Source: a bacterium (GTDB lineage Bacteria > Chloroflexota > Dehalococcoidia > Tepidiformales > Tepidiformaceae). From it: a stretch of 64,000 nt of DNA. A program made the position numbers and the translations under genes. The notes beneath the pieces are model-generated. The model saw only the letters and a list, made by a program, of their open reading frames with translations, did not search any database and was not told the origin of the DNA. The stretch covers positions 62,001 through 126,000 of the forward strand of contig QEVS01000006.1 of assembly GCA_003577245.1 (NCBI GenBank), written 5' to 3'. Positions 1 through 64,000 of this stretch are shown one piece after another (within the stretch, counting starts at the first letter, position 1; every line of letters starts with the position of its first letter).

Positions 1-1173
1 GAGCGCATTCGCCACGTGGCCGGGCGCGTGATGAGGCGCGTTCACGCCGGCGACCAGGTGGTGGTCGTTGTCTCGGCGATGGGCAACCGCACCGACGAAC
101 TCATCGACCTCGCTCTCTCGATCACGCCCGACCCGGACCCGCGCGAGCTCGATATGCTCCTCGCTACCGGCGAGCAGATGTCCATCGCTCTCCTGGCCAT
201 GGCCCTGCGCGCGCTCGGCCAGGAGGCGGTTGGCCTGACAGGCCAGCAGGCCGGGATCTACACCCGCGCCGACCATGGCTCTGGCCGCATCGCGCGAGTG
301 CAGGCCGGCCGCGTGCGCGCCGAGCTCGACTGCGGCCGCGTGCCCATCGTCGCCGGGTTCCAGGGAGCCACCGATGAGGGCGACATCGTCACCCTCGGCC
401 GCGGCGGGAGCGACCTGACCGCCGTTGCCCTCGCTGTCGCCCTGGGCGCCGACCGCTGCGAGAACTGCAAGGACGTTGAGGGCGTCTATACCGCCGACCC
501 GCGCCTGGTGCCCACCGCCCGCAAGCTCGCCGACCTCACCTACGAGGAGATGCTCGAGCTCGCCACCCAGGGCTCGCAGGTCATGCACAACCGCGCCGTC
601 GAGCTCGCCTCCGTCTATGAGCTCCCCATCCTCGTGACCTCGAGCCTGGTTGACGCCCCGGGTACCCTCATCCATGGAGAATCCGAGTTGGAAGAACGGA
701 ATCGCGTCCGTGCCATCGCCCACGATACCGACGTGGCCAAGATCACCATCCGCCGTGTGCCCGATAGGCCGGGTATCGCCGCCACCATCTTCGAGCCCCT
801 GGCCGCCGCCGGCATCAGCGTCGATACCATTGTCCAGAACGCCAGCGAGGACAACCTGACCGACCTCACCTTCACCATCTCGCGCAAGGACCTGCGTCGC
901 GCAGAGGCTGAGATGGGCGTCATCTGCCGGAATGTGGGCGCCCCGGGCTTCGTCGCCGCCGGGGAGCTGGGCAAGGTCAGCATCGTCGGCGTCGGCATCC
1001 AGACTGCCCCCGGCTACGCCGCGCGGATGTTCCGGGCGCTCTTCAACGCCGGCATCAACATCGAGCTCATCTCCACCAGCGAGATCCGCCTGACCTGCAT
1101 CATCGATGCCGCCCGCGTTCCCGACGCCGTGCGCGTGCTGCACGAAGCGTTTGAGCTCGAACGGGGCGAATAG
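1..1173 (+). CDS. lysC: Aspartate kinase (5' end cut off by window)
   Basis: Phosphorylates L-aspartate with ATP, the entry step to lysine, threonine and methionine. The frame is open from the first base, so the N-terminal ATP-binding motif lies outside; the first visible residues ERIRHVAGRV resemble the helix that follows it. The kinase core shows GRGGSDLTA near visible residue 134. Two ACT domains follow (about 243-310 and 324-388, starting KITIRRVPDRPG and VSIVGVGIQ), the arrangement of monofunctional, feedback-inhibited aspartokinases; there is no homoserine dehydrogenase fusion. 390 residues are visible of the usual 400-410, so only a short piece is missing. Which end product inhibits it cannot be read from the sequence. 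Confidence 0.95.
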   Translation, partial: ERIRHVAGRVMRRVHAGDQVVVVVSAMGNRTDELIDLALSITPDPDPRELDMLLATGEQMSIALLAMALRALGQEAVGLTGQQAGIYTRADHGSGRIARVQAGRVRAELDCGRVPIVAGFQGATDEGDIVTLGRGGSDLTAVALAVALGADRCENCKDVEGVYTADPRLVPTARKLADLTYEEMLELATQGSQVMHNRAVELASVYELPILVTSSLVDAPGTLIHGESELEERNRVRAIAHDTDVAKITIRRVPDRPGIAATIFEPLAAAGISVDTIVQNASEDNLTDLTFTISRKDLRRAEAEMGVICRNVGAPGFVAAGELGKVSIVGVGIQTAPGYAARMFRALFNAGINIELISTSEIRLTCIIDAARVPDAVRVLHEAFELERGE

Positions 1174-1285
1174 CGGCGCCCCACGCCCGCGCACCGGGCC
1201 TTGTTCCCTGTTTAGCCATCGTGGCGTAGCATCACGATCAGCCTCTGGCGGAGCGCCCCCGCTTCCTCCTCCATGCGGTCATTCC

Positions 1286-1456
1286 ATGCGAACCGCAAAC
1301 TACATTTTCTCGGTTATCTCGGTCATCCTGGGGATCGCTCTAATCCTCTTCATGCTCACCCAGTCGGCCGCCTGGAACATCGGTACCGCCATCGGCGTGG
1401 TGCTGATCATCAACGGCGTGGCCCGCCTGTGGTTCGCCCAGGACGACTCGCAGTGA
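1286..1456 (+). CDS. Small two-helix membrane protein, unknown function
   Basis: A 56-residue protein made almost wholly of two hydrophobic segments (about residues 7-24 and 31-48) joined by a short polar turn, with an acidic tail ending AQDDSQ. I do not recognise a family. The ATG is chosen because the reading frame upstream of it overlaps lysC and has no membrane character. No clear Shine-Dalgarno is seen. It sits between lysC and the universal stress protein gene on the same strand, so it may share their transcript. It could be an integral membrane peptide of the stress/K+ cluster; that is only positional inference. Confidence 0.6.
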   Translation: MRTANYIFSVISVILGIALILFMLTQSAAWNIGTAIGVVLIINGVARLWFAQDDSQ

Positions 1457-1505
1457 ACCTGGCCACGACGTCCCTGCTCCTGACCTGCCGATCCCGGTGC
1501 CATTG

Positions 1506-1940
1506 ATGCAGCTGCGCTCCATCCTCGTGCCCGTCACCGATTCGTCTGCGAGCCTCGAAGCCGTGAACATCGCCTGCCGCCTCGCCAGGCAGTCCAAAGG
1601 CAAGGTCATCGTCATCCACATCATCGAAGTCCTACGCTCGCTCCCTCTCAACGTTGAGATGGATACCGAGGCCCGCCGGGGCGAACAGATCCTGCGCCAC
1701 GCCGAGGAGGTAGCATCCGAAACGGGCTACCGCATCTCGCGCGAGCTCCTCCAGGCCCGCGAAGCCGGCCCCGCGATTGTCGACGAAGCTCGCGACAGGG
1801 GCGTGGACGCCGTTGTCCTTGGCGTGGGCTATAAGCGCCTCATCGGCGACTTCCAGGTGGGGCGCACCGCCGACTATGTCCTCAAGCACGCTCCCTGCCA
1901 GGTGTGGGTCGTTCGCCAGGCTGTGGCACAGCCCGAGTAG
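1506..1940 (+). CDS. Universal stress protein, UspA family
   Basis: A single Usp domain of 144 residues. The N-terminal strand SILVPVTDSSAS is the family signature, and the C-terminal half contains the nucleotide-loop region VVLGVGYKRLIGDFQVGR followed by a TADYVLKHAPCQVWVV strand. The canonical G-2x-G-9x-G(S/T) ATP motif is only partly kept, so ATP binding is uncertain. An alternative GTG nine bases upstream would add three residues; ATG gives the normal family start. It is followed closely by two TrkA-type genes, and Usp proteins often accompany cation transport modules, so a role in ion or osmotic stress is likely. Confidence 0.9.
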   Translation: MQLRSILVPVTDSSASLEAVNIACRLARQSKGKVIVIHIIEVLRSLPLNVEMDTEARRGEQILRHAEEVASETGYRISRELLQAREAGPAIVDEARDRGVDAVVLGVGYKRLIGDFQVGRTADYVLKHAPCQVWVVRQAVAQPE

Positions 1941-1970
1941 TTGGAGCAAGATGTTGGCCGGGGTGCAGCG

Positions 1971-2387
1971 ATGAAGATTGTCATCATGGGTTGTGGGCGC
2001 CTGGGTGCGCGCATTGCAGGGATGCTCGACGAAGCCGGCCACGCGGTCACCGTCATGGATACAAGCCCTTCCGCCTTCCGCCGCCTGCCCCAGGGATTCC
2101 GCGGCGCCCAGGCCATTGGCAACGGCATGGACGGTCCGGCCCTCGAACGCGCCGGCATCCGGGAGGCGGATGCCTTCTTCGCTGTTACGCAGGGCGACAA
2201 CCGCAACTACTTCGCCAGCCAAATGGCGCGCGAGGTTTACGAAGTCAAGCGCGTCCTTTGCCGCATCTACGACCCCCTGCGCGAGAAGATCTTCCACGAC
2301 CTCGGGCTGGAAACCTTCAGCCCGACCAGTCTCGGCGCCCGGATCATGGTCGAAATGCTCCTCGGCGAGAACGAAAAGGGAGGCTAG
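1971..2387 (+). CDS. TrkA/KtrA-type NAD-binding regulator, RCK_N domain only
   Basis: A 138-residue Rossmann protein whose first residues MKIVIMGCGRLGARIA give the GxGxxG dinucleotide motif; an acidic residue (VTVMDTS) ends the second strand, as in NAD-binding RCK_N domains. It would regulate a K+ channel or transporter from the cytoplasmic side. There is no C-terminal RCK_C domain, which the next gene does have; the two stop and start three bases apart and look like a pair derived from one long TrkA. No membrane K+ subunit is visible in the window. The start is the ATG directly before the Rossmann strand. Confidence 0.88.
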   Translation: MKIVIMGCGRLGARIAGMLDEAGHAVTVMDTSPSAFRRLPQGFRGAQAIGNGMDGPALERAGIREADAFFAVTQGDNRNYFASQMAREVYEVKRVLCRIYDPLREKIFHDLGLETFSPTSLGARIMVEMLLGENEKGG

Positions 2388-2389
2388 CG

Positions 2390-3064
2390 ATGTACGTCGT
2401 GGTCGCCGGCGGCGGCAAGGTCGGTTTCTACCTCGCCCAGGCCCTTCTCAACGCCAACAACGAAGTCCTCATCATCGAACGCGACTCCGCCCGCGTGAAC
2501 GCCATCGCCGAAGAGCTCGGCGAGGCAGTCATGCTCGGCGATAGCTGCGAAGTCACCGTGCTCGATGCCGCGGGCATCAGCCGCGCAGACCTCGTTGCCG
2601 CCGTCACCGGTGACGATGAAGACAACCTCGTTATCTGCGAGGTAGCTCGCCAGCGCGGCGCCGGGCGCACCATCGCCCGCATCAACAACCCCAAGAACGA
2701 GCTCCTCTTCAAGAAGCGTGGCATTGAGACAACCATCTCGGCCACCACCGCCATCCTCGCTCAGATCGAGCAGGAGCTTCCCACCCACGACATGATTGCC
2801 CTGCTCCAGCTGCACAGCGGACTGGAGCTCTTCGAAATCCGCCTTCCCGAAACTTCCCCCGCCGTGGGCCGCTCCGTCCGCGAAGTCCTTCTCCCTCCCG
2901 AATCCCTCATCTCCCTCATCGTCGACCCGGGCGGCGTCCCCCGCATCCCCAGTGGCGATACCCGCCTGCACGCCGGCGATGCCCTCGTAGTAGCCACGCG
3001 CAAGGAGAACCGGGACATGCTCCGCGAAGCCCTCATCGGCTCCACCCACGGGATGGACACCTGA
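2390..3064 (+). CDS. trkA: TrkA-type K+ uptake regulator with RCK_N and RCK_C domains
   Basis: A 224-residue protein with a Rossmann RCK_N domain (MYVVVAGGGKVGFYLAQ, GxGxxG motif, about residues 1-130) and an RCK_C domain (about 140-220, starting ELFEIRLPETSPAVGRSV). Binds NAD(H) and possibly ATP or c-di-AMP to gate K+ uptake; RCK_C domains are a known c-di-AMP target in other bacteria, and this genome uses a c-di-AMP riboswitch near 59.7 kb. It begins just after the stop of the RCK_N-only gene and ends four bases before the prephenate dehydratase start, so all are probably cotranscribed. Confidence 0.92.
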   Translation: MYVVVAGGGKVGFYLAQALLNANNEVLIIERDSARVNAIAEELGEAVMLGDSCEVTVLDAAGISRADLVAAVTGDDEDNLVICEVARQRGAGRTIARINNPKNELLFKKRGIETTISATTAILAQIEQELPTHDMIALLQLHSGLELFEIRLPETSPAVGRSVREVLLPPESLISLIVDPGGVPRIPSGDTRLHAGDALVVATRKENRDMLREALIGSTHGMDT

Positions 3065-3068
3065 GGCC

Positions 3069-3887
3069 ATGAAGCTCGCCTTTCTCGGCCCCCCGGGAAC
3101 CTTCGGCGAGCTCGCCGCCATCCGTTTCGATTCCTCCGCCGAGCTGGTTCCCTGCCCGTCACACGCAGCCGTCGCCGCCGCTGTCGAATCAGGGCAGGCC
3201 GATGCGGGCGTGCTCGCCATCGAGAACTCCGTCAGCGGCTCCGTGGCCGAAACCCTCGATATCCTCATCCACGACACCAGGCTCCAGGTCCAGGCCGAGC
3301 TGGTGCTGCCCGTCGAGCACAACCTCATCGCCCGCCCCGGCACGCGCATGGGCGATGTGCGCATCATCTACTCCCACCCCCAGGCCTTCGGACAGTGCCG
3401 CCGCTTCCTCCAGCGCGAGCTTCCCGGCGCGCAGGTCGAAGCCGCGCTCTCTACCGCCGAATCCGTGGCGCTCATGATGAAGCGGAACGGCGACGCCGCT
3501 GCCATCGCCACCGTCCGGGCGGCCGAGCTTCACGGCGGCCAGGTCCTTGTCCACGACATCCAGGACTCGTCGAACAACGCCACCCGGTTCGTTCTCCTCG
3601 GCCGCGGCGCGCCCTCACCAACCGGCCGCGACCGCACTTCCATTGCCTTCACGTTCGCCGAGGATCGTCCCGGCTCGCTGGCCGGCGTGCTGAACGAGTT
3701 CGCCCGGCGCGGCATCAACTGCACGAAGATTGAGAGCCGCCCCACCCGTCTCGTCTTCGGCGAATACGTCTTCCTCATCGACTTCGAAGGCCACAGGGAC
3801 GACCCGCAGGGCTCCGAAGTCCTTGAAGCCATCCGCCCGCTCTGCGCCGAGGTCAAGGTCTTCGGCAGCTACCCTCGCTGGCAGTAG
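3069..3887 (+). CDS. pheA: Prephenate dehydratase
   Basis: Converts prephenate to phenylpyruvate in phenylalanine synthesis. The catalytic domain shows LAFLGPPGTFGELAA at the N-terminus, the ENSVSGSVAETLD segment, and the conserved NNATRFVLLGR catalytic motif near residue 177. An ACT domain (about 195-265) starts with TSIAFTFAEDRPGSLAGVL and contains IESRPTR, the ESRP phenylalanine-sensing motif, so feedback inhibition by phenylalanine is expected. The length of 272 residues fits a monofunctional enzyme without chorismate mutase. It starts four bases after the trkA stop and runs tail-to-tail into the RTX-repeat gene. Confidence 0.95.
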   Translation: MKLAFLGPPGTFGELAAIRFDSSAELVPCPSHAAVAAAVESGQADAGVLAIENSVSGSVAETLDILIHDTRLQVQAELVLPVEHNLIARPGTRMGDVRIIYSHPQAFGQCRRFLQRELPGAQVEAALSTAESVALMMKRNGDAAAIATVRAAELHGGQVLVHDIQDSSNNATRFVLLGRGAPSPTGRDRTSIAFTFAEDRPGSLAGVLNEFARRGINCTKIESRPTRLVFGEYVFLIDFEGHRDDPQGSEVLEAIRPLCAEVKVFGSYPRWQ

Positions 3888-3893
3888 TCCGCC

Positions 3894-4409
3894 TCAGGGT
3901 ATCCAGGTCTCGCAGCCGCCAAGGTTGAAATCAAGGCCGGCGCCGCCATCGCAGATGTCGCCTCCGCCGCTCCCGCCGTTGAGCGGGTCGTTCCCATCGT
4001 TCCCGTAGAGGCGGTCGTTCCCGCTCTGTCCCCGGAGGTTGTCGTTCCCCGGCCCACCAATGAGCACATCGTTGCCGTTGCCTCCGCGAAGCTGATCGTT
4101 TCCCCCGCCGCCCACGATGCAGTCGTTGCCGCCATTACCCCGGATCCGGTCGTTCCCGGCGCCCCCCAGGATGAGGTCGTTGCCACCGCCGCCCGATACA
4201 TTCCCCATCCCCACCACCAGCGTCGTGACGAAGATGTAGGAGCGGCACTCAAGCGGCGCCAGGTCGTTCGGCATGATCGGGATGCTCTGGTCTTCCGCTG
4301 CCGACGGCGCGACAGTGTTTGTCGCGGCAAGGGCGGTCGCCAGGCTGCCCAGGACGAGCGCCCCAAGGGCCATTGTGGCCAGCCGTGCGATGCCCCCTGC
4401 CCGCATCAT
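3894..4409 (-). CDS. Secreted glycine-rich RTX (hemolysin-type) repeat protein
   Basis: 171 residues. An N-terminal signal sequence (about residues 5-29, [17 protein letters not shown]) is followed by a short spacer and then eight nine-residue units of the form GGxGNDxLx between about residues 75 and 150, the Ca2+-binding beta-roll repeat of RTX proteins. The tail is Cys- and Asp-containing and ends CETWIP. It lacks a catalytic domain and a type I secretion signal, so it should leave by the Sec route. Its start overlaps the stop of the signal-peptidase gene by four bases, making it the last gene of a three-gene export cassette. Likely a cell-surface or matrix protein folded by calcium outside the cell. 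Confidence 0.85.
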
Positions 4410-6001
4410 GCCGCTTCAGCCCCGCGGAAGTTCCTGGACGGCGTTCCCAGCACCTGGAACCGGTAGACCACGCTCCCCGCCTGCACGAAGTAGCAGTGAT
4501 ACCCCGGCCTCATCTCCTGCAGGATCACCGAGCCTTCGCGTTCTGCAACGCGGGCAAGGTCATCCACCGAGGCAACGTCGATGACCGCGTTGGCCTTCGG
4601 CGCCGGGGCGCTGCGCACGGTGATCACCGGCAAGCCGTACTTCGCCTGCACGCTCTGGGGCGAATCGCCCGCCGGCCCCATGCGGCGGATGGCGCCAAGG
4701 ATGAACACGCCTGCCGCAGCCATCACCAGCCCCAGCCCCAGCAGCGACACCCATCGCCCGGTGGCGACTCCGAGCTCGAAGAACAGCAGGTTCACGGTGT
4801 TCGTCTCGCTCCTCTTTCCTTCGCTCAGCCCCTCGGCCGACGGCGCCAGGGTGTCCTTGCCGTTGTTCGAATCCTTCAAGAGCGAAAGCTGGAACGGGTC
4901 GAGCTTGAACTCCATTGCCGGGTCAAACGTGTCCTCGAAAGGGCGCCCCGCCATGGAACCGGCGATGCTCACCTGCGGGACCACCGAAACGGTGTAGCTC
5001 TGGTTGTGGACCCCGGTCTCGTTCTCAAGCTGCTCTATGGCCGCGCCTATCTCCTGGAGCGAGAACGCCCCAGCCGCCGTGAACTCTCCACCGCTGAACG
5101 AAACCTCGGGCTGCAGCTCGAAGGTCCGCTTCCAGCCAGAGTCGTCGCCCAGCTCCGCCACCAGCCGCTGGCTGCCGCTCACTTCCGCCGGGCGCTTGCT
5201 CGTGAACCGGTAGTGGAACGAAACGTCCACCCGGTCGCTCTGCCGGCGGTACACGGGGTCGCCCGTGGTTGCTGCCGCGGAATCGTAGAGGGCGCCGTTC
5301 ATGGCCTGCGCCGAATAGGTGAACTCTCCCGACTGCGTGTAAGTGACGTTGTCGGGGACCTCCCGCGTCACCGGACGGCCAAATGAGACAAGCGCCAACA
5401 CCAGGAACGCGAAGGCGGCTGCCCCCAGCGTCGCCAGGCCATCTTCCCAGTTGCGAGTGATCGATTGCATGACCGTCCCCCCTGTGTGGGCCGCCTGAGG
5501 CGGCGCCCCTTCTCTCTCCGGTGAGCGCTTCCGGCTGGCCGCGGCCCCGGCGCCCCCGCCCAGCCCCGCAAGGGCCAGCACGATGAGCACCGCGGCGTAC
5601 TTCTGTTCCTGGAGCGGCCGCATCAGCCGCCCTGCCGATGGGACCCGGAACCAGAGCTCGCCAATGAGCTCCGCTTCAACCGGGTGGTGGCCGTCGATGA
5701 AGTCGTTGTGGTCGCCCTTGAAGACGAACCGCTCCCCTTCGCGGCCGATGATGCGGTGGATCACCGGCCCGATCTCCGGGTGGCGATAGGTGACGACGTC
5801 GCCTTCGGTATAGCTGTGCGAGCGCCGTACCACCGCGAGGTCCCCGCGGTGCATCCCCGGCTCCATGCTGTTCCCGCTGACAATGACGTATGAGACCTGC
5901 CCGCCCAGCTTCGTGGGCGCGAACGCCACCCACGCCACTATGACCAGCACCAGCGTCATCGCCGAGCCCAGCGACGCCAGCAGCGTGCGCCGAGTCTTCA
6001 T
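4406..6001 (-). CDS. SipW-type signal peptidase I (S26B) fused to a DUF5305-like domain
   Basis: 531 residues. The first 155 form a signal peptidase: a membrane helix (8-28), catalytic serine 45 in [10 protein letters not shown], and His 82 in PVIHRIIG in place of the usual bacterial lysine, followed by GD near 97. Ser/His is the dyad of archaeal, eukaryotic and Bacillus SipW signal peptidases. A second helix ends at about 155, then a charged linker, a third helix (191-208), a long beta-rich extracytoplasmic region resembling DUF5305, a fourth helix (about 418-440) and a cytoplasmic tail. Shine-Dalgarno GGGGGAG precedes the ATG. The small secreted gene upstream and the RTX gene downstream are the obvious substrates. 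The DUF5305 assignment is from memory of the family. Confidence 0.88.
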
Positions 6002-6067
6002 CGTCTCCCCCGTTTGTGGAAAGGACTGGTGGGTGGCCGCTGACCAGGGCGGCCACCCGGGTTCGAA

Positions 6068-6454
6068 CTACTGGACGGCAACGACCCGCAGGTTGTTTGC
6101 CGCAAGTGCGGTGACCGAGCCACCGATGTTGCAGTCCCAGTTGGGCGCGACCCCGGCGGTGCACGAGAACCAGGTACCGCCTGTGACCAGCTGCACCTGT
6201 ACCTCCGTGGCCGCCCCGGCGCCCGCGCTCGGGGCCAGGTCGAATGAGACCTCGTCGATAAGCGATGGGTTCGTCCCGTCCAGGTCGTACGTGACGTTCG
6301 TTACCGTGTAGCCGCTGATTGCCTCGTCGCCGTCACCGGCGCCGGACTCCGGCACCACATTGGCGGCGGCGAAGCCAAAGGCCGCGACCGCAACGATGGC
6401 GAAGACGGCGACGACGGTCAGCCGCCGCACGCGCTTCATGGTTGAGCTTGCCAT
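6068..6454 (-). CDS. Small secreted protein, probable SipW-type signal peptidase substrate
   Basis: 128 residues with an export signal (charged MKRVRR, hydrophobic stretch to about residue 30, then AAANVVPES). The mature part begins GDGDEAISGYTVTNVTYDL, similar to what I recall of TasA/camelysin-like proteins cleaved by SipW, followed by a beta-rich domain with two cysteines near residues 98 and 108. It is the first gene of the cassette with the S26B signal peptidase, 66 bases upstream of it. The ATG used has AGGACAGGA just before it; the internal ATG five codons later has no ribosome site. Probably a fibre or surface-layer component; polymerisation is not demonstrable from sequence. Confidence 0.8.
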   Translation of the reverse strand: MASSTMKRVRRLTVVAVFAIVAVAAFGFAAANVVPESGAGDGDEAISGYTVTNVTYDLDGTNPSLIDEVSFDLAPSAGAGAATEVQVQLVTGGTWFSCTAGVAPNWDCNIGGSVTALAANNLRVVAVQ

Positions 6455-6757
6455 TCCTGTCCTGCTCTCTCCTGGCGGGTCCTCCCCGCCAATGCGTGGT
6501 GTGAGCGGCCTTCTTTCCCCGGCTGCTCCGCCGGTAAATACGGTTCCGTGGCCAGCCGGTAACAGGCGAACAACGTTCGGTGTCACCGGATGTCCACTTT
6601 TTCGCCACCGGCTTGCACCCTCAATCGCCCGCCTCGCCGCCGATTGCCCGTAACGCTGTCCCGTAAGGGTTTCCCCACGTCCGGCGAACGCCGTCCACCC
6701 ACCCGAAACCCGGGACCCATTGCGGTGCGCGCCGCGGCCTGCGACGATCACCCGGAC

Positions 6758-7069
6758 ATGCAGCGCGAGATCTACCACGCCATTGCCACCGCCCTTGAGC
6801 GTGGCCAGCCGGTGGCCCTTGCTACCGTCGCGCGCACGCGCGGCTCCACGCCCCGGAAGACCGGCGCCAAGATGGTGGTCCACCCCGATGGCTCGTTCTT
6901 CGGCACCATCGGCGGCGGCTGCGGCGAAGCGGAGGTCTGGCAGGAGGCCATGGCCGTTCTCCAGGACGGCGTCCCCCGCGTCGTCACGGTCGACCTCACC
7001 GAGCCCCTCGAAGCGGAGGACCGCATCTGTGGCGGGGTAATGGACGTATTCGTAGAGAGGCTGGGCTAG
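6758..7069 (+). CDS. XdhC/CoxI-type N-terminal domain protein, stand-alone
   Basis: 103 residues matching only the N-terminal XdhC_CoxI domain: ERGQPVALATVARTRGSTPR, then a GGxxGGGCGEAEVW segment. XdhC proteins deliver sulfurated molybdenum cofactor to xanthine dehydrogenase and CO dehydrogenase; full-length members have a second, Rossmann domain that is absent here. No molybdo-hydroxylase gene lies in the window. The protein is complete at both ends (stop in frame, upstream frame is non-coding in character), so it is a natural short form, not a visible truncation. The start ATG lacks a good Shine-Dalgarno. Confidence 0.8.
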   Translation: MQREIYHAIATALERGQPVALATVARTRGSTPRKTGAKMVVHPDGSFFGTIGGGCGEAEVWQEAMAVLQDGVPRVVTVDLTEPLEAEDRICGGVMDVFVERLG

Positions 7070-7165
7070 GAACCCTTTCCCCCGGCATTAGCGCGTTTGC
7101 ACCCGCGGGATATCCTGTACCATGGAAAAAGGCCGCCCGGACGGGCGACCGAAGAGAGTAGGTCT

Positions 7166-7444
7166 ATGTTTGGCTCACTTGGCGCACCCGAGTTTCTCAT
7201 CATCGGAGCGGTGATCATCCTCCTGTTCGGGGTCGGCAAGATCAGCGGCCTCGGGAAGGAGTTGGGCAGCTCCATCAAGGAGTTCCGCAAGGCCGTGAAG
7301 GACGAGGACGCCGAGGCGGTGAAGGCCGCGAAGCAGTCGCAGCAGCCCGAAGCGAACGTCCAGAACGCCCAGGCCCAGCCGCCAGCGCCTCCGCAGCAGC
7401 CGCAGCCCCCTGCCCAGCAGCCACCCGAAAAGGGCATCTTCTAA
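7166..7444 (+). CDS. tatA: Sec-independent translocase protein TatA
   Basis: 92 residues. A short N-terminus (MFGSLGAPEFLIIG) leads into a single membrane helix, then the FG hinge region (LLFGVGKISGLGKELGSSIKEF) and an amphipathic helix, all typical of TatA/TatE. The tail after residue 55 is rich in Gln and Pro. TatA forms the pore for folded twin-arginine substrates with TatC; no tatC is nearby. The ATG is chosen because the helix begins ten residues later; an in-frame ATG 69 bases upstream would add a charged, non-conserved stretch. A terminator hairpin lies downstream. Confidence 0.93.
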   Translation: MFGSLGAPEFLIIGAVIILLFGVGKISGLGKELGSSIKEFRKAVKDEDAEAVKAAKQSQQPEANVQNAQAQPPAPPQQPQPPAQQPPEKGIF

Positions 7445-7467
7445 GCCACCCCGGTCCTGTTCGTGAG

Positions 7468-7495
7468 GGCCTCTCCCGGATTGGGAGGGGCCGCT
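7468..7495 (+). terminator. Terminator after tatA
   Basis: Ten-base-pair hairpin (GGCCTCTCCC pairing with GGGAGGGGCC, six-base loop, one G-U) followed by GCTTTGTT. It sits 24 bases after the tatA stop and immediately before the -10 element of the Uma2 gene. Confidence 0.75.
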
Positions 7496-7499
7496 TTGT

Positions 7500-7505
7500 T
7501 ACAAT
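7500..7505 (+). promoter_or_regulatory. -10 element of a leaderless promoter (Uma2 gene)
   Basis: TACAAT ends exactly six bases before the ATG, placing the transcription start at or next to the A of the start codon. There is no Shine-Dalgarno. No convincing -35 box is seen. Confidence 0.6.
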
Positions 7506-7511
7506 GCAGTC

Positions 7512-8060
7512 ATGGTCACTGGAACGCGCATGACGCTGGAAGACTTCCTCGCGATGCCGGGCATCGACGAGCGGCGGCTCGAACTCATCGACGGGGAGGT
7601 GTACGAAAAGATGTCACCGCGCTGGGGACATGGCCGGATGGCGCTCAGGATCGGCCAGCTCTTGAATGACGCGGGGTTCGCCTCAGTCGAGCCGAGGGCC
7701 GTCATCCGCGGCTCGCCTGACCTGCGTCCGAGCTCGCCTCTCCCGGACGTTGCGTACTACCGCGCAGATCCCCCGGCCGACGATGAGTGGATGTCCCGGC
7801 CGCCCGATGTGGTCGTGGAGATCCTCTCCATCGGTCAGAGCCGCCGTGAGATGCGCACGAAGATCGACCTGTACCGCCAATTTGGGGTCGGCTCGGTTTG
7901 GGTGGTCGACCTGGAGCGGCGGGAAGTCGAGGTGTACGAGGGCGCTGCCCGCCGGACGCTCGCGGGCCAGGACGTCCTTGAATCAGCCTTCGTGCCGGGA
8001 CTCGCGATCACGATCGGTCAGCTCTTCGCAGGGCCGCCGGCGCGCAAGTCCGGCGCCTGA
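7512..8060 (+). CDS. Uma2 family (DUF820) restriction-endonuclease-fold protein
   Basis: 182 residues with the Uma2 layout: MTLEDFLAMPG, then ERRLELIDGEVYEKMSP near residue 25 (conserved E of the nuclease core), PDVAYYRAD near 77, and VVVEILSIGQSRREMRTKIDLY, which carries the E and K of the PD-(D/E)xK-like site. The usual VEVLSPS motif is altered to VEILSIG but the core residues remain. The biological role of this abundant family in Chloroflexota and Cyanobacteria is unknown; it is not a demonstrated toxin. The gene stands alone between two terminators and has a leaderless-type promoter. Confidence 0.88.
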   Translation: MVTGTRMTLEDFLAMPGIDERRLELIDGEVYEKMSPRWGHGRMALRIGQLLNDAGFASVEPRAVIRGSPDLRPSSPLPDVAYYRADPPADDEWMSRPPDVVVEILSIGQSRREMRTKIDLYRQFGVGSVWVVDLERREVEVYEGAARRTLAGQDVLESAFVPGLAITIGQLFAGPPARKSGA

Positions 8061-8092
8061 TGGGCAAGCCGCGAACCCCCGGCTGCCCTTTC
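8061..8092 (+). terminator. Terminator after the Uma2 gene
   Basis: GGGCAAGCCG pairs with CGGCTGCCC (one bulged A) and is followed by TTTCCC; it begins directly after the stop codon. Confidence 0.6.
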
Positions 8093-8120
8093 CCTCAGTC
8101 ACTGCTCTTCCTCGCTCCCG

Positions 8121-8396
8121 TTAGCCTCCTGCGACTGCCGGCACGATGCTCACCTCGTCCCCATCCTTCAGCGGCGTGGAGAGGCCATCGATGAAGCGCA
8201 CGTCATCGCCGTTGACGTAGATGTTCACGAAGCGCCTGAGCTGCCCGGAATCATCCATGAGCCGCTCGCGAATCCCCGGGTAGCTCGATTCCAGGTTCTC
8301 GATGCACCCGGCCAGGGTGCCACCTTCGCCGGGAACAACGGACAGGTTTCCGGTTAGGCCGCGCAGCGGCTGCGGAATACGAACAGAGACTGGCAT
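8121..8396 (-). CDS. MoaD/ThiS-family sulfur-carrier protein, probable MetO-type
   Basis: 91 residues with a beta-grasp fold (MPVSVRIPQPLRGLTG at the N-terminus, FVNIYVNGDDVRFIDGL, LKDGDEVSIVPAVAGG at the end). The C-terminal GG is the site activated by an E1-like enzyme and converted to a thiocarboxylate. It is the third gene after the SAM riboswitch, behind a threonine-synthase-like enzyme and a NIL-domain protein. By analogy with the Streptomyces MetM/MetO route, its likely job is donating sulfur for homocysteine synthesis, not molybdopterin or thiamine synthesis. A good Shine-Dalgarno (GGAAGG, five bases from ATG) sets the start. No E1 or desulfurase is visible in the window. Confidence 0.85.
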   Translation of the reverse strand: MPVSVRIPQPLRGLTGNLSVVPGEGGTLAGCIENLESSYPGIRERLMDDSGQLRRFVNIYVNGDDVRFIDGLSTPLKDGDEVSIVPAVAGG

Positions 8397-8449
8397 CAGT
8401 ACCTTCCGATCCTTCTTCTTGAGTTGTTCTGTTGCAGTCCGGGCCCGCC

Positions 8450-8692
8450 TCAGCCCTCGACTATGTCCCCGCCCACCGGGTCGACGCGCACGCCCCGCGA
8501 TTGCGCCCACGCCAGGCTTCGCTCGATCTCCCCGGGATCGCCTTCGATTTCGAGCACCACCCAGCCCGTATGCTCATCCACATCCGCCATGCGGATGTTG
8601 GTGACCACCTGGAATTCGTGGCCCATCCGGTGGATCACGGGCTCCTTGATCATCTCTTCGGGGAAGGTGAACCTTACGCGCTTCAGTGCCAT
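8450..8692 (-). CDS. NIL-domain protein, putative small subunit of the methionine operon
   Basis: 80 residues forming one ferredoxin-like NIL domain (KRVRFTFPEEMIKEPVIHRM, then a beta-rich core with TGWVVLEIEGDPGEIERSL). NIL domains occur at the C-terminus of MetN methionine importers, where they bind methionine, and in the archaeal homocysteine-forming system from aspartate semialdehyde. Here it is free-standing and overlaps the stop of the PLP enzyme gene by one base, so translation is coupled. It may sense methionine or support the sulfur transfer step; which one cannot be decided from sequence. Confidence 0.85.
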   Translation of the reverse strand: MALKRVRFTFPEEMIKEPVIHRMGHEFQVVTNIRMADVDEHTGWVVLEIEGDPGEIERSLAWAQSRGVRVDPVGGDIVEG

Positions 8693-9939
8693 CAGGCCGG
8701 GACCTCCGCCTTCTGCAGCGCCTCGCAGGCCTGCTCGAAGCTCTCCATGCTGGCTTCCACTTCCAGCGGCGGCCGGAGCGCCTCGGCTACCGCCTCCGAC
8801 GTCTTGAAGCCTGCCCCTGTGATGAACGCGACGGTGAGCTCGTCGGGGCTGATTCTACCCCTCTCGGCAAGCTGTTTCAGGCTCGCCACGGTCACGCCGG
8901 CCGCCGTCTCCCCGAAAATCCCCTCCGTCTCGGCGAGCAGAGTCATCCCCTTCACAATCTCTTCGTCGTTCACGTTGCCACAGGCGCCTTCTGTATCGCG
9001 CAGCTGCACCAGGCTGTAGTAGCCGTCGGCCGGGTTGCCAATGGCCAGCGACCGGGCGATGGTGTTGGGCCGCTGGGGCCGGAAGTTCATCGACCCCTCT
9101 TCCCAGGCCACCGCCACCGGCGAGCACCCCGTCGCCTGGGCGCCGCTCATGCGCGTCCGGGGTGGGTCTATCAGCCCGATCTTTGCCAGCTCATCCAGCC
9201 CCTTGCGAATCTTTACGAAGAGCGAGCCGCTGGCGATGGGCACAACGCAGTGGTCCGGCGCGCGCCACCCGAGCTGTTCGGCGATCTCGAACCCGAGCGT
9301 CTTCGACCCCTCCGAGTAGTAGGGTCGCACGTTCACGTTGACGAATGCCCAGTTGTAGCTGCCTGCCAGCTCGGCGCAGAGGCGGTTCACGGCATCGTAG
9401 TTGCCGCGCACCTTTACCAGCGTGGGCCCGTAAATGCTCGAACCGAGCACCTTCCCCGCCTCAAGGTCATGCGGGATGAACACAACGGCATCCATCCCCG
9501 CCGCCGCGGCGTGCGCGCTAACGCTGTTGGCCAGGTTCCCCGTGCTTGCGCACGCCAGCTTCTCATAGCCCAGCTCCCGGGCACGCGTGCTCGCTATGGC
9601 CACCACCCGGTCCTTGAACGACCAGGTCGGATTCACGGTGTCGTTCTTGATGTAAAGGCGAGGAAGCCCGAGGGCCTTGCCCAGGTTCTTGGCGTGGATC
9701 AGGGGCGTGAACCCCGCGCCGATATCCACCGCCGCGTTGGCATCGCAGGGCAGCAGATTCCTGTAGCGCCAGAGGCTGGCCGGGCCGGCGGCAATGCTCT
9801 CGCGGCTCGTGTTCCGGCGGATGGCGTCGTAGTCGTAGGCCACTTCCAGCGGCCCAAAACAGAACTCGCAGACGTGAATCGCCGCCAGCGGATACTCGCG
9901 GTGACACTCACGGCAGCGAAGGCTCTTCGCGAAACTCAT
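8692..9939 (-). CDS. Threonine synthase-family PLP enzyme, probable MetM-type homocysteine synthase
   Basis: 415 residues. Four cysteines near the N-terminus (CRECHREYP and CEFCFGPLEV) suggest a zinc ribbon, as in many type II threonine synthases. The PLP lysine lies in NPTWSFKDR and the phosphate-binding loop in ASTGNLANSVSAHAA. Classical activity is O-phosphohomoserine to threonine. The gene is however preceded by a SAM-I riboswitch and followed by NIL and sulfur-carrier genes, a setting for methionine, not threonine. I recall the Streptomyces enzyme MetM, a threonine synthase homologue that makes homocysteine from O-phosphohomoserine with a thiocarboxylated carrier (MetO); this operon matches it. 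The ATG chosen is preceded by GGAG; an in-frame start ten codons upstream is possible. If not MetM-like, it is a thrC under SAM control. Confidence 0.85.
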   Translation of the reverse strand: MSFAKSLRCRECHREYPLAAIHVCEFCFGPLEVAYDYDAIRRNTSRESIAAGPASLWRYRNLLPCDANAAVDIGAGFTPLIHAKNLGKALGLPRLYIKNDTVNPTWSFKDRVVAIASTRARELGYEKLACASTGNLANSVSAHAAAAGMDAVVFIPHDLEAGKVLGSSIYGPTLVKVRGNYDAVNRLCAELAGSYNWAFVNVNVRPYYSEGSKTLGFEIAEQLGWRAPDHCVVPIASGSLFVKIRKGLDELAKIGLIDPPRTRMSGAQATGCSPVAVAWEEGSMNFRPQRPNTIARSLAIGNPADGYYSLVQLRDTEGACGNVNDEEIVKGMTLLAETEGIFGETAAGVTVASLKQLAERGRISPDELTVAFITGAGFKTSEAVAEALRPPLEVEASMESFEQACEALQKAEVPA

Positions 9940-9975
9940 GCTCCATACTCCATGCGTCCCCTCCGGCACGGAGGG

Positions 9976-9999
9976 AAAAAGGGCGCGCGGGCGGCGCGC
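9976..9999 (-). terminator. Riboswitch-controlled terminator
   Basis: On the minus strand, GCGCGC-CGCCC-GCGCGC is followed by CCTTTTTCCC. It lies between the SAM aptamer and the PLP enzyme start, so SAM binding would favour this hairpin and stop transcription. A smaller hairpin, CTCCG-TGC-CGGAG, follows just before the start region. Confidence 0.75.
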
Positions 10000-10119
10000 A
10001 TCGGCTTTCGAACGTTGGTGGAGGCCCCTTTGCCAGGGGCTAGAGCATGCACATTCGGCCCGGCAACCAAACCATCTGACTCTCCATTACCGCCTGGGCC
10101 GGTTCTTCTGTGAGCGCTG

Positions 10120-10234
10120 GCGCTCTCATCTTCCTCCCGGCGCACCGGGAGACCGGATTTGGCACCTTGCCTGATGAAGGCAGGTTGCCGGGGCTTCGCA
10201 GGGCCGGTCCCTCCACCCCGTCTTGATAAGTGCG
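10120..10234 (-). promoter_or_regulatory. SAM-I (S-box) riboswitch
   Basis: On the minus strand the conserved S-box blocks appear in order: CTTATCAAGA, GGTGGAGGGACCGGCCC, GAAGCCCCGGCAACC, GGTGCCAAATCC and AGATGAGAG. Helix P1 forms between CUUAUC and GAUGAG and extends through flanking GCG/CGC. The kink-turn and SAM-contacting bases of the family are present. Between aptamer and gene lie a possible antiterminator (GCCCC/GGGGC near 10.03 kb) and the GC-rich terminator at 9.98 kb, so control is by transcription attenuation, off when SAM is high. The target is the threonine-synthase-like/NIL/sulfur-carrier operon. Confidence 0.93.
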
Positions 10235-10403
10235 GCCACCTGTGCGGATGTTGAACACCATTCTACGAAACACGGCGCTAAACCGGAAGCCGCATGGCGC
10301 ATTGGCATGGTCCATTCGGGCCGTGCGGTATGGGACCAACGGTCCTTCCCGGGCCGGGCCGGCCGGGCTTCACTGTGCATGACCAATCTCTGGAGGTGCT
10401 GCC

Positions 10404-10838
10404 GTGACAGGCCTGGTCCGCTGGAATCCGTTCGAAGAGCTCGTCAATCTCTGGCCACGCGACCTCTTCAGCCGCATTGAGCCCGGCGGCTCGCTCGCCG
10501 TGGAATGGAACCCCCGCTGCGCCGTGACCGAAGCCGAGGACGCCATCGTCGTCCACGCCGAGCTCCCCGGCGTCGCCGCCGATGACATGGAGGTCACCGT
10601 CAGCGGTTCCACCCTCCGCATTCGCGGCGAAAAGCGCGGCGAGAAGAAGGAGGAGGCGAAGGGCCGCAGCTACAGCGAACGCTTCTTCGGCTCCTTCGAA
10701 CGCATCCTCACCATCCCCGCGTCGGTCGATGCCGCGAAGATCGAAGCCACCCTCAAGGACGGTGTGCTGGAGGTGAAGCTCCCCCGGGTGACACCCGCCG
10801 AACCAGCGGAGAAGAAGATCAAGGTCCAGGCAAGCTGA
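10404..10838 (+). CDS. Small heat shock protein Hsp20
   Basis: 144 residues. N-terminal arm MTGLVRWNPFEELVNL, then an alpha-crystallin domain (about residues 38-132) with AELPGVAADDMEVTVSGSTL and the C-terminal KDGVLEVKLPRV strand, followed by a charged tail. These proteins form oligomers that hold unfolding proteins for refolding by the DnaK/GroEL systems. GTG start with TGGAGG eight bases upstream. No CIRCE or other heat-shock operator is visible in front of it; the upstream gap also holds the divergent SAM riboswitch. A GC-rich inverted repeat (GGGCGGGCC/GGCCCGCCC) follows the stop. Confidence 0.93.
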   Translation: MTGLVRWNPFEELVNLWPRDLFSRIEPGGSLAVEWNPRCAVTEAEDAIVVHAELPGVAADDMEVTVSGSTLRIRGEKRGEKKEEAKGRSYSERFFGSFERILTIPASVDAAKIEATLKDGVLEVKLPRVTPAEPAEKKIKVQAS

Positions 10839-10856
10839 CCTTGCGACTCCCACCGG

Positions 10857-10891
10857 GGCGGGCCGCCATTCCCTCGACGGCCGGCCCGCCC
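10857..10891 (+). terminator. Possible terminator after hsp20
   Basis: GGGCGGGCC and GGCCCGCCC form a nine-pair stem. There is no T-tract, so termination efficiency is doubtful. Confidence 0.4.
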
Positions 10892-11050
10892 AAAGTACAG
10901 GCTTCGCGCCGCCGTCCTTGAGCGACCGGACAAATGGCCGAGAGGGTAACCCTTGATGGGCCCCCCGGCCCTGAGACGGCGGCGCGGAGCCGCTCATACT
11001 CTCCTCAATCAGCCGGGCCACCAGCGTGCGAGCGAAAGGAAGTTCACGCG

Positions 11051-11239
11051 ATGCAGTCAGCGATCATCGAGAATCCTTCAAGGCGGCCACTCGCCGTCCC
11101 GGACCGCCAATGCCTCCACCGGACAACCTGGGTGGTGGAGATGACAACCAGGCGAATCGTGCGCCTCGACTGCAGCGTTTGCGCTGCCGGCGCCGCCGCG
11201 CCGCGCTCCGGGCTGCCCGTCCGGCAGAGGGCTGGCTGA
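11051..11239 (+). CDS. Small cysteine-containing protein, unknown function
   Basis: 62 residues, starting MQSAIIENPSRRPLAVP. A Cys near residue 20 (RQCLHRTTW) and a CSVC pair near residue 41 could hold a metal, with a hydrophobic strand between. The Shine-Dalgarno CGAAAGGAAG lies about eight bases before the ATG. I do not recognise a family, and the gene is short enough that it may be spurious; the ribosome site and Cys spacing are the main support. It is followed one base after its stop by another small frame, suggesting a small operon with the helical protein further on. Confidence 0.45.
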   Translation: MQSAIIENPSRRPLAVPDRQCLHRTTWVVEMTTRRIVRLDCSVCAAGAAAPRSGLPVRQRAG

Positions 11240-11240
11240 A

Positions 11241-11447
11241 GTGCCGGCCCTTCGCTGGCTGCGCCGTTTCTTCCGCGAGGGCGCCGAGACCCTGGCTCCC
11301 GATGAGTCGGACGTGCGCGTCATCGCTCCTGTAGACGGGCCTGAGATAATCATCCAGGAGATACCGGAAACGCCGCCGCCCCATGCGGCGGCTCACACCG
11401 GACCGTCAGCCCGCAAATTGAGGAGTGAAGACCGTGGCCAACGCTGA
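11241..11447 (+). CDS. Small hypothetical protein
   Basis: 68 residues beginning MPALRWLRRFFREGAETL, basic and amphipathic at the N-terminus, then an acidic middle with DESDVRVIAPVDGPEIIIQ and a Pro/His-rich tail. GTG start one base after the stop of the preceding small frame; its end overlaps the start of the next gene by 14 bases. Amino-acid composition in the middle is protein-like. No known family. It could be real or an artefact of GC-rich sequence. Confidence 0.35.
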   Translation: MPALRWLRRFFREGAETLAPDESDVRVIAPVDGPEIIIQEIPETPPPHAAAHTGPSARKLRSEDRGQR

Positions 11448-11859
11448 ACTGATCTCGGGGGCAAGGCCCCGCGAAGAGTCCCTTTTCCGCGCCGCCCAGG
11501 AGCTCGAGCAGGCGATCGCCGCTCCCAATGGCGGAGAAGAATGGTACGCGCACGTCCGCGCTGCCCTCCGGCGCTGCATCCTCGCGGTCGAAACGCGGCT
11601 CGACAGCCTCATCGGCCCCGGGGGCATGGAAGCCCAGATCACGCGCAACGAGCCGCGCCTCATCCCGGCGCTCGACAAGCTTGAAGCGGCCCTTGCCTCC
11701 CTCCTCGTCGAGTTCTGGGAAACCAAAGGGCAGCCGTCGTCCATCGCCACGGCCGGAATTGGCCGCCTTGAAGACCTCCTGCGCCAGGTGCGAGAGATTG
11801 CCGGGAACGAGTACATGCTCGTGCATGAAGCCTTCAACGCCCCCGGCGGCGAAGAGTAG
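11434..11859 (+). CDS. Predicted all-helical hypothetical protein
   Basis: 141 residues, almost entirely amphipathic helices (ESLFRAAQELEQAIAAP, EEWYAHVRAALRRCILAVETR, RLIPALDKLEAALASLLVEF, IGRLEDLLRQVREIAGNEY). Spacing suggests a four-helix bundle of hemerythrin-like length, but the metal-binding His pattern is missing. The GTG chosen has GAGGAG eight bases upstream; a GTG nine bases earlier lies on top of that site and is disfavoured. Function unknown. Confidence 0.7.
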   Translation: MANAELISGARPREESLFRAAQELEQAIAAPNGGEEWYAHVRAALRRCILAVETRLDSLIGPGGMEAQITRNEPRLIPALDKLEAALASLLVEFWETKGQPSSIATAGIGRLEDLLRQVREIAGNEYMLVHEAFNAPGGEE

Positions 11860-11905
11860 ACACCTGCGGCCATGCCCGGGGGCTGTCAGCGCGACCGGTG
11901 GCGGC

Positions 11906-11911
11906 TATCCT
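11906..11911 (+). promoter_or_regulatory. -10 element of a leaderless promoter (GntR gene)
   Basis: TATCCT ends six bases before the GTG start and no Shine-Dalgarno is present. The -35 region is weak. Confidence 0.5.
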
Positions 11912-11917
11912 TGAAGC

Positions 11918-12244
11918 GTGGCCATCCAGAGGCTCCCCGGGCGTACCAAGGCGGACGCGGTCTACGAGGCGCTCCAGAACGCCATCCTCTCCGGGCACCT
12001 GCAGCCCGGTGAACGCCTCCGCCAGGAGGAGATCGCCGAGCAGTGGGGCGTCTCCCAGACCCCTGTGCGTGAGGCTTTCCGCCGCCTCGAGTCCGAAGGG
12101 CTCGTGGAATACGAGGCCAACCGTGGAGTGGTGGTGCGCGGCATACCATGGGCGCCCCCCGCCGCTCCGCTTGAGACCCTTGCGCGCCGCTGGTCCGATA
12201 TCGTCACCGACCCCGGGGCTATCCCGGGGAGCGACTTCCCCTGA
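11918..12244 (+). CDS. GntR-family winged-helix regulator lacking an effector domain
   Basis: 108 residues. Residues 1-75 form a complete GntR DNA-binding domain: TKADAVYEALQNAILSGHL, PGERLRQEEIAEQWGVSQTP, VREAFRRLESEGLVEYEANR, GVVV. This is the FadR/FCD subfamily pattern, but the helical FCD ligand domain (another 130-150 residues) is absent and replaced by about 33 unrelated residues. Its end overlaps the convergent rimI gene by 26 bases. It may bind DNA without ligand control or be a remnant that kept its binding domain. GTG start, leaderless-type promoter. Confidence 0.82.
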   Translation: MAIQRLPGRTKADAVYEALQNAILSGHLQPGERLRQEEIAEQWGVSQTPVREAFRRLESEGLVEYEANRGVVVRGIPWAPPAAPLETLARRWSDIVTDPGAIPGSDFP

Positions 12245-12860
12245 GCTCGTCCCCCGGGTTCACCTTCAGTGACACCCCCGGCAGCCGCCCTGCAAGTTCG
12301 GCAGCAAGCCGCGCGTAGCGCTTGCGAAAGGCCGGGCTGTCCAGCTCTTCCGTCGTCATGATGATCGCGTTCTCGTGCGTATCCGCGTAGTAGCTCTTCC
12401 GAACCCCCACTTCGTGGAAGCCATACTCCCGGTAGAGAGACCTCGCGGCCGTGTTCGATTCCCGGCACTCGAGGGTCGCCACCGACATCATGTGCTCATA
12501 GGCCACATCCACCAGCCCGTGCACCAGCAGGCGGCCCAGCCCGCGCCCGCGATGCCGCTCCGCCACCGCCACCGAAACCACGTGCGCCTCGTCCAGCATC
12601 AGCCAGAGGCCCGCGAACCCCACAATCTCCCGCTCCAGGGCGTGCGAACCATCCGCCGCCGGGCCTTCGAGCGCGATGTAGCGCGCGGCCGGGTTCAGCG
12701 AAAGCTCCCGCTCAAAGGCCGTCAATGGCCACCCTTCCGAGAAGGACGCGCGTTCAATCGCTGCCGCCTCCGGGGCATCCTCCAGTCGCATCATGCGCAA
12801 TCGAAGTCCGGCCACGCCGGCACTGGCTGACGTTTTCCCGGCCACATCTCGCAGAGTCAC
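12219..12860 (-). CDS. rimI: Ribosomal-protein-alanine N-acetyltransferase RimI-like
   Basis: 213 residues of GNAT fold. Start of the domain: GLRLRMMRLEDAPEAAAIERASF; acetyl-CoA loop AVAERHRGRGLGRLLV (R/Q-x-x-G-x-G/A); then ATLECRESNTAARSLYREYGF and VRKSYYADTHENAIIMT, the latter typical of RimI. Acetylates the N-terminal alanine of ribosomal protein S18, or acts more broadly on N-termini. The tail of about 45 residues beyond the fold is not conserved. rimI is often next to tsaB/tsaD; here tsaE-tsaB are 24 kb away. GTG start preceded by TAACAT at leaderless spacing. Confidence 0.85.
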   Translation of the reverse strand: MTLRDVAGKTSASAGVAGLRLRMMRLEDAPEAAAIERASFSEGWPLTAFERELSLNPAARYIALEGPAADGSHALEREIVGFAGLWLMLDEAHVVSVAVAERHRGRGLGRLLVHGLVDVAYEHMMSVATLECRESNTAARSLYREYGFHEVGVRKSYYADTHENAIIMTTEELDSPAFRKRYARLAAELAGRLPGVSLKVNPGDELRGSRSPG

Positions 12861-12866
12861 ATCTTG

Positions 12867-12872
12867 ATGTTA
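12867..12872 (-). promoter_or_regulatory. -10 element of a leaderless promoter (rimI)
   Basis: On the minus strand TAACAT ends six bases before the GTG start of rimI, with no ribosome-binding site in between. Confidence 0.5.
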
Positions 12873-12947
12873 GCGGCGCGCGGCGAGCCTGGCGAAGTGG
12901 GAAGTTCGTGGCTCCTGAACCACCGGCCCTTTGCCGATAACCACCTC

Positions 12948-13553
12948 ATGGAACCGGGTGTCAAAGCCGGGGCGCCGGTCCTCGTCATCCAGCCCGGTGG
13001 TGAGCCACCATTGCAAGTGCGGGGCGTCGCCCTTACCGGGATCGGCCCGGTGCTTGCCGTGCGGCTCGAATCGCCGTGGCCCGGAATGCCGGGCGACGAG
13101 GTGGCCCTCATTGCCGGGGAGCTCGGCGCGCGGATCGTTGCCCGCGGCAGGCTCCTCGAGGCGCGGGCAAGCGTCGCCTCTATCGAAATCACGGCCCCCT
13201 GGAAGCACGTCGATCGTCGCCGCGGTCAGCGTTTCGCGACCGAGCTTGAAGCCGAGGTCCGCTCGGTGCTCGGGCAGTCGCGGCAGAAGGGCACGATCAC
13301 CGACGTCTCCCTCACTGGCATGGCGGTTGTCACGGCTGCCAAACCGGGCGGGCGGGAGGTGGCCATCGTCACACAGGCCGGCGCCTACTCCGCAACTCTC
13401 CCCTGCGAGCTCGTCCAGGCCAGCCGCAGCGGCGAGGGTGTCACCCTCCACCTCAAGTTTCGCGAACTGACCGCCGCCCAGGCCGCATTTGTCCGCAATC
13501 TCGTGGCTGCGGCCCAGTCCCGCCTGCTCCATGAACGGAGCGAGGCCTCGTGA
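12948..13553 (+). CDS. PilZ-domain protein, probable c-di-GMP receptor
   Basis: 201 residues in a YcgR-like layout: an N-terminal flagellar-brake-like domain (MEPGVKAGAPVLVIQ to about residue 85) and a C-terminal PilZ domain. The c-di-GMP motifs are present: RRRGQRF (RxxxR, near residue 91) and DVSLTGMAV (D/NxSxxG, near 120). Such proteins link c-di-GMP to motility or surface growth, and flagellar motor genes are found at the end of this window. The ATG is chosen because the brake domain starts there; earlier in-frame starts would leave almost no space to divergent rimI. Confidence 0.85.
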   Translation: MEPGVKAGAPVLVIQPGGEPPLQVRGVALTGIGPVLAVRLESPWPGMPGDEVALIAGELGARIVARGRLLEARASVASIEITAPWKHVDRRRGQRFATELEAEVRSVLGQSRQKGTITDVSLTGMAVVTAAKPGGREVAIVTQAGAYSATLPCELVQASRSGEGVTLHLKFRELTAAQAAFVRNLVAAAQSRLLHERSEAS

Positions 13554-13614
13554 GCGTCCCCTCTCGCCGCCCCGGGTGGCGCGAGTGCCGCCCTGCCGGT
13601 AGCATCGCCGCCCG

Positions 13615-15540
13615 ATGGCAATCACCGCTGCCGGCATCTCGGGCTGGGAAATCAGCTCGAACAGCGCCAGCCCGCCTGTAGCCCACGCTGCGCACGAGCT
13701 TCGCTCTCACCTGCGGCGCGTTGGCGCAGCAGGCAGTACCCCCGGCGTGATTGAGGTTCGCGCCGCCCCGGGCACGAACGATGCCTTCGAAGTTGCCGTC
13801 GAGAATGACCGCGTCGTCATCTCGGGCGAAAGCCCCCGCGGAGCGCTCAATGGCGCCTACTGGCTGCTCGAAGAGCTCGGCTTCGCCTGGATCGAGCCCG
13901 GCGAGGGCGGAATCGCCTTCAGCGCTCCGGCGCCGCTTGATTCCGGCGTCTACTCGCAGTCCCCGGCCTTCCCTCGCCGCACGCTCATCCTCGGCCAGGA
14001 CGCGCTCCATGACGAATGGCAGGACTGGATGGAATGGGCCAGCCGCAACCGCCTGAATGACCTCTTCTTCCACGACACGCCGCCCAGCCGGACCGGGCGC
14101 GCCACCCCTCGACCCACCGGCGCCGCAGCGATCGCCGCCGACGGGGGCGGCTGGCTCTTTGAGCGCTGGGATGCCGACGGCCGGGCCATTGCCGCGGCTG
14201 CAAGCCGGCGCGGCATGTCGCTCCAGTTCGGCGGGCACCACCTCCCCACCCTGCTTCCCCGTGCCCTGTTCGGCGACCATCCCGGCTGGTTCCCCTTGCG
14301 GAACGGCGAACGCGACCCTCGTTTCAACCTCTGCGTTTCCGCGCCCGGGGCCATCGGCCATCTCCAGGAAGCGGCCGCGGCATTTGTGGCTCGCTTCTCA
14401 GGGGCAGACATCTACCACATCTGGCCCGACGACATACCGGGTGGTGGCTGGTGCGAGTGCAGCCCCTGCAGCGCTCTCAGCCCCTCCGACCAGGCGCTCA
14501 TCGCAACGAACGCCATCGCCGAAGCGGTCGCCCGGGCGGCGCCCGGGGCGCGTGTCGCCTACCTCGCCTATCACGACACGGTAACGCCGCCCGAGTTCGC
14601 CCGCCCGTCCGCGAACGTCACCATCCTCTGGGCCCCGCGTGAACGCTGCTACGCGCATTCGTTCGCCGACCCTGCCTGCGCGAAAAACGAGAAGGAGTAC
14701 CTGGAGCCCTTTCTCGGCCTGCTCGACATGCTCGGCGACGACCTCAGCCGCTTGCAGGTCTTCGAGTACTACAGCGACGCCATCCTCTTCAAAGGGCTCG
14801 CTCCAGCCCACCTGGGCGTGCTGCCCGCTGATGCGCGCGGGTATGCTGCCGCGGGCGTCACCAATCTCCAGAACCTCATGGTCGGCGACAGGCCCTGGCT
14901 CGGCCCCCCGTGGCACGCCTGGTGGATGGCCCGCTGCGCCTGGGACCCAACCGCTGAGGCGAAGCTCGCTCTCCGCCGCTTCAGTGAGGCTGCCTTTCCC
15001 GGGGCGGCCGCGCTCATGGCTGCCTACTACGAGGCCATGGAGACCGCCTACAGCTCCCTGCTCGACCTCCACGACATGGCATTGACCCCTCGCCGCGATG
15101 TCCTCGACTTCTCCGGCGTACCTCGCGAAGCCCTCAGAACCAAGGCCAACGAAGCGCTCGGCGCCGCGGCCATCATCGATCGCTGTCGCGCGCTCGTCGA
15201 AAACGCCCGTTCCGGGTCGGAGGAAGGTGCGCGGCGCCTTGCCCGCGAGAAGACCCAGTACGAGATCATCCGGGCCGTCGCCGAACACCTGGGAAACCGG
15301 ACCGCTGCCTGGGACTCGGCCCTCGAAGGCTGGTTCGATGAGGCCCGCCTGCGCCTGCGCGCTGCCGAAGCAGCCCTCGACGCCATCGACCGTTGGGACC
15401 GGGAATGGAACCAGCCAGCCTACGCATCCCTGGCCACGCCCATGCGGCGCGCGATGCGCTTCCACACCAGTGAGGTTCGCCGTCTCATTCCGTCAGCCCC
15501 TGCCCCGGACCCCGCCGGGAGCCCGCCTGCGGGGCAATAG
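13615..15540 (+). CDS. DUF4838-family protein, glycoside-hydrolase-like
   Basis: 641 residues. The first 110 resemble the alpha-glucuronidase N-terminal domain found before GH67/GH20-type barrels (ESPRGALNGAYWLLEELGFAW). The middle is a TIM-barrel-like DUF4838 region with FGGHHLPTLLP, YHIWPDDIPGGGWCECSPC, RVAYLAYHDTVTPPE and HAWWMARCAWDP. No signal peptide is visible, so it may act in the cytoplasm. The acidic residues around IWPDD and the E near residue 430 could be catalytic, but the reaction of this family is not established. Stands as its own unit; hairpin terminator follows. Confidence 0.75.
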   Translation: MAITAAGISGWEISSNSASPPVAHAAHELRSHLRRVGAAGSTPGVIEVRAAPGTNDAFEVAVENDRVVISGESPRGALNGAYWLLEELGFAWIEPGEGGIAFSAPAPLDSGVYSQSPAFPRRTLILGQDALHDEWQDWMEWASRNRLNDLFFHDTPPSRTGRATPRPTGAAAIAADGGGWLFERWDADGRAIAAAASRRGMSLQFGGHHLPTLLPRALFGDHPGWFPLRNGERDPRFNLCVSAPGAIGHLQEAAAAFVARFSGADIYHIWPDDIPGGGWCECSPCSALSPSDQALIATNAIAEAVARAAPGARVAYLAYHDTVTPPEFARPSANVTILWAPRERCYAHSFADPACAKNEKEYLEPFLGLLDMLGDDLSRLQVFEYYSDAILFKGLAPAHLGVLPADARGYAAAGVTNLQNLMVGDRPWLGPPWHAWWMARCAWDPTAEAKLALRRFSEAAFPGAAALMAAYYEAMETAYSSLLDLHDMALTPRRDVLDFSGVPREALRTKANEALGAAAIIDRCRALVENARSGSEEGARRLAREKTQYEIIRAVAEHLGNRTAAWDSALEGWFDEARLRLRAAEAALDAIDRWDREWNQPAYASLATPMRRAMRFHTSEVRRLIPSAPAPDPAGSPPAGQ

Positions 15541-15542
15541 GA

Positions 15543-15571
15543 AAGCCGCGGCGTCTGGGGCACCGCGGCTT
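15543..15571 (+). terminator. Hairpin terminator after the DUF4838 gene
   Basis: Perfect nine-pair stem AAGCCGCGG/CCGCGGCTT with an 11-base loop, two bases after the stop codon. A short run of T is absent, A residues flank the 5' side. Confidence 0.6.
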
Positions 15572-15755
15572 AAGTGGGATGGCGAGCCGGCTGCGCAAGT
15601 GGAGCGGACACTTCGCATGTGCCAATCCCAATGCGTATTCTAGCGATCGCTAAGGCCTTGTCTAGGGGGCTTCCACCGATTTTTGGACGAATTTCCAAAA
15701 ATTCTCCCGCCGCGCCCCTTTTGCCCTGCCACCCGTTTCCGCGTTTACTACGCCC

Positions 15756-16388
15756 ATGCGCGCTCTCGTCATCGCAAACGGCCAGCCCCCTTCGCACACC
15801 CTGCTCCAGGAGCTGGCCGGAAAGGCCGGCCTCATTGTCGGGGCCGACGGTGGCGCCGGCAAGGCGCTCGCGGCCGGAATCCGCGTCGATGCCGTGGTGG
15901 GTGACCTCGATTCGCCAGGCGAAGAGCTGCGGGCCGCCCTCCCGTCGTCTGCCTTCCACCTTCGAGACGATGTCAACAGCACCGACCTGCAGAAGGCGGT
16001 GGCCTTCTGCATCGAGCGCGGGGGCGAGGCGATCGACATCGTCGCCGCGGGCGGTGGCCGCGCCGACCACGCCCTCGCCAACCTCTCCGTCCTGGCGCTC
16101 TTCCGGGGCGGCCCGCCTATCCGCATCATCGATGACCAGTTTGAGGTCGAGCTCGTCCAGGGCATCTCGACCGTCGACTCCCCCCCGGGGACGATCGTCT
16201 CGCTGGTGGCCATTGGCCCCTGCCGCCAGGTGACCACCTCCGGTCTGCGCTGGAACCTCGACAGGTTCGACCTGTCCTTCAGCCCGCGCGGCGTGCACAA
16301 CGAGGTCGCCTCGCCCCCCGCGACGGTCAGCGTGGCTGAAGGCGACCTGCTCCTGTTTCGCGGGCGCTGGATCGAAAAGCACGCGTAA
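15756..16388 (+). CDS. thiN: Thiamine pyrophosphokinase
   Basis: 210 residues. Transfers pyrophosphate from ATP to thiamine to give the cofactor directly. Motifs of the catalytic domain: LIVGADGGAGKALAAG, DAVVGDLDSP (Asp pair for metal), DDVNSTDLQKAV and AAGGGRADHALANL. The C-terminal B1-binding domain ends with SPRGVHNEVASPP, the usual S-x-G-x-S/H-N region. ATG lies six bases after TTTACT, a poor but correctly spaced -10, and no Shine-Dalgarno is seen. No thiamine riboswitch precedes it. Confidence 0.92.
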   Translation: MRALVIANGQPPSHTLLQELAGKAGLIVGADGGAGKALAAGIRVDAVVGDLDSPGEELRAALPSSAFHLRDDVNSTDLQKAVAFCIERGGEAIDIVAAGGGRADHALANLSVLALFRGGPPIRIIDDQFEVELVQGISTVDSPPGTIVSLVAIGPCRQVTTSGLRWNLDRFDLSFSPRGVHNEVASPPATVSVAEGDLLLFRGRWIEKHA

Positions 16389-16531
16389 AGCCCGCTCCGG
16401 CCGTCTCGGCCCGCCGCGTCACCTTTGTCTTCTGCATCGCCATTGCATGGCAGAGAGCAACTCCAACTCCGCTCTCGCTAACCTCGCCGGGCAAAGCGGC
16501 CCGGCACTGCACAAACAGGAGTAGAAAGAAA

Positions 16532-17317
16532 ATGCCCCTTCGATTCGCTGGCCGGAACCGCATCCTGACCCTTGGACTGTCCGGCATCCTCGCCCTCGGC
16601 GTTGTTGGCGCAGGCAGTATCGCGCTTGCCGAAGACCCCGGGACGCCCGGCAGCCCCACCGACCAGGCCGGGCCCCGCGATGGAAAGCACCGTCCCAGGG
16701 CCATCCGCGTCACCATCAAGCACGTCATCGACGCCTCCGGTCTCTCCGCCGATGTGTTCAAGCAGGGCTTCAAGGATGGCAAGCCGGTCAACCAGATCCT
16801 CGCCGAGAACAACGTTGACTCCGCGGCCGTCCAGCAGCAGGTTCTCAGCGACCTCAACGCCCGGCTGGCCCAGGCGGTCGCCGATGGCAAGCTGACGCAG
16901 GAGCAGGCCGACAGGGTCTCCGAACGGGCGCCAGAAGCGCTCGCCAGGCTCATGGACCGCGTGCCTCAGCCGCGCGACGGGAACGGCGGCCACCGTCCCA
17001 ACCGTGGCGCCATCGTGAAGAACGCGCTTGAGACCGCCGCCCAGACCATCGGTATCGAGGTTCAAGAGCTGAAGGACGGCCTCAAGTCCGGCAAGACCAT
17101 CGCCGAGGTGGCCAGCGAGAACGGCTCCAGCGGCGATGCCGTGATTGCCGCCCTCGTTGCCCAGGCCAACACGGCCATCGACCAGGCCGTCGCCGATGGC
17201 AAGCTCGATGCCGATAAGGCCGAGACCGCAAAGGCAAAGGCCGCTGAGCGCATCACGAAGCTGGTGAACGAAGGCGGACCGCGCGCCGGACGCCACGGAG
17301 CGGGTGGCGCCAACTAG
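16532..17317 (+). CDS. Secreted alanine-rich repeat protein
   Basis: 261 residues with a clear signal peptide (basic MPLRFAGRNR, hydrophobic core to about residue 30, cleavage near SIALAEDP). The mature part contains two imperfect copies of a roughly 85-residue helical unit: first with FKDGKPVNQILAENNVDS and AVADGKLTQEQADRV, second with LKSGKTIAEVASENGSS and AVADGKLDADKAETA. His/Pro/Arg-rich linkers separate them. I know similar repeats from secreted proteins of Firmicutes and Chloroflexota but no function. Good Shine-Dalgarno (CAGGAG). Followed by a strong terminator. Confidence 0.82.
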   Translation: MPLRFAGRNRILTLGLSGILALGVVGAGSIALAEDPGTPGSPTDQAGPRDGKHRPRAIRVTIKHVIDASGLSADVFKQGFKDGKPVNQILAENNVDSAAVQQQVLSDLNARLAQAVADGKLTQEQADRVSERAPEALARLMDRVPQPRDGNGGHRPNRGAIVKNALETAAQTIGIEVQELKDGLKSGKTIAEVASENGSSGDAVIAALVAQANTAIDQAVADGKLDADKAETAKAKAAERITKLVNEGGPRAGRHGAGGAN

Positions 17318-17343
17318 CCCCGTTCCTTCCGGGCACGAAATGC

Positions 17344-17374
17344 AAGGAGAGGGCCAATCGGCCCTCTCCTTCTT
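17344..17374 (+). terminator. Strong terminator after the secreted repeat gene
   Basis: Twelve-pair perfect stem AAGGAGAGGGCC/GGCCCTCTCCTT with a four-base loop, followed by CTTCG. Being symmetric, it could also serve the convergent thiolase gene. Confidence 0.85.
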
Positions 17375-17405
17375 CGTTGCGTGATGGAGACGACATGCGC
17401 CGGGG

Positions 17406-18581
17406 CTAGTTCACCCTCTCGAAGATCGTGGCGATGCCCTGCCCGCCACCAATGCAGAGGCTGACAATGCCGTAGCGCCCGCCTGTCCGCTCAAGCTCGT
17501 GCATGAGCTTCACCGTCAGGATGGCCCCCGTGGCCCCGATGGGGTGCCCCAGCGCAATCGCCCCGCCATTCGGGTTCGTCTTCGCGGGGTCGAGGGTGAG
17601 GGCGCTTGCGCAGGCGCACGAAACGCTGGCAAAAGCCTCGTTGAGCTCGATGCAATCGATCTGCCCGAGGTCCATCTGCGCCCTGGCCAGGACCTTCTTG
17701 ATGGCGGGGATTGGCCCGCTTCCCATGATTGCCGGGTCCACGCCTGCCTCGGCGCGCGCCACCACGCGCAGGCGCGGCTTCGCTCCCAGCTCCCTCGCCT
17801 TCGCGGCGCTCATGAGCACAAGCGCAGAGGCGCCGTCGTTGATGCCGCTGGCGTTGCCCGCCGTCACCACGCCGCCTTCCTTGAACGCCGGGCGGAGCTT
17901 GGCCAGCGCCTCCGGGGTTGCCGCCCGCGGATGCTCGTCCGTATCGAACACCTTCTCCTCGCGGCCCACCTTGATGGCCAGGGGCGCTATCTGCTCCTTG
18001 AACCTGCCAGCCTCGATTGCAGCCAGGGCCCGCCGCTGGCTCTCGGCCGCAAACTCGTCCTGGGCCTCGCGGCTGACTTCGAAACGCTCGGCCAGGTTCT
18101 CGGCCGTGATGCCCATGTGGTAGCCCTGGAAGGGGTCGCTCAGCAGGTGAATGATCCCGTCCTCGATGGCATCGTGCCCCAGACGGTACCCTGCACGCGC
18201 CTTGCGCAGGTAGAAGGGCATGCGCGTCATGTTTTCCGCGCCGCCGGCCACCACAACCTGCGCGTCGCCGCTCTGAATGAAGCGCGAAGCGGTGTTGATC
18301 GCCTCGAGCCCGCTCCCGCAGATGCGGTTCACGTTCATCGCGGGCGTTTCGATGGGCAGCCCCGCTTTCACTGTCGAATGGCGCGAAAGGTACGCGTCCT
18401 CGGCTACCTGCCCGACGATGCCCATGACCACCTGGTCCACGGCGCCAGGCTCAATGCCCGCGCGCGCGACCGCCTCGCGGATCACGTGGGCGCCGAGGTC
18501 GGAGGCCGGGACGTCGGCAAGCGAACCCTGGAACCGGCCGATGGCGGTGCGCACACCGCTGACGATGACTACATCTTCCAT
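17406..18581 (-). CDS. Acetyl-CoA acetyltransferase (thiolase)
   Basis: 391 residues, normal for thiolases. Nucleophile Cys88 in [10 protein letters not shown], His in [14 protein letters not shown] near residue 347, and second active-site Cys in SLCIGGGQG near 377. Condenses two acetyl-CoA or cleaves 3-oxoacyl-CoA; direction cannot be told. The SDR, MaoC-type and enoyl-CoA hydratase genes elsewhere in the window would complete a beta-oxidation or hydroxybutyrate path, but none is in the same operon. Ribosome site is weak (GAAGGAAA at long distance). Confidence 0.93.
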
Positions 18582-18751
18582 GATGGGAGGGGGTTTCCTT
18601 CAGAGGGGATTCCCGCAGGTGCGGGGGATAGGCAGGGGAATTGTACGGCCCCTACCGGAGGCGAGCCAGTGGATAGGAACGGGGAAAGGTATAGCGCTGA
18701 TCTATGGGCCGGCCCGGCCAACATTCACGGCCGCCCGGTTCCTGCACTACC

Positions 18752-19066
18752 ATGCCCGGCGTGTGGCCAGTTCTTGCCTTCCTCGCCGTCCTGCTGGCTG
18801 CCGGTGTCTTTCGGGGCATTGCCGCCATTCGCGCGTGGTGGCTTGACCGGGGAGTGAATCCCGCCTTCCCGGCCGCTCGCGCAAGACGTGCCCGGGTGCC
18901 CTCCCGGCCGGCGCCCTGTGGGAAGACCCTCCGGCACCTCCTGCTGCGTACCTTCGGTTCCGAGGAAGACTGCCGCCTCTGCGCCGAGCTTGAGCCGCGT
19001 GAGCCACTTCCCTTCGCCCGCAAGAGCGACCATGGCTCAGGACCGGCAGGCAGCGGAAGTCCGTAG
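18752..19066 (+). CDS. Small membrane-anchored protein, unknown
   Basis: 104 residues. A hydrophobic N-terminal segment (PGVWPVLAFLAVLLAAGVF) is a membrane anchor, followed by a basic region with WWLDRGVNPAFPAARAR and a Cys-containing part (APCGKTLRHLL, EDCRLCAELEP) where CRLC could bind metal. It ends one base before the convergent gene. I do not recognise it; composition is protein-like but there is no Shine-Dalgarno, so the call is tentative. Confidence 0.45.
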   Translation: MPGVWPVLAFLAVLLAAGVFRGIAAIRAWWLDRGVNPAFPAARARRARVPSRPAPCGKTLRHLLLRTFGSEEDCRLCAELEPREPLPFARKSDHGSGPAGSGSP

Positions 19067-20188
19067 CTAGATCTCCTTCCGGTACATCCGGTGCCGCTTG
19101 TAGAACCGTACCCCGGCGCCCTTTGCCATCTGCAATACGCGGTCGTTTTCGGCGCCAATCTGGACCAGGTCAGCGCACTGGTAGTGCGTGGCCATCAGGC
19201 TGTCATACATCTCGGTGAAGAGGATGGCCGCTGCCCCCAGGCCCCGGTGCTGAGCCACGATTCCCAGCCCGTTCAGGTTCACCCAGGGCGTCTTCGATCG
19301 CGCTCGCAAGAGACGCGCCCAGCCCAGGGGCCAGAGCCTCCCACCCGTTTGCCGCAACGCCGCTGAGACATCCGGGTAGGCGAAGAGGAACCCGATCGGT
19401 TCGCCTTCCTTCAACAGGATCTTCAGGATTCGCAGGTCGGCAAACCAGAGCATCTGGCTGCAGATGGCGTCGACCTCTTCGCCGGTCAGCGGGTAGTTGC
19501 CGTGCGTGCCCTCCAGGGTGCCGTTGTACATCCGCTTCAGCCCCGGAAGCAGGCGGCGCAGGTCTCTCCGCCCCCGCAGCAGCGCAACTTCGAAGCCATC
19601 GTGGCTCCGGGCACGTGCCGCCACCTCGCGGATGATCGGCGGGAACTGCATGGAGCGGTCCAGGTACCCCGACAGGATGTCACCTGCTGGCGCCAGGCCG
19701 CATGCCTCGACAAGCCCCCCGTAGTACCCCGGGTTGTACGGCACACCGAATGCCGGCGGGTGCTCGAACCCCTCCACCAGCAGGCCCAGCGGATCGAGGG
19801 CGCTGAACCCGCGCGGCCCCAGGATGGCATCGAGCCCCCGGCTCCGGGCCCAGTCCTCCGCTGCCGCAAAGAGGGCCTTCGCGGCCGCATGCTCGTCTTC
19901 GCAGTCGAAAAGGAAGAAGAGCGCCGTGCGCTCATTGTTGAAGCTGTTGTAGCGCCGGTGATCGAGCACGGCGATGCGGCCAACGTCGCGCCCGCCACCG
20001 TCCACCGCCACGAAGAACGCCGCTTCGCTTTCGCGGAAGAAGGGGTTCTTGTGCCTGTCCAGCTGGCGGGCGGCATCGCGTGCCAGCGGCGGCGTCCACA
20101 ACGAGCTCCCCCGGTGGACTTCAAACGGCAACCGTATGAAGCGCCGCACCTGCTCCCGGCGGGCCAGGTCCACCAGTTCGATGCGCAC
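19067..20188 (-). CDS. GNAT-like N-acyltransferase family protein
   Basis: About 373 residues. Recognisable blocks: REQVRRFIRLPFEVHRG at the start, FFRESEAAFFVAVDGG, then a C-terminal GNAT part with FLFAYPDVSAALRQ, NGLGIVAQHRGLGAAAIL (acetyl-CoA loop) and ADLVQIGAENDRVLQMAKG. Function unknown; such double-GNAT proteins are usually annotated as hypothetical. Start is uncertain: the GTG used begins the conserved region, while a GTG at 20317 would add 43 low-complexity residues and overlap the divergent permease start by seven bases. Confidence 0.75.
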   Translation of the reverse strand: MRIELVDLARREQVRRFIRLPFEVHRGSSLWTPPLARDAARQLDRHKNPFFRESEAAFFVAVDGGGRDVGRIAVLDHRRYNSFNNERTALFFLFDCEDEHAAAKALFAAAEDWARSRGLDAILGPRGFSALDPLGLLVEGFEHPPAFGVPYNPGYYGGLVEACGLAPAGDILSGYLDRSMQFPPIIREVAARARSHDGFEVALLRGRRDLRRLLPGLKRMYNGTLEGTHGNYPLTGEEVDAICSQMLWFADLRILKILLKEGEPIGFLFAYPDVSAALRQTGGRLWPLGWARLLRARSKTPWVNLNGLGIVAQHRGLGAAAILFTEMYDSLMATHYQCADLVQIGAENDRVLQMAKGAGVRFYKRHRMYRKEI

Positions 20189-20310
20189 CCTACTGTCCGT
20201 GACCGGTGGCGCCGCCGCGGTTGCCGCGGGCGAGCGATTCTGCGAACGTTGGCGCCGTGGCACCCCGGCGCTCGCGGGCCGGCGCCGGACCAGGGAGGGC
20301 AGAAGCGCGC

Positions 20311-21426
20311 GTGTCACTCCTGCTGTTCATGTTTCGCAACCTCCTGCGCCAGCCCGTGCATACGGCCCTCACCCTGCTCGGCGTGGCCCTGGGCGTCGCC
20401 ACCGTCATCGCCCTCGGCACCGTCACCGAAAGCGTTCGCGGGTCGGCCATGGAGACAATCGAAGCTGGCGGCGGCGACTTTGTGGTGGCGCAGCGCACTT
20501 CTGCCGGCCTCACCTTCAGCTCCATCACCGAGGACGACTGGCACGCCATCGAAGCCCGCCCCGAAGTCGATCGCGCTCTCGGGGTGGTGGTCAGCATCTC
20601 GCGCGTCGGCCCCGACCCGTACTTCCGAACTATTGGCGTACTTGCCGGGCAACTCCCCCTGCAACCCCCGCCGCTGCGCTCTGGCCGTTTGCTCGAACGA
20701 GGCGCGGGCGACGAAGTGCTGCTCGGGAGCCGGGCCGCGCGCAACCTCGACGCCGCTGTCGATGACTACATCTCCATTGGGTCGCACACGTTCCGGGTCG
20801 TTGGCGTCTACCACACCGGCAACCTCTGGCAGGATGGCGGCGCCTATGCCCCCCTGGCCACGGTGCAGGAAATGGCCGCGAAGCCGGGTGTCGTCACCAT
20901 CGTGTACGTGGCCATCCGCCAGGGTTTCAGCGTTTCTGCCGCCTCCGCCGCCATCGAGCGCGATTTCCCTCACCTGCTCACCATCAGCGACCTCAATGAG
21001 TTCGCCGAGGTCGACCAGGGCCTCCGCGTGGTCGACGCATCGAACATCGCCGTTTCGATGCTGGCCATTGTCATTGGCGCCCTGGGGGTGTTGAACACCA
21101 TGGCCAAGTCCGTCTTCGACCGTACCCGCGAAATCGGCGTGCTCCGTGCCGTGGGATGGAGCGGTCAACGCGTGATCGGCCTGGTGGTGGGCGAATCTCT
21201 GATCCTCTGCGTCGCGGCAGCGGTTGCCGGCGCCGCCATCGGCATTGCCGCCATGCAGGCCGTGCTGCTCAATCCCACGGTTCACAGCCTGATCGAGCCG
21301 CGCTACTCCGCAGGCGTGTTTGCGCGGGCCATGCTTATCGCCTTTGGGGTCGCGCTGGTTGGCGCTGCCTACCCGGCCTTCAGGGCCGTGCGCCTCCGCC
21401 CCATCGACGCCCTCCGCTACGAATAG
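20311..21426 (+). CDS. FtsX/MacB-type ABC transporter permease
   Basis: 371 residues. An N-terminal membrane helix (RQPVHTALTLLGVALGVATVI) is followed by a large extracytoplasmic MacB-type domain (to about residue 245) and three helices in an FtsX domain containing NTMAKSVFDRTREIGVLRAVGWSG, the coupling-helix motif of the family, and ending AYPAFRAVRLRPIDALRYE. Such permeases work with an ATPase of LolD/MacB type in lipoprotein release, peptide or lipid export; no ATPase gene is adjacent. GTG start with GGGAGGG upstream at a somewhat long spacing. Confidence 0.9.
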   Translation: MSLLLFMFRNLLRQPVHTALTLLGVALGVATVIALGTVTESVRGSAMETIEAGGGDFVVAQRTSAGLTFSSITEDDWHAIEARPEVDRALGVVVSISRVGPDPYFRTIGVLAGQLPLQPPPLRSGRLLERGAGDEVLLGSRAARNLDAAVDDYISIGSHTFRVVGVYHTGNLWQDGGAYAPLATVQEMAAKPGVVTIVYVAIRQGFSVSAASAAIERDFPHLLTISDLNEFAEVDQGLRVVDASNIAVSMLAIVIGALGVLNTMAKSVFDRTREIGVLRAVGWSGQRVIGLVVGESLILCVAAAVAGAAIGIAAMQAVLLNPTVHSLIEPRYSAGVFARAMLIAFGVALVGAAYPAFRAVRLRPIDALRYE

Positions 21427-21440
21427 GCCGCTCTGGCCCC

Positions 21441-22703
21441 TCAGTCGAGCGACTCCACGATCTTGTAAGGCGGCTTGAAGTCCGAATCGCTTACCTTGAA
21501 GGCGACGCTCTTGGCCTTGATAGAACCCTCGATCTCAAGCTCGCTCGGCAACCCTTCTGTGTCCACGGAGTCCTCGCCCAAGAGCTCGCCCGTGTCAATC
21601 GACCCTTCACCGGTGCCTTTGCCCTGGAGCAGTAGCGGCAGGCCCTCCTGCTTGTCCACGCAGAACGTCACCTTGATGTCGCTCTTGTTCTCCTCTGTCT
21701 CTTCCTTGCGCTTGAGTTCGAAACAGCGCGCGTCACGGCCCGCGATCTTCTGCCCCTTGACCTCCACCAGCTCGGTCGCTTCATCCTCCGAGCCCGTGTC
21801 CACCGCCTCCGTGAGCGTGTTTTCAAGGCTGAACGGCTCTTCGCCCTCTTCTGGCTGCGCGTCCGACTCCTGGCACTGGCCCTCCTCGTCCACCATCTTC
21901 ACGCAGAGGAAGGCTGTCTTCTCGCCATCGTAGATGAACGTCAGGGACTCGATGACGCCGCTTCCTTCCGTAACCTCAAAGCCGCTCTCCTCGCCTCCAA
22001 ACATCTCCGTCAGGTCGAGCCCCTTCTTGCCGGCGTTGAAGGTCATCGCCATTCGCGGCGGCGCCGAGACGAGGGTCAGCAGCGCGTCGATTTCCGTCCC
22101 CGAGACGGCATCCCCTCCCTTGACCTCGTAGGTGACCTTGAAGGTCTTGCCGGCCAGGCCGACCATCATGTCGCCCAGCTCCACCTCTGCCGAAGAAAGG
22201 ACTTTCCCGCTCTCTGTCGTGACCGTCCGCGCAGGCGCCTTCGAACCGGAGTCGGCGGGTGCGCCCTCGTCTCCGTCGCCCCGGAGCAGAAGGAAGGCAA
22301 TGACAGCCACCGCGGCCACCACCAGGGCGCCGCCCGCAATCCAGATCGCGGCGTTCTGCTTCCGTGCCGGGGCCGCTGCCGGGGGGGCCCACTGCTGCCA
22401 GCCCGGGCCCGCTTCCCCTCGCGGCGAGCCGCACGCGCGGCAGAACTTGGCCGCGGGCGCCAGTTCCGAACCGCACCTGGCGCAGGTCGTTGCAGGCGGC
22501 GTGACCACCGCCTGCGCGGCCGCCGCTTCCACACTTGCGCCGCAGGCCGCACAGAAGCCTGCCCCCGGTCGCAACGGGGCGCCGCAGCTGGCGCAGGCAG
22601 CGGCCATTGGCTGAGCAGGCATCGCGTTGCCGCAGGACCCGCAGAAACGCGCACCCTGCGCCAGCGCGGCGCCGCAGTTCGGACAGTTCAACTGGTCGGT
22701 CAT
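21441..22703 (-). CDS. Membrane protein with three zinc ribbons and an extracytoplasmic domain
   Basis: 420 residues. The cytoplasmic N-terminus has three consecutive zinc ribbons (CPNCGAAL...FCGSCG, CASCGAPL...FCAACG, CARCGSEL...FCRACG, up to about residue 92). A proline/alanine linker leads to one membrane helix (about 118-140) and a large acidic outside domain with a LolA/LppX-like beta pattern (MTFNAGKKGLDLTEMFGG, ESLTFIYDGEKTAFLCVK). Several Cys outside could form disulfides. Possibly a lipid-binding or sensor protein; the zinc ribbons could hold a partner. Function not known. Confidence 0.75.
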   Translation of the reverse strand: MTDQLNCPNCGAALAQGARFCGSCGNAMPAQPMAAACASCGAPLRPGAGFCAACGASVEAAAAQAVVTPPATTCARCGSELAPAAKFCRACGSPRGEAGPGWQQWAPPAAAPARKQNAAIWIAGGALVVAAVAVIAFLLLRGDGDEGAPADSGSKAPARTVTTESGKVLSSAEVELGDMMVGLAGKTFKVTYEVKGGDAVSGTEIDALLTLVSAPPRMAMTFNAGKKGLDLTEMFGGEESGFEVTEGSGVIESLTFIYDGEKTAFLCVKMVDEEGQCQESDAQPEEGEEPFSLENTLTEAVDTGSEDEATELVEVKGQKIAGRDARCFELKRKEETEENKSDIKVTFCVDKQEGLPLLLQGKGTGEGSIDTGELLGEDSVDTEGLPSELEIEGSIKAKSVAFKVSDSDFKPPYKIVESLD

Positions 22704-22895
22704 CAGGTGCCTCGCCGTCGAAAGCTCGGGGGCAGCATACCGCCCCTGTGCAGCGTCGCGCGCGGCAACGGTTGCCGAACATAGCCACGTGGACGCAGTT
22801 CCGGGTCCAACTGGCGGAGCCTTTCTGCTTCCTGTTACAGGTGGACCCCGTAGAATCCCCTTACCACCTCTCTTTGACGCTGAAAGGGAACCGCG

Positions 22896-23663
22896 ATGTC
22901 ACTTGCCGGGCGCGTTGCGCTTGTCACCGGGGGAGGGCGGGGAATCGGCCGCGCCATCTCCCTTGCTCTTGCCGAGGATGGTGCCGACGTTGCCGTGAAT
23001 TACCGTCGCGATGAAGAGGCCGCCCACCAGGCGGTAGCTGACATCCAGGCCCTGGGCCGCCGCGCCAGCGCGTATGCGGCCTCCATCGACAGCCTTGATG
23101 AGGACCGGGCAATGGTCGAAGCGGTCCTGAAGGACTTCGGCCACATCGATATCCTCGTCAACAACGCGGGCATCGCCAGCCGCGGACAGAGCGTAGCCGA
23201 CACCGACCCGGCCGAGATGGAGCGCGTCGTGCGCACCCACGCCTTCGGCCCCCATTACCTCTGCAAGCTCGTGGTGCCGGGTATGCGCGAGCGCCCCCGG
23301 GGCGACATCATCTTCATCTCGAGCGCCGCTACCCATTCGCTGGCCGCCAACGGCGCCCCGTACAACATGGGCAAGGCGGCCATGGAAGCGCTTGCACAGA
23401 CCCTCTACAAAGAGGAACGGCCCCACGGCATCCACGTGAACGTCGTCGCGCCCGGCCTTGTCGAGACCGACATGGGCGTGCGCCTCGCCAAAGCCACCAT
23501 GGGCGTCAAGGACATCCACGAGCTCGACCGCCGGATGCCCTTTGGCCGCGTGTGCCAGCCCGGCGACGTCGCCGACGTGGTCCGCTATCTCGTTTCCGAA
23601 AGGGCCGGTTACCTCACCGGCCAGCGGATCTATGTCGATGGCGGTGGCAACATCTGGAGCTGA
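22896..23663 (+). CDS. Short-chain dehydrogenase/reductase, FabG-like
   Basis: 255 residues. Cofactor motif TGGGRGIG at residues 11-18, NNAG near 88, catalytic Ser in ISSAATHS and YNMGK (Tyr-x-x-x-Lys) near 155, and APGLVETDMG. Reduces a keto group or oxidises an alcohol with NAD(P)H; substrate unknown. The motif set and length fit 3-oxoacyl-ACP reductase-like SDRs, but position next to a class II aldolase rather than fatty-acid genes suggests sugar or polyol metabolism. Shine-Dalgarno GAAAGGGAA before ATG. Confidence 0.9.
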   Translation: MSLAGRVALVTGGGRGIGRAISLALAEDGADVAVNYRRDEEAAHQAVADIQALGRRASAYAASIDSLDEDRAMVEAVLKDFGHIDILVNNAGIASRGQSVADTDPAEMERVVRTHAFGPHYLCKLVVPGMRERPRGDIIFISSAATHSLAANGAPYNMGKAAMEALAQTLYKEERPHGIHVNVVAPGLVETDMGVRLAKATMGVKDIHELDRRMPFGRVCQPGDVADVVRYLVSERAGYLTGQRIYVDGGGNIWS

Positions 23664-23703
23664 GGCGCAGCCGCACCAGGCTCCCCGGGGAGGCTCGTCC
23701 GCT

Positions 23704-24264
23704 ATGTCGTCCAGTATCCCGCCCGGCATGCTCAAGGAGATGCAGGAGGTAGGCAGGGACCTCTACCGGCTGGCGCTGGTCACCAGCCACGGCGGCAACC
23801 TCAGCCTCCGCGCCGGCCATGACATGTGGATCACCGGCACCGGCACCATGCTCGGCCGGCTCGAAGCGCGCCACATCAGCCTCGTCCGTGCCGATGGGAG
23901 CCACGAAGGCCCACCACCTTCCAGCGACACCGTGCTCCATGCCACCACCTACGCTCTCTGCGGGGCGCAGGCTCTGGCTCATGCACATCCGCGCCACGCC
24001 ATTGCCCTCTCCTTCGACACCGGCCTCTTCGTCCCGGGCGACCTCGAAGGGCAGCTCCACCTCAAGGAAGTGCCCGTGATAGAGCAGGGCCCGCGGCAGG
24101 TGGAGCAGGTGGCGCAGGCGCTGGCGGCCAACCTTGTGGTGCTGCTGCGCGGCCACGGCGCCTACGCCCGGGGCGCTACCCTCTGGGAGGCGCTGCACTG
24201 GGTGACCGCCCTCGAAGAGAGCGCCCACATCGCCTGGCTGCGCGGCCACCGGTGCCCGCACTGA
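23704..24264 (+). CDS. Class II aldolase/adducin family protein
   Basis: 186 residues. GGNLSLRAGHDMWITGTGTMLGR is the phosphate-binding region; SSDTVLHATTY holds the catalytic acid position (usually Glu, here less clear), and zinc ligands are in AHAHPRH and LLRGHGAYARG. Family members are fuculose-phosphate aldolase, ribulose-phosphate epimerase and MtnB. Starts 40 bases after the SDR stop with GGGGAGG upstream, so the two genes form an operon. The conserved E after SD is replaced by T/V in my alignment by eye, so activity should not be assumed. Confidence 0.87.
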   Translation: MSSSIPPGMLKEMQEVGRDLYRLALVTSHGGNLSLRAGHDMWITGTGTMLGRLEARHISLVRADGSHEGPPPSSDTVLHATTYALCGAQALAHAHPRHAIALSFDTGLFVPGDLEGQLHLKEVPVIEQGPRQVEQVAQALAANLVVLLRGHGAYARGATLWEALHWVTALEESAHIAWLRGHRCPH

Positions 24265-24276
24265 TCTCCGCCGGGC

Positions 24277-24747
24277 TCATCGCCTCAGCCTGACATCCGC
24301 GAGCTTCGGCTTCACCAGCCTTTCGAAGTCCCTGTAGCGCAGGCTCATGGTGTCGGTGTGAGTTCCCGCCTGGAAGATGATGCGTTCGTCTTCGGCCAGG
24401 CTCGTGTCGACCAGTACGGGAATGCCAAACAGGTTGCCGAAAGGCGGCATCGCCCCAACTTCGCAGCCCGGGAAGGCGGCGGCGAACTCCATCTCCCGCG
24501 CCAGCCGCGCCTCCTTCGCCCTCAATGCCGTAGCCACCGCATCGAGATCCAGCCGGAACGAGGCCGGCAGCACGGTCATCACTGTCTCCCCGTCGGCTAT
24601 CACCATCACTACCTTGGCCACGTGCATACCGGGCACATGCTCGCTGGCCGCCACCTCCTGGGCCGTGTAGGCCACCCGGTGACGCTGCTCCTCGAAGGCC
24701 ACCCCCTGGTCCCTGAGGTAGGTCTCCAGTTCATCCTTCACAGGCAT
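24277..24747 (-). CDS. YbaK/ProX-type aminoacyl-tRNA deacylase
   Basis: 156 residues covering the YbaK domain: YTAQEVAASEHVPGMHVAKVVM, where the K of the VAK motif binds substrate, then LPASFRLDLDAVATAL, GCEVGAMPPFGNLFGIPVLVD (GxxxPF(G) motif) and a C-terminal FQAGTHTDTMSLRYRDFERLV. Hydrolyses mischarged tRNA in trans, such as Ala- or Cys-tRNA-Pro. Runs convergently towards the class II aldolase gene with 12 bases between stops. Good ribosome site (GAAGGAG). Confidence 0.9.
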   Translation of the reverse strand: MPVKDELETYLRDQGVAFEEQRHRVAYTAQEVAASEHVPGMHVAKVVMVIADGETVMTVLPASFRLDLDAVATALRAKEARLAREMEFAAAFPGCEVGAMPPFGNLFGIPVLVDTSLAEDERIIFQAGTHTDTMSLRYRDFERLVKPKLADVRLRR

Positions 24748-24872
24748 TGCTTTCTCCTTCTCGCACAGAGCGCATTGCAGGAAGTCGTAACGCCTATCAG
24801 CCTACACCCGCGGTCAAGGGCCGCCGGCCGATGGGGGCACTTGCAGTCCATGCGCCCATCCCGGAACATGAA

Positions 24873-26560
<1,688 letters not shown>

Positions 26561-26679
26561 TTCATTCCCAGGGAGCCGGGGAGGGCTTGCCCCTCTCCTC
26601 TCTCCGGTTCATGCAAGCTTCGATGAGGGGGCGCAGCGCAGGCTGGCCCCCTCGTTGCTCTCCCCGGAAGGAGGAGGCG

Positions 26680-27129
26680 GTGTTCGCAGAGAACGGTATC
26701 GAAGTCGATTTCGAGGCCCTGGAAAGAGTCCTTCAGAACGCCGACGTGCTCACCATCGGGTTCGCGCTCTTCCCCCAACGCCTGCTCGTTGACACGCGCA
26801 CCGATGGCGGCGAACGGCCCATGGTGGCCGTGGTTGCCCCCGTTTCAACCGTGCAGGAGCGTTTCCGCTGGCTCGGGCGGCGCCGCCCGGCCCTCGGGGC
26901 GCCGCGCGCCTTCTCCTACTTCCTCTGGCCGCACACCGTTCGCCGCCTGGTCGAACAGGATGCCCTCGCCACTCTTCGGAATCGCCTTGCGGCCTCCGCG
27001 GAAGACGGCGACGCCATGCTCGCTGAGGCCCTCGAAACCGTGGCCGGCCTCGAACGCGAAGCCACGGTCTCCGCCATCCGCGGCCGCGAGCCCTGGCACA
27101 CCATCTGGGAGATGGACGCGCGGGCATGA
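26680..27129 (+). CDS. Conserved hypothetical protein
   Basis: 149 residues. Begins MFAENGIEVDFEALERVLQNADVLTIGFALFPQRLLVDTR, a small mixed alpha/beta domain, then RPMVAVVAPVSTVQERFRWLGRRRP and a helical C-terminus with FLWPHTVRRLVE and AIRGREPWHTIWEMD. No recognised family; the sequence is clearly protein-like and the GTG start has GGAGGAGG at good distance. It lies 119 bases after groEL on the same strand and may be transcribed with it if the weak hairpin between them does not terminate. Confidence 0.72.
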   Translation: MFAENGIEVDFEALERVLQNADVLTIGFALFPQRLLVDTRTDGGERPMVAVVAPVSTVQERFRWLGRRRPALGAPRAFSYFLWPHTVRRLVEQDALATLRNRLAASAEDGDAMLAEALETVAGLEREATVSAIRGREPWHTIWEMDARA

Positions 27130-27197
27130 CTGGTGGAGCCCGGGCCGGCGCCTTCCACCCCGGGTCCCGCTGCCCGGGCCCATCCCGCTAGCCTTCC

Positions 27198-27479
27198 ATG
27201 AGCGTCGAACGGCGGCGCATACTCGTCCGTGGGCGCGTCCAGGGCGTTGGCTTCCGCTGGTTTGTGCGTGACGCCGCCGCCGAGCTTGGTCTTGCCGGCT
27301 GGGTCCGCAACCTCCCCGACGGGCGCACCGTGGAGGCACTGGCGCAGGGCCCGGCGGAGCGCCTGGACCAGCTCGTGAACGCCATGCGCTCCGGTCCGCC
27401 CGGCTCCTACGTCTCCGAGCTCACGGCTTCGGCGGTTGACCCCGGCGGCCTCCTCGACGGCTTCCATATCACCGGCTGA
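27198..27479 (+). CDS. acyP: Acylphosphatase
   Basis: 93 residues. Hydrolyses the carboxyl-phosphate bond of acylphosphates. The signature VRGRVQGVGFRWFVRDAA includes the catalytic Arg of GFR, and GWVRNLPDGRTVEALAQG supplies the catalytic Asn. Length is standard. No Shine-Dalgarno; an out-of-position TAGCCT lies three bases before ATG. Its neighbours give no further hint of function. Confidence 0.93.
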   Translation: MSVERRRILVRGRVQGVGFRWFVRDAAAELGLAGWVRNLPDGRTVEALAQGPAERLDQLVNAMRSGPPGSYVSELTASAVDPGGLLDGFHITG

Positions 27480-27491
27480 CTCTGTGCCCCT

Positions 27492-28017
27492 CTACTCCAC
27501 GTCGAAGTAGATGTCCCCGTCCCCATCGCCGGGGTCGAAGGCGATGAAGCGCACCTTGCTCCCCGCAGGCAGGCTTCCTTCGAGCCAGAAGCGGTAGGTC
27601 TGTTCCCCTACCTGCTCGCGACTGAGGGCGAGCTTCAGGTCACCATCGAGCCGGAATGTCCAGGCGTCCGCCTCCAGGCTGCGGGGCTCGCCCCCCGAAA
27701 TGCGGGCCGTGAACACCGGCCCCTGCCTCCAGGTGAACTCGGTGATTGTCGCGCGCACCTTCGTGCCCGCTTCGGTCGTCGTCTCCAGGGTCACGCCGGG
27801 CGTGAGGCGGCCGTGCACGTTCACCCCCCGGCCGGGTACATCCTCGCTTCCTCCGCCACCATCATCGACCACGGCGCCTATCGAGCCGATGAGGCCGAGC
27901 ACCACCGCTATCAGCAGGAAGACCCCCGAACAGGATCGAAATCGTTCGCACCGTCCGCTTGATGCCGCGGATCTCCTCGAGAATGGCCCTCTCTCCGTCA
28001 GTGAGGGGGCCATCCAT
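27492..28017 (-). pseudogene. Frameshifted membrane-anchored protein gene
   Basis: Two overlapping frames give one sensible protein only if joined. The first part starts at an ATG four bases after the stop of the LiaF-like gene (MDGPLTDGERAILEEIRGIK, then TVRTISILF). The second, in another frame, continues as VFLLIAVVLGLIGSIGAV, a membrane helix, and then a beta-rich domain ending DPGDGDGDIYFDVE. The switch falls in a run of five Cs on the plus strand (27923-27927); four would restore the frame and give about 174 residues. Either a real inactivating insertion or a sequencing slip in a homopolymer. Function unknown. Confidence 0.7.
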
Positions 28018-28021
28018 CCTG

Positions 28022-28483
28022 CTAGGCCTCGCTCCGCGGACGGCTGGAGATGTCTAGCCCGCCGAAGACGGTAAGCGCGTGAACCCGCAGGGTCGGGCCC
28101 TCCGTAGCGCCGCTGGCTCCCGCCCTGTTCTCGCTCCCTCCCAGGATGCTCTGTGCATCCAGCACGACATTCCACTCCTCGGGGACCAGGATCTCGGTGC
28201 CGCCGAAGATGGTCCGTACCTCCAGGCAGGCGCCCTCGGGGTCCGGCGTGGCGTTTCGGAGGTCGATCTCGGCCCCGCCGAACATGGTGAGGACCGTGCC
28301 GCCGAGGAAGCTTCGCGCCCTGCTGGCGAGTTCAAGGCCGGTGAAGATGGTCACCAGGTCAACCGTGTCGCTCTCCTCGTCGCCGTGCGATGGCCGGGTG
28401 AGCTTGATGATGAGCGCGGCAACCACCGCGGCGAGGTAGGCCGCAATCGCCAGGAGCCCGAATGCCTTCAGTGTCCGCTTCAT
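28022..28483 (-). CDS. LiaF-like (cell-wall-active antibiotics response) membrane protein
   Basis: 153 residues. N-terminal helix (LKAFGLLAIAAYLAAVVAALII) followed by a beta-helical domain of repeated strands: TVLTMFGGAEIDLRNATPDP, VRTIFGGTEILVPEEWNVVL, AQSILGGSENRAG, HALTVFGGLDISSRP. The FGG-E/D-I turns are typical of the LiaF C-terminal domain, which inhibits the LiaRS cell-envelope stress system in Firmicutes. No histidine kinase is adjacent. Extended -10 TGCTACAAT ends eight bases before ATG, giving a nearly leaderless mRNA. The next gene is frameshifted. Confidence 0.8.
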   Translation of the reverse strand: MKRTLKAFGLLAIAAYLAAVVAALIIKLTRPSHGDEESDTVDLVTIFTGLELASRARSFLGGTVLTMFGGAEIDLRNATPDPEGACLEVRTIFGGTEILVPEEWNVVLDAQSILGGSENRAGASGATEGPTLRVHALTVFGGLDISSRPRSEA

Positions 28484-28491
28484 GGTGCGCG

Positions 28492-28497
28492 ATTGTA
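28492..28497 (-). promoter_or_regulatory. Extended -10 element of the LiaF-like gene
   Basis: On the minus strand TGCTACAAT ends eight bases before the start codon, so the leader would be one or two bases. No ribosome site is seen. Confidence 0.5.
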
Positions 28498-29141
28498 GCA
28501 GGTTCCATTCAACCCGGCGGCTGTCGTCACGCCGCTCCGGATTCGTCACCCACCGGCCGGTTTCCCGCCACATCACATCTCGCAGAACTGTAAAGGCAGT
28601 AGGTAGCCAGGGTGGCCCCCCAGGTGGCTTTGAGCCTACCGCAAGCGCGCCAGCGCCATAGAGGCAATCTAGGTGCGGTGACGCGCAAACATTGGGGTCA
28701 CCCCCGGGTGTGGCGTTGGCCTGAGTCGGCCACGCTGCGATCACAAGCAATGTCCCGGCCCTCAAGTTCGGGAGCCTTGGGGCGCAGCACACCCGGCTGA
28801 ATCCTGTTCGTGTTGAGAAGGGCCGGAAGTAATGCGGTTCGGGGCCGGAGTTGATCAGGGCGAGGGCTCCAGCTGCCTGCCCTCGGACCGCGTTGGGAAC
28901 GCGGGGTCACCGAATCGGAGGTAACGATGACGCCGCCTGTGGAATCAATTGCACCCCGGCCTGCCGTCCCTGCAGGGACTGGCGTTGTCCGCACATTTGT
29001 GCTCCGCCCCGCGTATCCCGCACTCACAGGTTGCCGCCTCCTGCGTCCGGTGTCCTGTTCAGCCAGGAGGACGCGTACCTCAACCAACCAGTCCGCGGTC
29101 CTGGCCCGCATCTCGCCGTGTGGAAAGCCCCCGGCCACCCC
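28498..29141. other. Stretch without a convincing gene
   Basis: Contains an imperfect hairpin around GTAGGTAGCC and GGCTTTGAGCCTAC (about 28600-28660). A frame at 28927-29175 has a strong ribosome site (CGGAGGTAACG before ATG) but its 82-residue product looks random (Arg/Pro/Ser-rich). Base and codon texture differ from the strongly GCC/CTC-biased neighbours. I see no tRNA or riboswitch here. Confidence 0.5.
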
Positions 29142-30293
29142 ATGGATCTCGATGCAACCGGGGGCGGGGACTTGACCCAGCCAGACAAGGCCCAGGTCCT
29201 GTCGTGTGCGATGTGCACGTGCGTCACCATCGCCGGTGAGGTGCAGTTCGTTCGGCTCCATCGTGGAGCGGGGGAGCCCTGGCGCGAAGTGTCCGTTCTC
29301 AGCACCCACCGTCTCTGCGCCCCGTGCCTCCGGTTTGCCAACGGCGCAATTGGCGCCCCCCTTGGCGAGCGGCTCGGGGTTACGGCGTCACCAACAGCCC
29401 CGGGAGGATCAGTGACCAGCGGGTGTGAGACCTGCGAAGCGGACCTCAGCAACGAGGCCTACGCCGTCGACATAGTTCCTCATCAGCGCCGGTTCAAGTC
29501 CCGCGGCCCAGGACGCATCCCCATCGCCAGGCACGTGGGTGACCTCCGGAAGCAGATAGTCTGCCCCCTTTGTCGCCTCTGGATTCTCGGACTCGTCCTG
29601 GATTCCTCTTCTTTCAGAGGTGCTGCCGCACGAGAATCCGAAGGTGCTCCGGGGCAATGGAGTTGGACCGTGTCCGCCGATGCAGTCTCCGTGAACCTGG
29701 CGGCTCCCGACAGGACACTCCTGGCCAGAACTGTTGAGGCGATGGGAGGCGAACACACCTCCGTACGGTCCGTGGACCTTAGGGGCGCCATGCAAGTGCA
29801 AGAAGAGATCTTCTTCATTGGCTGCACAACCCGGAATGGTGCGGCCCGGATTGTGCAGCGGCTGCCTGCCGGCCTTCGGGCACGCACCGTGGGGGTGGCG
29901 AGGCTTGATACCCTGGCCGACGCCGAGGCACTTGTTGCCATGGGCGTCGCCGAGATCCTTGCGTCGCCCCTCTCTCCACACCAGGTGATTGGTGCCATGG
30001 AGCGGAACCTGCGCGGAGGCGCCGCGCCTCCGGCCCGGCTGGGGGTTCCGCGCCACGTCATACGCGTGAGCGTGGAGCAGGGAACAGAGCTGCGGCAACT
30101 GCTGCAACTCCGGCGCCTCATTCGGGGATTCGACCACGTCGTGCCGGGCAAGAACGGAACGCTCGAGTTGACCCTGTATTGCCCGGGCCCATACGTGGAG
30201 GCAGTCCTGCGACGTTTCCACAGGCTTCTCGGCGCCGGGGTGCACTTTGCTCACGTGCGCTCAGCGGCCGGGAATTCCTTCCATGCTGCATGA
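29142..30293 (+). CDS. Zinc-finger protein with a degenerate receiver-like domain, unknown
   Basis: Up to 383 residues. Two Cys4 fingers: CAMCTC with LCAPCLRF, and GCETCEADL with VCPLCRLW. Then a region from about residue 165 to 285 laid out like a response-regulator receiver (VNLAAPDRTLLARTVEAMGG, EEIFFIGCTTRNGAARIVQ, GVARLDTLADAEALVAMGVAEILASPLSPHQVIGAM) but without the phospho-acceptor Asp and with S where Lys is expected. A last domain (RHVIRVSVEQGTELRQLL, LELTLYCPGPYVEAVL) is unfamiliar. Start is uncertain: a GTG at 29412 has GGGAGG four bases before it and would drop the first finger. Codon choice is less biased than in neighbours. Confidence 0.6.
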   Translation: MDLDATGGGDLTQPDKAQVLSCAMCTCVTIAGEVQFVRLHRGAGEPWREVSVLSTHRLCAPCLRFANGAIGAPLGERLGVTASPTAPGGSVTSGCETCEADLSNEAYAVDIVPHQRRFKSRGPGRIPIARHVGDLRKQIVCPLCRLWILGLVLDSSSFRGAAARESEGAPGQWSWTVSADAVSVNLAAPDRTLLARTVEAMGGEHTSVRSVDLRGAMQVQEEIFFIGCTTRNGAARIVQRLPAGLRARTVGVARLDTLADAEALVAMGVAEILASPLSPHQVIGAMERNLRGGAAPPARLGVPRHVIRVSVEQGTELRQLLQLRRLIRGFDHVVPGKNGTLELTLYCPGPYVEAVLRRFHRLLGAGVHFAHVRSAAGNSFHAA

Positions 30294-30723
30294 CTGCTTG
30301 TGCCCCGGCCGTCCTGTGTCGTGCGTGCCCCCGGGGCCTCGCTTCCGATGGCCTCGCCGTCGTTGAGCTGCCGCGGCCTTGCTCCTGACCGCTCCCGGAC
30401 CGATCCCTTCGCGGATGGACTCCCTCGCCGAGCATTGGCACCCATGCCGCTTCAGGCATCGCCGTTGACACTGTCCTTGTCCGGACGGGCACCTCCACCA
30501 TCCTTTCGTTCTTCGCGTTCAAGACCTGTCCGCTTTCTTCCATCAGCGGACATAGTCACCCGGCAGTTACTCCGGACGTTTTCTCTCGGCAGCGACAGGG
30601 CCCCATCCGCCCCTATACACCCATAGCCACCGGTGATAGAATGCGCGCACCATCTGTATACAATCCAGGCGGAAGGCCCGGCCAGCCCCGGCGCCCGCCC
30701 CACGACGAGGGAGTGATAACGAA
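30294..30723. other. Upstream region of citrate synthase, no gene seen
   Basis: No plausible coding frame. A TTGACA occurs near 30464 without a matching -10. TGTATACAAT near 30656-30664 is a plausible extended -10 for the citrate synthase mRNA, with a weak TGATAG as -35. A Shine-Dalgarno (GAGGGAG) is just before the gltA start. Confidence 0.45.
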
Positions 30724-31863
30724 ATGACCACCAGCGACATCGCCCGCGGGCTCGAAGGCGTCAACGTCACCGCCACCAGGCTCTGCCGTATCGACGGCCT
30801 CAAGGGAGAGCTCGTCTACTCCGGGTACGACATCTTCGACCTCGCCGAGCACTCCACCTTCGAAGAAGTCGCCTTCCTGCTCTGGAACCAGCGCCTCCCT
30901 TCCCGGGATGAGCTCGCCGAGCTGAACCGCAAGCTCCTTGCCGAACGCTCGCTCGACCAGATCGTCGAACGCCTTCTCCGCGACCTCCACACGCTGGTTC
31001 GCCCCATGCGGACGCTCGAGATCGCCGTCGAGGTCCTCGGCGCTATCGATCCCAATTCCAGCGACCTCACCAACGCCCAGCTCAAGCAGACCGCCGCCCG
31101 CCTTACCGCCAAGATGGCGACCGCGATTGCGGCCTACCATCGCATTCGCCAGGGCCTGCCCATCGTCGAAGCGCGCGATGACCTCGGCCACTCCGCGAAC
31201 TTCCTCTACATGCTCACCGGCCGCGAGCCCAACGCCCTCGAAGCCCGCACCTTCGATGTGGCCATGATCCTCCACGCCGAACACGAGATGAACGCCTCCA
31301 CCTTCTCGGCGATCGTCACCGCTTCCACCCTCAGCGACATGTACTCGGCCATCGCCTCCGCCATTGGCACCCTCAAAGGCCCCCTCCACGGCGGCGCCAA
31401 CGAAGCCGTCTACAAGATCGTCGAGGCCATCGGCGAAGAGAAGAACATCGCCTCCTACGTCGAAGCCATGCTCGCCCGCGGAGAACGCGTCATGGGCATC
31501 GGCCACCGCGTTTACAAGACCACCGACCCTCGCGCCATCATCCTCGAACGGCTTGGCCACGAAGTCGCGAAGCAGTCGCCCGACCGCAAGTACTTCGACC
31601 TCTCCCTCAAGCTGCGCGACTACCTGGCCAAGAAGCTCGAAGGGAAGCCCCTCTACCCCAACGTGGACTTCTTCAGCGCCTCGGTTTACAAGATGCTGGG
31701 CATCCCGGCCGACCTCTATACCCCTATCTTCGCTATCTCCCGCATCACGGGCTGGACCGCGCACCTGCTCGAGCAGTACGGCGACAACCGCCTGGTTCGC
31801 CCCAATGCGGTCTACGAAGGCGCCGACAACCGCGCCTACGAACCCCTTGAGAAGCGGCCGTAG
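30724..31863 (+). CDS. gltA: Citrate synthase
   Basis: 379 residues, the short form close to the 2-methylcitrate synthase/thermophile type. Catalytic residues sit in GPLHGGANEAVYK (His), MGIGHRVYKTTDPRA (His) and NVDFFSASVYKMLG (Asp). LHAEHEMNASTFS is also typical. Condenses acetyl-CoA with oxaloacetate; use of propionyl-CoA cannot be excluded. Followed on the same strand, 119 bases away, by two hot-dog dehydratase genes. Confidence 0.97.
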   Translation: MTTSDIARGLEGVNVTATRLCRIDGLKGELVYSGYDIFDLAEHSTFEEVAFLLWNQRLPSRDELAELNRKLLAERSLDQIVERLLRDLHTLVRPMRTLEIAVEVLGAIDPNSSDLTNAQLKQTAARLTAKMATAIAAYHRIRQGLPIVEARDDLGHSANFLYMLTGREPNALEARTFDVAMILHAEHEMNASTFSAIVTASTLSDMYSAIASAIGTLKGPLHGGANEAVYKIVEAIGEEKNIASYVEAMLARGERVMGIGHRVYKTTDPRAIILERLGHEVAKQSPDRKYFDLSLKLRDYLAKKLEGKPLYPNVDFFSASVYKMLGIPADLYTPIFAISRITGWTAHLLEQYGDNRLVRPNAVYEGADNRAYEPLEKRP

Positions 31864-31982
31864 GCAGGCGCCACGGCTGCCCGCTATCCTTGTCTTTCCT
31901 GCGCGGGGAGCGCTCCCACCGATAGCGAAAGGGCGCTCCTCCCGCCTCTCTCCGCAACTCAAGCACCCGGCGGGTTAGCAGC

Positions 31983-32543
31983 ATGACCAACGCCCAGCGC
32001 CTCGCGGCCCTTGCCACTACTCGCAAGCAGCGCGAATTTGACCACGACTTCCTCGCCTCGTGGGAGGGCTGCATCACCTGGGAAGACGCCCCCATTGGTC
32101 AGCCTGCTGTGCTCCCCGGTGAATTCGTCGTTGAAGAAGAAGACGTCCTCGCCTACAACCGCGCCCTGGGCGAAACCGACCCGCTCTTCATCGACCCCGG
32201 CTACGCTCGTGAACATGCCCCGGGCGGCAAGATCCTGGTGCACCCCGTCTTCGTCACCGCCATCGCCTTCTGGATGACCCGGCCCGGGAATGCACTCTCC
32301 TGGATCAAGACCCCCGGCGCACGGAATCCATTCCAGCACGTCCGCGTTCGGGAGCGAATAGCCGTTGGCGACCGCCTCACCGTCATCCACGAGAACTCCG
32401 ACCGCTTCGTTCGCCGCGGCAAACCGTACATCACCGCCCACATCGTGCTCCGGGACCAGCGCGGGGTCGAAAAGGTCGAGTTCTGGGGAACTCTTATCCT
32501 CCCCCCGGCGCGCGATGACGTCCGCCGCTTCGCCACCGCCTGA
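31983..32543 (+). CDS. MaoC-like hot-dog dehydratase, FAS1-type N-terminal domain
   Basis: 186 residues. Contains the hot-dog fold of the MaoC N-terminal/FAS1-like dehydratase domain: EEEDVLAYNRALGETDPLFIDPGYAREH followed by KILVHPVFVTAIAF, the position of the hydratase helix. Would hydrate or dehydrate an enoyl/hydroxyacyl-CoA. In related bacteria such proteins form heterodimers with a MaoC partner, and the very next gene encodes one, 14 bases away. Ribosome site is poor (CGGGTTAGCAGC). Confidence 0.85.
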   Translation: MTNAQRLAALATTRKQREFDHDFLASWEGCITWEDAPIGQPAVLPGEFVVEEEDVLAYNRALGETDPLFIDPGYAREHAPGGKILVHPVFVTAIAFWMTRPGNALSWIKTPGARNPFQHVRVRERIAVGDRLTVIHENSDRFVRRGKPYITAHIVLRDQRGVEKVEFWGTLILPPARDDVRRFATA

Positions 32544-32557
32544 CCGGAGAATCTGCC

Positions 32558-33022
32558 ATGGCCACCAGCCCCTCGCTTCCCTTCCTCGATGACCTCCAGA
32601 CGGGCGTCATGCTCCCCGAACTCACCTACAAGGTGACCCAGGACCTGGTCGATGCCTACGGCATGGCCAGCCTTGACCTCAATCCCGTCCACATGGACCC
32701 CGCCTGGTGCGAGCGGGCGCGTGTCTTTGGCACGCCCCTGCCTGTTGCCCACGGCATGATGAGCATGTCCTTCATGGCCTCGGCCATCTACAGGGCCTGG
32801 GGCGCCCTCGCCGATATCGCACGCGTGGAGAGCAAGTTCACCAAGCCCTGCCCCATCGGCACAACCGTCACTGTCCGCGCCATGGTGCGCGATACCCATC
32901 CCCTCGGCAGCGGGAACGGCTACGTCACCCTCACAGTGGAGGCCATCGACCAGGCGAATGAAGTGATCGGCGTGAGCGAGATCGACGTCCGTCTTCCGCG
33001 TCTTCCCGGCGCGAAGCCGTAG
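32558..33022 (+). CDS. MaoC family (R)-specific enoyl-CoA hydratase-like protein
   Basis: 154 residues. Hydratase 2 motif: ASLDLNPVHMDPAWCERA followed by VAHGMMSMSFMASAIYRAW; the canonical catalytic D and H (DxNPxHxD) are kept. Likely forms a two-chain dehydratase with the preceding gene product, acting on acyl-CoA substrates. GGAG sits nine bases before the ATG. Neither gene is linked to a named pathway here besides nearby citrate synthase. Confidence 0.87.
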   Translation: MATSPSLPFLDDLQTGVMLPELTYKVTQDLVDAYGMASLDLNPVHMDPAWCERARVFGTPLPVAHGMMSMSFMASAIYRAWGALADIARVESKFTKPCPIGTTVTVRAMVRDTHPLGSGNGYVTLTVEAIDQANEVIGVSEIDVRLPRLPGAKP

Positions 33023-33126
33023 CCATCGCCTGGTGTCCCGTCCCCGGCCCTGCCGGGAAAGGGGGGTAGGGACGGCGGTTTCCCGGGCCTCTAACCTCCA
33101 TCTGAACCTGTCCGGTTGGAGGGACC

Positions 33127-33669
33127 ATGACCACTGGAGAACCCCAAGATTTCCTGACACGGCGCGAACAGGACGTCCTGCTGCTCGTCGAAGGCGGCCT
33201 CAGCAACGATGAGATCGCGGCGAGGCTCGGCATAACGCGCAACGCCGTGCGCTATCACCTCAAGGAGATCCACTCCAAGCTTGAGACGGGCGGACAGCGC
33301 GGCCTCCTGCGGGGCGGCGTCTCGCGCTGGCGGAGCCGGGCCGGCGCATGGTTCGCCGGCGGCCTTGCAGCCAGGGCCGCTACCTCGGGAGTGGTGGGCA
33401 TGCTCGGGCTAACGGGCGTCGGGCTCTTCTTCGCCTACCCCAGGGAGCAGCCTGGCGAGTACTGCATGGTACGCGTCATCTCCCCCGAGGAGGCCGCCGA
33501 GCTGGGCGATTGGCGCCTCGCCTACACGCCCCAGCAGTCTCTTTGCGCCGATTCGCCGGAAGAGCTTGACCGGCTTAGCCGCGAGGTCGAGGCCGCGGGC
33601 GGGCTCCCGCTGGTATGGCCCACGCCGGGCCCCTTCCTCGGCTACGGCACTCCCCCGGCCGGCCGCTAA
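33127..33669 (+). CDS. LuxR-type HTH protein with a membrane helix and outside domain
   Basis: 180 residues. LTRREQDVLLLVEGGLSNDEIAARLGITRNAVRYHLKEIHSKL is a full LuxR-type DNA-binding domain at the N-terminus (split here it spans residues 10-52). A basic linker leads to a membrane helix (about 80-101, ending LFFAYPRE), then some 75 residues outside the membrane with two Cys (EYCMV and SLCAD). This one-component membrane layout (DNA binding inside, sensor outside) is unusual for LuxR proteins. Good ribosome site (TTGGAGGGACC). Confidence 0.8.
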   Translation: MTTGEPQDFLTRREQDVLLLVEGGLSNDEIAARLGITRNAVRYHLKEIHSKLETGGQRGLLRGGVSRWRSRAGAWFAGGLAARAATSGVVGMLGLTGVGLFFAYPREQPGEYCMVRVISPEEAAELGDWRLAYTPQQSLCADSPEELDRLSREVEAAGGLPLVWPTPGPFLGYGTPPAGR

Positions 33670-33672
33670 ACC

Positions 33673-34359
33673 CTACCCGCCGCGCATCTCGTCGTACCCC
33701 TGCTCGCCCTCGGCCTTGCGCAGCTCGCGCTCGCGGGCCTCTTCCTCCTCACGCCGTTCACGCTCGCCGGCCGTCTCTACCACCAGTCCGCCCTGGGCGT
33801 CGACTTCGAACGTGGCCTCCATCGGGTCGCCCACCACGGCGTACTTCGTCCCGCCGATGTAGGTGAGTGGGCTGTATTGCCGCTCTGCGAGCAGCCACGC
33901 TCCCGCGTAGGCTTCGTCCAGCGCCTGCACGCCGGTGACACGTCCCACGAAGAGCGAATGGTCGCCAATCCGGATGACGTCGTGGACTCCGCACTCGATC
34001 CACGCAAGGCAGCCTTCAATGAGCGGTGCGCTGATCCGCATGGGGTTGAAGAGGGCGAGCCCCGCCGCCTCGAGCTTGTTCGCATTCAACCCCGTGTGCG
34101 AGCCGAGAAACGCCGTCTGTTTCAGCAGCCCCGGCCCGGGGATGTTGATCGCAAACTCCTCGCTGAACCGGATCATGTCGGCCGTGTGCCGGTTTGGATG
34201 GATGACGCACCCGACGAGCGGCGGTTCCATCGAGAGCGGCGCCGTCCATGCGATAGGTGCAGCGTTGGTCTCCCCGCGCCAGGCCGTGGTGACGATCGCC
34301 ACCGGACCGGGATTCAGCAGGCGGCGGGCGTCAGTTTCGTCGCAGAGGCGGCGTACCAC
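33673..34359 (-). CDS. Flavin reductase-like FMN-binding protein
   Basis: 228 residues. Split-barrel flavin-binding domain: GPVAIVTTAWRGETNAAPIAW (FMN loop), PLVGCVIHPNRHTADMIR, EFAINIPGPGLLKQTAFLG and a C-terminal core HSLFVGRVTGVQALDE. Probably supplies reduced FMN or binds it as an oxidoreductase; partner unknown. The last 30 residues are strongly charged (ERERREEEEARERELRK), a coiled-coil-like tail not part of the family core. GTG start with GGGAG nine bases upstream. Confidence 0.87.
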   Translation of the reverse strand: MVRRLCDETDARRLLNPGPVAIVTTAWRGETNAAPIAWTAPLSMEPPLVGCVIHPNRHTADMIRFSEEFAINIPGPGLLKQTAFLGSHTGLNANKLEAAGLALFNPMRISAPLIEGCLAWIECGVHDVIRIGDHSLFVGRVTGVQALDEAYAGAWLLAERQYSPLTYIGGTKYAVVGDPMEATFEVDAQGGLVVETAGERERREEEEARERELRKAEGEQGYDEMRGG

Positions 34360-34380
34360 GGGCGGCTCCCGGCGGTCAGC

Positions 34381-34409
34381 AAACGAGCCTCCGCGGGGGA
34401 GGCTCGTTT
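34381..34409 (-). terminator. Terminator after the XRE regulator
   Basis: Perfect 12-pair stem AAACGAGCCTCC/GGAGGCTCGTTT with a five-base loop; the stem ends in TTT on the minus strand. It separates the regulator from the flavin reductase gene. Confidence 0.8.
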
Positions 34410-34430
34410 GCCGGGGTTCTGATTGCGGGT

Positions 34431-34829
34431 TCAGGCCTGGTGGCGGCCGTTACCGTTGGAGCTAAGGCGGCGCCAGCGCAGGAACTGCCAGTATGCCAGC
34501 AGCTCGGGCAGGTCTTCCGGGTGCTTCTCCAGCTCGCCGATGAGCTCGGCGATATCGCTGTCCTTCACGTAGAGCATGTCCCCGTCCTCCCCCAGGAAGT
34601 AGTGAAGGGGACGATTCAGGATGCGGGCCACATTCAGCAGCATGTCGATGCCCACCGAACGCTGCCCTGCCTCGTAGAGGCTGATGGCGCTCTGCGTGGT
34701 GCTGAGGGAGTGGGCAAGCTGCCCCTGGCTCATGCTGGCGTCTCGCCGCGCCGTGCGGATCCGCTGACCGAGCTGCGCGGAAACCGGGACCTTGCCGTTC
34801 TCTGTGATGGCCTTGGCCATGAGTTTCAT
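34431..34829 (-). CDS. XRE-family transcriptional regulator
   Basis: 132 residues. HTH domain at about 22-76: LGQRIRTARRDASMSQGQLAHSL, STTQSAISLYEAGQRS, LLNVARILNRPLHYFLG. The C-terminal part is an acidic helix (SDIAELIGELEKHPEDLPELLAYW). Acts as a DNA-binding regulator of unknown targets. Its own promoter region has TTGACC and a palindrome AAGGGC-G-GCCCTT about 60 bases upstream that could be an autoregulatory site. Start: GGGAGG is three bases before the first ATG and 12 before a second in-frame ATG, so either may be used. Confidence 0.87.
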   Translation of the reverse strand: MKLMAKAITENGKVPVSAQLGQRIRTARRDASMSQGQLAHSLSTTQSAISLYEAGQRSVGIDMLLNVARILNRPLHYFLGEDGDMLYVKDSDIAELIGELEKHPEDLPELLAYWQFLRWRRLSSNGNGRHQA

Positions 34830-34919
34830 CTACCTCCCAACCCGATGGTGAGTTCAATCGGCCGCTATACGGTTGTGCAATACACTACGAAGGGCCGCCC
34901 TTTGGGTCAATCGAACGGT

Positions 34920-35912
34920 TCAGTAGCCCAGCTTCGGATCGACCACGTTCTCCAGCTTCTCCCCGGCCATGAAACGTCCAAGGTTCTCCAGGAAAAGCTC
35001 CGCCGATCGGCGCCCGTACCCCTCGATCGAACCCGAAACGTGCGGCGTCATGATCACATTGTCCATGCCCCAGAGCGGGCTCTCAGGCGGCAGCGGCTCG
35101 GGGTCGAACACGTCGAGCGCGGCCGCCGCGATCGTCCCGTCCCGGAGCGCCGCAATGAGCGCGTCCTGGTCCACCACGGCGCCCCGTGCGATGTTCACGA
35201 GCGTCGCAGTGGGCTTCATCATCGCCAGTTCGCGAGCCCCTACCAGGTGGTGCGTCTCGGGCGTCAGCGGCACGCACAGCACCAGGAAGTCGGACTCGCG
35301 AAGCAGCCGCTCCAGGTCTTCGTAGGGCACCACCTCGTCGCAATCGGGGTCGGCCGCTCCCGGGGGCGCCGTGCGCCGCGACGCAACCACGCGCATGTCG
35401 AAGGCACGCGCTCGCCGGGCCGTCTCTCTGCCGATGGCGCCCAGCCCGGCAATGCCCATTGTCTGACCCGCCAGCTCACCCACGCGCCAGGCGTTCCAGC
35501 GCCGCTCGCCCTGGGTGCGAACGGCCTGGTGCAGGTTCTTGGCCAGCATCAGCACCGTGCCCATCACCCACTCCGCAATGGAGACGGCCACCAGCCCGCT
35601 CACGTTCGTCACCACGAACCCCCGTTCCAGGAGCCCTTCGTTAGCCAGCCGGTCCACGCCGGCATTGATGACCTGGAACCACCCCAGGTTTGGCGCCGCC
35701 TCGATGTATTCCCGCGCAATGCTTGTCGGTCCAAAGAGCACGTCGGCCGTTGCCAGCTGCCTCTTCCATTCCTCCGCCTCCGGTCCCGCGCCGCCCGGCC
35801 GCGCTATCCCCGGCAGATGCACCACCTGCACCCGCGGGTCGACGCGTCCGATCGCGTCCAGGACCTCGTCCCGGACCGGGAACCCGACTACCACCGTAAC
35901 TGGCCCGTCCAC
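34920..35912 (-). CDS. D-isomer-specific 2-hydroxyacid dehydrogenase
   Basis: 330 residues. NAD-binding GIAGLGAIGRETARRA near 145, catalytic Arg in LVNIARGAVVDQDAL near 232, Glu in DVFDPEPLPPES near 263 and His in NVIMTPHVSGS near 285. Reduces a 2-oxoacid or oxidises a D-2-hydroxyacid; substrate not determined (phosphoglycerate, glyoxylate and formate subfamilies are unlikely from the short N-terminal domain). GTG start with AGGAGG; nine bases after the stop of the phosphoesterase gene, so cotranscribed with it. Confidence 0.92.
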   Translation of the reverse strand: MDGPVTVVVGFPVRDEVLDAIGRVDPRVQVVHLPGIARPGGAGPEAEEWKRQLATADVLFGPTSIAREYIEAAPNLGWFQVINAGVDRLANEGLLERGFVVTNVSGLVAVSIAEWVMGTVLMLAKNLHQAVRTQGERRWNAWRVGELAGQTMGIAGLGAIGRETARRARAFDMRVVASRRTAPPGAADPDCDEVVPYEDLERLLRESDFLVLCVPLTPETHHLVGARELAMMKPTATLVNIARGAVVDQDALIAALRDGTIAAAALDVFDPEPLPPESPLWGMDNVIMTPHVSGSIEGYGRRSAELFLENLGRFMAGEKLENVVDPKLGY

Positions 35913-35921
35913 TGGCGCCTC

Positions 35922-36656
35922 CTAGCGGCCGCGCGCGAGGCGTTCGATGAGCGGCCCCGGCAGCCCGGCCGCCATCATCCTCTGCTGCGTCGCCGCGATA
36001 TCGTACTCAACCCGCCGGAACGTGGCCTCCCCGGTGCCCGTGTCCAGGATGGCATAGCCGGCCCGCGCGTCCCCGTCTCGCGGCTGACCCACGCTGCCCG
36101 GGTTGATGCACACCGGCCCCGCGCCGAGCTCCACCACGCCACCGTGCTCCGGGACAACGATGTCCAGCTCCCCGCTCACCGGGCCCTGGCGGACCACGAG
36201 CGGCAGGTGAGTGTGCCCGGTCACCGACCAGGGCGTCTCCTGCAGCGCGAAATGGCGTTCCGCCGCCTCGTAAGTCGAGAAGTACTCCCACACCGGGTCG
36301 GCCAGCGTCCCGTGAACAAGCGTGACCCCACCGTCGCGCACAACCTGCGGAAGTCCACGCAGGAACTCCAGCGTCGCCGGGGAGATCGTCTGCGCGGTCC
36401 AGCGGTTCGCCTCGGCCGCCAGCGGAACGAACTGGTCGAGCGGCAGGAGCCCGGCCGCGGCCCCGTCGTGATTCCCGCCCACGCCGGGCGCTTCCAGCTC
36501 AACCAGCCTGCCCACCACAGCGTCCGGGTCGGGGCCGTAGCCCACCACGTCGCCCAGGTGCCAGCAAGCATCGAAACCCTGGGCCGCCGCATCGCGGAGT
36601 ACCGCCTCGAGGGCTGCCAGGTTCGCGTGAATGTCGGCCAGGAGCGCCACCCGCAT
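35922..36656 (-). CDS. Metallophosphoesterase, YfcE/MJ0936-like
   Basis: 244 residues. All metal motifs of the calcineurin-like fold are visible: LADIHAN near the N-terminus, GDVVGYGPDPD, GNHDGA, LVHGTL and GHTHLPL. A phosphodiesterase of the small single-domain type; substrate unknown. Start is taken at the ATG before the first motif; a GTG nine codons upstream (36683) is also possible and would place TAAGCG six bases before it. Operon with the downstream dehydrogenase. Confidence 0.9.
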   Translation of the reverse strand: MRVALLADIHANLAALEAVLRDAAAQGFDACWHLGDVVGYGPDPDAVVGRLVELEAPGVGGNHDGAAAGLLPLDQFVPLAAEANRWTAQTISPATLEFLRGLPQVVRDGGVTLVHGTLADPVWEYFSTYEAAERHFALQETPWSVTGHTHLPLVVRQGPVSGELDIVVPEHGGVVELGAGPVCINPGSVGQPRDGDARAGYAILDTGTGEATFRRVEYDIAATQQRMMAAGLPGPLIERLARGR

Positions 36657-36716
36657 GCCCGGCCAGCGTAGCATGAGCCGCACATGCGCCGCTTATGGCG
36701 TAACGAAGTGGTTGCC

Positions 36717-36722
36717 TATACT
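36717..36722 (+). promoter_or_regulatory. -10 element of a leaderless promoter (tsaE)
   Basis: TATACT ends six bases before the ATG of tsaE, without any Shine-Dalgarno. It is the best match to the sigma-70 -10 among the leaderless candidates here. Confidence 0.65.
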
Positions 36723-36728
36723 GGGCAT

Positions 36729-37202
36729 ATGGGGGAAAAGCACGACATCGAACTGGCCACCGGCGGCGAACAGGAGACTCGCGAGGTCGGGGAGCGCCTC
36801 GGCCGCGTGCTCCAGCGCGGCGATGTAGTTCTCCTCAGCGGCGACCTCGGAACCGGCAAGACCTGCCTTGTCCAGGGCATTGGGCGCGGGCTCGAATGCC
36901 AGGCCCCGGTAACAAGCCCATCGTTTGTGCTCATGAACGAGTATGACGGCCGCGAGCGCCTCTTCCACGTCGACCTCTATCGCATGGAAGACGTGGAAGA
37001 GCTCGATGAGCTGGGCCTGTGGGACTACCCGGAGCAGGGGATCCTCGTGATCGAATGGCCCGAACGTGGCGCCGAGCTCCTCCCCGGCGACGGCCTCGTC
37101 ATCGAGCTCCGCTATGGCGACTTCGACCGCCAGCGCAGGCTGCGCTTCCTGCCACGGGGGCCTCGCGGCGCCGCCCTTGTCGAGGCGCTCGGAGTAGCGT
37201 GA
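36729..37202 (+). CDS. tsaE: tRNA threonylcarbamoyladenosine biosynthesis ATPase TsaE
   Basis: 157 residues. P-loop VVLLSGDLGTGKTCLVQGIG, then VTSPSFVLMNEY and LFHVDLYRMEDVEELDELGL (Walker B region), VIEWPERG. Works with TsaB and TsaD in the t6A modification of tRNA reading ANN codons. Its stop overlaps the GTG start of tsaB. The start ATG is supported by a -10 element at leaderless distance; a longer version starting 45 bases upstream would lie across that promoter. Confidence 0.95.
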   Translation: MGEKHDIELATGGEQETREVGERLGRVLQRGDVVLLSGDLGTGKTCLVQGIGRGLECQAPVTSPSFVLMNEYDGRERLFHVDLYRMEDVEELDELGLWDYPEQGILVIEWPERGAELLPGDGLVIELRYGDFDRQRRLRFLPRGPRGAALVEALGVA

Positions 37203-37813
37203 CCACCGTCCTCTGCATCGATACCGCCTCGGGGCCCTTCGCGCTGGCCCTCGCCGTTGATGGCCAGGTCGTCGCCACTTCTGTGCAGGACGCGCCGCGC
37301 GACCACTCAAAGGCGCTCCTGCCGGCCATCAAAGAGCTGCTCCACGGACGCCCATCGCTCGATGGTATCGCCGTGGTCAAAGGCCCCGGGAGCTACGCCG
37401 GGCTGCGCGTGGGCATCGCCACCGCCGAAGGGCTCGCCCTCGCCCACGGCATTCCGCTGCGCGGCATCGCCACCCTGCTCGCTGTCAAGGCGGCATCCGG
37501 CCTCGATGATGTCACCGCCATCCACCCGGCCGGCCGCGGCGAATTCGCAGCGCAGACTTTCACCAACGGCGAGCAAGTTGGCCCCGCCGAAGCCCTCAAG
37601 GCCGGCGACCTCGCCGGGTTGCACCTGGCCGGCGAAGGCGCAGGCGCCCTCGGCGGGATGGAAATCGGCCCCGCCGAACGCTGCCGGGCGGCCCTCGCCG
37701 GGCTGCTCCCCGCCTTCGCCGAAGGCTCCTCCGAAAGCATCGATGCGGTCTACCTCCGCGAACCGAACATCACCCTTCCGCGGCGCTCCGGCCAACCCCT
37801 GCTCGCCCGCTGA
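37199..37813 (+). CDS. tsaB: tRNA threonylcarbamoyladenosine biosynthesis protein TsaB
   Basis: 204 residues of ASKHA fold: VLCIDTASGPFALALAV, HSKALLPAIKELL, and VVKGPGSYAGLRVGIATAEGLAL, the signature of the family. The C-terminal region is shorter than in E. coli. Forms a complex with TsaD (outside the window) and TsaE. GTG start overlaps the tsaE stop by three bases, translationally coupled. rimI, normally a neighbour, is at 12.2 kb. Confidence 0.95.
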   Translation: MTTVLCIDTASGPFALALAVDGQVVATSVQDAPRDHSKALLPAIKELLHGRPSLDGIAVVKGPGSYAGLRVGIATAEGLALAHGIPLRGIATLLAVKAASGLDDVTAIHPAGRGEFAAQTFTNGEQVGPAEALKAGDLAGLHLAGEGAGALGGMEIGPAERCRAALAGLLPAFAEGSSESIDAVYLREPNITLPRRSGQPLLAR

Positions 37814-37846
37814 ACAAGACCATCCCGAACGGAGACCAAACGGACC

Positions 37847-38296
37847 ATGGAACGAACCCTCGTGCTCGTAAAGCCCGATGCCATGCAACGCGGCCTCGCC
37901 GGCGAAGTCATCGGCCGCCTTGAGCGCCGCGGACTCCGCATCGTTGCCATGAAGCTCCTCCAGATCGATGCCGCCCTCGCCCGGCGCCACTACGCCGAGC
38001 ACGAGGGCAAGCCGTTCTTCCCCGGCCTCGTCGAATACATCACCAGCGCCCCCGTCATCGCCGCTGTCCTTGAAGGGCCCAACGCCATCCAGGTGGTGCG
38101 AAACACCGTCGGCGCCACCAACCCCGTCGAGGCCGCCCCCGGCAGCATCCGCGCCGATTTCGGCCTCGAACGCGGCCGCAACCTGGTCCATGCCAGCGAC
38201 AGCCCCGCCAGCGGCGAACGCGAGGCTGCCCTCTTCTTCTCCCCGGGCGAAATCATCTCCTGGACGCGCGACACCGACCGCTGGATCATCGAATAG
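37847..38296 (+). CDS. ndk: Nucleoside diphosphate kinase
   Basis: 149 residues. [20 protein letters not shown] at the start and the phosphohistidine region [20 protein letters not shown], where His is the phosphate carrier. Equilibrates NDPs and NTPs. Length and motifs are standard. Located 33 bases after tsaB with GGAGACC before ATG, so in the same operon. Confidence 0.97.
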
Positions 38297-38311
38297 CCCA
38301 CCGGGGTCCGC

Positions 38312-39514
38312 CTACCGCCCGGGCGGGTCCGAAAGCGCCCTCTCGATGAGCCTGAGCCCGAACTCCACGCCCAGCTCCAGCGCGTCCTCATCGATCACGA
38401 AGCCCGGGTCGTGGTGGCGGCCGGCGATGCCCTTCGCCTCGTTGCGCGCACCCAGCCAGAAGTAGCAGCCGGGCCGCTGTTGGAGGAAGTCCGCCATGTC
38501 GTCCGCCCCCATGCTCGGCGCGGCATGAATGCCCCCTTCGCCGAAGAGCTTCGCAGCCTCGTCGCGGACCATGGCCGTAACAACGCCGTCGTTCACAAGG
38601 GGCGGGCAGCTCGTCGTGTGCTTCAGTTCGAAAGTGGCGCCAAAGGCAGCGCACACCCCCGCCAGGATCTCCTCCGTCCGCTGCAGCATCAGCACCCGCA
38701 CGCGGTCGTTGTAGGTGCGAATCGTGCCCGTCATCGCTGCCGATTCGGCGATGACGTTTCCCCGGAAACCGGCCTCAATCTTGCCGATAGTGAGCACCGC
38801 CGTTTCCGAAGGGCCCACCGAGCGGCTCACAACCGTCTGCAAGGCCGTGATGGCATGGGCGGCCACAACTACCGCGTCGACCGATTGGTGGGGCGCGGCG
38901 GCGTGCCCGCCTCGTCCCGTGATCTCGATTCGGATGGCCGTGGGCGAGGCGAAGAAAGGCCCCGGTGCGACATTTATCGAGCCGATTGGAATGTCGGCGC
39001 TGATGTGAAGCCCCAGCACCTGGTCCATTCGAGGCGACTCCAGCACGCCGTCAGCGATGCAGGCGCGGGCCCCGCCCGACGACTCCTCGGCCGGCTGGAA
39101 GACGAACCGCACGCTTCCGGGAAGCGTGGCCGACCCTTTCGCCAGGATTTCCGCGAGCCCAAGCGCGATCGCCATGTGGGAATCGTGCCCGCAGGCGTGC
39201 ATCACCCCGGCGTTCTCCGAGGCGAACGGAAGCTCGCTCCGTTCTGGTACCGGGAGGGCGTCAATGTCGGCGCGCCAGAGCACGGCGGGCCCCTTCCGGC
39301 TGCTCTCAACAACACCGGTGGCGCCCGTGGTGGCAATTGGCCTCACGTGCGCCAGGCCGAGCTCCTGGAGACGGTCCAGGATGACCTGCTGGGTGCGGTG
39401 CTCCTTCCACGACACCTCCGGGTGCCGGTGGAAGTCGCGGCGCGTGTCTATCAGCTTTTCGCGGATCGCGCGGACTTCGGGCCGGACCTGTGAGAACGGA
39501 GAGCGCCTGTACAC
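38312..39514 (-). CDS. M20 family amidohydrolase (N-acyl-amino-acid/hippurate hydrolase type)
   Basis: 400 residues. Metal ligands in MHACGHDSHMAIALG and QPAEESSGGARACI; HTTSCPPLVND and SMGADDMADFLQQRPG supply the remaining His/Asp positions. The dimerisation domain lies at about 180-290. Cleaves N-acyl or amide bonds of amino-acid derivatives; HipO, AbgB and indole-acetyl-amino acid hydrolases belong here. GTG start; TAAGCT is found seven bases upstream on the same strand, another leaderless-type arrangement. Confidence 0.93.
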   Translation of the reverse strand: MYRRSPFSQVRPEVRAIREKLIDTRRDFHRHPEVSWKEHRTQQVILDRLQELGLAHVRPIATTGATGVVESSRKGPAVLWRADIDALPVPERSELPFASENAGVMHACGHDSHMAIALGLAEILAKGSATLPGSVRFVFQPAEESSGGARACIADGVLESPRMDQVLGLHISADIPIGSINVAPGPFFASPTAIRIEITGRGGHAAAPHQSVDAVVVAAHAITALQTVVSRSVGPSETAVLTIGKIEAGFRGNVIAESAAMTGTIRTYNDRVRVLMLQRTEEILAGVCAAFGATFELKHTTSCPPLVNDGVVTAMVRDEAAKLFGEGGIHAAPSMGADDMADFLQQRPGCYFWLGARNEAKGIAGRHHDPGFVIDEDALELGVEFGLRLIERALSDPPGR

Positions 39515-39544
39515 GCGCCGGAGCTTAGCACATGCCTCGATGCG

Positions 39545-40477
39545 TCATTCACCGGCCGTGGCCGCCGCGGCCGTGCGCCCGCTCACCCGCGAGGCCAGCT
39601 GCGTAAAGCGCACTCCCTGCACGAGGGCCACGCCCGCAACGATGAGCGCCAGCCCCACAAGCAGGTTCCAGCCCACCGGCTCGTCGAGCAGCAGCCAGCC
39701 GAGGGTCACGCCAATGGGTGGCATCATGTAGGTAACCACGGCCGCGCGCACGGCCCCGACCTCGCCGATGAGCCACATGTAGATGACCACCGCGAAACCT
39801 GAGCCCGCTGCCCCCAGGGTGAGCAGGCTCCCCCATTCCGCCGCCCCCATACGGGCATCATCGAAGGCCCCTGTCGCCAGCGCCACCGGCGCAAGGAAGC
39901 AGGCGGCAAACCCGATCTGGCCAATCGTCAGCGGCAGCGCTGGCACGTGCCCCAGCCAGCGGCGAATCGATACGCTCGAGAAGGCATAGCACACGGTCGC
40001 GCCAACCATGGCGAGCATTCCCCGCAGCGATTCTCCATCAACCCCGGACGTGCCTCCTCCCATCACCGCCACCACCCCGCCAAAGCCGAGCGCCAGGCCC
40101 AGCACGCGCGCCCGCGAGAAGTCATCTGCCCGGATCAGCATCACCGAGAAGATGGCCGCCCACAGCGGCATTCCCGAATTGATGATGCTCGCAACCCCGC
40201 TCTCCACGTGGTGCTCCCCGTATCCATAGAGCGACCAGGGGAGTGCGAAGTTCGCAAACCCGAGTCCCGCCAGCGCCATCCATGTCCGGCCATCGCGGGG
40301 GAACTGGCGCCGCGCTATCCACGCGAACGGCACGAGCGTCGCCAGCCCGAGCGCGGTCCGCCCCGAGCTGATGCCCAGCGCCTGCACATCGGCATCGGCA
40401 AGAACACGGATGAAGAGAAACGACGCCCCCCAGACAAGGGCGAGCGTCAGCAGAGCAGCAACCTGGCGAGTGGTCAA
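39545..40477 (-). CDS. EamA/DMT family transporter
   Basis: 310 residues with about ten membrane helices in two EamA repeats (first with ALTLALVWGASFLFIRVLAD and ALGLATLVPFAWIARR; second with LRGMLAMVGATVCYAFSSVS and MMPPIGVTLGWLLLDEPVG). The WGASF and DEP features are family landmarks. Substrate, probably a small organic or amino-acid-like molecule, is unknown. Starts with TTG, 51 bases after the YkgJ-like stop; may be in the same transcript. Confidence 0.92.
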   Translation of the reverse strand: MTTRQVAALLTLALVWGASFLFIRVLADADVQALGISSGRTALGLATLVPFAWIARRQFPRDGRTWMALAGLGFANFALPWSLYGYGEHHVESGVASIINSGMPLWAAIFSVMLIRADDFSRARVLGLALGFGGVVAVMGGGTSGVDGESLRGMLAMVGATVCYAFSSVSIRRWLGHVPALPLTIGQIGFAACFLAPVALATGAFDDARMGAAEWGSLLTLGAAGSGFAVVIYMWLIGEVGAVRAAVVTYMMPPIGVTLGWLLLDEPVGWNLLVGLALIVAGVALVQGVRFTQLASRVSGRTAAAATAGE

Positions 40478-40528
40478 AGGCAGAAGTCCGGGATGGTTCG
40501 CGGTAGCTTCATCTACAGTAACGGAGTA

Positions 40529-41104
40529 TCACGCCTGGCGCTCGGGCCAATCGCTCCCCTGGCTTTCCCCGGATTGGAGCCGCTGCAGGCTGGCCACCAG
40601 TTCCACCCACTCCTCTTCGCCCAGCGGCGGCCCGGTGAAGCCCGGGCACTCCCTGTGCCGCAGCACGAGCGCGATCGCGCCCACTGCGCCCCGGCTCACG
40701 GGCCTTCCGGTCTCCACATCAAGCCAGGCGGGCTGGTACGGGTAGAGGCGGCAGGCCACGGGCCGCCCCTCGTACCGGGAGCACAGGAGGTCCTTCCCCA
40801 GGAGCGAGCATGCCCCTTCGCGCCTGGCCAGCAGGTACGGTTCGGCAAGGGGCAGTGCAATCGGTTCTCCGTTTTCGCATTCCAGGAACTGCGCCGGTGG
40901 CAGGCCCGAAGCACGCTGCATCCTTTCGGCATCGGCATCGCCAACGGGCACGCTTAGCGCCCGGCAGCACCATGCATTGCACGTTGCAGCGCGGCAGATG
41001 AAGCTGTTCTCGCCCGGGAGCACCAGGTCATACGATGAGTAGCGGCTCGCCACCGCGCGCCACAGGCGCCGGAGCACACCGCTGTCAACGGAGTCACGGT
41101 CCAC
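40529..41104 (-). CDS. YkgJ-family cysteine-cluster protein
   Basis: 191 residues. Cysteine cluster: FICRAATCNAWCCRALSVPV near residue 35, then LLCSRYEGRPVACRLYPYQP near 115. The C-x4-C-x3-CC then C...C-x-x-YP pattern is the YkgJ/FliB-like putative zinc or iron chelating family. Function is not established. GTG start with TAACAT six bases upstream and no Shine-Dalgarno. Divergent from the TPR gene. Confidence 0.85.
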   Translation of the reverse strand: MDRDSVDSGVLRRLWRAVASRYSSYDLVLPGENSFICRAATCNAWCCRALSVPVGDADAERMQRASGLPPAQFLECENGEPIALPLAEPYLLARREGACSLLGKDLLCSRYEGRPVACRLYPYQPAWLDVETGRPVSRGAVGAIALVLRHRECPGFTGPPLGEEEWVELVASLQRLQSGESQGSDWPERQA

Positions 41105-41110
41105 CTGGCC

Positions 41111-41116
41111 ATGTTA
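41111..41116 (-). promoter_or_regulatory. -10 element of a leaderless promoter (YkgJ-like gene)
   Basis: On the minus strand TAACAT ends six bases before the GTG start; the preceding sequence has no ribosome site. Confidence 0.55.
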
Positions 41117-41171
41117 GTTCAAGTGAGCCCCACGCTTGCGGGGGCCTACGGCAAGACGCACTTGAGCGCCG

Positions 41172-41201
41172 TTGCCCATTGGCAGCAGCGCGAAGTATAG
41201 T
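41172..41201 (+). promoter_or_regulatory. Promoter of the TPR gene
   Basis: TTGCCC and TATAGT separated by 18 bases; the start of transcription would fall about 25 bases before the GTG. Confidence 0.45.
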
Positions 41202-41233
41202 TGCCGTCCCCCGCGCGACGGGTCAGGTTTGCC

Positions 41234-42079
41234 GTGAGTAACGATCCGACCACCGAGACGATGTCCCCCGAAGACCGCTCACGCCTTCGCAAGCAGATGA
41301 GCGAGCAGGCCGTCAAGCTTGCTGTCAGTAGCCGCTGGGACGAAGCCGCCAGCCTCAACCGCGAATTCGTCCGCCTCTTTCCCGATGATGCCGAAGGCTA
41401 CAACAGGCTGGGCAAGTCGCTCACCGAACTCGGCCACGTCTCCGAGGCCCGCCAGTGCTACGGCAAGGCCCTCGAAGTCGATCCCGCCAACCAGATTGCC
41501 CGCCGCAACCTCGACAGGCTCGCCTCCATGAAGGACGCCGCAGGGGCGTCCCTGCCTTCCCAGCTCGATACGCGCATGTTCATCGAGGAGACCGGCAAGG
41601 CCAGCGTCACCACCCTGCAGGCAATCGACCCGGCGCAGGCTGCCACCCTCGATGCCGGGGACCTGGTCGAGCTTCGCCTCCAGGGCAACGCCGTCAATGT
41701 CCACAGCAAGGCCGGCGGCTATGTGGGCATGGTCGAGCCGCGGGTTGGGCTCCGCCTCGCGAAGATGATGGAGGGCGGCAACCTCTACTCCGCCGCGCTG
41801 GTCTCGGTTGCCGGCAACGAAATCAGGGTCATCATCCGCGAGACTTACCAGCACCCCTCTCTAATCGGCCGGGTGAGCTTCCCGCAGGCCCGGGCGGTCG
41901 CCGATGTGCGCCCCTACACCCGGCGCGGCCTTCTGCGTGGGGCCCTTGCCGACGACGCCGATTTCGGCGAAGACGACGAGTTCCCCGAAGAAGATGAGGA
42001 AGGCTGGTCCGAGACCAGCGAGGAGATCGAGCGCGAAACCGGGGCCGACGACGATTCGGACGACGAAGCATTCGATTGA
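41234..42079 (+). CDS. TPR-repeat protein with an acidic tail
   Basis: 281 residues. Two to three TPR helices at about 25-100 (AVKLAVSSRWDEAASLNREF, DDAEGYNRLGKSLTELGHV, EARQCYGKALEVDPANQIA), then a beta-rich domain (about 130-235; EAIDPAQ-like start, LRLQGNAVNVHSKAGGYVG) and a highly acidic C-terminus (FGEDDEFPEEDEEG). Probably a protein-interaction factor; the acidic tail could bind basic proteins or nucleic-acid-binding partners. No signal peptide. GTG start. Confidence 0.78.
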   Translation: MSNDPTTETMSPEDRSRLRKQMSEQAVKLAVSSRWDEAASLNREFVRLFPDDAEGYNRLGKSLTELGHVSEARQCYGKALEVDPANQIARRNLDRLASMKDAAGASLPSQLDTRMFIEETGKASVTTLQAIDPAQAATLDAGDLVELRLQGNAVNVHSKAGGYVGMVEPRVGLRLAKMMEGGNLYSAALVSVAGNEIRVIIRETYQHPSLIGRVSFPQARAVADVRPYTRRGLLRGALADDADFGEDDEFPEEDEEGWSETSEEIERETGADDDSDDEAFD

Positions 42080-42278
42080 GTTTGCGCAGCCAGGGCCGTA
42101 CAATCCCTCCATTCCTGCAGCGCCACCACGAGCGTAGGACGATGAAACGATGAAGATGATGCTCGCGACAAACCACCGGCGCCCACCTTTCGCCCGAAGG
42201 TAAAGGTTCCGCTCCACCGTTTCATCCCGCCTCGGGCACCAGCGCCCGAGCTTCCGCATAGCAGCAGGGGGCCCCTCA

Positions 42279-43202
42279 GTGATCCCACCTCCCGTCGAGG
42301 CCCGTGGCCTCGTCAAGAACTTCGGCTCATTCCGCGCGGTAGATGGCATCTCGTTCACCGTCAGGCAGGGTGAGTGCTTTGGCTTTCTCGGCCCGAATGG
42401 CGCGGGCAAGAGCACCACCATCCGCATGATCTGTTGCACATCACCCGTCGGCGGCGGCGAACTCCGCGTTCTCGGGCTTGACCCGCGCCGTCAATCTCGC
42501 GCCATCAAGGCCCGCCTGGGCATCGTCCCCCAGGAGGACAGCCTCGACCCCGACCTTCCCGTTCGCCAGAACCTGGAAGTCTACGCGCGCTACTACGGCG
42601 TGCCCCGCGCCATCGCCAGTGAGCGCATCTCCGAAAGCCTCGCCCTCTTCCAGCTCACCGAAAAGGCCAACTCCCCCGTCAGCGACCTCTCCGGTGGCAT
42701 GAAGCGGCGCCTCGTCATCGCCCGCTCCCTGGTCAACCAGCCCGAGATCCTTGTTCTCGATGAGCCCACCACCGGCCTCGACCCGCAGGCTCGCCATCTC
42801 GTCTGGCAGAAACTGCGCATGCTGCGCGCAAAGGGAGTCACCATGCTCCTCACCACCCACTACATGGACGAAGCGGCCCACCTCTGTGACCGCCTCGTCA
42901 TCATGCACCGCGGCAAGTTCCTCGCCGAAGGCAATCCCCACGACCTCATCCGCGACTACGCCGGCGAAGTCGTGCTCGAGCTCCGCATGGGGCACGACGA
43001 CCGCGCCCCGCTCCTCGGCGAGCTCACCGGCATCGACGGCGTCGCCATCGAAGAGGTCGAGGACATCGTCTACATCTTCGAAGCAGGCGATGCCGCCCGG
43101 CAGATCGCCGCCCGTATCGCCGACCCGGCGCTCGCATTCTTGCGCCCCGGCAACCTGGAGGATGTCTTCCTCCGCCTCACCGGAAGGGGGCTGCTCGATT
43201 GA
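42279..43202 (+). CDS. ABC transporter ATP-binding protein, NodI-like
   Basis: 307 residues. Walker A GPNGAGKSTT near 45, signature LSGGMKRRL near 143, Walker B ILVLDEPTTGLD near 162, H-loop TTHYMDEA near 200. The C-terminal third is the extra domain of NodI/CcmA/DrrA-type exporters. Provides energy for the permease encoded next, whose TTG start overlaps this stop by four bases. Substrate may be a lipid-linked saccharide, drug or other amphiphile. GTG start; a hairpin (CTCGGGC/GCCCGAG) lies 30 bases upstream. Confidence 0.92.
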   Translation: MIPPPVEARGLVKNFGSFRAVDGISFTVRQGECFGFLGPNGAGKSTTIRMICCTSPVGGGELRVLGLDPRRQSRAIKARLGIVPQEDSLDPDLPVRQNLEVYARYYGVPRAIASERISESLALFQLTEKANSPVSDLSGGMKRRLVIARSLVNQPEILVLDEPTTGLDPQARHLVWQKLRMLRAKGVTMLLTTHYMDEAAHLCDRLVIMHRGKFLAEGNPHDLIRDYAGEVVLELRMGHDDRAPLLGELTGIDGVAIEEVEDIVYIFEAGDAARQIAARIADPALAFLRPGNLEDVFLRLTGRGLLD

Positions 43203-43993
43203 CCGCCATCACCACCCGGCCAGACCTCTCCGCCGGCTCGTACCGCGTCTGGCAGCGCAACCGCGATGTCCAGTTTCGCCTCTGGCGCACCGAGCTCATC
43301 GGCGTCGTAGTCGAACCGTTCGTCGTCATCCTTGCCCTTGGCCTCGGCCTTGGCCAGTTTGTTAAGCTCAGCTCGGGCGAAGAGTACGTCGCCTTCCTCA
43401 CTCCCGGCCTGCTCGCCATGTTCCCCATGTTCGCCGCCGTCTTCGAATGCGCGTGGGGCAGCTACGTGCGCCTCGAAATGCAGCACACCTACGACGCTAT
43501 TATCGCCACCCCTGTCAGTGTCGACGACGTGATAACCGGCGAGATTCTCTGGGGCATGACCCGCGCCACGGTCAACGCTGCCTACATTCTTATCGTGGCC
43601 ATTGTCCTCAATCCCTGGCTCCACATGGTCGAGTCCCCCTGGGCACTCGCCATAATCCCCCTGTCCTTTGTACCGGGGCTCCTGTTCAGCGCCATCTCCA
43701 TCTGTTTCGCCTCTCTTGCCCGGGCAATGAGCCAGTTCAGCTACTTCTTCAACCTCGTGATCAACCCCATGTTCTGGTTCGGGGGCGCCTTCTTTCCCTT
43801 CGACGAGCTTCCCCACTGGGCGCAGATTCTCGGGTGGTTCATCCCCCTGACCCACGTGGTGGAACTCTATCGGGGCTTCCTCAAGGGCCAGTTCGAATGG
43901 TCAATGATCGGCGACTTCGCCTGGGTGGCGGCCGCCACGTTTGTCTTCTACTGGCTCGCGCTCGCGGGAATGCGCCGACGGATGATTCAGTAG
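43199..43993 (+). CDS. ABC-2 type transporter permease, NodJ-like
   Basis: 264 residues with six membrane helices (first about 32-52, VVEPFVVILALGLGLGQFV; last near 236-255). EYVAFLTPGLLAMFPMFAAV and the NPMFWFGGAFFPFDELPHW segment with its PF/PHW loop are typical of ABC-2 exporters of the NodJ type. Works with the ATPase encoded directly upstream (overlapping ATTGA). TTG start is forced by the overlap. Ends by overlapping the convergent enoyl-CoA hydratase gene by seven bases. Confidence 0.92.
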   Translation: MTAITTRPDLSAGSYRVWQRNRDVQFRLWRTELIGVVVEPFVVILALGLGLGQFVKLSSGEEYVAFLTPGLLAMFPMFAAVFECAWGSYVRLEMQHTYDAIIATPVSVDDVITGEILWGMTRATVNAAYILIVAIVLNPWLHMVESPWALAIIPLSFVPGLLFSAISICFASLARAMSQFSYFFNLVINPMFWFGGAFFPFDELPHWAQILGWFIPLTHVVELYRGFLKGQFEWSMIGDFAWVAAATFVFYWLALAGMRRRMIQ

Positions 43994-44790
43994 CCCTGGC
44001 CCCGCCGCGCGAAGGCCGGCGGCCGCTTCTCCATGAACGCCGTCACCGCCTCCCTGTGTTCGGCGCTGGCCCGCGCCTGCGCCAGGGCGACGTTCTCACG
44101 CCCAAGAACCGCCTCCAGGTTGCCCTCCACGGCGTTCTCGATCAGCAGTCTCTTCACCCGGGCCAGCGTCTCGCCCGGCAATGCGGCCACTTCGTTCCCC
44201 AGCGCGATCGCGCGTTCAACAAGCCCCTCCGCGGGCACCACCTCTGTAACGAGCCCCGCTTCGCGCGCCTCCTCCGCGCCCACCATGCGGCCCGTGAGAC
44301 ACCACTCCGTCGCCCGGCCGGTGCCCACGAGCTGCGAGAGAAGGTGCGAGCTGGCCAGCTCGGGGACAAGCCCCATCCGCACGAAGAACATGCCAATGCG
44401 CGCGTTTTCGCTGGCGATGCGAATGTCGAACGGCAGCACCTGGGTTATCCCCACACCCACGGCAGGTCCGTTGATGGCCGCGATCAGCGGCTTGCCCACC
44501 CCCTGGCAGAACGACACCCAGTTCCCCGGCCCTTCTGCAGCCCCACTCCCCGTTGTGCTCGACGCTTCGATCGCCTCCTTGAACGCCGCGATGTCGGCCC
44601 CGGCGCAGAACGCCCTGCCTGCCCCCGTCAGCACGACTGCCCCCACTGAATCGTCGCCCACTGCCCGCTTGATCGCGTCGCGCATCTCGTTGTGCATCTG
44701 CTCTGTCCACGCGTTGAGCCGCTCGGGGCGGTTCATGGTGACGAGCGCGACCGCGCCCCGCTGTTCGTAGGTGATCTGTTCGTAGCTCAT
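43987..44790 (-). CDS. Enoyl-CoA hydratase/isomerase family protein
   Basis: 267 residues. Crotonase oxyanion holes at RAFCAGADIAAF near residue 63 and the conserved GPAVGVGITQVLPFDIRIA region near 110; Glu position follows at VPELASSHLL. A GAGA AEGPG loop is inserted before 80. Acts on an acyl-CoA of unknown chain. Good ribosome site (GCAGGAGG). The second crotonase gene of the window is at 57.5 kb and is not a close copy. Confidence 0.92.
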   Translation of the reverse strand: MSYEQITYEQRGAVALVTMNRPERLNAWTEQMHNEMRDAIKRAVGDDSVGAVVLTGAGRAFCAGADIAAFKEAIEASSTTGSGAAEGPGNWVSFCQGVGKPLIAAINGPAVGVGITQVLPFDIRIASENARIGMFFVRMGLVPELASSHLLSQLVGTGRATEWCLTGRMVGAEEAREAGLVTEVVPAEGLVERAIALGNEVAALPGETLARVKRLLIENAVEGNLEAVLGRENVALAQARASAEHREAVTAFMEKRPPAFARRGQGY

Positions 44791-44900
44791 TCCGGCCTCC
44801 TGCGGTGACGATGCTGAGAGCTTACGTCACCCGGGTCGCTTGTGCGCGGCAACCGGCTATGCCCCTCGCCGCAACCTTGCGTATACTTGGGCTCGTATTC

Positions 44901-45311
44901 ATGGACACCAACCCCCTGCTGCGCAAGGCTCAGGCGGATAACGTCCTCGAACGGGCGGCGTTGCAGCTTCAGCAACTCTTGAAGGAAGCCTGCGCCGAGC
45001 TCCAGCCCTTTCCTTCCTTCCCCAATGCCTTCTTTACCACCGCCATCGAGTGCGACCCCGGTACCCTCGCCGATCCCGAGCGCGGCTGCGTGGTGGTCTG
45101 CGAAGACGGCGAACTCTACGAGCTCGAAATCGGCGTCGACCACGAAGCCATCGAGCTCACCGGCTCCTGGGACCCCGTGACCGCCCGCAAAGAGACCCGC
45201 AAGAAGCTCGACCTCCACCCGCGTGACTACATCATCTACGCCTACAACGGCCTCATGGCAGTCACGGAGCACCTTCTCGAACAGGCCGGCGAACGCGAGG
45301 AAGTGCGATGA
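44901..45311 (+). CDS. Conserved hypothetical protein
   Basis: 136 residues. Begins MDTNPLLRKAQADNVLERAAL, then a mixed alpha/beta domain (TTAIECDPGTLADPERGCVVV, ELYELEIGVDHEAIEL) and a helical end with LDLHPRDYIIYAYNGLMAVTEHLLEQ. I have no function; it looks conserved in character. TATACT lies 13 bases before ATG. It overlaps the TPR gene start by four bases and is therefore coupled to it. Confidence 0.72.
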   Translation: MDTNPLLRKAQADNVLERAALQLQQLLKEACAELQPFPSFPNAFFTTAIECDPGTLADPERGCVVVCEDGELYELEIGVDHEAIELTGSWDPVTARKETRKKLDLHPRDYIIYAYNGLMAVTEHLLEQAGEREEVR

Positions 45312-46600
45312 AACGCCTGCTCAAAGCCCTGCTCCTCCTTTCGCTTGTAGGAGGAGTAGCCCTCGGCGTATGGGTGCTTGTCACGCGGAGGCGCGCAACG
45401 CTCCCGGGCGCCCCCTATGTCCCTCCCGTCACACCCGCGCCTGCGCCGGAGCCTGCGGAGCCCGAAGCGGAACCCGGCGGTCCCGAGCCGGCCGCGCAAG
45501 CACCTCAGCCTGGGGCCGCGGCCGGGACGGAAGTTCAAGCCGCAGCCCCCGCCGAGGCCCCGGCCGAGCCCGAGCCCGAAGTCGCGTGGACCATTGTTGA
45601 GCCTCCACCCGAAGAGCCGGCCGCCCGCCCGGCGCCTTCCGCGGAAGAGCCTTCACCGGCCGAGCCTTCCCCTGCGCTCGCCGAGCCCACGCCCTTTCCG
45701 TCGCCGGTCACGGAACAGGCCCCCATCCATGCCGAAGAGCCCCCGGCGCAGGAGCTCGATGTCGTCACTGCCGCCTTCGAATCACTCGCCGCCGAGGGCG
45801 CCGGGATCGAGCAGGCCGAGGGCGCCGGGATCGAGCAAGCCGAGGCCGCCTTCGGACATCCCGTGGCGCCCCCCTCGCTCCCGCTCACACCCCCGCCCGT
45901 GTCCGCCGGTGAAGACACCGCCCTCCTTGAATCGGTCGAAGAAGTCCTTGCCGATGTTCCTGCAACCCCCATAGGCACCGCCGCCAACCGCACGGCCGAT
46001 TCCTACCTCGACGAGGGAAACGTCTACTTCAACGTCGGCCAGTACCGCCTCGCCATTGAACGGTACTCCAGCGCGCTCGAGCTCTCGCCCGAGATGGTCG
46101 CCGCCTACTACAACCGCGCCAATGCCCACACCCGCTCGGGCGACTACGATGCCGCTCTCGCGGACTACAACCGCTCGCTCGAGCTCAACCCGGGCGATGC
46201 CGATGCTCTCAACAACCGCGGCATGCTCCACCTCTACCGGGCGAACTACGCGGCCGCCCTTCGCGACTTCAACGAGGCGCTCGCAATCGACCCCGCCGAT
46301 ACCACCGTCATGGTGAACCGCGGTCTCGCCCACCTGCACGGCGGCGATGGCGCCGCTGCGTTGGTTGACTTCCAGGAGGCCGTGGCCGTCGACCCGGCAG
46401 ACGCCGCCGCCCACTACGGCGCCGCGCAGGCCTCGGCCATGCTGGCAAACCGCGATTCTGCCCTCCGTCACGTGCGTCGCGCCATTGAGCTGGATAACGC
46501 ATATGCGCGTGAGGCCGCGGGAGACCCCAAGCTCGAGCTCCTCCAGGGTGACGAGGCCTTCATCCGCCTGCTCCGCGAGAGTGGCAGCCGCTCCCGCTGA
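45308..46600 (+). CDS. Membrane-anchored TPR protein with a proline/glutamate-rich linker
   Basis: 430 residues. N-terminal membrane helix (ALLLLSLVGGVALGVWVLVT), then a long Pro/Glu/Ala-rich linker (about 35-215) that contains two tandem copies of an eight-residue unit EGAGIEQA, then four to five TPR units (about 229-410) such as YNRANAHTRSGDYDAALADY and NRGMLHLYRANYAAALRDF. Likely a periplasmic/extracytoplasmic or cell-wall scaffold. Start overlaps the previous gene by ATGA, so the two are coupled. No function assigned. Confidence 0.82.
   Translation: MKRLLKALLLLSLVGGVALGVWVLVTRRRATLPGAPYVPPVTPAPAPEPAEPEAEPGGPEPAAQAPQPGAAAGTEVQAAAPAEAPAEPEPEVAWTIVEPPPEEPAARPAPSAEEPSPAEPSPALAEPTPFPSPVTEQAPIHAEEPPAQELDVVTAAFESLAAEGAGIEQAEGAGIEQAEAAFGHPVAPPSLPLTPPPVSAGEDTALLESVEEVLADVPATPIGTAANRTADSYLDEGNVYFNVGQYRLAIERYSSALELSPEMVAAYYNRANAHTRSGDYDAALADYNRSLELNPGDADALNNRGMLHLYRANYAAALRDFNEALAIDPADTTVMVNRGLAHLHGGDGAAALVDFQEAVAVDPADAAAHYGAAQASAMLANRDSALRHVRRAIELDNAYAREAAGDPKLELLQGDEAFIRLLRESGSRSR
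45794..45841 (+). repeat. 24-base tandem duplication in the TPR gene linker
   Basis: GAGGGCGCCGGGATCGAGCA with GGCC/AGCC endings occurs twice head to tail with one mismatch, encoding EGAGIEQA twice; a third partial copy follows. Confidence 0.85.
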
Positions 46601-46697
46601 CCGGTTCCTGCGAGCGGGACACCGCCCCTTCCGGGCGCGACTGTGCCCTGGCCTGTTGAAAGGTCCGGCCCGTGGGCCTGCGCTTTCGATGGTAACG

Positions 46698-46940
46698 CTA
46701 CGCGCTCAGCCCGGACGCCCATAAGGGGCCTGCCTGGAGGACGAACTCGAACCCCGGCAGCGGCGCGCTCGCTCGCGGCCTCGCTTTTCGCCTCGTCAAC
46801 AGCCGGTTGCGCGAGCCCTCGCGCAGCTTCCGGACGAGCGATGCTTCGAGCCTCACCGAACATGGACCGCATATGCCATGGGTGACAGTTTCGCTTCCCG
46901 TCGCCATCACCTGCCTGCACCACGCGCAAACAACCGTCAT
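46698..46940 (-). CDS. Small CxxC-CxxC zinc-finger protein
   Basis: 80 residues. VCAWCRQVMATGSETVTHGICGPCS is a compact Cys4 finger with the THGICxxC ending that I know from many small unannotated bacterial proteins (shown here as residues 4-27 in two pairs, CAWC and CGPC). A basic tail follows (RKLREGSRNRLLTRRK), which suggests nucleic-acid contact. ATG with GGAAAG six bases upstream. Possibly a regulator or adaptor; function unknown. The frame continues far upstream antisense to the hydrolase gene but that part is not coding. Confidence 0.65.
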   Translation of the reverse strand: MTVVCAWCRQVMATGSETVTHGICGPCSVRLEASLVRKLREGSRNRLLTRRKARPRASAPLPGFEFVLQAGPLWASGLSA

Positions 46941-47060
46941 CACTCTTTCCTTTGCCGGCCCCGCCACGAACGATGTTCGATGGGGCCAATCCTTCCGCCA
47001 ATCGGTGAACACCCTTAAGCATTTAAAGTGTTGCCGGTAGCTCGCGCGCGCCACCGACCC

Positions 47061-47066
47061 TACACT
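47061..47066 (+). promoter_or_regulatory. -10 element of a leaderless promoter (alpha/beta hydrolase)
   Basis: TACACT ends six bases before ATG; no ribosome site is visible. Confidence 0.55.
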
Positions 47067-47072
47067 GCCCTC

Positions 47073-47909
47073 ATGCCCGGGTTCGAACGCGATGGTGTCA
47101 CGATCAACTACTTCACCCGTGGCGACCCCTCCACGCCCCCGGTCCTGCTGCTCCATGCCTTCGCCTCCGACGGCCGCATGTGGAGCCCCGTTGCCGAAGA
47201 GCTCTCGAGCGCGTTCTTTGTGGTTGTTCCCGACCTGCGCGGGCACGGCCGCAGCACCGCTCCCGAAGACCCCGCTGCCTATCACATGGAAGTGCTTGCT
47301 GCTGATGCCGCTGCCCTTCTCGACCACGTGGGCCTCGACCTGTGCGCCGTGGTGGGGTGCGGCTTTGGAGGTATGGTCGCGCTCCAGTTCGCCGTCACCT
47401 GGCCGGGACGCCTCGCCGGCCTGGTCGTGAGCGACACCTCCCCTGCCGCCGAAAGCGACCGTTACGACGAGCCCTTTCGCGAAGCTGACCGCGGCCATCT
47501 CGCCGCCGAAGAGATTGTCCGCACTTACGGGGTGGCGGGCCTGGCGCGCAGGGAAGCGGCGCCCATTGGCGACCCCTTTCTCGCGGACGGCCTCCGCAAT
47601 CACTACACCACCCTTGACTCGAACGGTTACCTCGGCTGCGCGCAGGCGCGGCGCCGGCGTCCTGACCTGATTCCCCTCCTTCGCGAGAAGATCACCTGCC
47701 CCGTTCTCCTCTGTTCCGGCGCCACCGACCCGGCCGCGGCCGGCATGCGCGTTATCAGCGAGGAATTGCCCTCGGCCCGCGTCCTCACCTTCAAGAACAC
47801 CGGGCATGCCGTTCCTGTTCACCGCCCCGGCCCGTTTGCCGATGCCGTCCTGCGCTTCTTCCGCGATATCGAGCAGGGCAATCCCACCGGCGGCCACCGC
47901 ACCGTCTGA
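47073..47909 (+). CDS. Alpha/beta-fold hydrolase
   Basis: 278 residues. Domain start FERDGVTINYFTRGDPS, oxyanion region LLHAFASDGRMWSPVA, VVPDLRGHGRS near 70. At the nucleophile elbow the usual G-x-S-x-G reads VVGCGFGGM, with Cys in place of Ser, as in dienelactone-hydrolase-type enzymes. Acid and His near GATDPAAAG and NTGHAVP. Hydrolase of an ester or lactone; substrate unknown. Leaderless-type promoter. Confidence 0.88.
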   Translation: MPGFERDGVTINYFTRGDPSTPPVLLLHAFASDGRMWSPVAEELSSAFFVVVPDLRGHGRSTAPEDPAAYHMEVLAADAAALLDHVGLDLCAVVGCGFGGMVALQFAVTWPGRLAGLVVSDTSPAAESDRYDEPFREADRGHLAAEEIVRTYGVAGLARREAAPIGDPFLADGLRNHYTTLDSNGYLGCAQARRRRPDLIPLLREKITCPVLLCSGATDPAAAGMRVISEELPSARVLTFKNTGHAVPVHRPGPFADAVLRFFRDIEQGNPTGGHRTV

Positions 47910-47974
47910 CCTCACCGACGCAAGGCCGGCTTTCTGCTAACCTCGATCGTTACATCAGCCCTCCGGGAGCAGGA

Positions 47975-48730
47975 ATGACTTCAAACGTCAACGGCTACGT
48001 GCCCTCTTCAGCCATGGTCGTGGTCGCACACCCCGATGACGCCGAGTTCATGGTCGCGGGCACCGTGGCCCGGTGGGCCCTCCAGGGCGCAGAGATCACC
48101 TACGTCGTCATCACCAAGGGCGATAAAGGCAGCGAAGACCCCGAAATGACCCCCTCGCGCCTGACCGTCATCCGCGAGGCCGAACAGCGCGCCGCCGGGG
48201 CGGTCCTGGGTGTGCGCAACTTCGAGTTCATGGGCTATGAAGATGGCTACCTGCAGCACACTCTCGAACTCCGCCGCGACATCACCCGCCTCATCCGCAA
48301 ATACCGGCCCGAAGTCGTCATGTGCTTCGACCCCACCAGCCGCTTCATCAGCGACTTCTACCCCAACCATCCCGACCACCGCGCCAGCGGAGACGCGACG
48401 GTCGATGCTGTCTTCCCCAGCGCTCGCGACCGGCTCACCTTCCCCGAGCTTCTCACCGATGGCCTCCAGCCCCACAAGGTGAAGCAGCTCTGGCTGGGCA
48501 ACGCCAACCAGCCGAACACCTGGGTCGATATCGCCGAGACCCTCGACCTCAAGCGCCAGGCGCTCCTCAAGCACCCGAGCCAGCTCGATGAAGATATCGC
48601 CAGCTTCGCCGAACAGTTCGCCCGCTGGTCCGCCCAGGGGCAGGAGATGATGTTCGCCGAATCATTCCGGCGCATCATCTTCGACGAGCCTTTCGCGACT
48701 CCGGCCACTCGCGCCACCGGCCGCGTCTGA
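47975..48730 (+). CDS. PIG-L/LmbE family N-acetylglucosaminyl deacetylase
   Basis: 251 residues. Zinc motif AHPDDAEFMVAG near the N-terminus (H-P-D-D-E type) and HPDHRASGDATVDAV near residue 130. Deacetylates N-acetylglucosamine-linked substrates; the family includes BshB and MshB of the bacillithiol and mycothiol pathways, but this protein cannot be assigned to either without the other genes. Shine-Dalgarno GGGAGCAGGA before ATG. Confidence 0.92.
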   Translation: MTSNVNGYVPSSAMVVVAHPDDAEFMVAGTVARWALQGAEITYVVITKGDKGSEDPEMTPSRLTVIREAEQRAAGAVLGVRNFEFMGYEDGYLQHTLELRRDITRLIRKYRPEVVMCFDPTSRFISDFYPNHPDHRASGDATVDAVFPSARDRLTFPELLTDGLQPHKVKQLWLGNANQPNTWVDIAETLDLKRQALLKHPSQLDEDIASFAEQFARWSAQGQEMMFAESFRRIIFDEPFATPATRATGRV

Positions 48731-48769
48731 ACCGGGCGTCCCCCTCGCGCAGGCGGCGCCTCCCGCTCC

Positions 48770-49696
48770 CTACTCCTCTCCCGGCCGGGGCTCCTGCGTC
48801 CCCGCAAGATGGTGGAAGGCGCTGTTGAAGACCGCGTAGGCCCCGCAGCGCGTGCAATCAACGTCGTTCCCGTAGCAGCAGAACGTCCGCTCGAAGTTCC
48901 CGCCCTCGCCCATGTAGAGCGGCAGCATGTTCCGCATCAGGCAGTTCTCGCCGTGCTCGCCGGTAAACTGCAAGCACCGGTCCGAGAACATCATCTCCAG
49001 CGCGCCCACGTTCGATTTCACCAGGCGCGGGTACTTCTCCTTCATGGCGATCACCCGCCGCACCACAGGGTCGCGTTCGCGGAGGTCGTCCCAGGCCAGC
49101 GTTCCGTGCTCGTCATGTGAAGGAACGTAGAACGTGAAGGCCACCCCGGTTATCGGCCAGTCCTTCACCGTCTCCACGAACTCTTCGATTCCCGGCGCGT
49201 TCTGCTTCGTGATTGTCATCTGCAGCATCACGATCGTCCCATCGCCCGGGTCCCGCGCGAAGACGGATTCGCGCACCTTCTGAAACACACCCTGCCCGCG
49301 AATGGCATCGTTCAGCGGCTCGGGCCCATCCAGCGAGACCGTCACCAGGTGTCCCGGCACCGAAGGAATCCCGTAAGTCCCGTTGGTGACAATGGAACCG
49401 TTCTCGAAGAGCTCAATTGCCTCCAGCACCAGCTTCTTGCGTATCATCGGCTCGCCACCCATGAACAGCATGGAGCGGATGCCGTGCCGGTCGCGCAGCG
49501 CCCGCAGCTGCGCCAGCATCGTGGCGTCGTCCATCTTGTCCTTTGGACGGTTCGGGTTGTCCGCCCGGAAGACGAAGCAGTGGCTGCACGAAAGGTTGCA
49601 GATGTTGGTGACGTTTACCAGCGCTGCCCCGAATTGCCTGTCGCCGAAGTCGGTCGCTTCCCGCAAAGGGAGATTGGCGGTTGCGCGCGATGTCAT
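48770..49696 (-). CDS. Radical SAM protein with a C-terminal Cys-rich segment
   Basis: 308 residues. ALVNVTNICNLSCSHCFVF holds the CxxxCxxC cluster (CNLSCSHC), followed by SMLFMGGEPMIR (GGEP motif), VTVSLDGPEPLNDAI and a C-terminal second Cys region: DRCLQFTGEHGENCLM, then FCCYGNDVDCTRCGAYAV, a SPASM/twitch-like set that may bind further Fe-S. Substrate unknown. It lies 65 bases after a sulfur-carrier gene on the same strand, so the two may act together. Good Shine-Dalgarno (GGAGGGG). Confidence 0.9.
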   Translation of the reverse strand: MTSRATANLPLREATDFGDRQFGAALVNVTNICNLSCSHCFVFRADNPNRPKDKMDDATMLAQLRALRDRHGIRSMLFMGGEPMIRKKLVLEAIELFENGSIVTNGTYGIPSVPGHLVTVSLDGPEPLNDAIRGQGVFQKVRESVFARDPGDGTIVMLQMTITKQNAPGIEEFVETVKDWPITGVAFTFYVPSHDEHGTLAWDDLRERDPVVRRVIAMKEKYPRLVKSNVGALEMMFSDRCLQFTGEHGENCLMRNMLPLYMGEGGNFERTFCCYGNDVDCTRCGAYAVFNSAFHHLAGTQEPRPGEE

Positions 49697-49761
49697 TACA
49701 GCCCCTCCGGCCGTTCTTGGAGCAACTCTACCATGACGCGACTCGCCCCGGGCCCGCGCCG

Positions 49762-50001
49762 CTACCCGCCCTGGATGCTGACAAGGAACTCCAGCTGGTC
49801 GCCGTCCTGGAGGGGAGTATCGCGGCGGGCCCCGGCTTCATTGACGACCGCCATCACCGCCTCCGCGTCGGTCTCCGAAAATCCCTCGCCGAGGAAGACA
49901 TCAAGCGGGGTCAATCCTTCGCGCCATTCGACGGAAGTCTCCGCCTGCTTCGAACGCGTACGTTTCACCAGCGTGGGAAACCACCTCACCTTGATCGTCA
50001 T
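49762..50001 (-). CDS. MoaD/ThiS-family sulfur-carrier protein
   Basis: 79 residues, beta-grasp: MTIKVRWFPTLVKRTR at the start, then a core with FLGEGFSETDAEAVMAVVNE and ending DGDQLEFLVSIQGG. C-terminal GG is the thiocarboxylation site. It is unlike the carrier at 8.1 kb (different length and sequence), so the window has two separate systems. Followed by the radical SAM gene. No molybdopterin genes are near. Leaderless-type promoter with a good -35. Confidence 0.85.
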   Translation of the reverse strand: MTIKVRWFPTLVKRTRSKQAETSVEWREGLTPLDVFLGEGFSETDAEAVMAVVNEAGARRDTPLQDGDQLEFLVSIQGG

Positions 50002-50007
50002 GAATCG

Positions 50008-50036
50008 AGATTACCCGCCCTGCTCTCGCCCTGTCA
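50008..50036 (-). promoter_or_regulatory. Leaderless promoter of the sulfur-carrier gene
   Basis: On the minus strand GTGACA and TAATCT are 18 bases apart, and TAATCT ends six bases before ATG. This is the leaderless candidate with the best -35. Confidence 0.65.
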
Positions 50037-50059
50037 CCGGCCGGCCGTAACTCCAGCTC

Positions 50060-50548
50060 TCAGTAAGTCCCATCGCGCGTCGGCAGGGGGGTGTATCCCT
50101 TGTTGGCAAGTGCTGCCGTGAGCGTCACGTTGTGCACGACCACCGTCTGCTGCCATCCCACGGTGGTCGTGGCCGCCCTGCCATCCACCCCGGCGCCGGG
50201 CGCGAAGTAAAGGACTACCTGCCGCCCTGCCGCCCCGCAGCCCTTGGTCTGCTGGTCGCTGTGGACGCTCACGCGATAGACGACCTTCCCCTCCGAGCTG
50301 AGCACAACATCGTAGGCCGGGTCGTTGGAGCAGACCTGCATCTTCGTCCCGTCGGTCACAAGCGCAATCACACGCTGCCCCGGAGTGGCGCCCGGAGCGT
50401 CGCCGTACACCGTCATCGGGATTGCCGGGGGCGGAGTCTCAGCCTGCGCCGAGGCGCCCATGCTGAAGACCACCAGCGTCCCCAGCAACAGGGCAACCCG
50501 GTGTGCCTTCCGCCTGTCAACCAGTGACCGCAATCGCGCCTGCACCAT
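50060..50548 (-). CDS. Secreted protein, paralogue of the next gene
   Basis: 162 residues with a signal peptide (VALLLGTLVVFSMGASAQAE). Mature part: IPMTVYGDAPGATPGQRVIA, two cysteines (VCSNDP and KGCGAAG), VVLYFAPGAGVDGRAATT and a tail ending GYTPLPTRDGTY. The pattern is shared with the adjacent gene, which shows YGAAPG, GCGTPG, LYFAPS and ends TTRDGLYY, so the two come from a duplication. Probably surface-exposed; function unknown. GAGG lies six bases before the ATG. Confidence 0.75.
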   Translation of the reverse strand: MVQARLRSLVDRRKAHRVALLLGTLVVFSMGASAQAETPPPAIPMTVYGDAPGATPGQRVIALVTDGTKMQVCSNDPAYDVVLSSEGKVVYRVSVHSDQQTKGCGAAGRQVVLYFAPGAGVDGRAATTTVGWQQTVVVHNVTLTAALANKGYTPLPTRDGTY

Positions 50549-50611
50549 GAGCAGCCTCGCTCCTTGTCGCAACTGTGGCCCTCAGGCCGGTTCCCGGGGC
50601 TTCCGGGCTTC

Positions 50612-51106
50612 CTAGTAGTATAGCCCGTCCCTTGTGGTCACCGGCGCGTAGCCGGCAATGGGCAGCGGGCTGCCCGGGGTGACGTCGACCTTCGCCGAGC
50701 CCACGTTCCAGGTGACGTTGGCGGTTGCCGTGCGCCCCCCGGATGTTGGCGTGGACGGTGCGAAGTAGAGCGCAAGCGATAGGCTCGCCCCCGGCGTACC
50801 GCAGCCCGGAGCCTGCGAGCTGGCGTAGACGTCCACCACGTAGTACGTGGACCCTCCGTCGCTCACGACGGTCCCGCGCCCGCAGTAGGTGCCGTTAGCG
50901 TTATTGGTGATGGTGACCGAGGTGCCGCCCGCCACTCCCGGGGCAGCGCCATAGAGCACGAGGGGCGGCCCCGGGGGCACGCTCCCGGCCGCGCTCGCCG
51001 TTCTGTCGAGCCTGCCGGTGCCCGGCATCATGGAGAAGAAAGTAGCTGGCAGTGCGGCCAGGACCGCGCTCACCAGCACCAGGCCAACAATCAGTGGTCG
51101 CTTCAT
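50612..51106 (-). CDS. Secreted protein, paralogue of the preceding gene
   Basis: 164 residues with signal peptide (LIVGLVLVSAVLAALPATFF). Mature part: LVLYGAAPGVAGGTSVTITN, Cys in TYCGRGT and GCGTPGAS, ALYFAPSTPTSGGRTATAN, tail PIAGYAPVTTRDGLYY. Same architecture as its neighbour on the same strand, 64 bases between them. The two Cys probably form a disulfide outside the cell. ATG with GGAG four bases upstream. No recognised family. Confidence 0.75.
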   Translation of the reverse strand: MKRPLIVGLVLVSAVLAALPATFFSMMPGTGRLDRTASAAGSVPPGPPLVLYGAAPGVAGGTSVTITNNANGTYCGRGTVVSDGGSTYYVVDVYASSQAPGCGTPGASLSLALYFAPSTPTSGGRTATANVTWNVGSAKVDVTPGSPLPIAGYAPVTTRDGLYY

Positions 51107-51261
51107 GGAGTCTCCGTCAACGGAAGCCGGCTTCTCCGCCTTCCCTTCTGAAGGCAAGCGTAGGTGCGCCCACATATGAGAGCAACCCAACTTCCGCCTT
51201 GGCCGGTCCCTCATCACACTGTTTACTGAGAGTTTACAGCCGCTTGCCCACCGGGAGACCT

Positions 51262-51852
51262 ATGCCCGCGCTTGCCGCCTTCCGCGCAACCATCGCGCCC
51301 GTTGTCCGCCCCTTCCGGCGGTTCGACTGGTGGCCGCGCACTCGCCGCCGCTGGCGCTACCTTCACCACGGGATGGCCGGCATCACCGCCGAGCTGCGGA
51401 CCGCTCCTTCCGGGCACGTCTCCATCCTGCGCCAGTTTGGCGCCACTGTCGGCCATGACGTTTCCATCCCGGGCCCCCTGCTCATCGTCAACGCGGCCAA
51501 CAGCCTGGGCCACCTCGCCATCGGGAACGGCGTCCACATCGGCGCCGATACACTCATCGACCTCGCCTGTCCCGTCACAATCGAGGATTATGCGACCATC
51601 TCCATGCGCTCGACCATCATCACCCACATCGACGTCGGCCCCGGCCCGCTGAAGGATCGGCGCCCCCGGGCGGAGGGCCCCGTCAGCATCGGCAGGGGCG
51701 CCTACCTGGGCGCCGGGGCCACCATCCTGCACGGGGTGTCGGTCGGCGCCGAAGCAACGATTGGCGCCCATGCCCTTGTCGACCACGACGTACCGGCAGG
51801 GGCCACCGTGGCGTCTCCGCGCGCGCGCCTCGTCGCCGGAAAGGTCGACTGA
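51262..51852 (+). CDS. Left-handed beta-helix (hexapeptide) acyltransferase
   Basis: 196 residues. A basic N-terminus (RPFRRFDWWPRTRRRWRYL) precedes hexapeptide repeats: GNGVHIGADTLIDLACPVTIEDYATIS, HIDVGPGPL and SIGRGAYLGAGATILHGVSVGAEATIGAHALV, the LbH fold of CoA-dependent O-acetyltransferases (shown in shortened form: VHIGADTLID and AYLGAGATIL). Acceptor is likely a sugar, since the next gene, overlapping by one base, is a glycosyltransferase-like gene. GGGAGACC before ATG. Confidence 0.87.
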   Translation: MPALAAFRATIAPVVRPFRRFDWWPRTRRRWRYLHHGMAGITAELRTAPSGHVSILRQFGATVGHDVSIPGPLLIVNAANSLGHLAIGNGVHIGADTLIDLACPVTIEDYATISMRSTIITHIDVGPGPLKDRRPRAEGPVSIGRGAYLGAGATILHGVSVGAEATIGAHALVDHDVPAGATVASPRARLVAGKVD

Positions 51853-52793
51853 TGCCACGGCGCGGGCGGCTGCTCATCCTGGGGCTTCCCTACTTCGGGC
51901 GCATGCTCGCAGACAGCCTGGGCGGGGAGGGCTGGGACGCCCGCTACGCTCCCCATCCCGGCCGCAGTCCTGCAGGCTGGTTGCAGCTTGCCCCGCAGGT
52001 TGCCCGCGCCGGCGTCATCTACGTCATCGGCGGCCAGCTTGGCAAAGGCTCGCCGCACGACCTCGTGATGCGAATCCGCCGCAAACCCGTTGTCATGCAC
52101 TGGGTTGGCACCGATGTGCAAAGAGCCCTCCAGGCGCATGACCGGGGAGACATCTCGGCCCGGCTGGCGGAGAACGCCATCCACTGGTGTGACGCCCCCT
52201 GGCTGGTCGATGAGCTCCGGAGCATCGGCGTTCGCAGCGAGCACGTACCCCTCCCTATTCCGGGTCTCGCTGGCCCTCCCCCGCCCCTGCCGGAACGCTT
52301 CCGCGTGCTCCTCTACCTGCCCGCCGAGGCGCCCTACCGCCGGGTCTTTGATGTCGAAACCCTGCTGCGCCTGCCCGGCGAGTTCCCCGGCATCGAGTTC
52401 ATAGAGGTGCCGTCGCCCCCCGATGCAATCCCCGGCCCGCTGCCGCCCAATCTCAAGGCCCTGGCGTGGGTAGAGGACATGGACGCCCTCTACCGCGAAG
52501 TCGCGGTTTACATCCGCGCCACCCTGCACGATGGCATGTCCTTCATGGCCGTCGAAGCCCTCGCTCGCGGCCGCCATGTCATCTGGTCTTACCCGCTCCC
52601 GGGCGCTATCCATGCCTCCGGCTTCGATGCCGTCGCCGCCGCCCTCCGCGACCTCGCCGCCCGCCATGCCGCCGGGACCCTGGAGCTCAACACCGAAGGC
52701 CGCTCTTACGTGCTCGAGCACTTCGACCCGGAACGCCTCACCCATGAGCTCGACCAGCGACTGGCCGCGCTGGTCAGCGGTCAGTCGTCGTAA
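51852..52793 (+). CDS. Glycosyltransferase-like protein (GT-B type)
   Basis: 313 residues. RLLILGLPYFGRMLADSLGG at the start, an acceptor half with VIYVIGGQLGKGSPHDLVMR and VVMHWVGTDVQRAL, then a donor half: FRVLLYLPAEAPYRRVFDVE, VAVYIRATLHDGMSFMAVEAL (donor-site EAL/E-x7-E-like helix) and ALARGRHVIWSYPLPG. Similar to the group 1 glycosyltransferases acting on surface polymers, but sequence conservation is low. Coupled to the acyltransferase gene, so a cell-surface glycan task is likely. Confidence 0.78.
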   Translation: MPRRGRLLILGLPYFGRMLADSLGGEGWDARYAPHPGRSPAGWLQLAPQVARAGVIYVIGGQLGKGSPHDLVMRIRRKPVVMHWVGTDVQRALQAHDRGDISARLAENAIHWCDAPWLVDELRSIGVRSEHVPLPIPGLAGPPPPLPERFRVLLYLPAEAPYRRVFDVETLLRLPGEFPGIEFIEVPSPPDAIPGPLPPNLKALAWVEDMDALYREVAVYIRATLHDGMSFMAVEALARGRHVIWSYPLPGAIHASGFDAVAAALRDLAARHAAGTLELNTEGRSYVLEHFDPERLTHELDQRLAALVSGQSS

Positions 52794-52830
52794 CCAAAGT
52801 CCCGCCAGGGCCGTGGGCGGCGCTTCCCGT

Positions 52831-53979
52831 TCACCAGGTGGCGGCGGTCACCGAAAGGATCGGCGGGAGAGTGCCCGGCAGGCGCTGCCAATCCTCGCCC
52901 AGGTTCGCGCTGCCATAGACCTGCCCGTTTGTCGTCCCCACATAAACGCCCTCCGGGTCCTGTCCATCCGTGTCCATCGCCTCGCGATAGGCGCTCTGGT
53001 AGTCGTTCGGGCCGGGAAGCCCATTCGTCAGCGCTTCCCAGCTCTTCCCCGCGTCCATCGTGCGCCAGACGGCGAACTGGCCGCGAACAACGCGGAAGTT
53101 GTCGGCGCCGTATTCGATTGGAACCACGAACACCGCGTCCGGGCCGTTCTTTGTGACGGCCAGCGGGAACCCGTGGAACGAGGGCAGGCCGGCTGTGACA
53201 TCCTCCCACCCCTGGCCGCGGCGGTCCGAACGGAAGACCCCGACATGCGACTGGCCCCAGAGGCGGTCCGGGTTCTTGGGGTCGATGCGGAACTTGTGAA
53301 ACTCGTCAAGCGCTGCCGGGTCAACGTCGGGAGGAAGCTCCGGCTGCGGGAACTGCTCCGCGATCTCGGCCAGGAACTCCTTTGCCGCCGGCGTTGTCAC
53401 CACAATCCCGTGCGAACAGAGGTCCCACGTCTCTCCCCCATTCTCGCTGGAGTAGGAGCCTCCCGTGCTGATGGAGATGTACACGCGGTCCGGGTGACGA
53501 GGATCTATCTCGATCGAGTGGAGCGACGAATCGCCCACCGAACCGGTGGGGCCCCAGAGCGGGCGGAGCCTGTGGTTGGTGATGCTCTCGACTGGCGCCC
53601 ATGACTCGCCCCAGTCCTCGCTTCGGAACAGGTTCGCCGGTTGCGTGCCCGCGTAGACGATGCCCGGGCGGTTGGCATGCCCCGGCTGCACCTGCCAGAC
53701 GTTGGCGATTGTCAATCCCATGTCAGGCGGGAAAGCAAGGCCCGGGCTGCGTTGCTCCCACGTCTTGCCCCCATCGTCACTTCGGGCCACCGAAGGCCCC
53801 CAGGCCCAGTGGTTCGCGGCGGCGTAGAGGCGCGGCGGGTCGCACCGCAGGTCTGCCGCCATGTGGTGCACCGTCCAGCCGGGCATGATCGGTTCGGAGA
53901 CCTCCCAGCACCGGCGGGATTCGTTGGCCGTGTAGATCCATGCCCCCTTCCGGGTGCCCACCAGCAGTCGCGTTCTCAC
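52831..53979 (-). CDS. BNR-repeat/sialidase-fold beta-propeller protein
   Basis: 382 residues. Starts MRTRLLVGTRKGAWIYTANE and carries several Asp-box-type blades: SDDGGKTWEQRSPG, SEDWGESWAPVESI, SENGGETWDLCSHG, SDRRGQGWEDVTAG and TMDAGKSWEALTNG. No signal peptide, so probably cytoplasmic. The catalytic Arg triad of true sialidases is not evident, so hydrolase activity should not be assumed. Such propellers often sit near sulfur-carrier genes in other genomes (from memory); one is 2.8 kb away here. GTG start, GGGAG upstream. Confidence 0.8.
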   Translation of the reverse strand: MRTRLLVGTRKGAWIYTANESRRCWEVSEPIMPGWTVHHMAADLRCDPPRLYAAANHWAWGPSVARSDDGGKTWEQRSPGLAFPPDMGLTIANVWQVQPGHANRPGIVYAGTQPANLFRSEDWGESWAPVESITNHRLRPLWGPTGSVGDSSLHSIEIDPRHPDRVYISISTGGSYSSENGGETWDLCSHGIVVTTPAAKEFLAEIAEQFPQPELPPDVDPAALDEFHKFRIDPKNPDRLWGQSHVGVFRSDRRGQGWEDVTAGLPSFHGFPLAVTKNGPDAVFVVPIEYGADNFRVVRGQFAVWRTMDAGKSWEALTNGLPGPNDYQSAYREAMDTDGQDPEGVYVGTTNGQVYGSANLGEDWQRLPGTLPPILSVTAATW

Positions 53980-54005
53980 CGTCGTCTCCCTGTAGTGAAG
54001 TGAAG

Positions 54006-54404
54006 TCAGCCTTCGAGCCGCTGACAGAGCATGAAGGAGTTCCCATCGGGGTCATTGAACATGGCCAGCTTCACCATCCCCGCAATGTCCATGGTCGGTC
54101 CGTCAAAGACCACACCCTTCGTCTCCAGCAGCGCGCGCGCCGCTTCGATGTCCTTCACGCCAAGGGAGAGGGCGGCGCCACCCTGGGCCACTGTCTCCGA
54201 TTGGCCCAGCCCGATGGTCACCCCCGGCGTTTCTGTCGCCAGCTCGCACCAGGTCATCCCCTCGACCCGGTAGAGCAGCGAAAACCCCAGCACGCCTTCG
54301 TACCACGCGATCGCGCGGTCAAGGTCGGCGACGCCGAGGGCGCACGTGAGCAGGCCGTCGTAGCCAAGAGGAGATTTCGTTGCTTTCGTTGCCGGTGCCG
54401 TCAA
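54006..54404 (-). CDS. VOC-superfamily (glyoxalase-like) protein
   Basis: 132 residues. Two beta-alpha-beta-beta-beta halves: LLTCALGVADLDRAIAWYEGVLGF and ALSLGVKDIEAARALLETKG, ending LAMFNDPDGNSFMLCQRLE. The DPDGN turn is the family hallmark. Metal ligands are not obvious, so it may be a binding protein rather than glyoxalase I. TTG start with AAGGAG eight bases upstream; a longer frame from 54455 would add an unconserved stretch. Confidence 0.88.
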   Translation of the reverse strand: MTAPATKATKSPLGYDGLLTCALGVADLDRAIAWYEGVLGFSLLYRVEGMTWCELATETPGVTIGLGQSETVAQGGAALSLGVKDIEAARALLETKGVVFDGPTMDIAGMVKLAMFNDPDGNSFMLCQRLEG

Positions 54405-54643
54405 TTCCAGGTCTCCTTCGTTCGTTGATAGGCAGGCTCCGAAGTGTAAGGCCAATTTAGACGGTTGTCGATGGTTTTATTGAATGAATGTAACTCCCGC
54501 GGGGGCTGCTCCGGCCCTCCCGCGACATAGTCGCCGACGCTCGATGAACATCTGAAACTGCTAACTCTGCCTCGCACTTTCCTGTGCGACAATGGACCCG
54601 GTATCGCCAAACGCTACGGACGGCCGCCACGCGGGGAAGCCCA

Positions 54644-55474
54644 ATGATCCAGGTCACCCTCCTCTCCCACACCCCTAACCCCATCCGCTCGCTCTACATG
54701 GCCTACCGCACCTGCTATAGCACCCTCACCCCGCAACAGGTTGCCACACGCATCGAAGACGACCGCATAACCGAGGCCCAGATGCGCCAGTTCATCGAGG
54801 AGCGCCTGAAGACCGGTCACGCCAGCCCCCTGGAACAGGTTGCCTTCGAGTTCGGCATCTCCGGCGTCTCGCGCGCCTTCAGCCACCAGTTCGTCCGCCA
54901 CCGTGTCGGCATCTCCTTCGAACAGCAGAGCCAGCGGTACGTTACCTACAAAGAGGGCGAGTTCCCCTACACCGTCCCTGAGACGGTGAAGAAGGCCGGC
55001 CTCGCCGCGCGCATGGAAGCGCTTTTCGGAGACCTGGGCGTGCTCTACGAAGAGATGGTTGCCGCGGGCGTCCCCGCCGAAGATGCGCGCTTCCTGTTGC
55101 CCAACGCTACCAACACGAACTTCAAGATCACGGTCAACTTCCAGGCGCTTCTCCACATCTGCGACCTGCGCCTCTGCACCCGCGCCCAGTGGGAGTTCCG
55201 CCGCGTGGCCGCCCTCATGCGCGCCGAGGTTGTGCGAGCCGTACCCGAACTGGGCAAGTACCTGCAGCCGAAGTGCGGCGAACTGCGCATGGGCTACTGC
55301 GACGAATCCCTGGCCGATTGGGAAGCCTGCCCCATCGGGCGCGTTCGCCCCCACAGGGAAGCCCTCTTCCGCCTCTACGACCAGTATCGCATGGGCCAGC
55401 TCGCACCCCTGCGCGACGAGGATTGGGCCGCCATCGAGGAAAAGGAACCCGCCGGCTCGGGCGAGCCCTACTGA
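54644..55474 (+). CDS. thyX: FAD-dependent thymidylate synthase ThyX
   Basis: 276 residues. Makes dTMP from dUMP with methylene-tetrahydrofolate and FADH2. The signature is SHQFVRHRVGISFEQQSQRY; R-H-R is followed by eight residues before S instead of the usual seven. YRTCYSTLTPQQ near the start and NFQALLHICDLRLCTRAQWE (catalytic Arg region) are also conserved. No thyA is seen. GGGGAAG before ATG. Followed by the E2-like and lipB genes. Confidence 0.95.
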   Translation: MIQVTLLSHTPNPIRSLYMAYRTCYSTLTPQQVATRIEDDRITEAQMRQFIEERLKTGHASPLEQVAFEFGISGVSRAFSHQFVRHRVGISFEQQSQRYVTYKEGEFPYTVPETVKKAGLAARMEALFGDLGVLYEEMVAAGVPAEDARFLLPNATNTNFKITVNFQALLHICDLRLCTRAQWEFRRVAALMRAEVVRAVPELGKYLQPKCGELRMGYCDESLADWEACPIGRVRPHREALFRLYDQYRMGQLAPLRDEDWAAIEEKEPAGSGEPY

Positions 55475-55578
55475 AACTCGACTGTCACTGAAGCACCCGC
55501 CACGTGGGCTGGCAGTACGAGGGCGCGCTGCCGTCTTTCACTTTGCGGGCCGAACCCCCGGCGCCCGTGAGGTGGTCC

Positions 55579-56598
55579 ATGCCTGTCCCGGTCTCTGTTC
55601 CTGGCCTGGGCCGCGCAATGCCCCGCGCGCGCCTGGCCGAATGGTACCTGCCCGACGGCGCCGCGGTGGGGGCGGGCGATGCCGTCTATCGCCTCGAGTG
55701 CGACGCCGTGGCCGTCGAAGTCGAGGCCGAGGAGAACGGCATGCTGCGCCACCGCCTCGAGCCCGGCGCTTCCTGCGGCCCCGGTGATGTTGCCGGTCTT
55801 GTTCTCGCCCCCGGGGAAGCAGCTCCCCCGGCGCTCAGCGAATCCCGGCCGGTGTCCCCCTCCGGCGGCGCCGAACCCGCACCGCTCCCCCCTCCTGTGC
55901 CCTTCGTGCCCCGCTTTGTTCCCACGGCGCCGCCGCTAACGTCCGATGGTGGCACGCGACGCCCCACTCCAGCCTCCGCCCCGTTTGATGGGGACCCCAG
56001 TCCCTTCGCTCCAGCGCCAGCACCGGCCGGTGCCGTTGCGCCTCAGATGCGCCTCACCGTGCGACTGGCGGAAGCGAACAGGCTCTGCGAGCAGCTCTCC
56101 CGCGAATGGATTCGCTCCGCCCTGGCGCCATCGCTCGAAGACGTAGTCGCGCGGGCCGTTGCCATGGCCATCGGCGAAAGCCCGCTCCTTTCCCACCTGG
56201 GCGAATCCGTCTCCCTCTTGATCATCGCCGCCGGGGAGGAAGCGAACCGCGTTGCCACGGTCACGGCCGGCCAGCCTTTCCGCGAAGCGGTCGCCGCGCG
56301 GTCGGGCGCGGCTCCCTGCCGCGGGCGGCGAGAGCCCCGGGCAGCCACGGTCGTCTCGTTCATTTCGCCCGGCATCGATGATGCTGCGCCCGGCCTTGAG
56401 ACCGGCGAACCGGTCGTCGTGGCGATCGGCGCTCCCCGCACCGTCGCTTCCTTCGATGGCGATAGAGTGACTCCCGACACCGTCGCGACCCTGGGCCTGT
56501 CGTTTGACCCCCGCTGGCTGACCATCGACGTGGCCGCGAACCTGCTCGCTCGTATCCGCGATCTCGTAGAGGCCCCCTGTGTGCTCCTTGCAGGCTGA
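55579..56598 (+). CDS. Degenerate lipoyl-domain/E2-like protein (key residues lost)
   Basis: 339 residues built like a dihydrolipoamide acyltransferase: a lipoyl-type domain (about 1-75), a Pro-rich linker (to 155) and a catalytic-domain-like part (about 160-335). Where E2 lipoyl domains have D-K-A with the lipoylated Lys, this one reads LECDAVAVEVEAEENG, with no lysine. At the E2 active site, D-H-R-x-x-D-G becomes LSFDPRWLTID, so the catalytic His is Pro. It directly precedes lipB. It is therefore probably a non-catalytic paralogue, or a decoy/partner of the lipoylation system. Start with GAGGTGG just before ATG. Confidence 0.8.
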   Translation: MPVPVSVPGLGRAMPRARLAEWYLPDGAAVGAGDAVYRLECDAVAVEVEAEENGMLRHRLEPGASCGPGDVAGLVLAPGEAAPPALSESRPVSPSGGAEPAPLPPPVPFVPRFVPTAPPLTSDGGTRRPTPASAPFDGDPSPFAPAPAPAGAVAPQMRLTVRLAEANRLCEQLSREWIRSALAPSLEDVVARAVAMAIGESPLLSHLGESVSLLIIAAGEEANRVATVTAGQPFREAVAARSGAAPCRGRREPRAATVVSFISPGIDDAAPGLETGEPVVVAIGAPRTVASFDGDRVTPDTVATLGLSFDPRWLTIDVAANLLARIRDLVEAPCVLLAG

Positions 56599-56673
56599 GC
56601 ATGACGGCTCGCCCCGACCTGGCGTACAGTCCGCCCGCCAATACCTCAAAGTGAGCCGAGGGGATTCGCGGAG

Positions 56674-57378
56674 ATGACCGCCAACCGCCGCCTGGTAAGC
56701 GTCTACAACCTTGGCCTCACGGGCTACGACGAGGTGCACCGGCTGCAGCGCCGCCTCCAGGCGCAGCGGCGCGATGGCGGCGGCGCCGATTCGCTCCTGC
56801 TCACCGAGCACCGGCCCGTGCTTACGCTCGGGCGGAGCCACCCCGAGCCCAGCCTGCGCGTGCCGCCCGCCACCATTGCCGCCCACGGCATCGAAATCGT
56901 CGCGACCGAACGTGGCGGCGATATCACCTACCATGGCCCCGGCCAGCTGGTCGCCTACGGCATCATCGACCTGCGCCGCTGGGAGTGCGCCATCCTCGAC
57001 TACGTCTCGGGCCTCGAAGATGCCTGCATCGGCATGCTCGCCGACTGGGGCATCCGCGGCCAGCGTTCGGACCGCGGCCGAGGCGTCTGGGTGGGGGAAA
57101 AGAAGATCGCTTTTGTCGGCCTCAACGTCCGCCGCTGGATCACCATGCACGGGATCGCAATCAACATCGACCCCCACATGAGTCACTTCGAGCTCATCAA
57201 TCCCTGCGGCATGGGGGATATCGCCATCACCAGCCTGGCCGCAGAGGCCGGCAAGCCCATCACCTTTGAAGAAGCCGTCGAGCCGTTCACCTTCCACTTC
57301 GCTCGCGTCTTCGGTTGCGTTGCCGAGGCGGCCGAACCCGGTGCGCGAGCGTCCTCCCGTCCGCGGAGCGCGTTGTAA
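56674..57378 (+). CDS. lipB: Lipoate-protein ligase B (octanoyltransferase)
   Basis: 234 residues. Transfers octanoyl from ACP to lipoyl domains. Motifs: RPVLTLGRSHPEPSL, ERGGDITYHGPGQLVAYGI, KKIAFVGLNVRRWITMHG (Lys), and LINPCGMGDIAITSL with the catalytic Cys. Length is typical. GCCGAGGGG lies about 12 bases before ATG, somewhat distant. No lipA is in the window. Sits after the degenerate E2-like gene. Confidence 0.95.
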   Translation: MTANRRLVSVYNLGLTGYDEVHRLQRRLQAQRRDGGGADSLLLTEHRPVLTLGRSHPEPSLRVPPATIAAHGIEIVATERGGDITYHGPGQLVAYGIIDLRRWECAILDYVSGLEDACIGMLADWGIRGQRSDRGRGVWVGEKKIAFVGLNVRRWITMHGIAINIDPHMSHFELINPCGMGDIAITSLAAEAGKPITFEEAVEPFTFHFARVFGCVAEAAEPGARASSRPRSAL

Positions 57379-57396
57379 GAAACACTCTGCGCCGCT

Positions 57397-57418
57397 GTCT
57401 CACCAGTGGAGGTGAGAC
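57397..57418 (+). promoter_or_regulatory. Hairpin hiding the ribosome site of the 24-residue ORF
   Basis: GTCTCACC pairs perfectly with GGTGAGAC (eight pairs, loop AGTGGA). The Shine-Dalgarno GGAGGTGAG lies inside loop and 3' arm, so ribosome access is blocked when folded. There is no T-tract, so it is a poor terminator for lipB. Confidence 0.6.
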
Positions 57419-57420
57419 CA

Positions 57421-57495
57421 ATGACCCGAATCGCCAACGCCACTGCCCTGTTCGTGACCCTCTACGCTGCAGTCGTCCTCATGAAGCTCGCCTGA
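57421..57495 (+). CDS. Putative 24-residue membrane peptide
   Basis: ATG, preceded by GGAGGTGAGACCA, opens a frame for MTRIANATALFVTLYAAVVL plus four residues ending KLA. The centre is one hydrophobic helix of about 18 residues with short charged ends, like other small bacterial membrane peptides. It could be the product of a regulated small ORF, since its ribosome site is in a hairpin. It lies 42 bases after lipB and 16 before the convergent crotonase stop. No known family; could be chance, but the ribosome site is strong. Confidence 0.45.
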   Translation: MTRIANATALFVTLYAAVVLMKLA

Positions 57496-57511
57496 GCGCG
57501 CGGTCCCAGCC

Positions 57512-58333
57512 TCAACGCCCTTCGAAGCGGGGCTCGCGCTTCTCCATGAACGACCGCACGCCCTCACGCCTGTCGAAGGACGGTTCGATCACGCTGAGGG
57601 CGGTTCCCGAAAGTTCGAGGGCGCTTTCGAAGTCCAGGTGGGCCGTCTTCAGGGCCAGCATCTTTCCCAGCTTCTGCCCGAGGGGTGGCCCGGCCTCCAC
57701 CGCCAGCGCCAGCTCCATCGTCTTCGCTTCCAGCTCTTCTGGCGGCACCAGGTAGTTGGTCAGCCCCGCCGCGTGCGCCTCTTCCGCCGCCATGAAGCGG
57801 CCTGTGAGCATCATCTCCATTGCCTTGCGCCAGCCGATGATGCGCGGCAGGCTCCAGAACCCGCCCAGGTCCGCGAAGAGCCCGCGCTTCACGTACGCTA
57901 CCTGGAAGCGCGCCGCGGTCGAAGCCACCGCCATGTCGCAATGCGCCACCATGTCGAACCCGGCCCCCACGCAAACCCCATTGATAGAGGCGATGACCGG
58001 GATCTCAAGCCGCCGGAGCGCGATGAAAGCCTCCGATTCGCCGCGGAACCGCAGGCGGCTTCCTTCCAGGTCGATCTCGGGCTCGCTCTCGGGCGGGAGA
58101 TCCTGCGCGGCTGCGCTCTGGGAGAAGTCGGCCCCGGCGCAAAACCCCCTGCCCGCTCCCGTGATCACCAGGCACCGGACCGTCCGGTCCTTGCGCGTGT
58201 TGCGAAAGAGCTCTTCAAGCTCGGCGAAGGTTGCCATGCTGAGCGCGTTCAGCTTTTCGGGCCGGTTCAGAGTCACCCAGAGTATGCCCTCGCGCTCGCC
58301 CCGGCGTTCAGTCAGAAGGTTCTCGTAGGACAT
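57512..58333 (-). CDS. Enoyl-CoA hydratase/isomerase family protein
   Basis: 273 residues. Crotonase motifs: WVTLNRPEKLNALSMATF, ITGAGRGFCAGADFSQ (oxyanion hole) and NGVCVGAGFDMVAHCDMAVA, with a following AYVKRGLFADLGGFWSLP where E would be expected at the second acid position. Acyl-CoA metabolism; substrate unknown. Start ATG with GGGAGAACAGG just upstream; the frame extends further but without conservation. Convergent with the lipB side. Confidence 0.92.
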   Translation of the reverse strand: MSYENLLTERRGEREGILWVTLNRPEKLNALSMATFAELEELFRNTRKDRTVRCLVITGAGRGFCAGADFSQSAAAQDLPPESEPEIDLEGSRLRFRGESEAFIALRRLEIPVIASINGVCVGAGFDMVAHCDMAVASTAARFQVAYVKRGLFADLGGFWSLPRIIGWRKAMEMMLTGRFMAAEEAHAAGLTNYLVPPEELEAKTMELALAVEAGPPLGQKLGKMLALKTAHLDFESALELSGTALSVIEPSFDRREGVRSFMEKREPRFEGR

Positions 58334-58572
58334 TGCCTGTTCTCCCTGGTACTGAGGATGAAAAGAGGCCGCAAGTATAGACCTGCGAGGAATGCATCCG
58401 CCCCTGGGCAGACGCTGCCCGGGAATCACATGGCTCACCCGGGCGTTCCGGTTGCCCTGCCCGGCGCCCGCCTGCTAAGGTCTCGATCCTCAAGAAGGCC
58501 GTCATCTCCGCGCCGTGCGCAGCGCCCGGCATGCGCGCCTGCACATTCCCATCCCCATGGAAGGAGGGCCCG

Positions 58573-59112
58573 ATGGATTCCCCGTTCGAAGGGAGGCTCG
58601 TCCGCCTCCGCGCAAAAGAACCGGAGGATGAACCGGCGTTCTTCCGCTGGATCAACGATCACGAAGTGGTCGAGCACCTCAGCGCACGGTACCCGTTCTC
58701 ACACGCCCAGGAACGAGAGTGGATCACCGCCACGGCGGCGCCCGGTTTTGGCGACGCGTCCTTTGCGGTCGAAACGCTCGCCGACGGAAAGCTCATTGGC
58801 AACTGCAACCTCGGCGGGACAAGCCCGGAGCTCCGCTCCGCCACCCTTGGAATCGTAATCGGAGAGAAGGACTACTGGGATGGCGGCTACGGAACCGACA
58901 CGATGCGCACGCTCTGCCGCTTCGGGTTTGCGGAGATGAATCTCCACCGCATTCAGCTGGAGGTCCTTGCCGGCAACGATCGGGCAAAGCACGTCTACGA
59001 GAAGATCGGTTTCCGGGTCGAAGGGGTTCGCCGCGACGCTCACTTCCGGCACGGCGCCTACCGGGACAGCATCATCATGGGCCTGCTCGAAGGCGAGCTG
59101 AAGCTGGACTGA
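58573..59112 (+). CDS. GNAT family N-acetyltransferase, RimJ/RimL-like
   Basis: 179 residues. Starts with FEGRLVRLRAKEPEDEPAFF and FRWINDHEVVEHL, as in RimL/SpeG-like acetyltransferases; then LGIVIGEKDYWDGGYGTDTM (acetyl-CoA loop G-x-x-G-x-G/A) and LEVLAGNDRAKHVYEKIGF. Acetylates an amine, perhaps ribosomal, spermidine or antibiotic; not decided. GAAGGAGGG before ATG. Stand-alone. Confidence 0.9.
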   Translation: MDSPFEGRLVRLRAKEPEDEPAFFRWINDHEVVEHLSARYPFSHAQEREWITATAAPGFGDASFAVETLADGKLIGNCNLGGTSPELRSATLGIVIGEKDYWDGGYGTDTMRTLCRFGFAEMNLHRIQLEVLAGNDRAKHVYEKIGFRVEGVRRDAHFRHGAYRDSIIMGLLEGELKLD

Positions 59113-59224
59113 ATCCGAAGCGGCGGCCACCTGAAGGACCTGCTCCGTGGTCACGCGATGCCCCGGCAGCCGGCCAATGCCCTCTGCGTGCTACCTTTCG
59201 CAGATACCATCGTGGAGAACAAGG

Positions 59225-59533
59225 TTGACATTCGAAGCCGTCGGCTGGCTTGCCGTGGTGCTCACCCAGGTGTTCTACATCCCGAACACCCTGCGAATCC
59301 TCCGCACGCGCGACGTTCGAGGCTACTCACTCCTCGGCTGGCTGCTGCTCTTCCTGGGCCTGGCGTGCTACCTCGTCTACTTCGCTTCCCGCGGCGACCC
59401 TGTCGGCATTGTGGCGAACGCGTTCGGCGTTTTCGGCGCTGGCTTCACAGCTTTCTGCATCTGGCTCTGGCGCGGGCGCGATTTCGCCCCGGAGCCCGGG
59501 AATTCCCCGGTCCCGGCGGTCCCCGGGCAGTGA
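59225..59533 (+). CDS. SemiSWEET/PQ-loop-type membrane protein
   Basis: 102 residues, three membrane helices: VGWLAVVLTQVFYIPNTLRI, LLGWLLLFLGLACYLVYFAS and GIVANAFGVFGAGFTAFCIW. The layout (helix-P region, GYSLL turn, N in helix 3) matches bacterial SemiSWEET sugar facilitators that work as dimers. TTG start with GGAG seven bases upstream, following a long non-conserved frame. An alternative is the related LAB_N domain of lipid A enzymes. Confidence 0.75.
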   Translation: MTFEAVGWLAVVLTQVFYIPNTLRILRTRDVRGYSLLGWLLLFLGLACYLVYFASRGDPVGIVANAFGVFGAGFTAFCIWLWRGRDFAPEPGNSPVPAVPGQ

Positions 59534-59611
59534 CCCGCGGGTTTTCCCGCGATTTCCCGGCGGTTTATGCCAACTGACCGGTAAATTTGTGAAGCAATTC
59601 GCAAATAACCC

Positions 59612-59641
59612 TTGACAGGCTACTTTCCGGGTTGATAGCGT
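59612..59641 (+). promoter_or_regulatory. Promoter of the c-di-AMP riboswitch transcript
   Basis: TTGACA and TAGCGT, 18 bases apart; transcription would start a few bases before the aptamer. Confidence 0.6.
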
Positions 59642-59645
59642 CAGG

Positions 59646-59829
59646 CTACGGACACGCTTCGGCGTTCCGAAACGCGCTCAGCTAAACAGGAGCAACTCTG
59701 CCGAGTGCGCCTCTGGCGCAGCGGGGGAACCAACACTGGGGTGAATTCGGCTGCGGCCAGCCGCAGATTCGATAGGGCGTCCTTCGGCCCGAACCCGTCA
59801 GCTAACCCCGCAGGCAGCAGGAAGGCCCG
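59646..59829 (+). promoter_or_regulatory. Cyclic di-AMP (ydaO/yuaA) riboswitch
   Basis: Conserved blocks of the family occur in order: GCGCAGCGGGGGAACCAA, GGGGTGAAT, AGGGCGTCCTTCGGCCCGAA and CCCGTCAGCTAACCCCGCAG. The GTGAAT and CGTCAGCTAACC blocks are near-invariant in ydaO RNAs. Downstream lie a small hairpin and seven Ts, then the ribosome site of a zinc-ribbon gene. Expected action: c-di-AMP binding favours termination, so the gene is off at high c-di-AMP. Known ydaO targets are wall enzymes and K+ or osmolyte transporters; here the target is different. Confidence 0.92.
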
Positions 59830-59862
59830 GCGAGTGGGTAGCTCGCTTCGAGGTCTTTTTTT
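59830..59862 (+). terminator. Expression-platform terminator of the c-di-AMP riboswitch
   Basis: GCGAG/CTCGC hairpin (or the overlapping CTCG-CTT-CGAG) followed within nine bases by seven Ts (59856-59862). Confidence 0.55.
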
Positions 59863-59910
59863 CTGTCCTCGAACTACCAATGTTTGATTGCTTTCAGGAG
59901 GAAACGGACG

Positions 59911-60129
59911 ATGCCGGCTTTACAGGAAGCCCCGCCCAAGTCTTGCCCCAAGTGCCGCGGCTCAATGATCGTTGAGCGCGACTGGCACGGCACCTACGGT
60001 AGCTGCATCATGTGCGGCTACGTGCACGAAGTGCTCACCAGCCCGCCCGTGGACCTTGCCGCCGAAGAGGCCGCTCTCCCTCAGCGCCAGCGCCGCCGCC
60101 AGCCCTCCCACGGCAAGCTCCGGCTCTGA
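59911..60129 (+). CDS. Small zinc-ribbon protein under c-di-AMP riboswitch control
   Basis: 72 residues. CPKCRGSMIVERDWHGTYGSC with a following CGYVHE makes a classic Cys4 zinc ribbon (CPKC, CIMC) at residues 12-38. The remainder is Ala/Gln/Arg-rich and basic (PQRQRRRQPSHGK). ATG with CAGGAGGAAACGG at ideal distance, 48 bases after the T-tract of the riboswitch. Function unknown; zinc ribbons of this kind bind nucleic acid or act as adaptors. Such a target is not among the common ydaO genes. Strong terminator follows. Confidence 0.8.
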   Translation: MPALQEAPPKSCPKCRGSMIVERDWHGTYGSCIMCGYVHEVLTSPPVDLAAEEAALPQRQRRRQPSHGKLRL

Positions 60130-60153
60130 TCCCTGGCACCATCCAAACACACG

Positions 60154-60184
60154 GCGGCCCCCGGACCACACCGGGGGCCGCTTT
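60154..60184 (+). terminator. Terminator after the zinc-ribbon gene
   Basis: Eleven-pair stem GCGGCCCCCGG/CCGGGGGCCGC with loop ACCACA, followed by TTTC. Confidence 0.85.
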
Positions 60185-60192
60185 CACGTCTA

Positions 60193-60220
60193 TTCAAGTG
60201 ACCCCTGCTGTGGCTATTAT
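60193..60220 (+). promoter_or_regulatory. Promoter of the ABM-like gene
   Basis: TTCAAG and TATTAT with 16 bases between; the start of transcription would be about 22 bases before the TTG start. Confidence 0.45.
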
Positions 60221-60250
60221 TCGCCAGCCTGTTTGAATCCGGGGGACCGA

Positions 60251-60538
60251 TTGCCATACATCCGCCTTTCCATAGCCCGCCCACGCCGGGGCGAAGAGAA
60301 GCGCCTGGAAGAACTCTTCCGCCAGCTCTCCGATATGGCCGCAAGCATGCCCGGTTGCCTTCAGAGCCTCGTGCTGAAGCCCCACGACGATAGCGGCGAG
60401 ATCGCAAGAATCTCCATCTACGAAGGCGAAGAAGCCGCCGAAGCCATAGCCAACAACCCGCGCTTCATGTCACTCCGCGCCGAGGTCCATCTCGCCAGCG
60501 AGCCGGGCCACGCTGAACGCGCCTTCTTCAGCATCTGA
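60251..60538 (+). CDS. ABM-like (antibiotic-biosynthesis-monooxygenase fold) protein
   Basis: 95 residues with a ferredoxin-like alpha/beta fold: PYIRLSIARPRRGEEKRLEEL at the start, MAASMPGCLQSLVLKPHDDS, EIARISIYEGEEAAEAIANNP. Such small proteins are dimeric and bind small ligands or act as cofactor-free monooxygenases; the active-site residues are not obvious. TTG start with GGGGGA just upstream; the frame is open further upstream but overlaps the terminator region. Confidence 0.65.
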   Translation: MPYIRLSIARPRRGEEKRLEELFRQLSDMAASMPGCLQSLVLKPHDDSGEIARISIYEGEEAAEAIANNPRFMSLRAEVHLASEPGHAERAFFSI

Positions 60539-60830
60539 GCCCTGCCCCCCCGTTCGCCGCGGGCCTCGGCCCCCGCCTGCTGCGGCTCCTGGCCGCCGTC
60601 TGTCCGCATGGAGACCGATTTCAGCAACTTGAACATGCGTTAAGGGGGAATGTCCCTGCTATGATCAGGGTAAACCCCGATACGAGGAGCTTCTGGGGCC
60701 GCGTACCTTCAGGGTACCTTAAGGGTTTTCCCCCCGGGGCGCGCGGTGAACCGCTTCCGGGTCCTCGTACCGAAAGAGCCGGGCCGGCGCGAACAGGGAG
60801 TGCCCCAAAGACTGCGGAGGAACAGCATCC

Positions 60831-61607
60831 ATGACCACACTTCGGAGTTCAGAACGCCAGCAGGGTTCCCATAGCGGACGTTCCGCGCATGCCATCCGCA
60901 TCCTCCTCGTCGATGACCATGCAGTCATTCGCCAGGCCCTGAGGATGCTCCTCGAAAGCCAGCCCGAGCTCGAAGTGGTGGGCGACTGCGAGAACGGCCG
61001 CGAGGCCGTCCAGGCCGTCGAAAAGCTCAACCCCGACGTGGTCCTCATGGACGTCGTCATGCCTGGCCTCAATGGCCTTGAAGCCACCCGCCAGATCCGC
61101 CGCCAGAGTCCCGGCACCCGCGTCGTCATGCTCAGCGGCTTTGTCGATGAAGACCAGCTTCTCGATGCCCTGCGCTCCGGCGCCTCAGGCTACATCATCA
61201 AGAAGTCCGATGTTTCCGAGCTTGTGCTCGCCATCCAGACCGTCCATCGCGGTAACAGCTACTTCTCCAGCGCCCTGAGCGAGGGCTTCGACCTCGCCGA
61301 AGTGCTCTACCAGGCCAAGCGCAGCGACCAGCGCAACGGCGTCGAAGCCCTCACCCCACGCGAGCGCGAAGTCCTCCAGCTCATCGCCGAGGGCTACACC
61401 AACCAGGGCATCGCCAACGAGCTCTACATCAGCGTCAAGACCGTCGAAGCCCACAAGGCCCACATCATGGCCAAGCTCCATGCCCGCAACCGCACCGACC
61501 TCATTCGCTACGCCATCCGCAAGGGCATCGTGCGCCTCGAAAGCGTCGAAGAAGCGGAGCGCATGCTCGCCAACGTAGGAGACGACCCGGCTTCCCTCGC
61601 CGGTTGA
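60831..61607 (+). CDS. NarL/FixJ-type response regulator
   Basis: 258 residues. Receiver domain (about 22-140): RILLVDDHAVIRQALRMLL, phosphorylated Asp in VVLMDVVMPGLNGLEA, Thr/Lys positions VVMLSGF and SGYIIKKSD. LuxR-type HTH (about 175-235): LTPREREVLQLIAEGYTNQG, IANELYISVKTVEAHKAHI. A tail of about 25 residues is acidic. Cognate kinase not in the window. Upstream region has TATGAT (60660-60665) as a likely -10 and a GTACC/GGTAC hairpin. Good ribosome site (GGAGGAAC). Located before the flagellar genes, so a motility role is possible. Confidence 0.95.
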   Translation: MTTLRSSERQQGSHSGRSAHAIRILLVDDHAVIRQALRMLLESQPELEVVGDCENGREAVQAVEKLNPDVVLMDVVMPGLNGLEATRQIRRQSPGTRVVMLSGFVDEDQLLDALRSGASGYIIKKSDVSELVLAIQTVHRGNSYFSSALSEGFDLAEVLYQAKRSDQRNGVEALTPREREVLQLIAEGYTNQGIANELYISVKTVEAHKAHIMAKLHARNRTDLIRYAIRKGIVRLESVEEAERMLANVGDDPASLAG

Positions 61608-61645
61608 GACCCGGACCGTTGAACCGGTCCACCGCCACCTCGAGC

Positions 61646-61676
61646 AAGGCCCGGCCATGCATCGGCCGGGCCTTTT
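61646..61676 (+). terminator. Terminator after the response regulator
   Basis: Eleven-pair stem AAGGCCCGGCC/GGCCGGGCCTT followed by TT, giving a run of four Ts at the end of the stem. Confidence 0.85.
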
Positions 61677-61873
61677 CGCGCCCGAGAAAGCACCTGCCCG
61701 GGGCCACCCCTGCGTGAGGCCCTGCCCGGGAGAACGGGCGGGACTTCGCTCCTCCGTTTCAGGGCGACGGCACGGCTTCCTCAGGGAACCAGCCCCGTAC
61801 CGATGGGCCTTCCCCGATAACCGGCCCGGATCTAGTCGCCTACCCTGAAGTCACCTTGAACCAGGCGCAACCG

Positions 61874-62074
61874 ATGATCCGTCTCACCCGCATCGATGGC
61901 ACCGTCTTCTTTCTCAATCCCGACCTGATTGAGATGGTGGAGGCCACCCACGATACCCACATCACCCTGGTGAACGGCCATCGCTACGTCTGCGCCGAAC
62001 CCCCCGACCAGATCGCAGACCTCATTGTCGAGTACCGCCGGGCCAGTGTTGGGGCGGTGAGGAGAGTCGCCTGA
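61874..62074 (+). CDS. flbD: Flagellar FlbD family protein
   Basis: 66 residues: MIRLTRIDGTVFFLNPDLIE, then a region with EATHDTHITLVNGHRYVC and a helical end. The family marks the start of motAB operons in Firmicutes and relatives; function in assembly is not settled. The ATG chosen gives the family start; an in-frame TTG six codons upstream is also possible. It ends overlapping motA by one base. Confidence 0.9.
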   Translation: MIRLTRIDGTVFFLNPDLIEMVEATHDTHITLVNGHRYVCAEPPDQIADLIVEYRRASVGAVRRVA

Positions 62075-62889
62075 TGGATATCGCGACCCTTGCCGGCCTG
62101 GGTATTGCGGTCATCGGCATCATCGGGGGCAACGTCCTCGAAGGCGGCAACCCCGCGGCCCTCATCAACATCCCCGGCTTCATGATCGTCATCGTCGGGA
62201 CCTTTGGCGCCACCATGGTCGCCCAGCCCCTCCCCACCATGATCGGCCTCCCCAAAGCCATCATGAAAGCCTTCTTCGGCGGTGGCGGCCACAACTCCCC
62301 CGAAGCCGTCGAGCTCTTCGTCACCATGGCCGACAAGGCCCGCCGCGAAGGCCTCCTCGCCCTCGAAGGCGACGTCGACAAAATCCACGACCCCTTCACC
62401 CGCAAGGGCGTCCAGCTCATGATCGACGGCACCGACCCCGAGCTCCTGCGCGAGATCATGGAGATCGAGGCCGAGGCCATTAAGCACCGTCACGAGTCCA
62501 ACTTCTCCGTGCTCGAACTCATGGGCGGCATCGCCCCCACCATCGGCGTGCTCGGCGCCGTCATGGGCCTCATGTCCGTCATGCAGCACCTCGATGAACC
62601 AGAGCACATCGGCCCTGGCATCGCCACTGCCTTCGTCGCCACGTTCTACGGCGTGTTCACGGCCAACGTCCTCTACCTCCCCCTCGCCAACAAGCTCAAG
62701 AACAACTCAAAGCACGAACAGCACGCCCTCCAGATCGTCATCGAGGGCCTCATGTCCATCCAGTCCGGCGACAACCCCCGGATCGTCCGCGAAAAGCTCG
62801 AAGGCTTTCTCCAGCCTTCCGCCCGCTCCAAGGGCGACAAGGAAGGTTCGGAGGGAGGCTCAGGTGGCCGCCAGCGGGAGGCCGCATGA
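62074..62889 (+). CDS. motA: Flagellar motor stator protein MotA
   Basis: 271 residues. Four membrane helices (about 1-22, 30-48, 145-165, 178-198). Family blocks: LAGLGIAVIGIIGGNVLEGG, the cytoplasmic loop with ADKARREGLLALEGDVDKIHD, and LMGGIAPTIGVLGAVMGLM, which contacts MotB. Forms the proton-conducting stator with MotB and anchors torque generation at FliG. Overlaps flbD and motB by one and four bases. Confidence 0.96.
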   Translation: MDIATLAGLGIAVIGIIGGNVLEGGNPAALINIPGFMIVIVGTFGATMVAQPLPTMIGLPKAIMKAFFGGGGHNSPEAVELFVTMADKARREGLLALEGDVDKIHDPFTRKGVQLMIDGTDPELLREIMEIEAEAIKHRHESNFSVLELMGGIAPTIGVLGAVMGLMSVMQHLDEPEHIGPGIATAFVATFYGVFTANVLYLPLANKLKNNSKHEQHALQIVIEGLMSIQSGDNPRIVREKLEGFLQPSARSKGDKEGSEGGSGGRQREAA

Positions 62890-63650
62890 GCCGCCGAGCC
62901 CCCGAACCCGAAAAGCCCGAAAACCACGAACGCTGGATCGTCACCTACGCCGACATGGTCACGCTCCTCTTCGCCCTTTTCGTTGTCCTCTGGTCCATGA
63001 GCGACGCCAACGCCACCAAGCTGGAGCAGGTGCGCACCTCGCTCGATAAAGCCTTCAACGTCGGCGTCCTCAGCGGAACCGATGGCGCCTCGCCCGTCTT
63101 CGAAGGCGGCGGCGGCCTTACGCCTTCCCTTTCCGAGATCAAGTCCAACGACCTCGTCGCCATCACGAAGGAGGTTGGCGAGGCTGGCGCTCAAGGAGGC
63201 TACGGCTCGAAGGTCCAGGTCCGCAGCGATGCCGAGTCCATCACCATCAGCCTCGCCGATAACCTCCTCTTTGACTCCGGCAGCGCCGACCTGAAGCCCG
63301 GCAGCCAGGCGGTTCTCGCCGATGTCGCCGCCGTCCTCGCCGAACTGCCGAACCGCATTCGCATCGAAGGCCATACCGACAACGTCCCCGTCAACAGCCC
63401 CGACTACGACAGCAACTGGGAGCTCTCGGCCGCCCGCGCCTCCACCGTCCTCCGCTACCTCAGCGAGAACGGCCACATCGACGCCACCCGCATGTTCCTC
63501 GCCGGCTTCGCCGATACCGCCCCCATTGCCGACAACGCCACTCCCGAAGGCCGCGCCCTTAACCGCCGCGCCGACATCGTCATTGTTTACCCATCACAGG
63601 CAGAGCTTGAAGAAGCCCTCGCTGCCGCGGGCAAGGTGAAAGACCAATGA
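62886..63650 (+). CDS. motB: Flagellar motor stator protein MotB
   Basis: 254 residues. N-terminal helix with WIVTYADMVTLLFALFVVLW; Asp in YAD is the proton-binding residue. After a plug/linker comes an OmpA-like peptidoglycan-binding domain: LADNLLFDSGSADLKPGSQ, IRIEGHTDNVPVNSPDYDSN, ELSAARASTVLRYL and GRALNRRADIVIVY. Couples ion flow to torque with MotA and fixes the stator to the wall. ATGA overlaps on both sides show an operon. Confidence 0.96.
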   Translation: MSRRAPEPEKPENHERWIVTYADMVTLLFALFVVLWSMSDANATKLEQVRTSLDKAFNVGVLSGTDGASPVFEGGGGLTPSLSEIKSNDLVAITKEVGEAGAQGGYGSKVQVRSDAESITISLADNLLFDSGSADLKPGSQAVLADVAAVLAELPNRIRIEGHTDNVPVNSPDYDSNWELSAARASTVLRYLSENGHIDATRMFLAGFADTAPIADNATPEGRALNRRADIVIVYPSQAELEEALAAAGKVKDQ

Positions 63651-64000
63651 AGGACAAGAAGGTACTGATCGGTGGCGCGCTGCTCTTTGCAGCGGCCTTC
63701 TGGTTCTACATCAAACCCAACTACATGGATGCGAAACCGGCCCCCGTCTACACCGACGAGGAGATTGCCGCTGCCCCCAGGCCCACCGTTCAGCTCGAAG
63801 AACGCGTCCTCAATCTCAAGGCGCCGGCCACTGCCCCGAACTACGTCAAGGCCAAGATCGCCCTCGAGTTCACCGACCCGGACCACAAGTGGATGGGCCT
63901 CAAGGGACACGGGCTCGTGGCCAAGAACGAGGTCTTCGCCGAGGAGATGGAGCCCGACCTCCCCAAGATCTGGGATGTCGTAACTGCCATCGTCGGCTCC
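63647..64000 (+). CDS. fliL: Flagellar basal-body-associated FliL-like protein (3' end cut off)
   Basis: 118 residues visible. Short basic N-terminus, one membrane helix (KVLIGGALLFAAAFWFYIK), then TVQLEERVLNLKAPATAPNY and VKAKIALEFTDPDHKW, which fit the FliL periplasmic domain core. FliL binds the stator and supports torque. The frame is open to the last base. ATG overlaps the motB stop by four bases. The run suggests further flagellar genes (fliM, fliN or others) beyond the window. Confidence 0.85.
   Translation, partial: MKDKKVLIGGALLFAAAFWFYIKPNYMDAKPAPVYTDEEIAAAPRPTVQLEERVLNLKAPATAPNYVKAKIALEFTDPDHKWMGLKGHGLVAKNEVFAEEMEPDLPKIWDVVTAIVGS

Follow-up and report, generated by a model that had tools for sequence, protein, structure and literature searches.

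Riboswitches for c-di-AMP, a salt-stress messenger, are known mainly for the control of transporters, of osmolyte genes and of enzymes of the cell wall. In the kdpFABC leader of B. thuringiensis, a ydaO/yuaA riboswitch favours intrinsic termination once c-di-AMP is bound, and c-di-AMP drops when K+ is limiting (PMC6488665). Here we describe a locus in a 64,000-nucleotide stretch of a Tepidiformaceae contig (Chloroflexota, Dehalococcoidia; hereafter the window), where an aptamer of the same family, well over its cut-off and in a lineage that carries DAC enzymes, precedes a gene of a different kind. Unlike the kdpFABC leader, its target is a 72-aa zinc ribbon and not a K+/osmolyte transporter or a cell-wall hydrolase. 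The features of the locus are collected in Table 1.

Table 1. Features of the zinc-ribbon locus, in window coordinates, and loci of a second tiny zinc protein
Feature	Position	Strand	Evidence
Palindrome TTGTGA-N6-TCGCAA, CRP/FNR-like spacing	59587..59604	+	25 nt upstream of -35
Promoter TTGACA-18-TAGCGT of the leader	59612..59641	+	same place in 30/30 family loci
c-di-AMP riboswitch aptamer (ydaO/yuaA, RF00379), by homology	59689..59829	+	82.1 bits, covariation, class-wide recurrence
Intrinsic terminator of the expression platform	59820..59862	+	hairpin GGAAGGCCCGGCGAGU...GCUCGCUUCGAGGUCUU, then U7; leader fold
Ribosome-binding site AGGAGGAA	59896..59903	+	read directly; family alignment has an RBS-like stretch ahead of the conserved ATG
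72-aa zinc-ribbon protein, CPKC-X16-CIMCGYVHE, acidic linker, tail RQRRRQPSHGKLRL	59911..60129	+	ORF list, conservation
Post-stop hairpin (11 GC pairs), probable terminator of a one-gene transcript	60154..60181		terminator scan
Second tiny zinc protein	L252-L264 (family loci), L233, L240, L249, L250		

The aptamer and its linkage to the zinc-ribbon gene

The original prediction had read a ydaO motif at this place, followed by a 72-residue zinc ribbon with a basic tail, and had named an aptamer score below threshold as one result that would speak against it. The covariance search with RF00379 (cmscan) gave 82.1 bits, far over the gathering score (GA) of 38 bits, with E=1.5e-17 for the whole window and an alignment over the full model (1-134). 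The ribbon CPKC-X16-CIMC and the basic tail were likewise found as described. In the paired structure of 20 family aptamers, 97.3% of the cells were paired and 24 double-change cells were seen, and either value was reached in 0/500 shuffles. The invariant RF00379 core, e.g. GAACCCGUCAGCUAACC, was present in the window aptamer and near-invariant across the 20 relatives. By homology, the aptamer is almost certainly a c-di-AMP riboswitch, and it is an ordinary member of RF00379. It lies in the 5' leader, 81 nt upstream of the zinc-ribbon ATG, together with an expression platform. The sole other Rfam match in the window was a SAM riboswitch (RF00162, 10123-10232 on the minus strand, 81.8 bits).

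We checked the capacity of the host for c-di-AMP. The assembly to which the window belongs (2.16 Mb, 15 contigs, 72% complete) carried two RF00379 matches, and no DAC gene was found in it. The DAC domain (PF02457) was present in a same-genus genome and in most of the family. A ligand other than c-di-AMP, as the assembly without DAC might suggest, was therefore rejected, since genus and family possess the enzyme and the assembly is incomplete.

The riboswitch-gene linkage in related genomes, which the original prediction had proposed to survey, was strongly positive. An aptamer preceded the gene on its own strand in 28/30 family loci, and in 76/80 class-wide loci it did so at close distance, the latter being the best-scoring 80 of 126 with the family loci included, so that this rate holds for the closer relatives. 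The class-wide aptamers were searched with a covariance model built from the 20 family aptamers. Because the arrangement recurs in this way, the association of aptamer and gene is not due to chance. The unlinked loci among the 80 were L075 and L082, which belong to the genomes of L021 and L025, a second paralogue (L095) and L101. L021 and L025 kept gene and promoter with no detectable aptamer, and in three loci of one more distant family (L188-L190) the invariant tail was kept with no aptamer nearby. Among 294 Dehalococcoidia genomes, 109 had both the protein and RF00379, 1 had only the protein and 18 had only RF00379; a DAC domain accompanied the protein in 105/110, and the 5 genomes with the protein and without DAC were 72-88% complete. 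The Fisher p values of 4e-60 (protein/RF00379) and 6e-52 (protein/DAC) ignore shared ancestry and are indicative only. We consider it very probable that the riboswitch controls the zinc-ribbon gene.

The zinc-ribbon protein

The 72-aa ORF starts 7 nt after the AGGAGGAA motif, and its start codon is invariant in the family alignment. When 61 related genomes were searched, the identical 72 residues (100%) were found in 11 genomes of 9 genera, and the remaining family members with a match showed 81-99% identity. Over 30 loci, dN/dS had a median of 0.019 and dS a median of 0.85; because of this dS, the identity of the protein does not stem from recent common DNA ancestry. Class-wide relatives were mostly 55-70% identical, with the four ribbon cysteines kept and the C-terminal tail QRRRQPSHGK[LI] invariant. 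Across the 294 class genomes, a clean gap separated full-length relatives (E <1e-28, 110 genomes) from ribbon-only matches (E ~1e-13 and weaker), and 0 full-length relatives were found outside Dehalococcoidia in a 400-genome phylum sample. A phage origin was rejected, with 0 matches among 50,697 phage records.

No Pfam family matched above its curated cut-off (PF08271, 21.9 vs 29 bits; PF02150, 18.2 vs 25.2 bits), nor did any named NCBIfam family, FmdB, TFS and BsaP among them (best 15.4 vs 31.3 bits). Like the zinc ribbons of RPB9/RPC10, TFIIB and TFS (PF02150, PF08271, NCBIfam TFS), the protein has a CxxC...CxxC ribbon, with weak profile and fold similarity. Unlike them, it belongs to a bacterial family restricted to Dehalococcoidia in the samples searched, and the matches, all below the cut-offs, span the ribbon but leave out the QRRRQPSHGKLRL tail. 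It shares ribbon type and size class with generic tiny zinc ribbons of Chloroflexota (e.g. L191-L207), which differ in that the similarity is confined to the ribbon, the invariant tail is absent and those tested have no flanking aptamer. The AF2 model, built from 30 sequences (mean pLDDT 73.7, pTM 0.45), showed a ribbon of three strands, a single helix at 46-55 and an unstructured tail. Foldseek against PDB returned nothing below E 0.001; the top rows, all non-significant, were mostly zinc ribbons of RNA polymerase RPC10/RPB9, Elf1-type proteins and topoisomerase I, in agreement with a weak sequence match to RPC10. ZifS of Thermus was another weak fold match, and a literature search gave no ZifS paper.

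Our best guess is that the combination of zinc ribbon and invariant basic tail would fit a factor binding the transcription or translation machinery, and we tentatively regard an action on transcription, translation or nucleic acid as plausible. Alternatively, the protein might be an adaptor independent of nucleic acid, whose ribbon and tail bind and directly regulate a K+ channel, an osmolyte enzyme or a c-di-AMP receptor. The co-regulation of osmolyte and transport genes is consistent with such a role, as are the small size of the protein and a tail that forms an invariant linear motif. However, the gene appears to form a one-gene unit without an operon partner, and the structure resemblances, weak as they are, point to zinc ribbons of RNA polymerase and translation, and we consider such an adaptor rather unlikely.

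Promoter and leader

The promoter of the leader has its boxes at 59612-59617 (TTGACA) and 59636-59641 (TAGCGT), with a predicted transcription start at ~59648; the feature of the original prediction starts at 59646, no more than about 2 nt away. In the alignment, a promoter of the form TTGAC[A/G]-17/18-TAnnnT-like lay upstream of the aptamer in 30/30 family loci. A generic sigma-70 scan gave no promoter because the -10 box is TAGCGT, which was recognised through the alignment. The original prediction had also named a separate promoter of the zinc-ribbon gene as a result that would speak against it. No such promoter was seen between aptamer and gene, and the conserved one precedes the aptamer.

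Further upstream, the half-site TTGTGA was found in 28/30 family loci, 23-26 nt upstream of -35 (only the half-site was scored), and the exact palindrome TTGTGA-N6-TCGCAA had one copy in the genome, as in the window. L025, which has no detectable aptamer, still has the TTGTGA element. A role as a general promoter element was rejected, since the family's other riboswitch promoters mostly do not show the palindrome. Judged from its spacing, it may be a putative site for a CRP/FNR-type regulator, giving the gene a second input.

The leader terminator was seen by folding and was missed by a simple terminator scan. A same-genus relative (L064) has a near-identical leader hairpin (-19.2 kcal/mol). 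A hairpin with a U-tract directly follows the aptamer in the window and in about 14 family loci, and in other family members the hairpin is kept and the U-tract absent. A clear terminator is missing in most leaders outside the family and in several inside; outside, the leaders of most relatives are short, which suggests that translation is the step controlled there. Folding of the leaders did not establish an antiterminator; in partial folds of some genomes, not consistently, the 5' P1 strand ACCUGC was complementary to GCAGGU in the terminator loop.

From the leader hairpin with its U-tract, and from the termination behaviour of the B. thuringiensis riboswitch (PMC6488665), we infer an OFF switch, so that low c-di-AMP would likely turn the zinc-ribbon gene on. 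In an ON switch, or a purely translational one, c-di-AMP would instead raise expression or would work only at the ribosome-binding site. This agrees with the lack of a U-tract in about half of the family leaders and in most leaders outside, and with an aptamer end that, outside the family, often lies 30-60 nt before the start codon; the short terminator-less leaders of some relatives probably do use translational control. Nevertheless, hairpin and U7 directly follow the aptamer in the window and in close relatives, and the kdp leader, the case studied by experiment, is an OFF switch that works by termination (PMC6488665), which makes an ON or purely translational switch unlikely for this gene.

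End of the transcript

The zinc ribbon had been proposed as the only gene before a terminator, with read-through of the leader to other genes as a second option. The former was supported by the hairpin at 60154-60181 and by similar strong hairpins after the stop codon in 60/80 relatives vs 64/213 control windows, which at the same time disfavour the latter. A clustering of neighbouring genes for a conserved partner was swamped by shadow frames of GC-rich genes. It could be argued that the leader serves downstream genes and that the zinc ribbon is a bystander, as a same-strand ORF (60254-60538) begins about 125 nt past the stop codon; but the post-stop hairpin intervenes here and in most relatives, and a protein with the dN/dS given above behaves as a conserved partner of the aptamer, which renders this reading very improbable. 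A spurious ORF or a chance link to the aptamer, as might be feared for a small ORF in a GC-rich genome, is refuted by the comparative data, namely 100% identity at dS around 0.3-1.3, the invariant start codon and the linkage in 76/80 loci.

Other c-di-AMP riboswitch targets in the family and class

Among the genes that come first after other aptamers in the family and class are those for an OtsA-like GT20 enzyme, a SulP permease, an MFS protein, a GT2 protein and a radical SAM protein of the KamA family; since their NCBIfam scores fall short of the equivalog cut-offs, the substrate assignments are tentative. The KamA-family (lysine 2,3-aminomutase-like) genes of L215 and L248, which also score below equivalog cut-offs, possibly serve beta-amino-acid osmolytes. 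The second c-di-AMP riboswitch of the genome under study (L002, G000:C12:52661-52817) lies upstream of a family-2 glycosyltransferase. Conserved-looking proteins of about 160-390 residues are found behind family c-di-AMP riboswitches at L235, L238, L245, L239 and L244; of these, L238 and L239 were scanned, and neither reached a Pfam cut-off.

An aptamer also lies directly upstream of the gene for a second tiny zinc protein, which is unrelated to the first and 57-62 aa long (consensus MLR...WWRR...RRCPEC...DRYCPGCH..TPEWR[FY]G), in 13/13 Tepidiformaceae genomes with a full-length copy, by coordinates in the class sample. Further small proteins with paired CxxC motifs are encoded behind class aptamers at L034, L035, L209, L211, L216, L217, L221, L222 and L228. 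Five of these (L209, L216, L221, L222 and L228) are ~100-aa proteins with two CxxC motifs, EAM.LI.EED..RGI ... RLCN.CA, and are weakly TraR-like; this group sits behind c-di-AMP aptamers of other Dehalococcoidia families. A more speculative proposal, which we hold as a possibility, is that the c-di-AMP regulon of Dehalococcoidia drives several unrelated families of tiny zinc-binding proteins as dedicated outputs. Under osmotic or K+ stress these would reprogramme transcription or translation, and the protein described here, with its invariant tail, would be the core member.

Proposed mechanism and significance

The locus reads as a single-gene unit made up of a conserved promoter, the RF00379 aptamer, a leader hairpin with U7, the zinc-ribbon gene and a second hairpin. 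By analogy with the riboswitch class, at high c-di-AMP, when K+ is ample, the bound aptamer would favour the terminator and the gene would be off; when c-di-AMP is low, under K+ limitation or osmotic stress, RNA polymerase would read through and the protein would be made. Less firmly, the protein might then use its ribbon and its invariant basic tail to bind RNA polymerase, the ribosome or nucleic acid, and might in this way tune transcription or translation in osmotic adjustment, alongside the osmolyte and transporter genes of the regulon. Taken as a whole, a one-gene unit under a c-di-AMP riboswitch whose protein works on the transcription or translation machinery is, in our judgement, reasonably probable.

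A literature search found no paper that connects c-di-AMP riboswitches to zinc ribbons, Dehalococcoidia or Tepidiforma. Neither the target family nor its linkage throughout the class appears to have been described, although the surveys of Nelson 2013 and Block 2010 were outside the scope of the search and an earlier mention in their supplements is possible. The zinc-ribbon protein is a candidate new effector in c-di-AMP signalling. Since Tepidiformaceae share it in identical or near-identical form, one construct represents the group. Its constancy between genera and its invariant tail across families point to a putative interaction under strong selection, and a protein that recurs nearly unchanged through the class suggests an important, undescribed output of c-di-AMP signalling.
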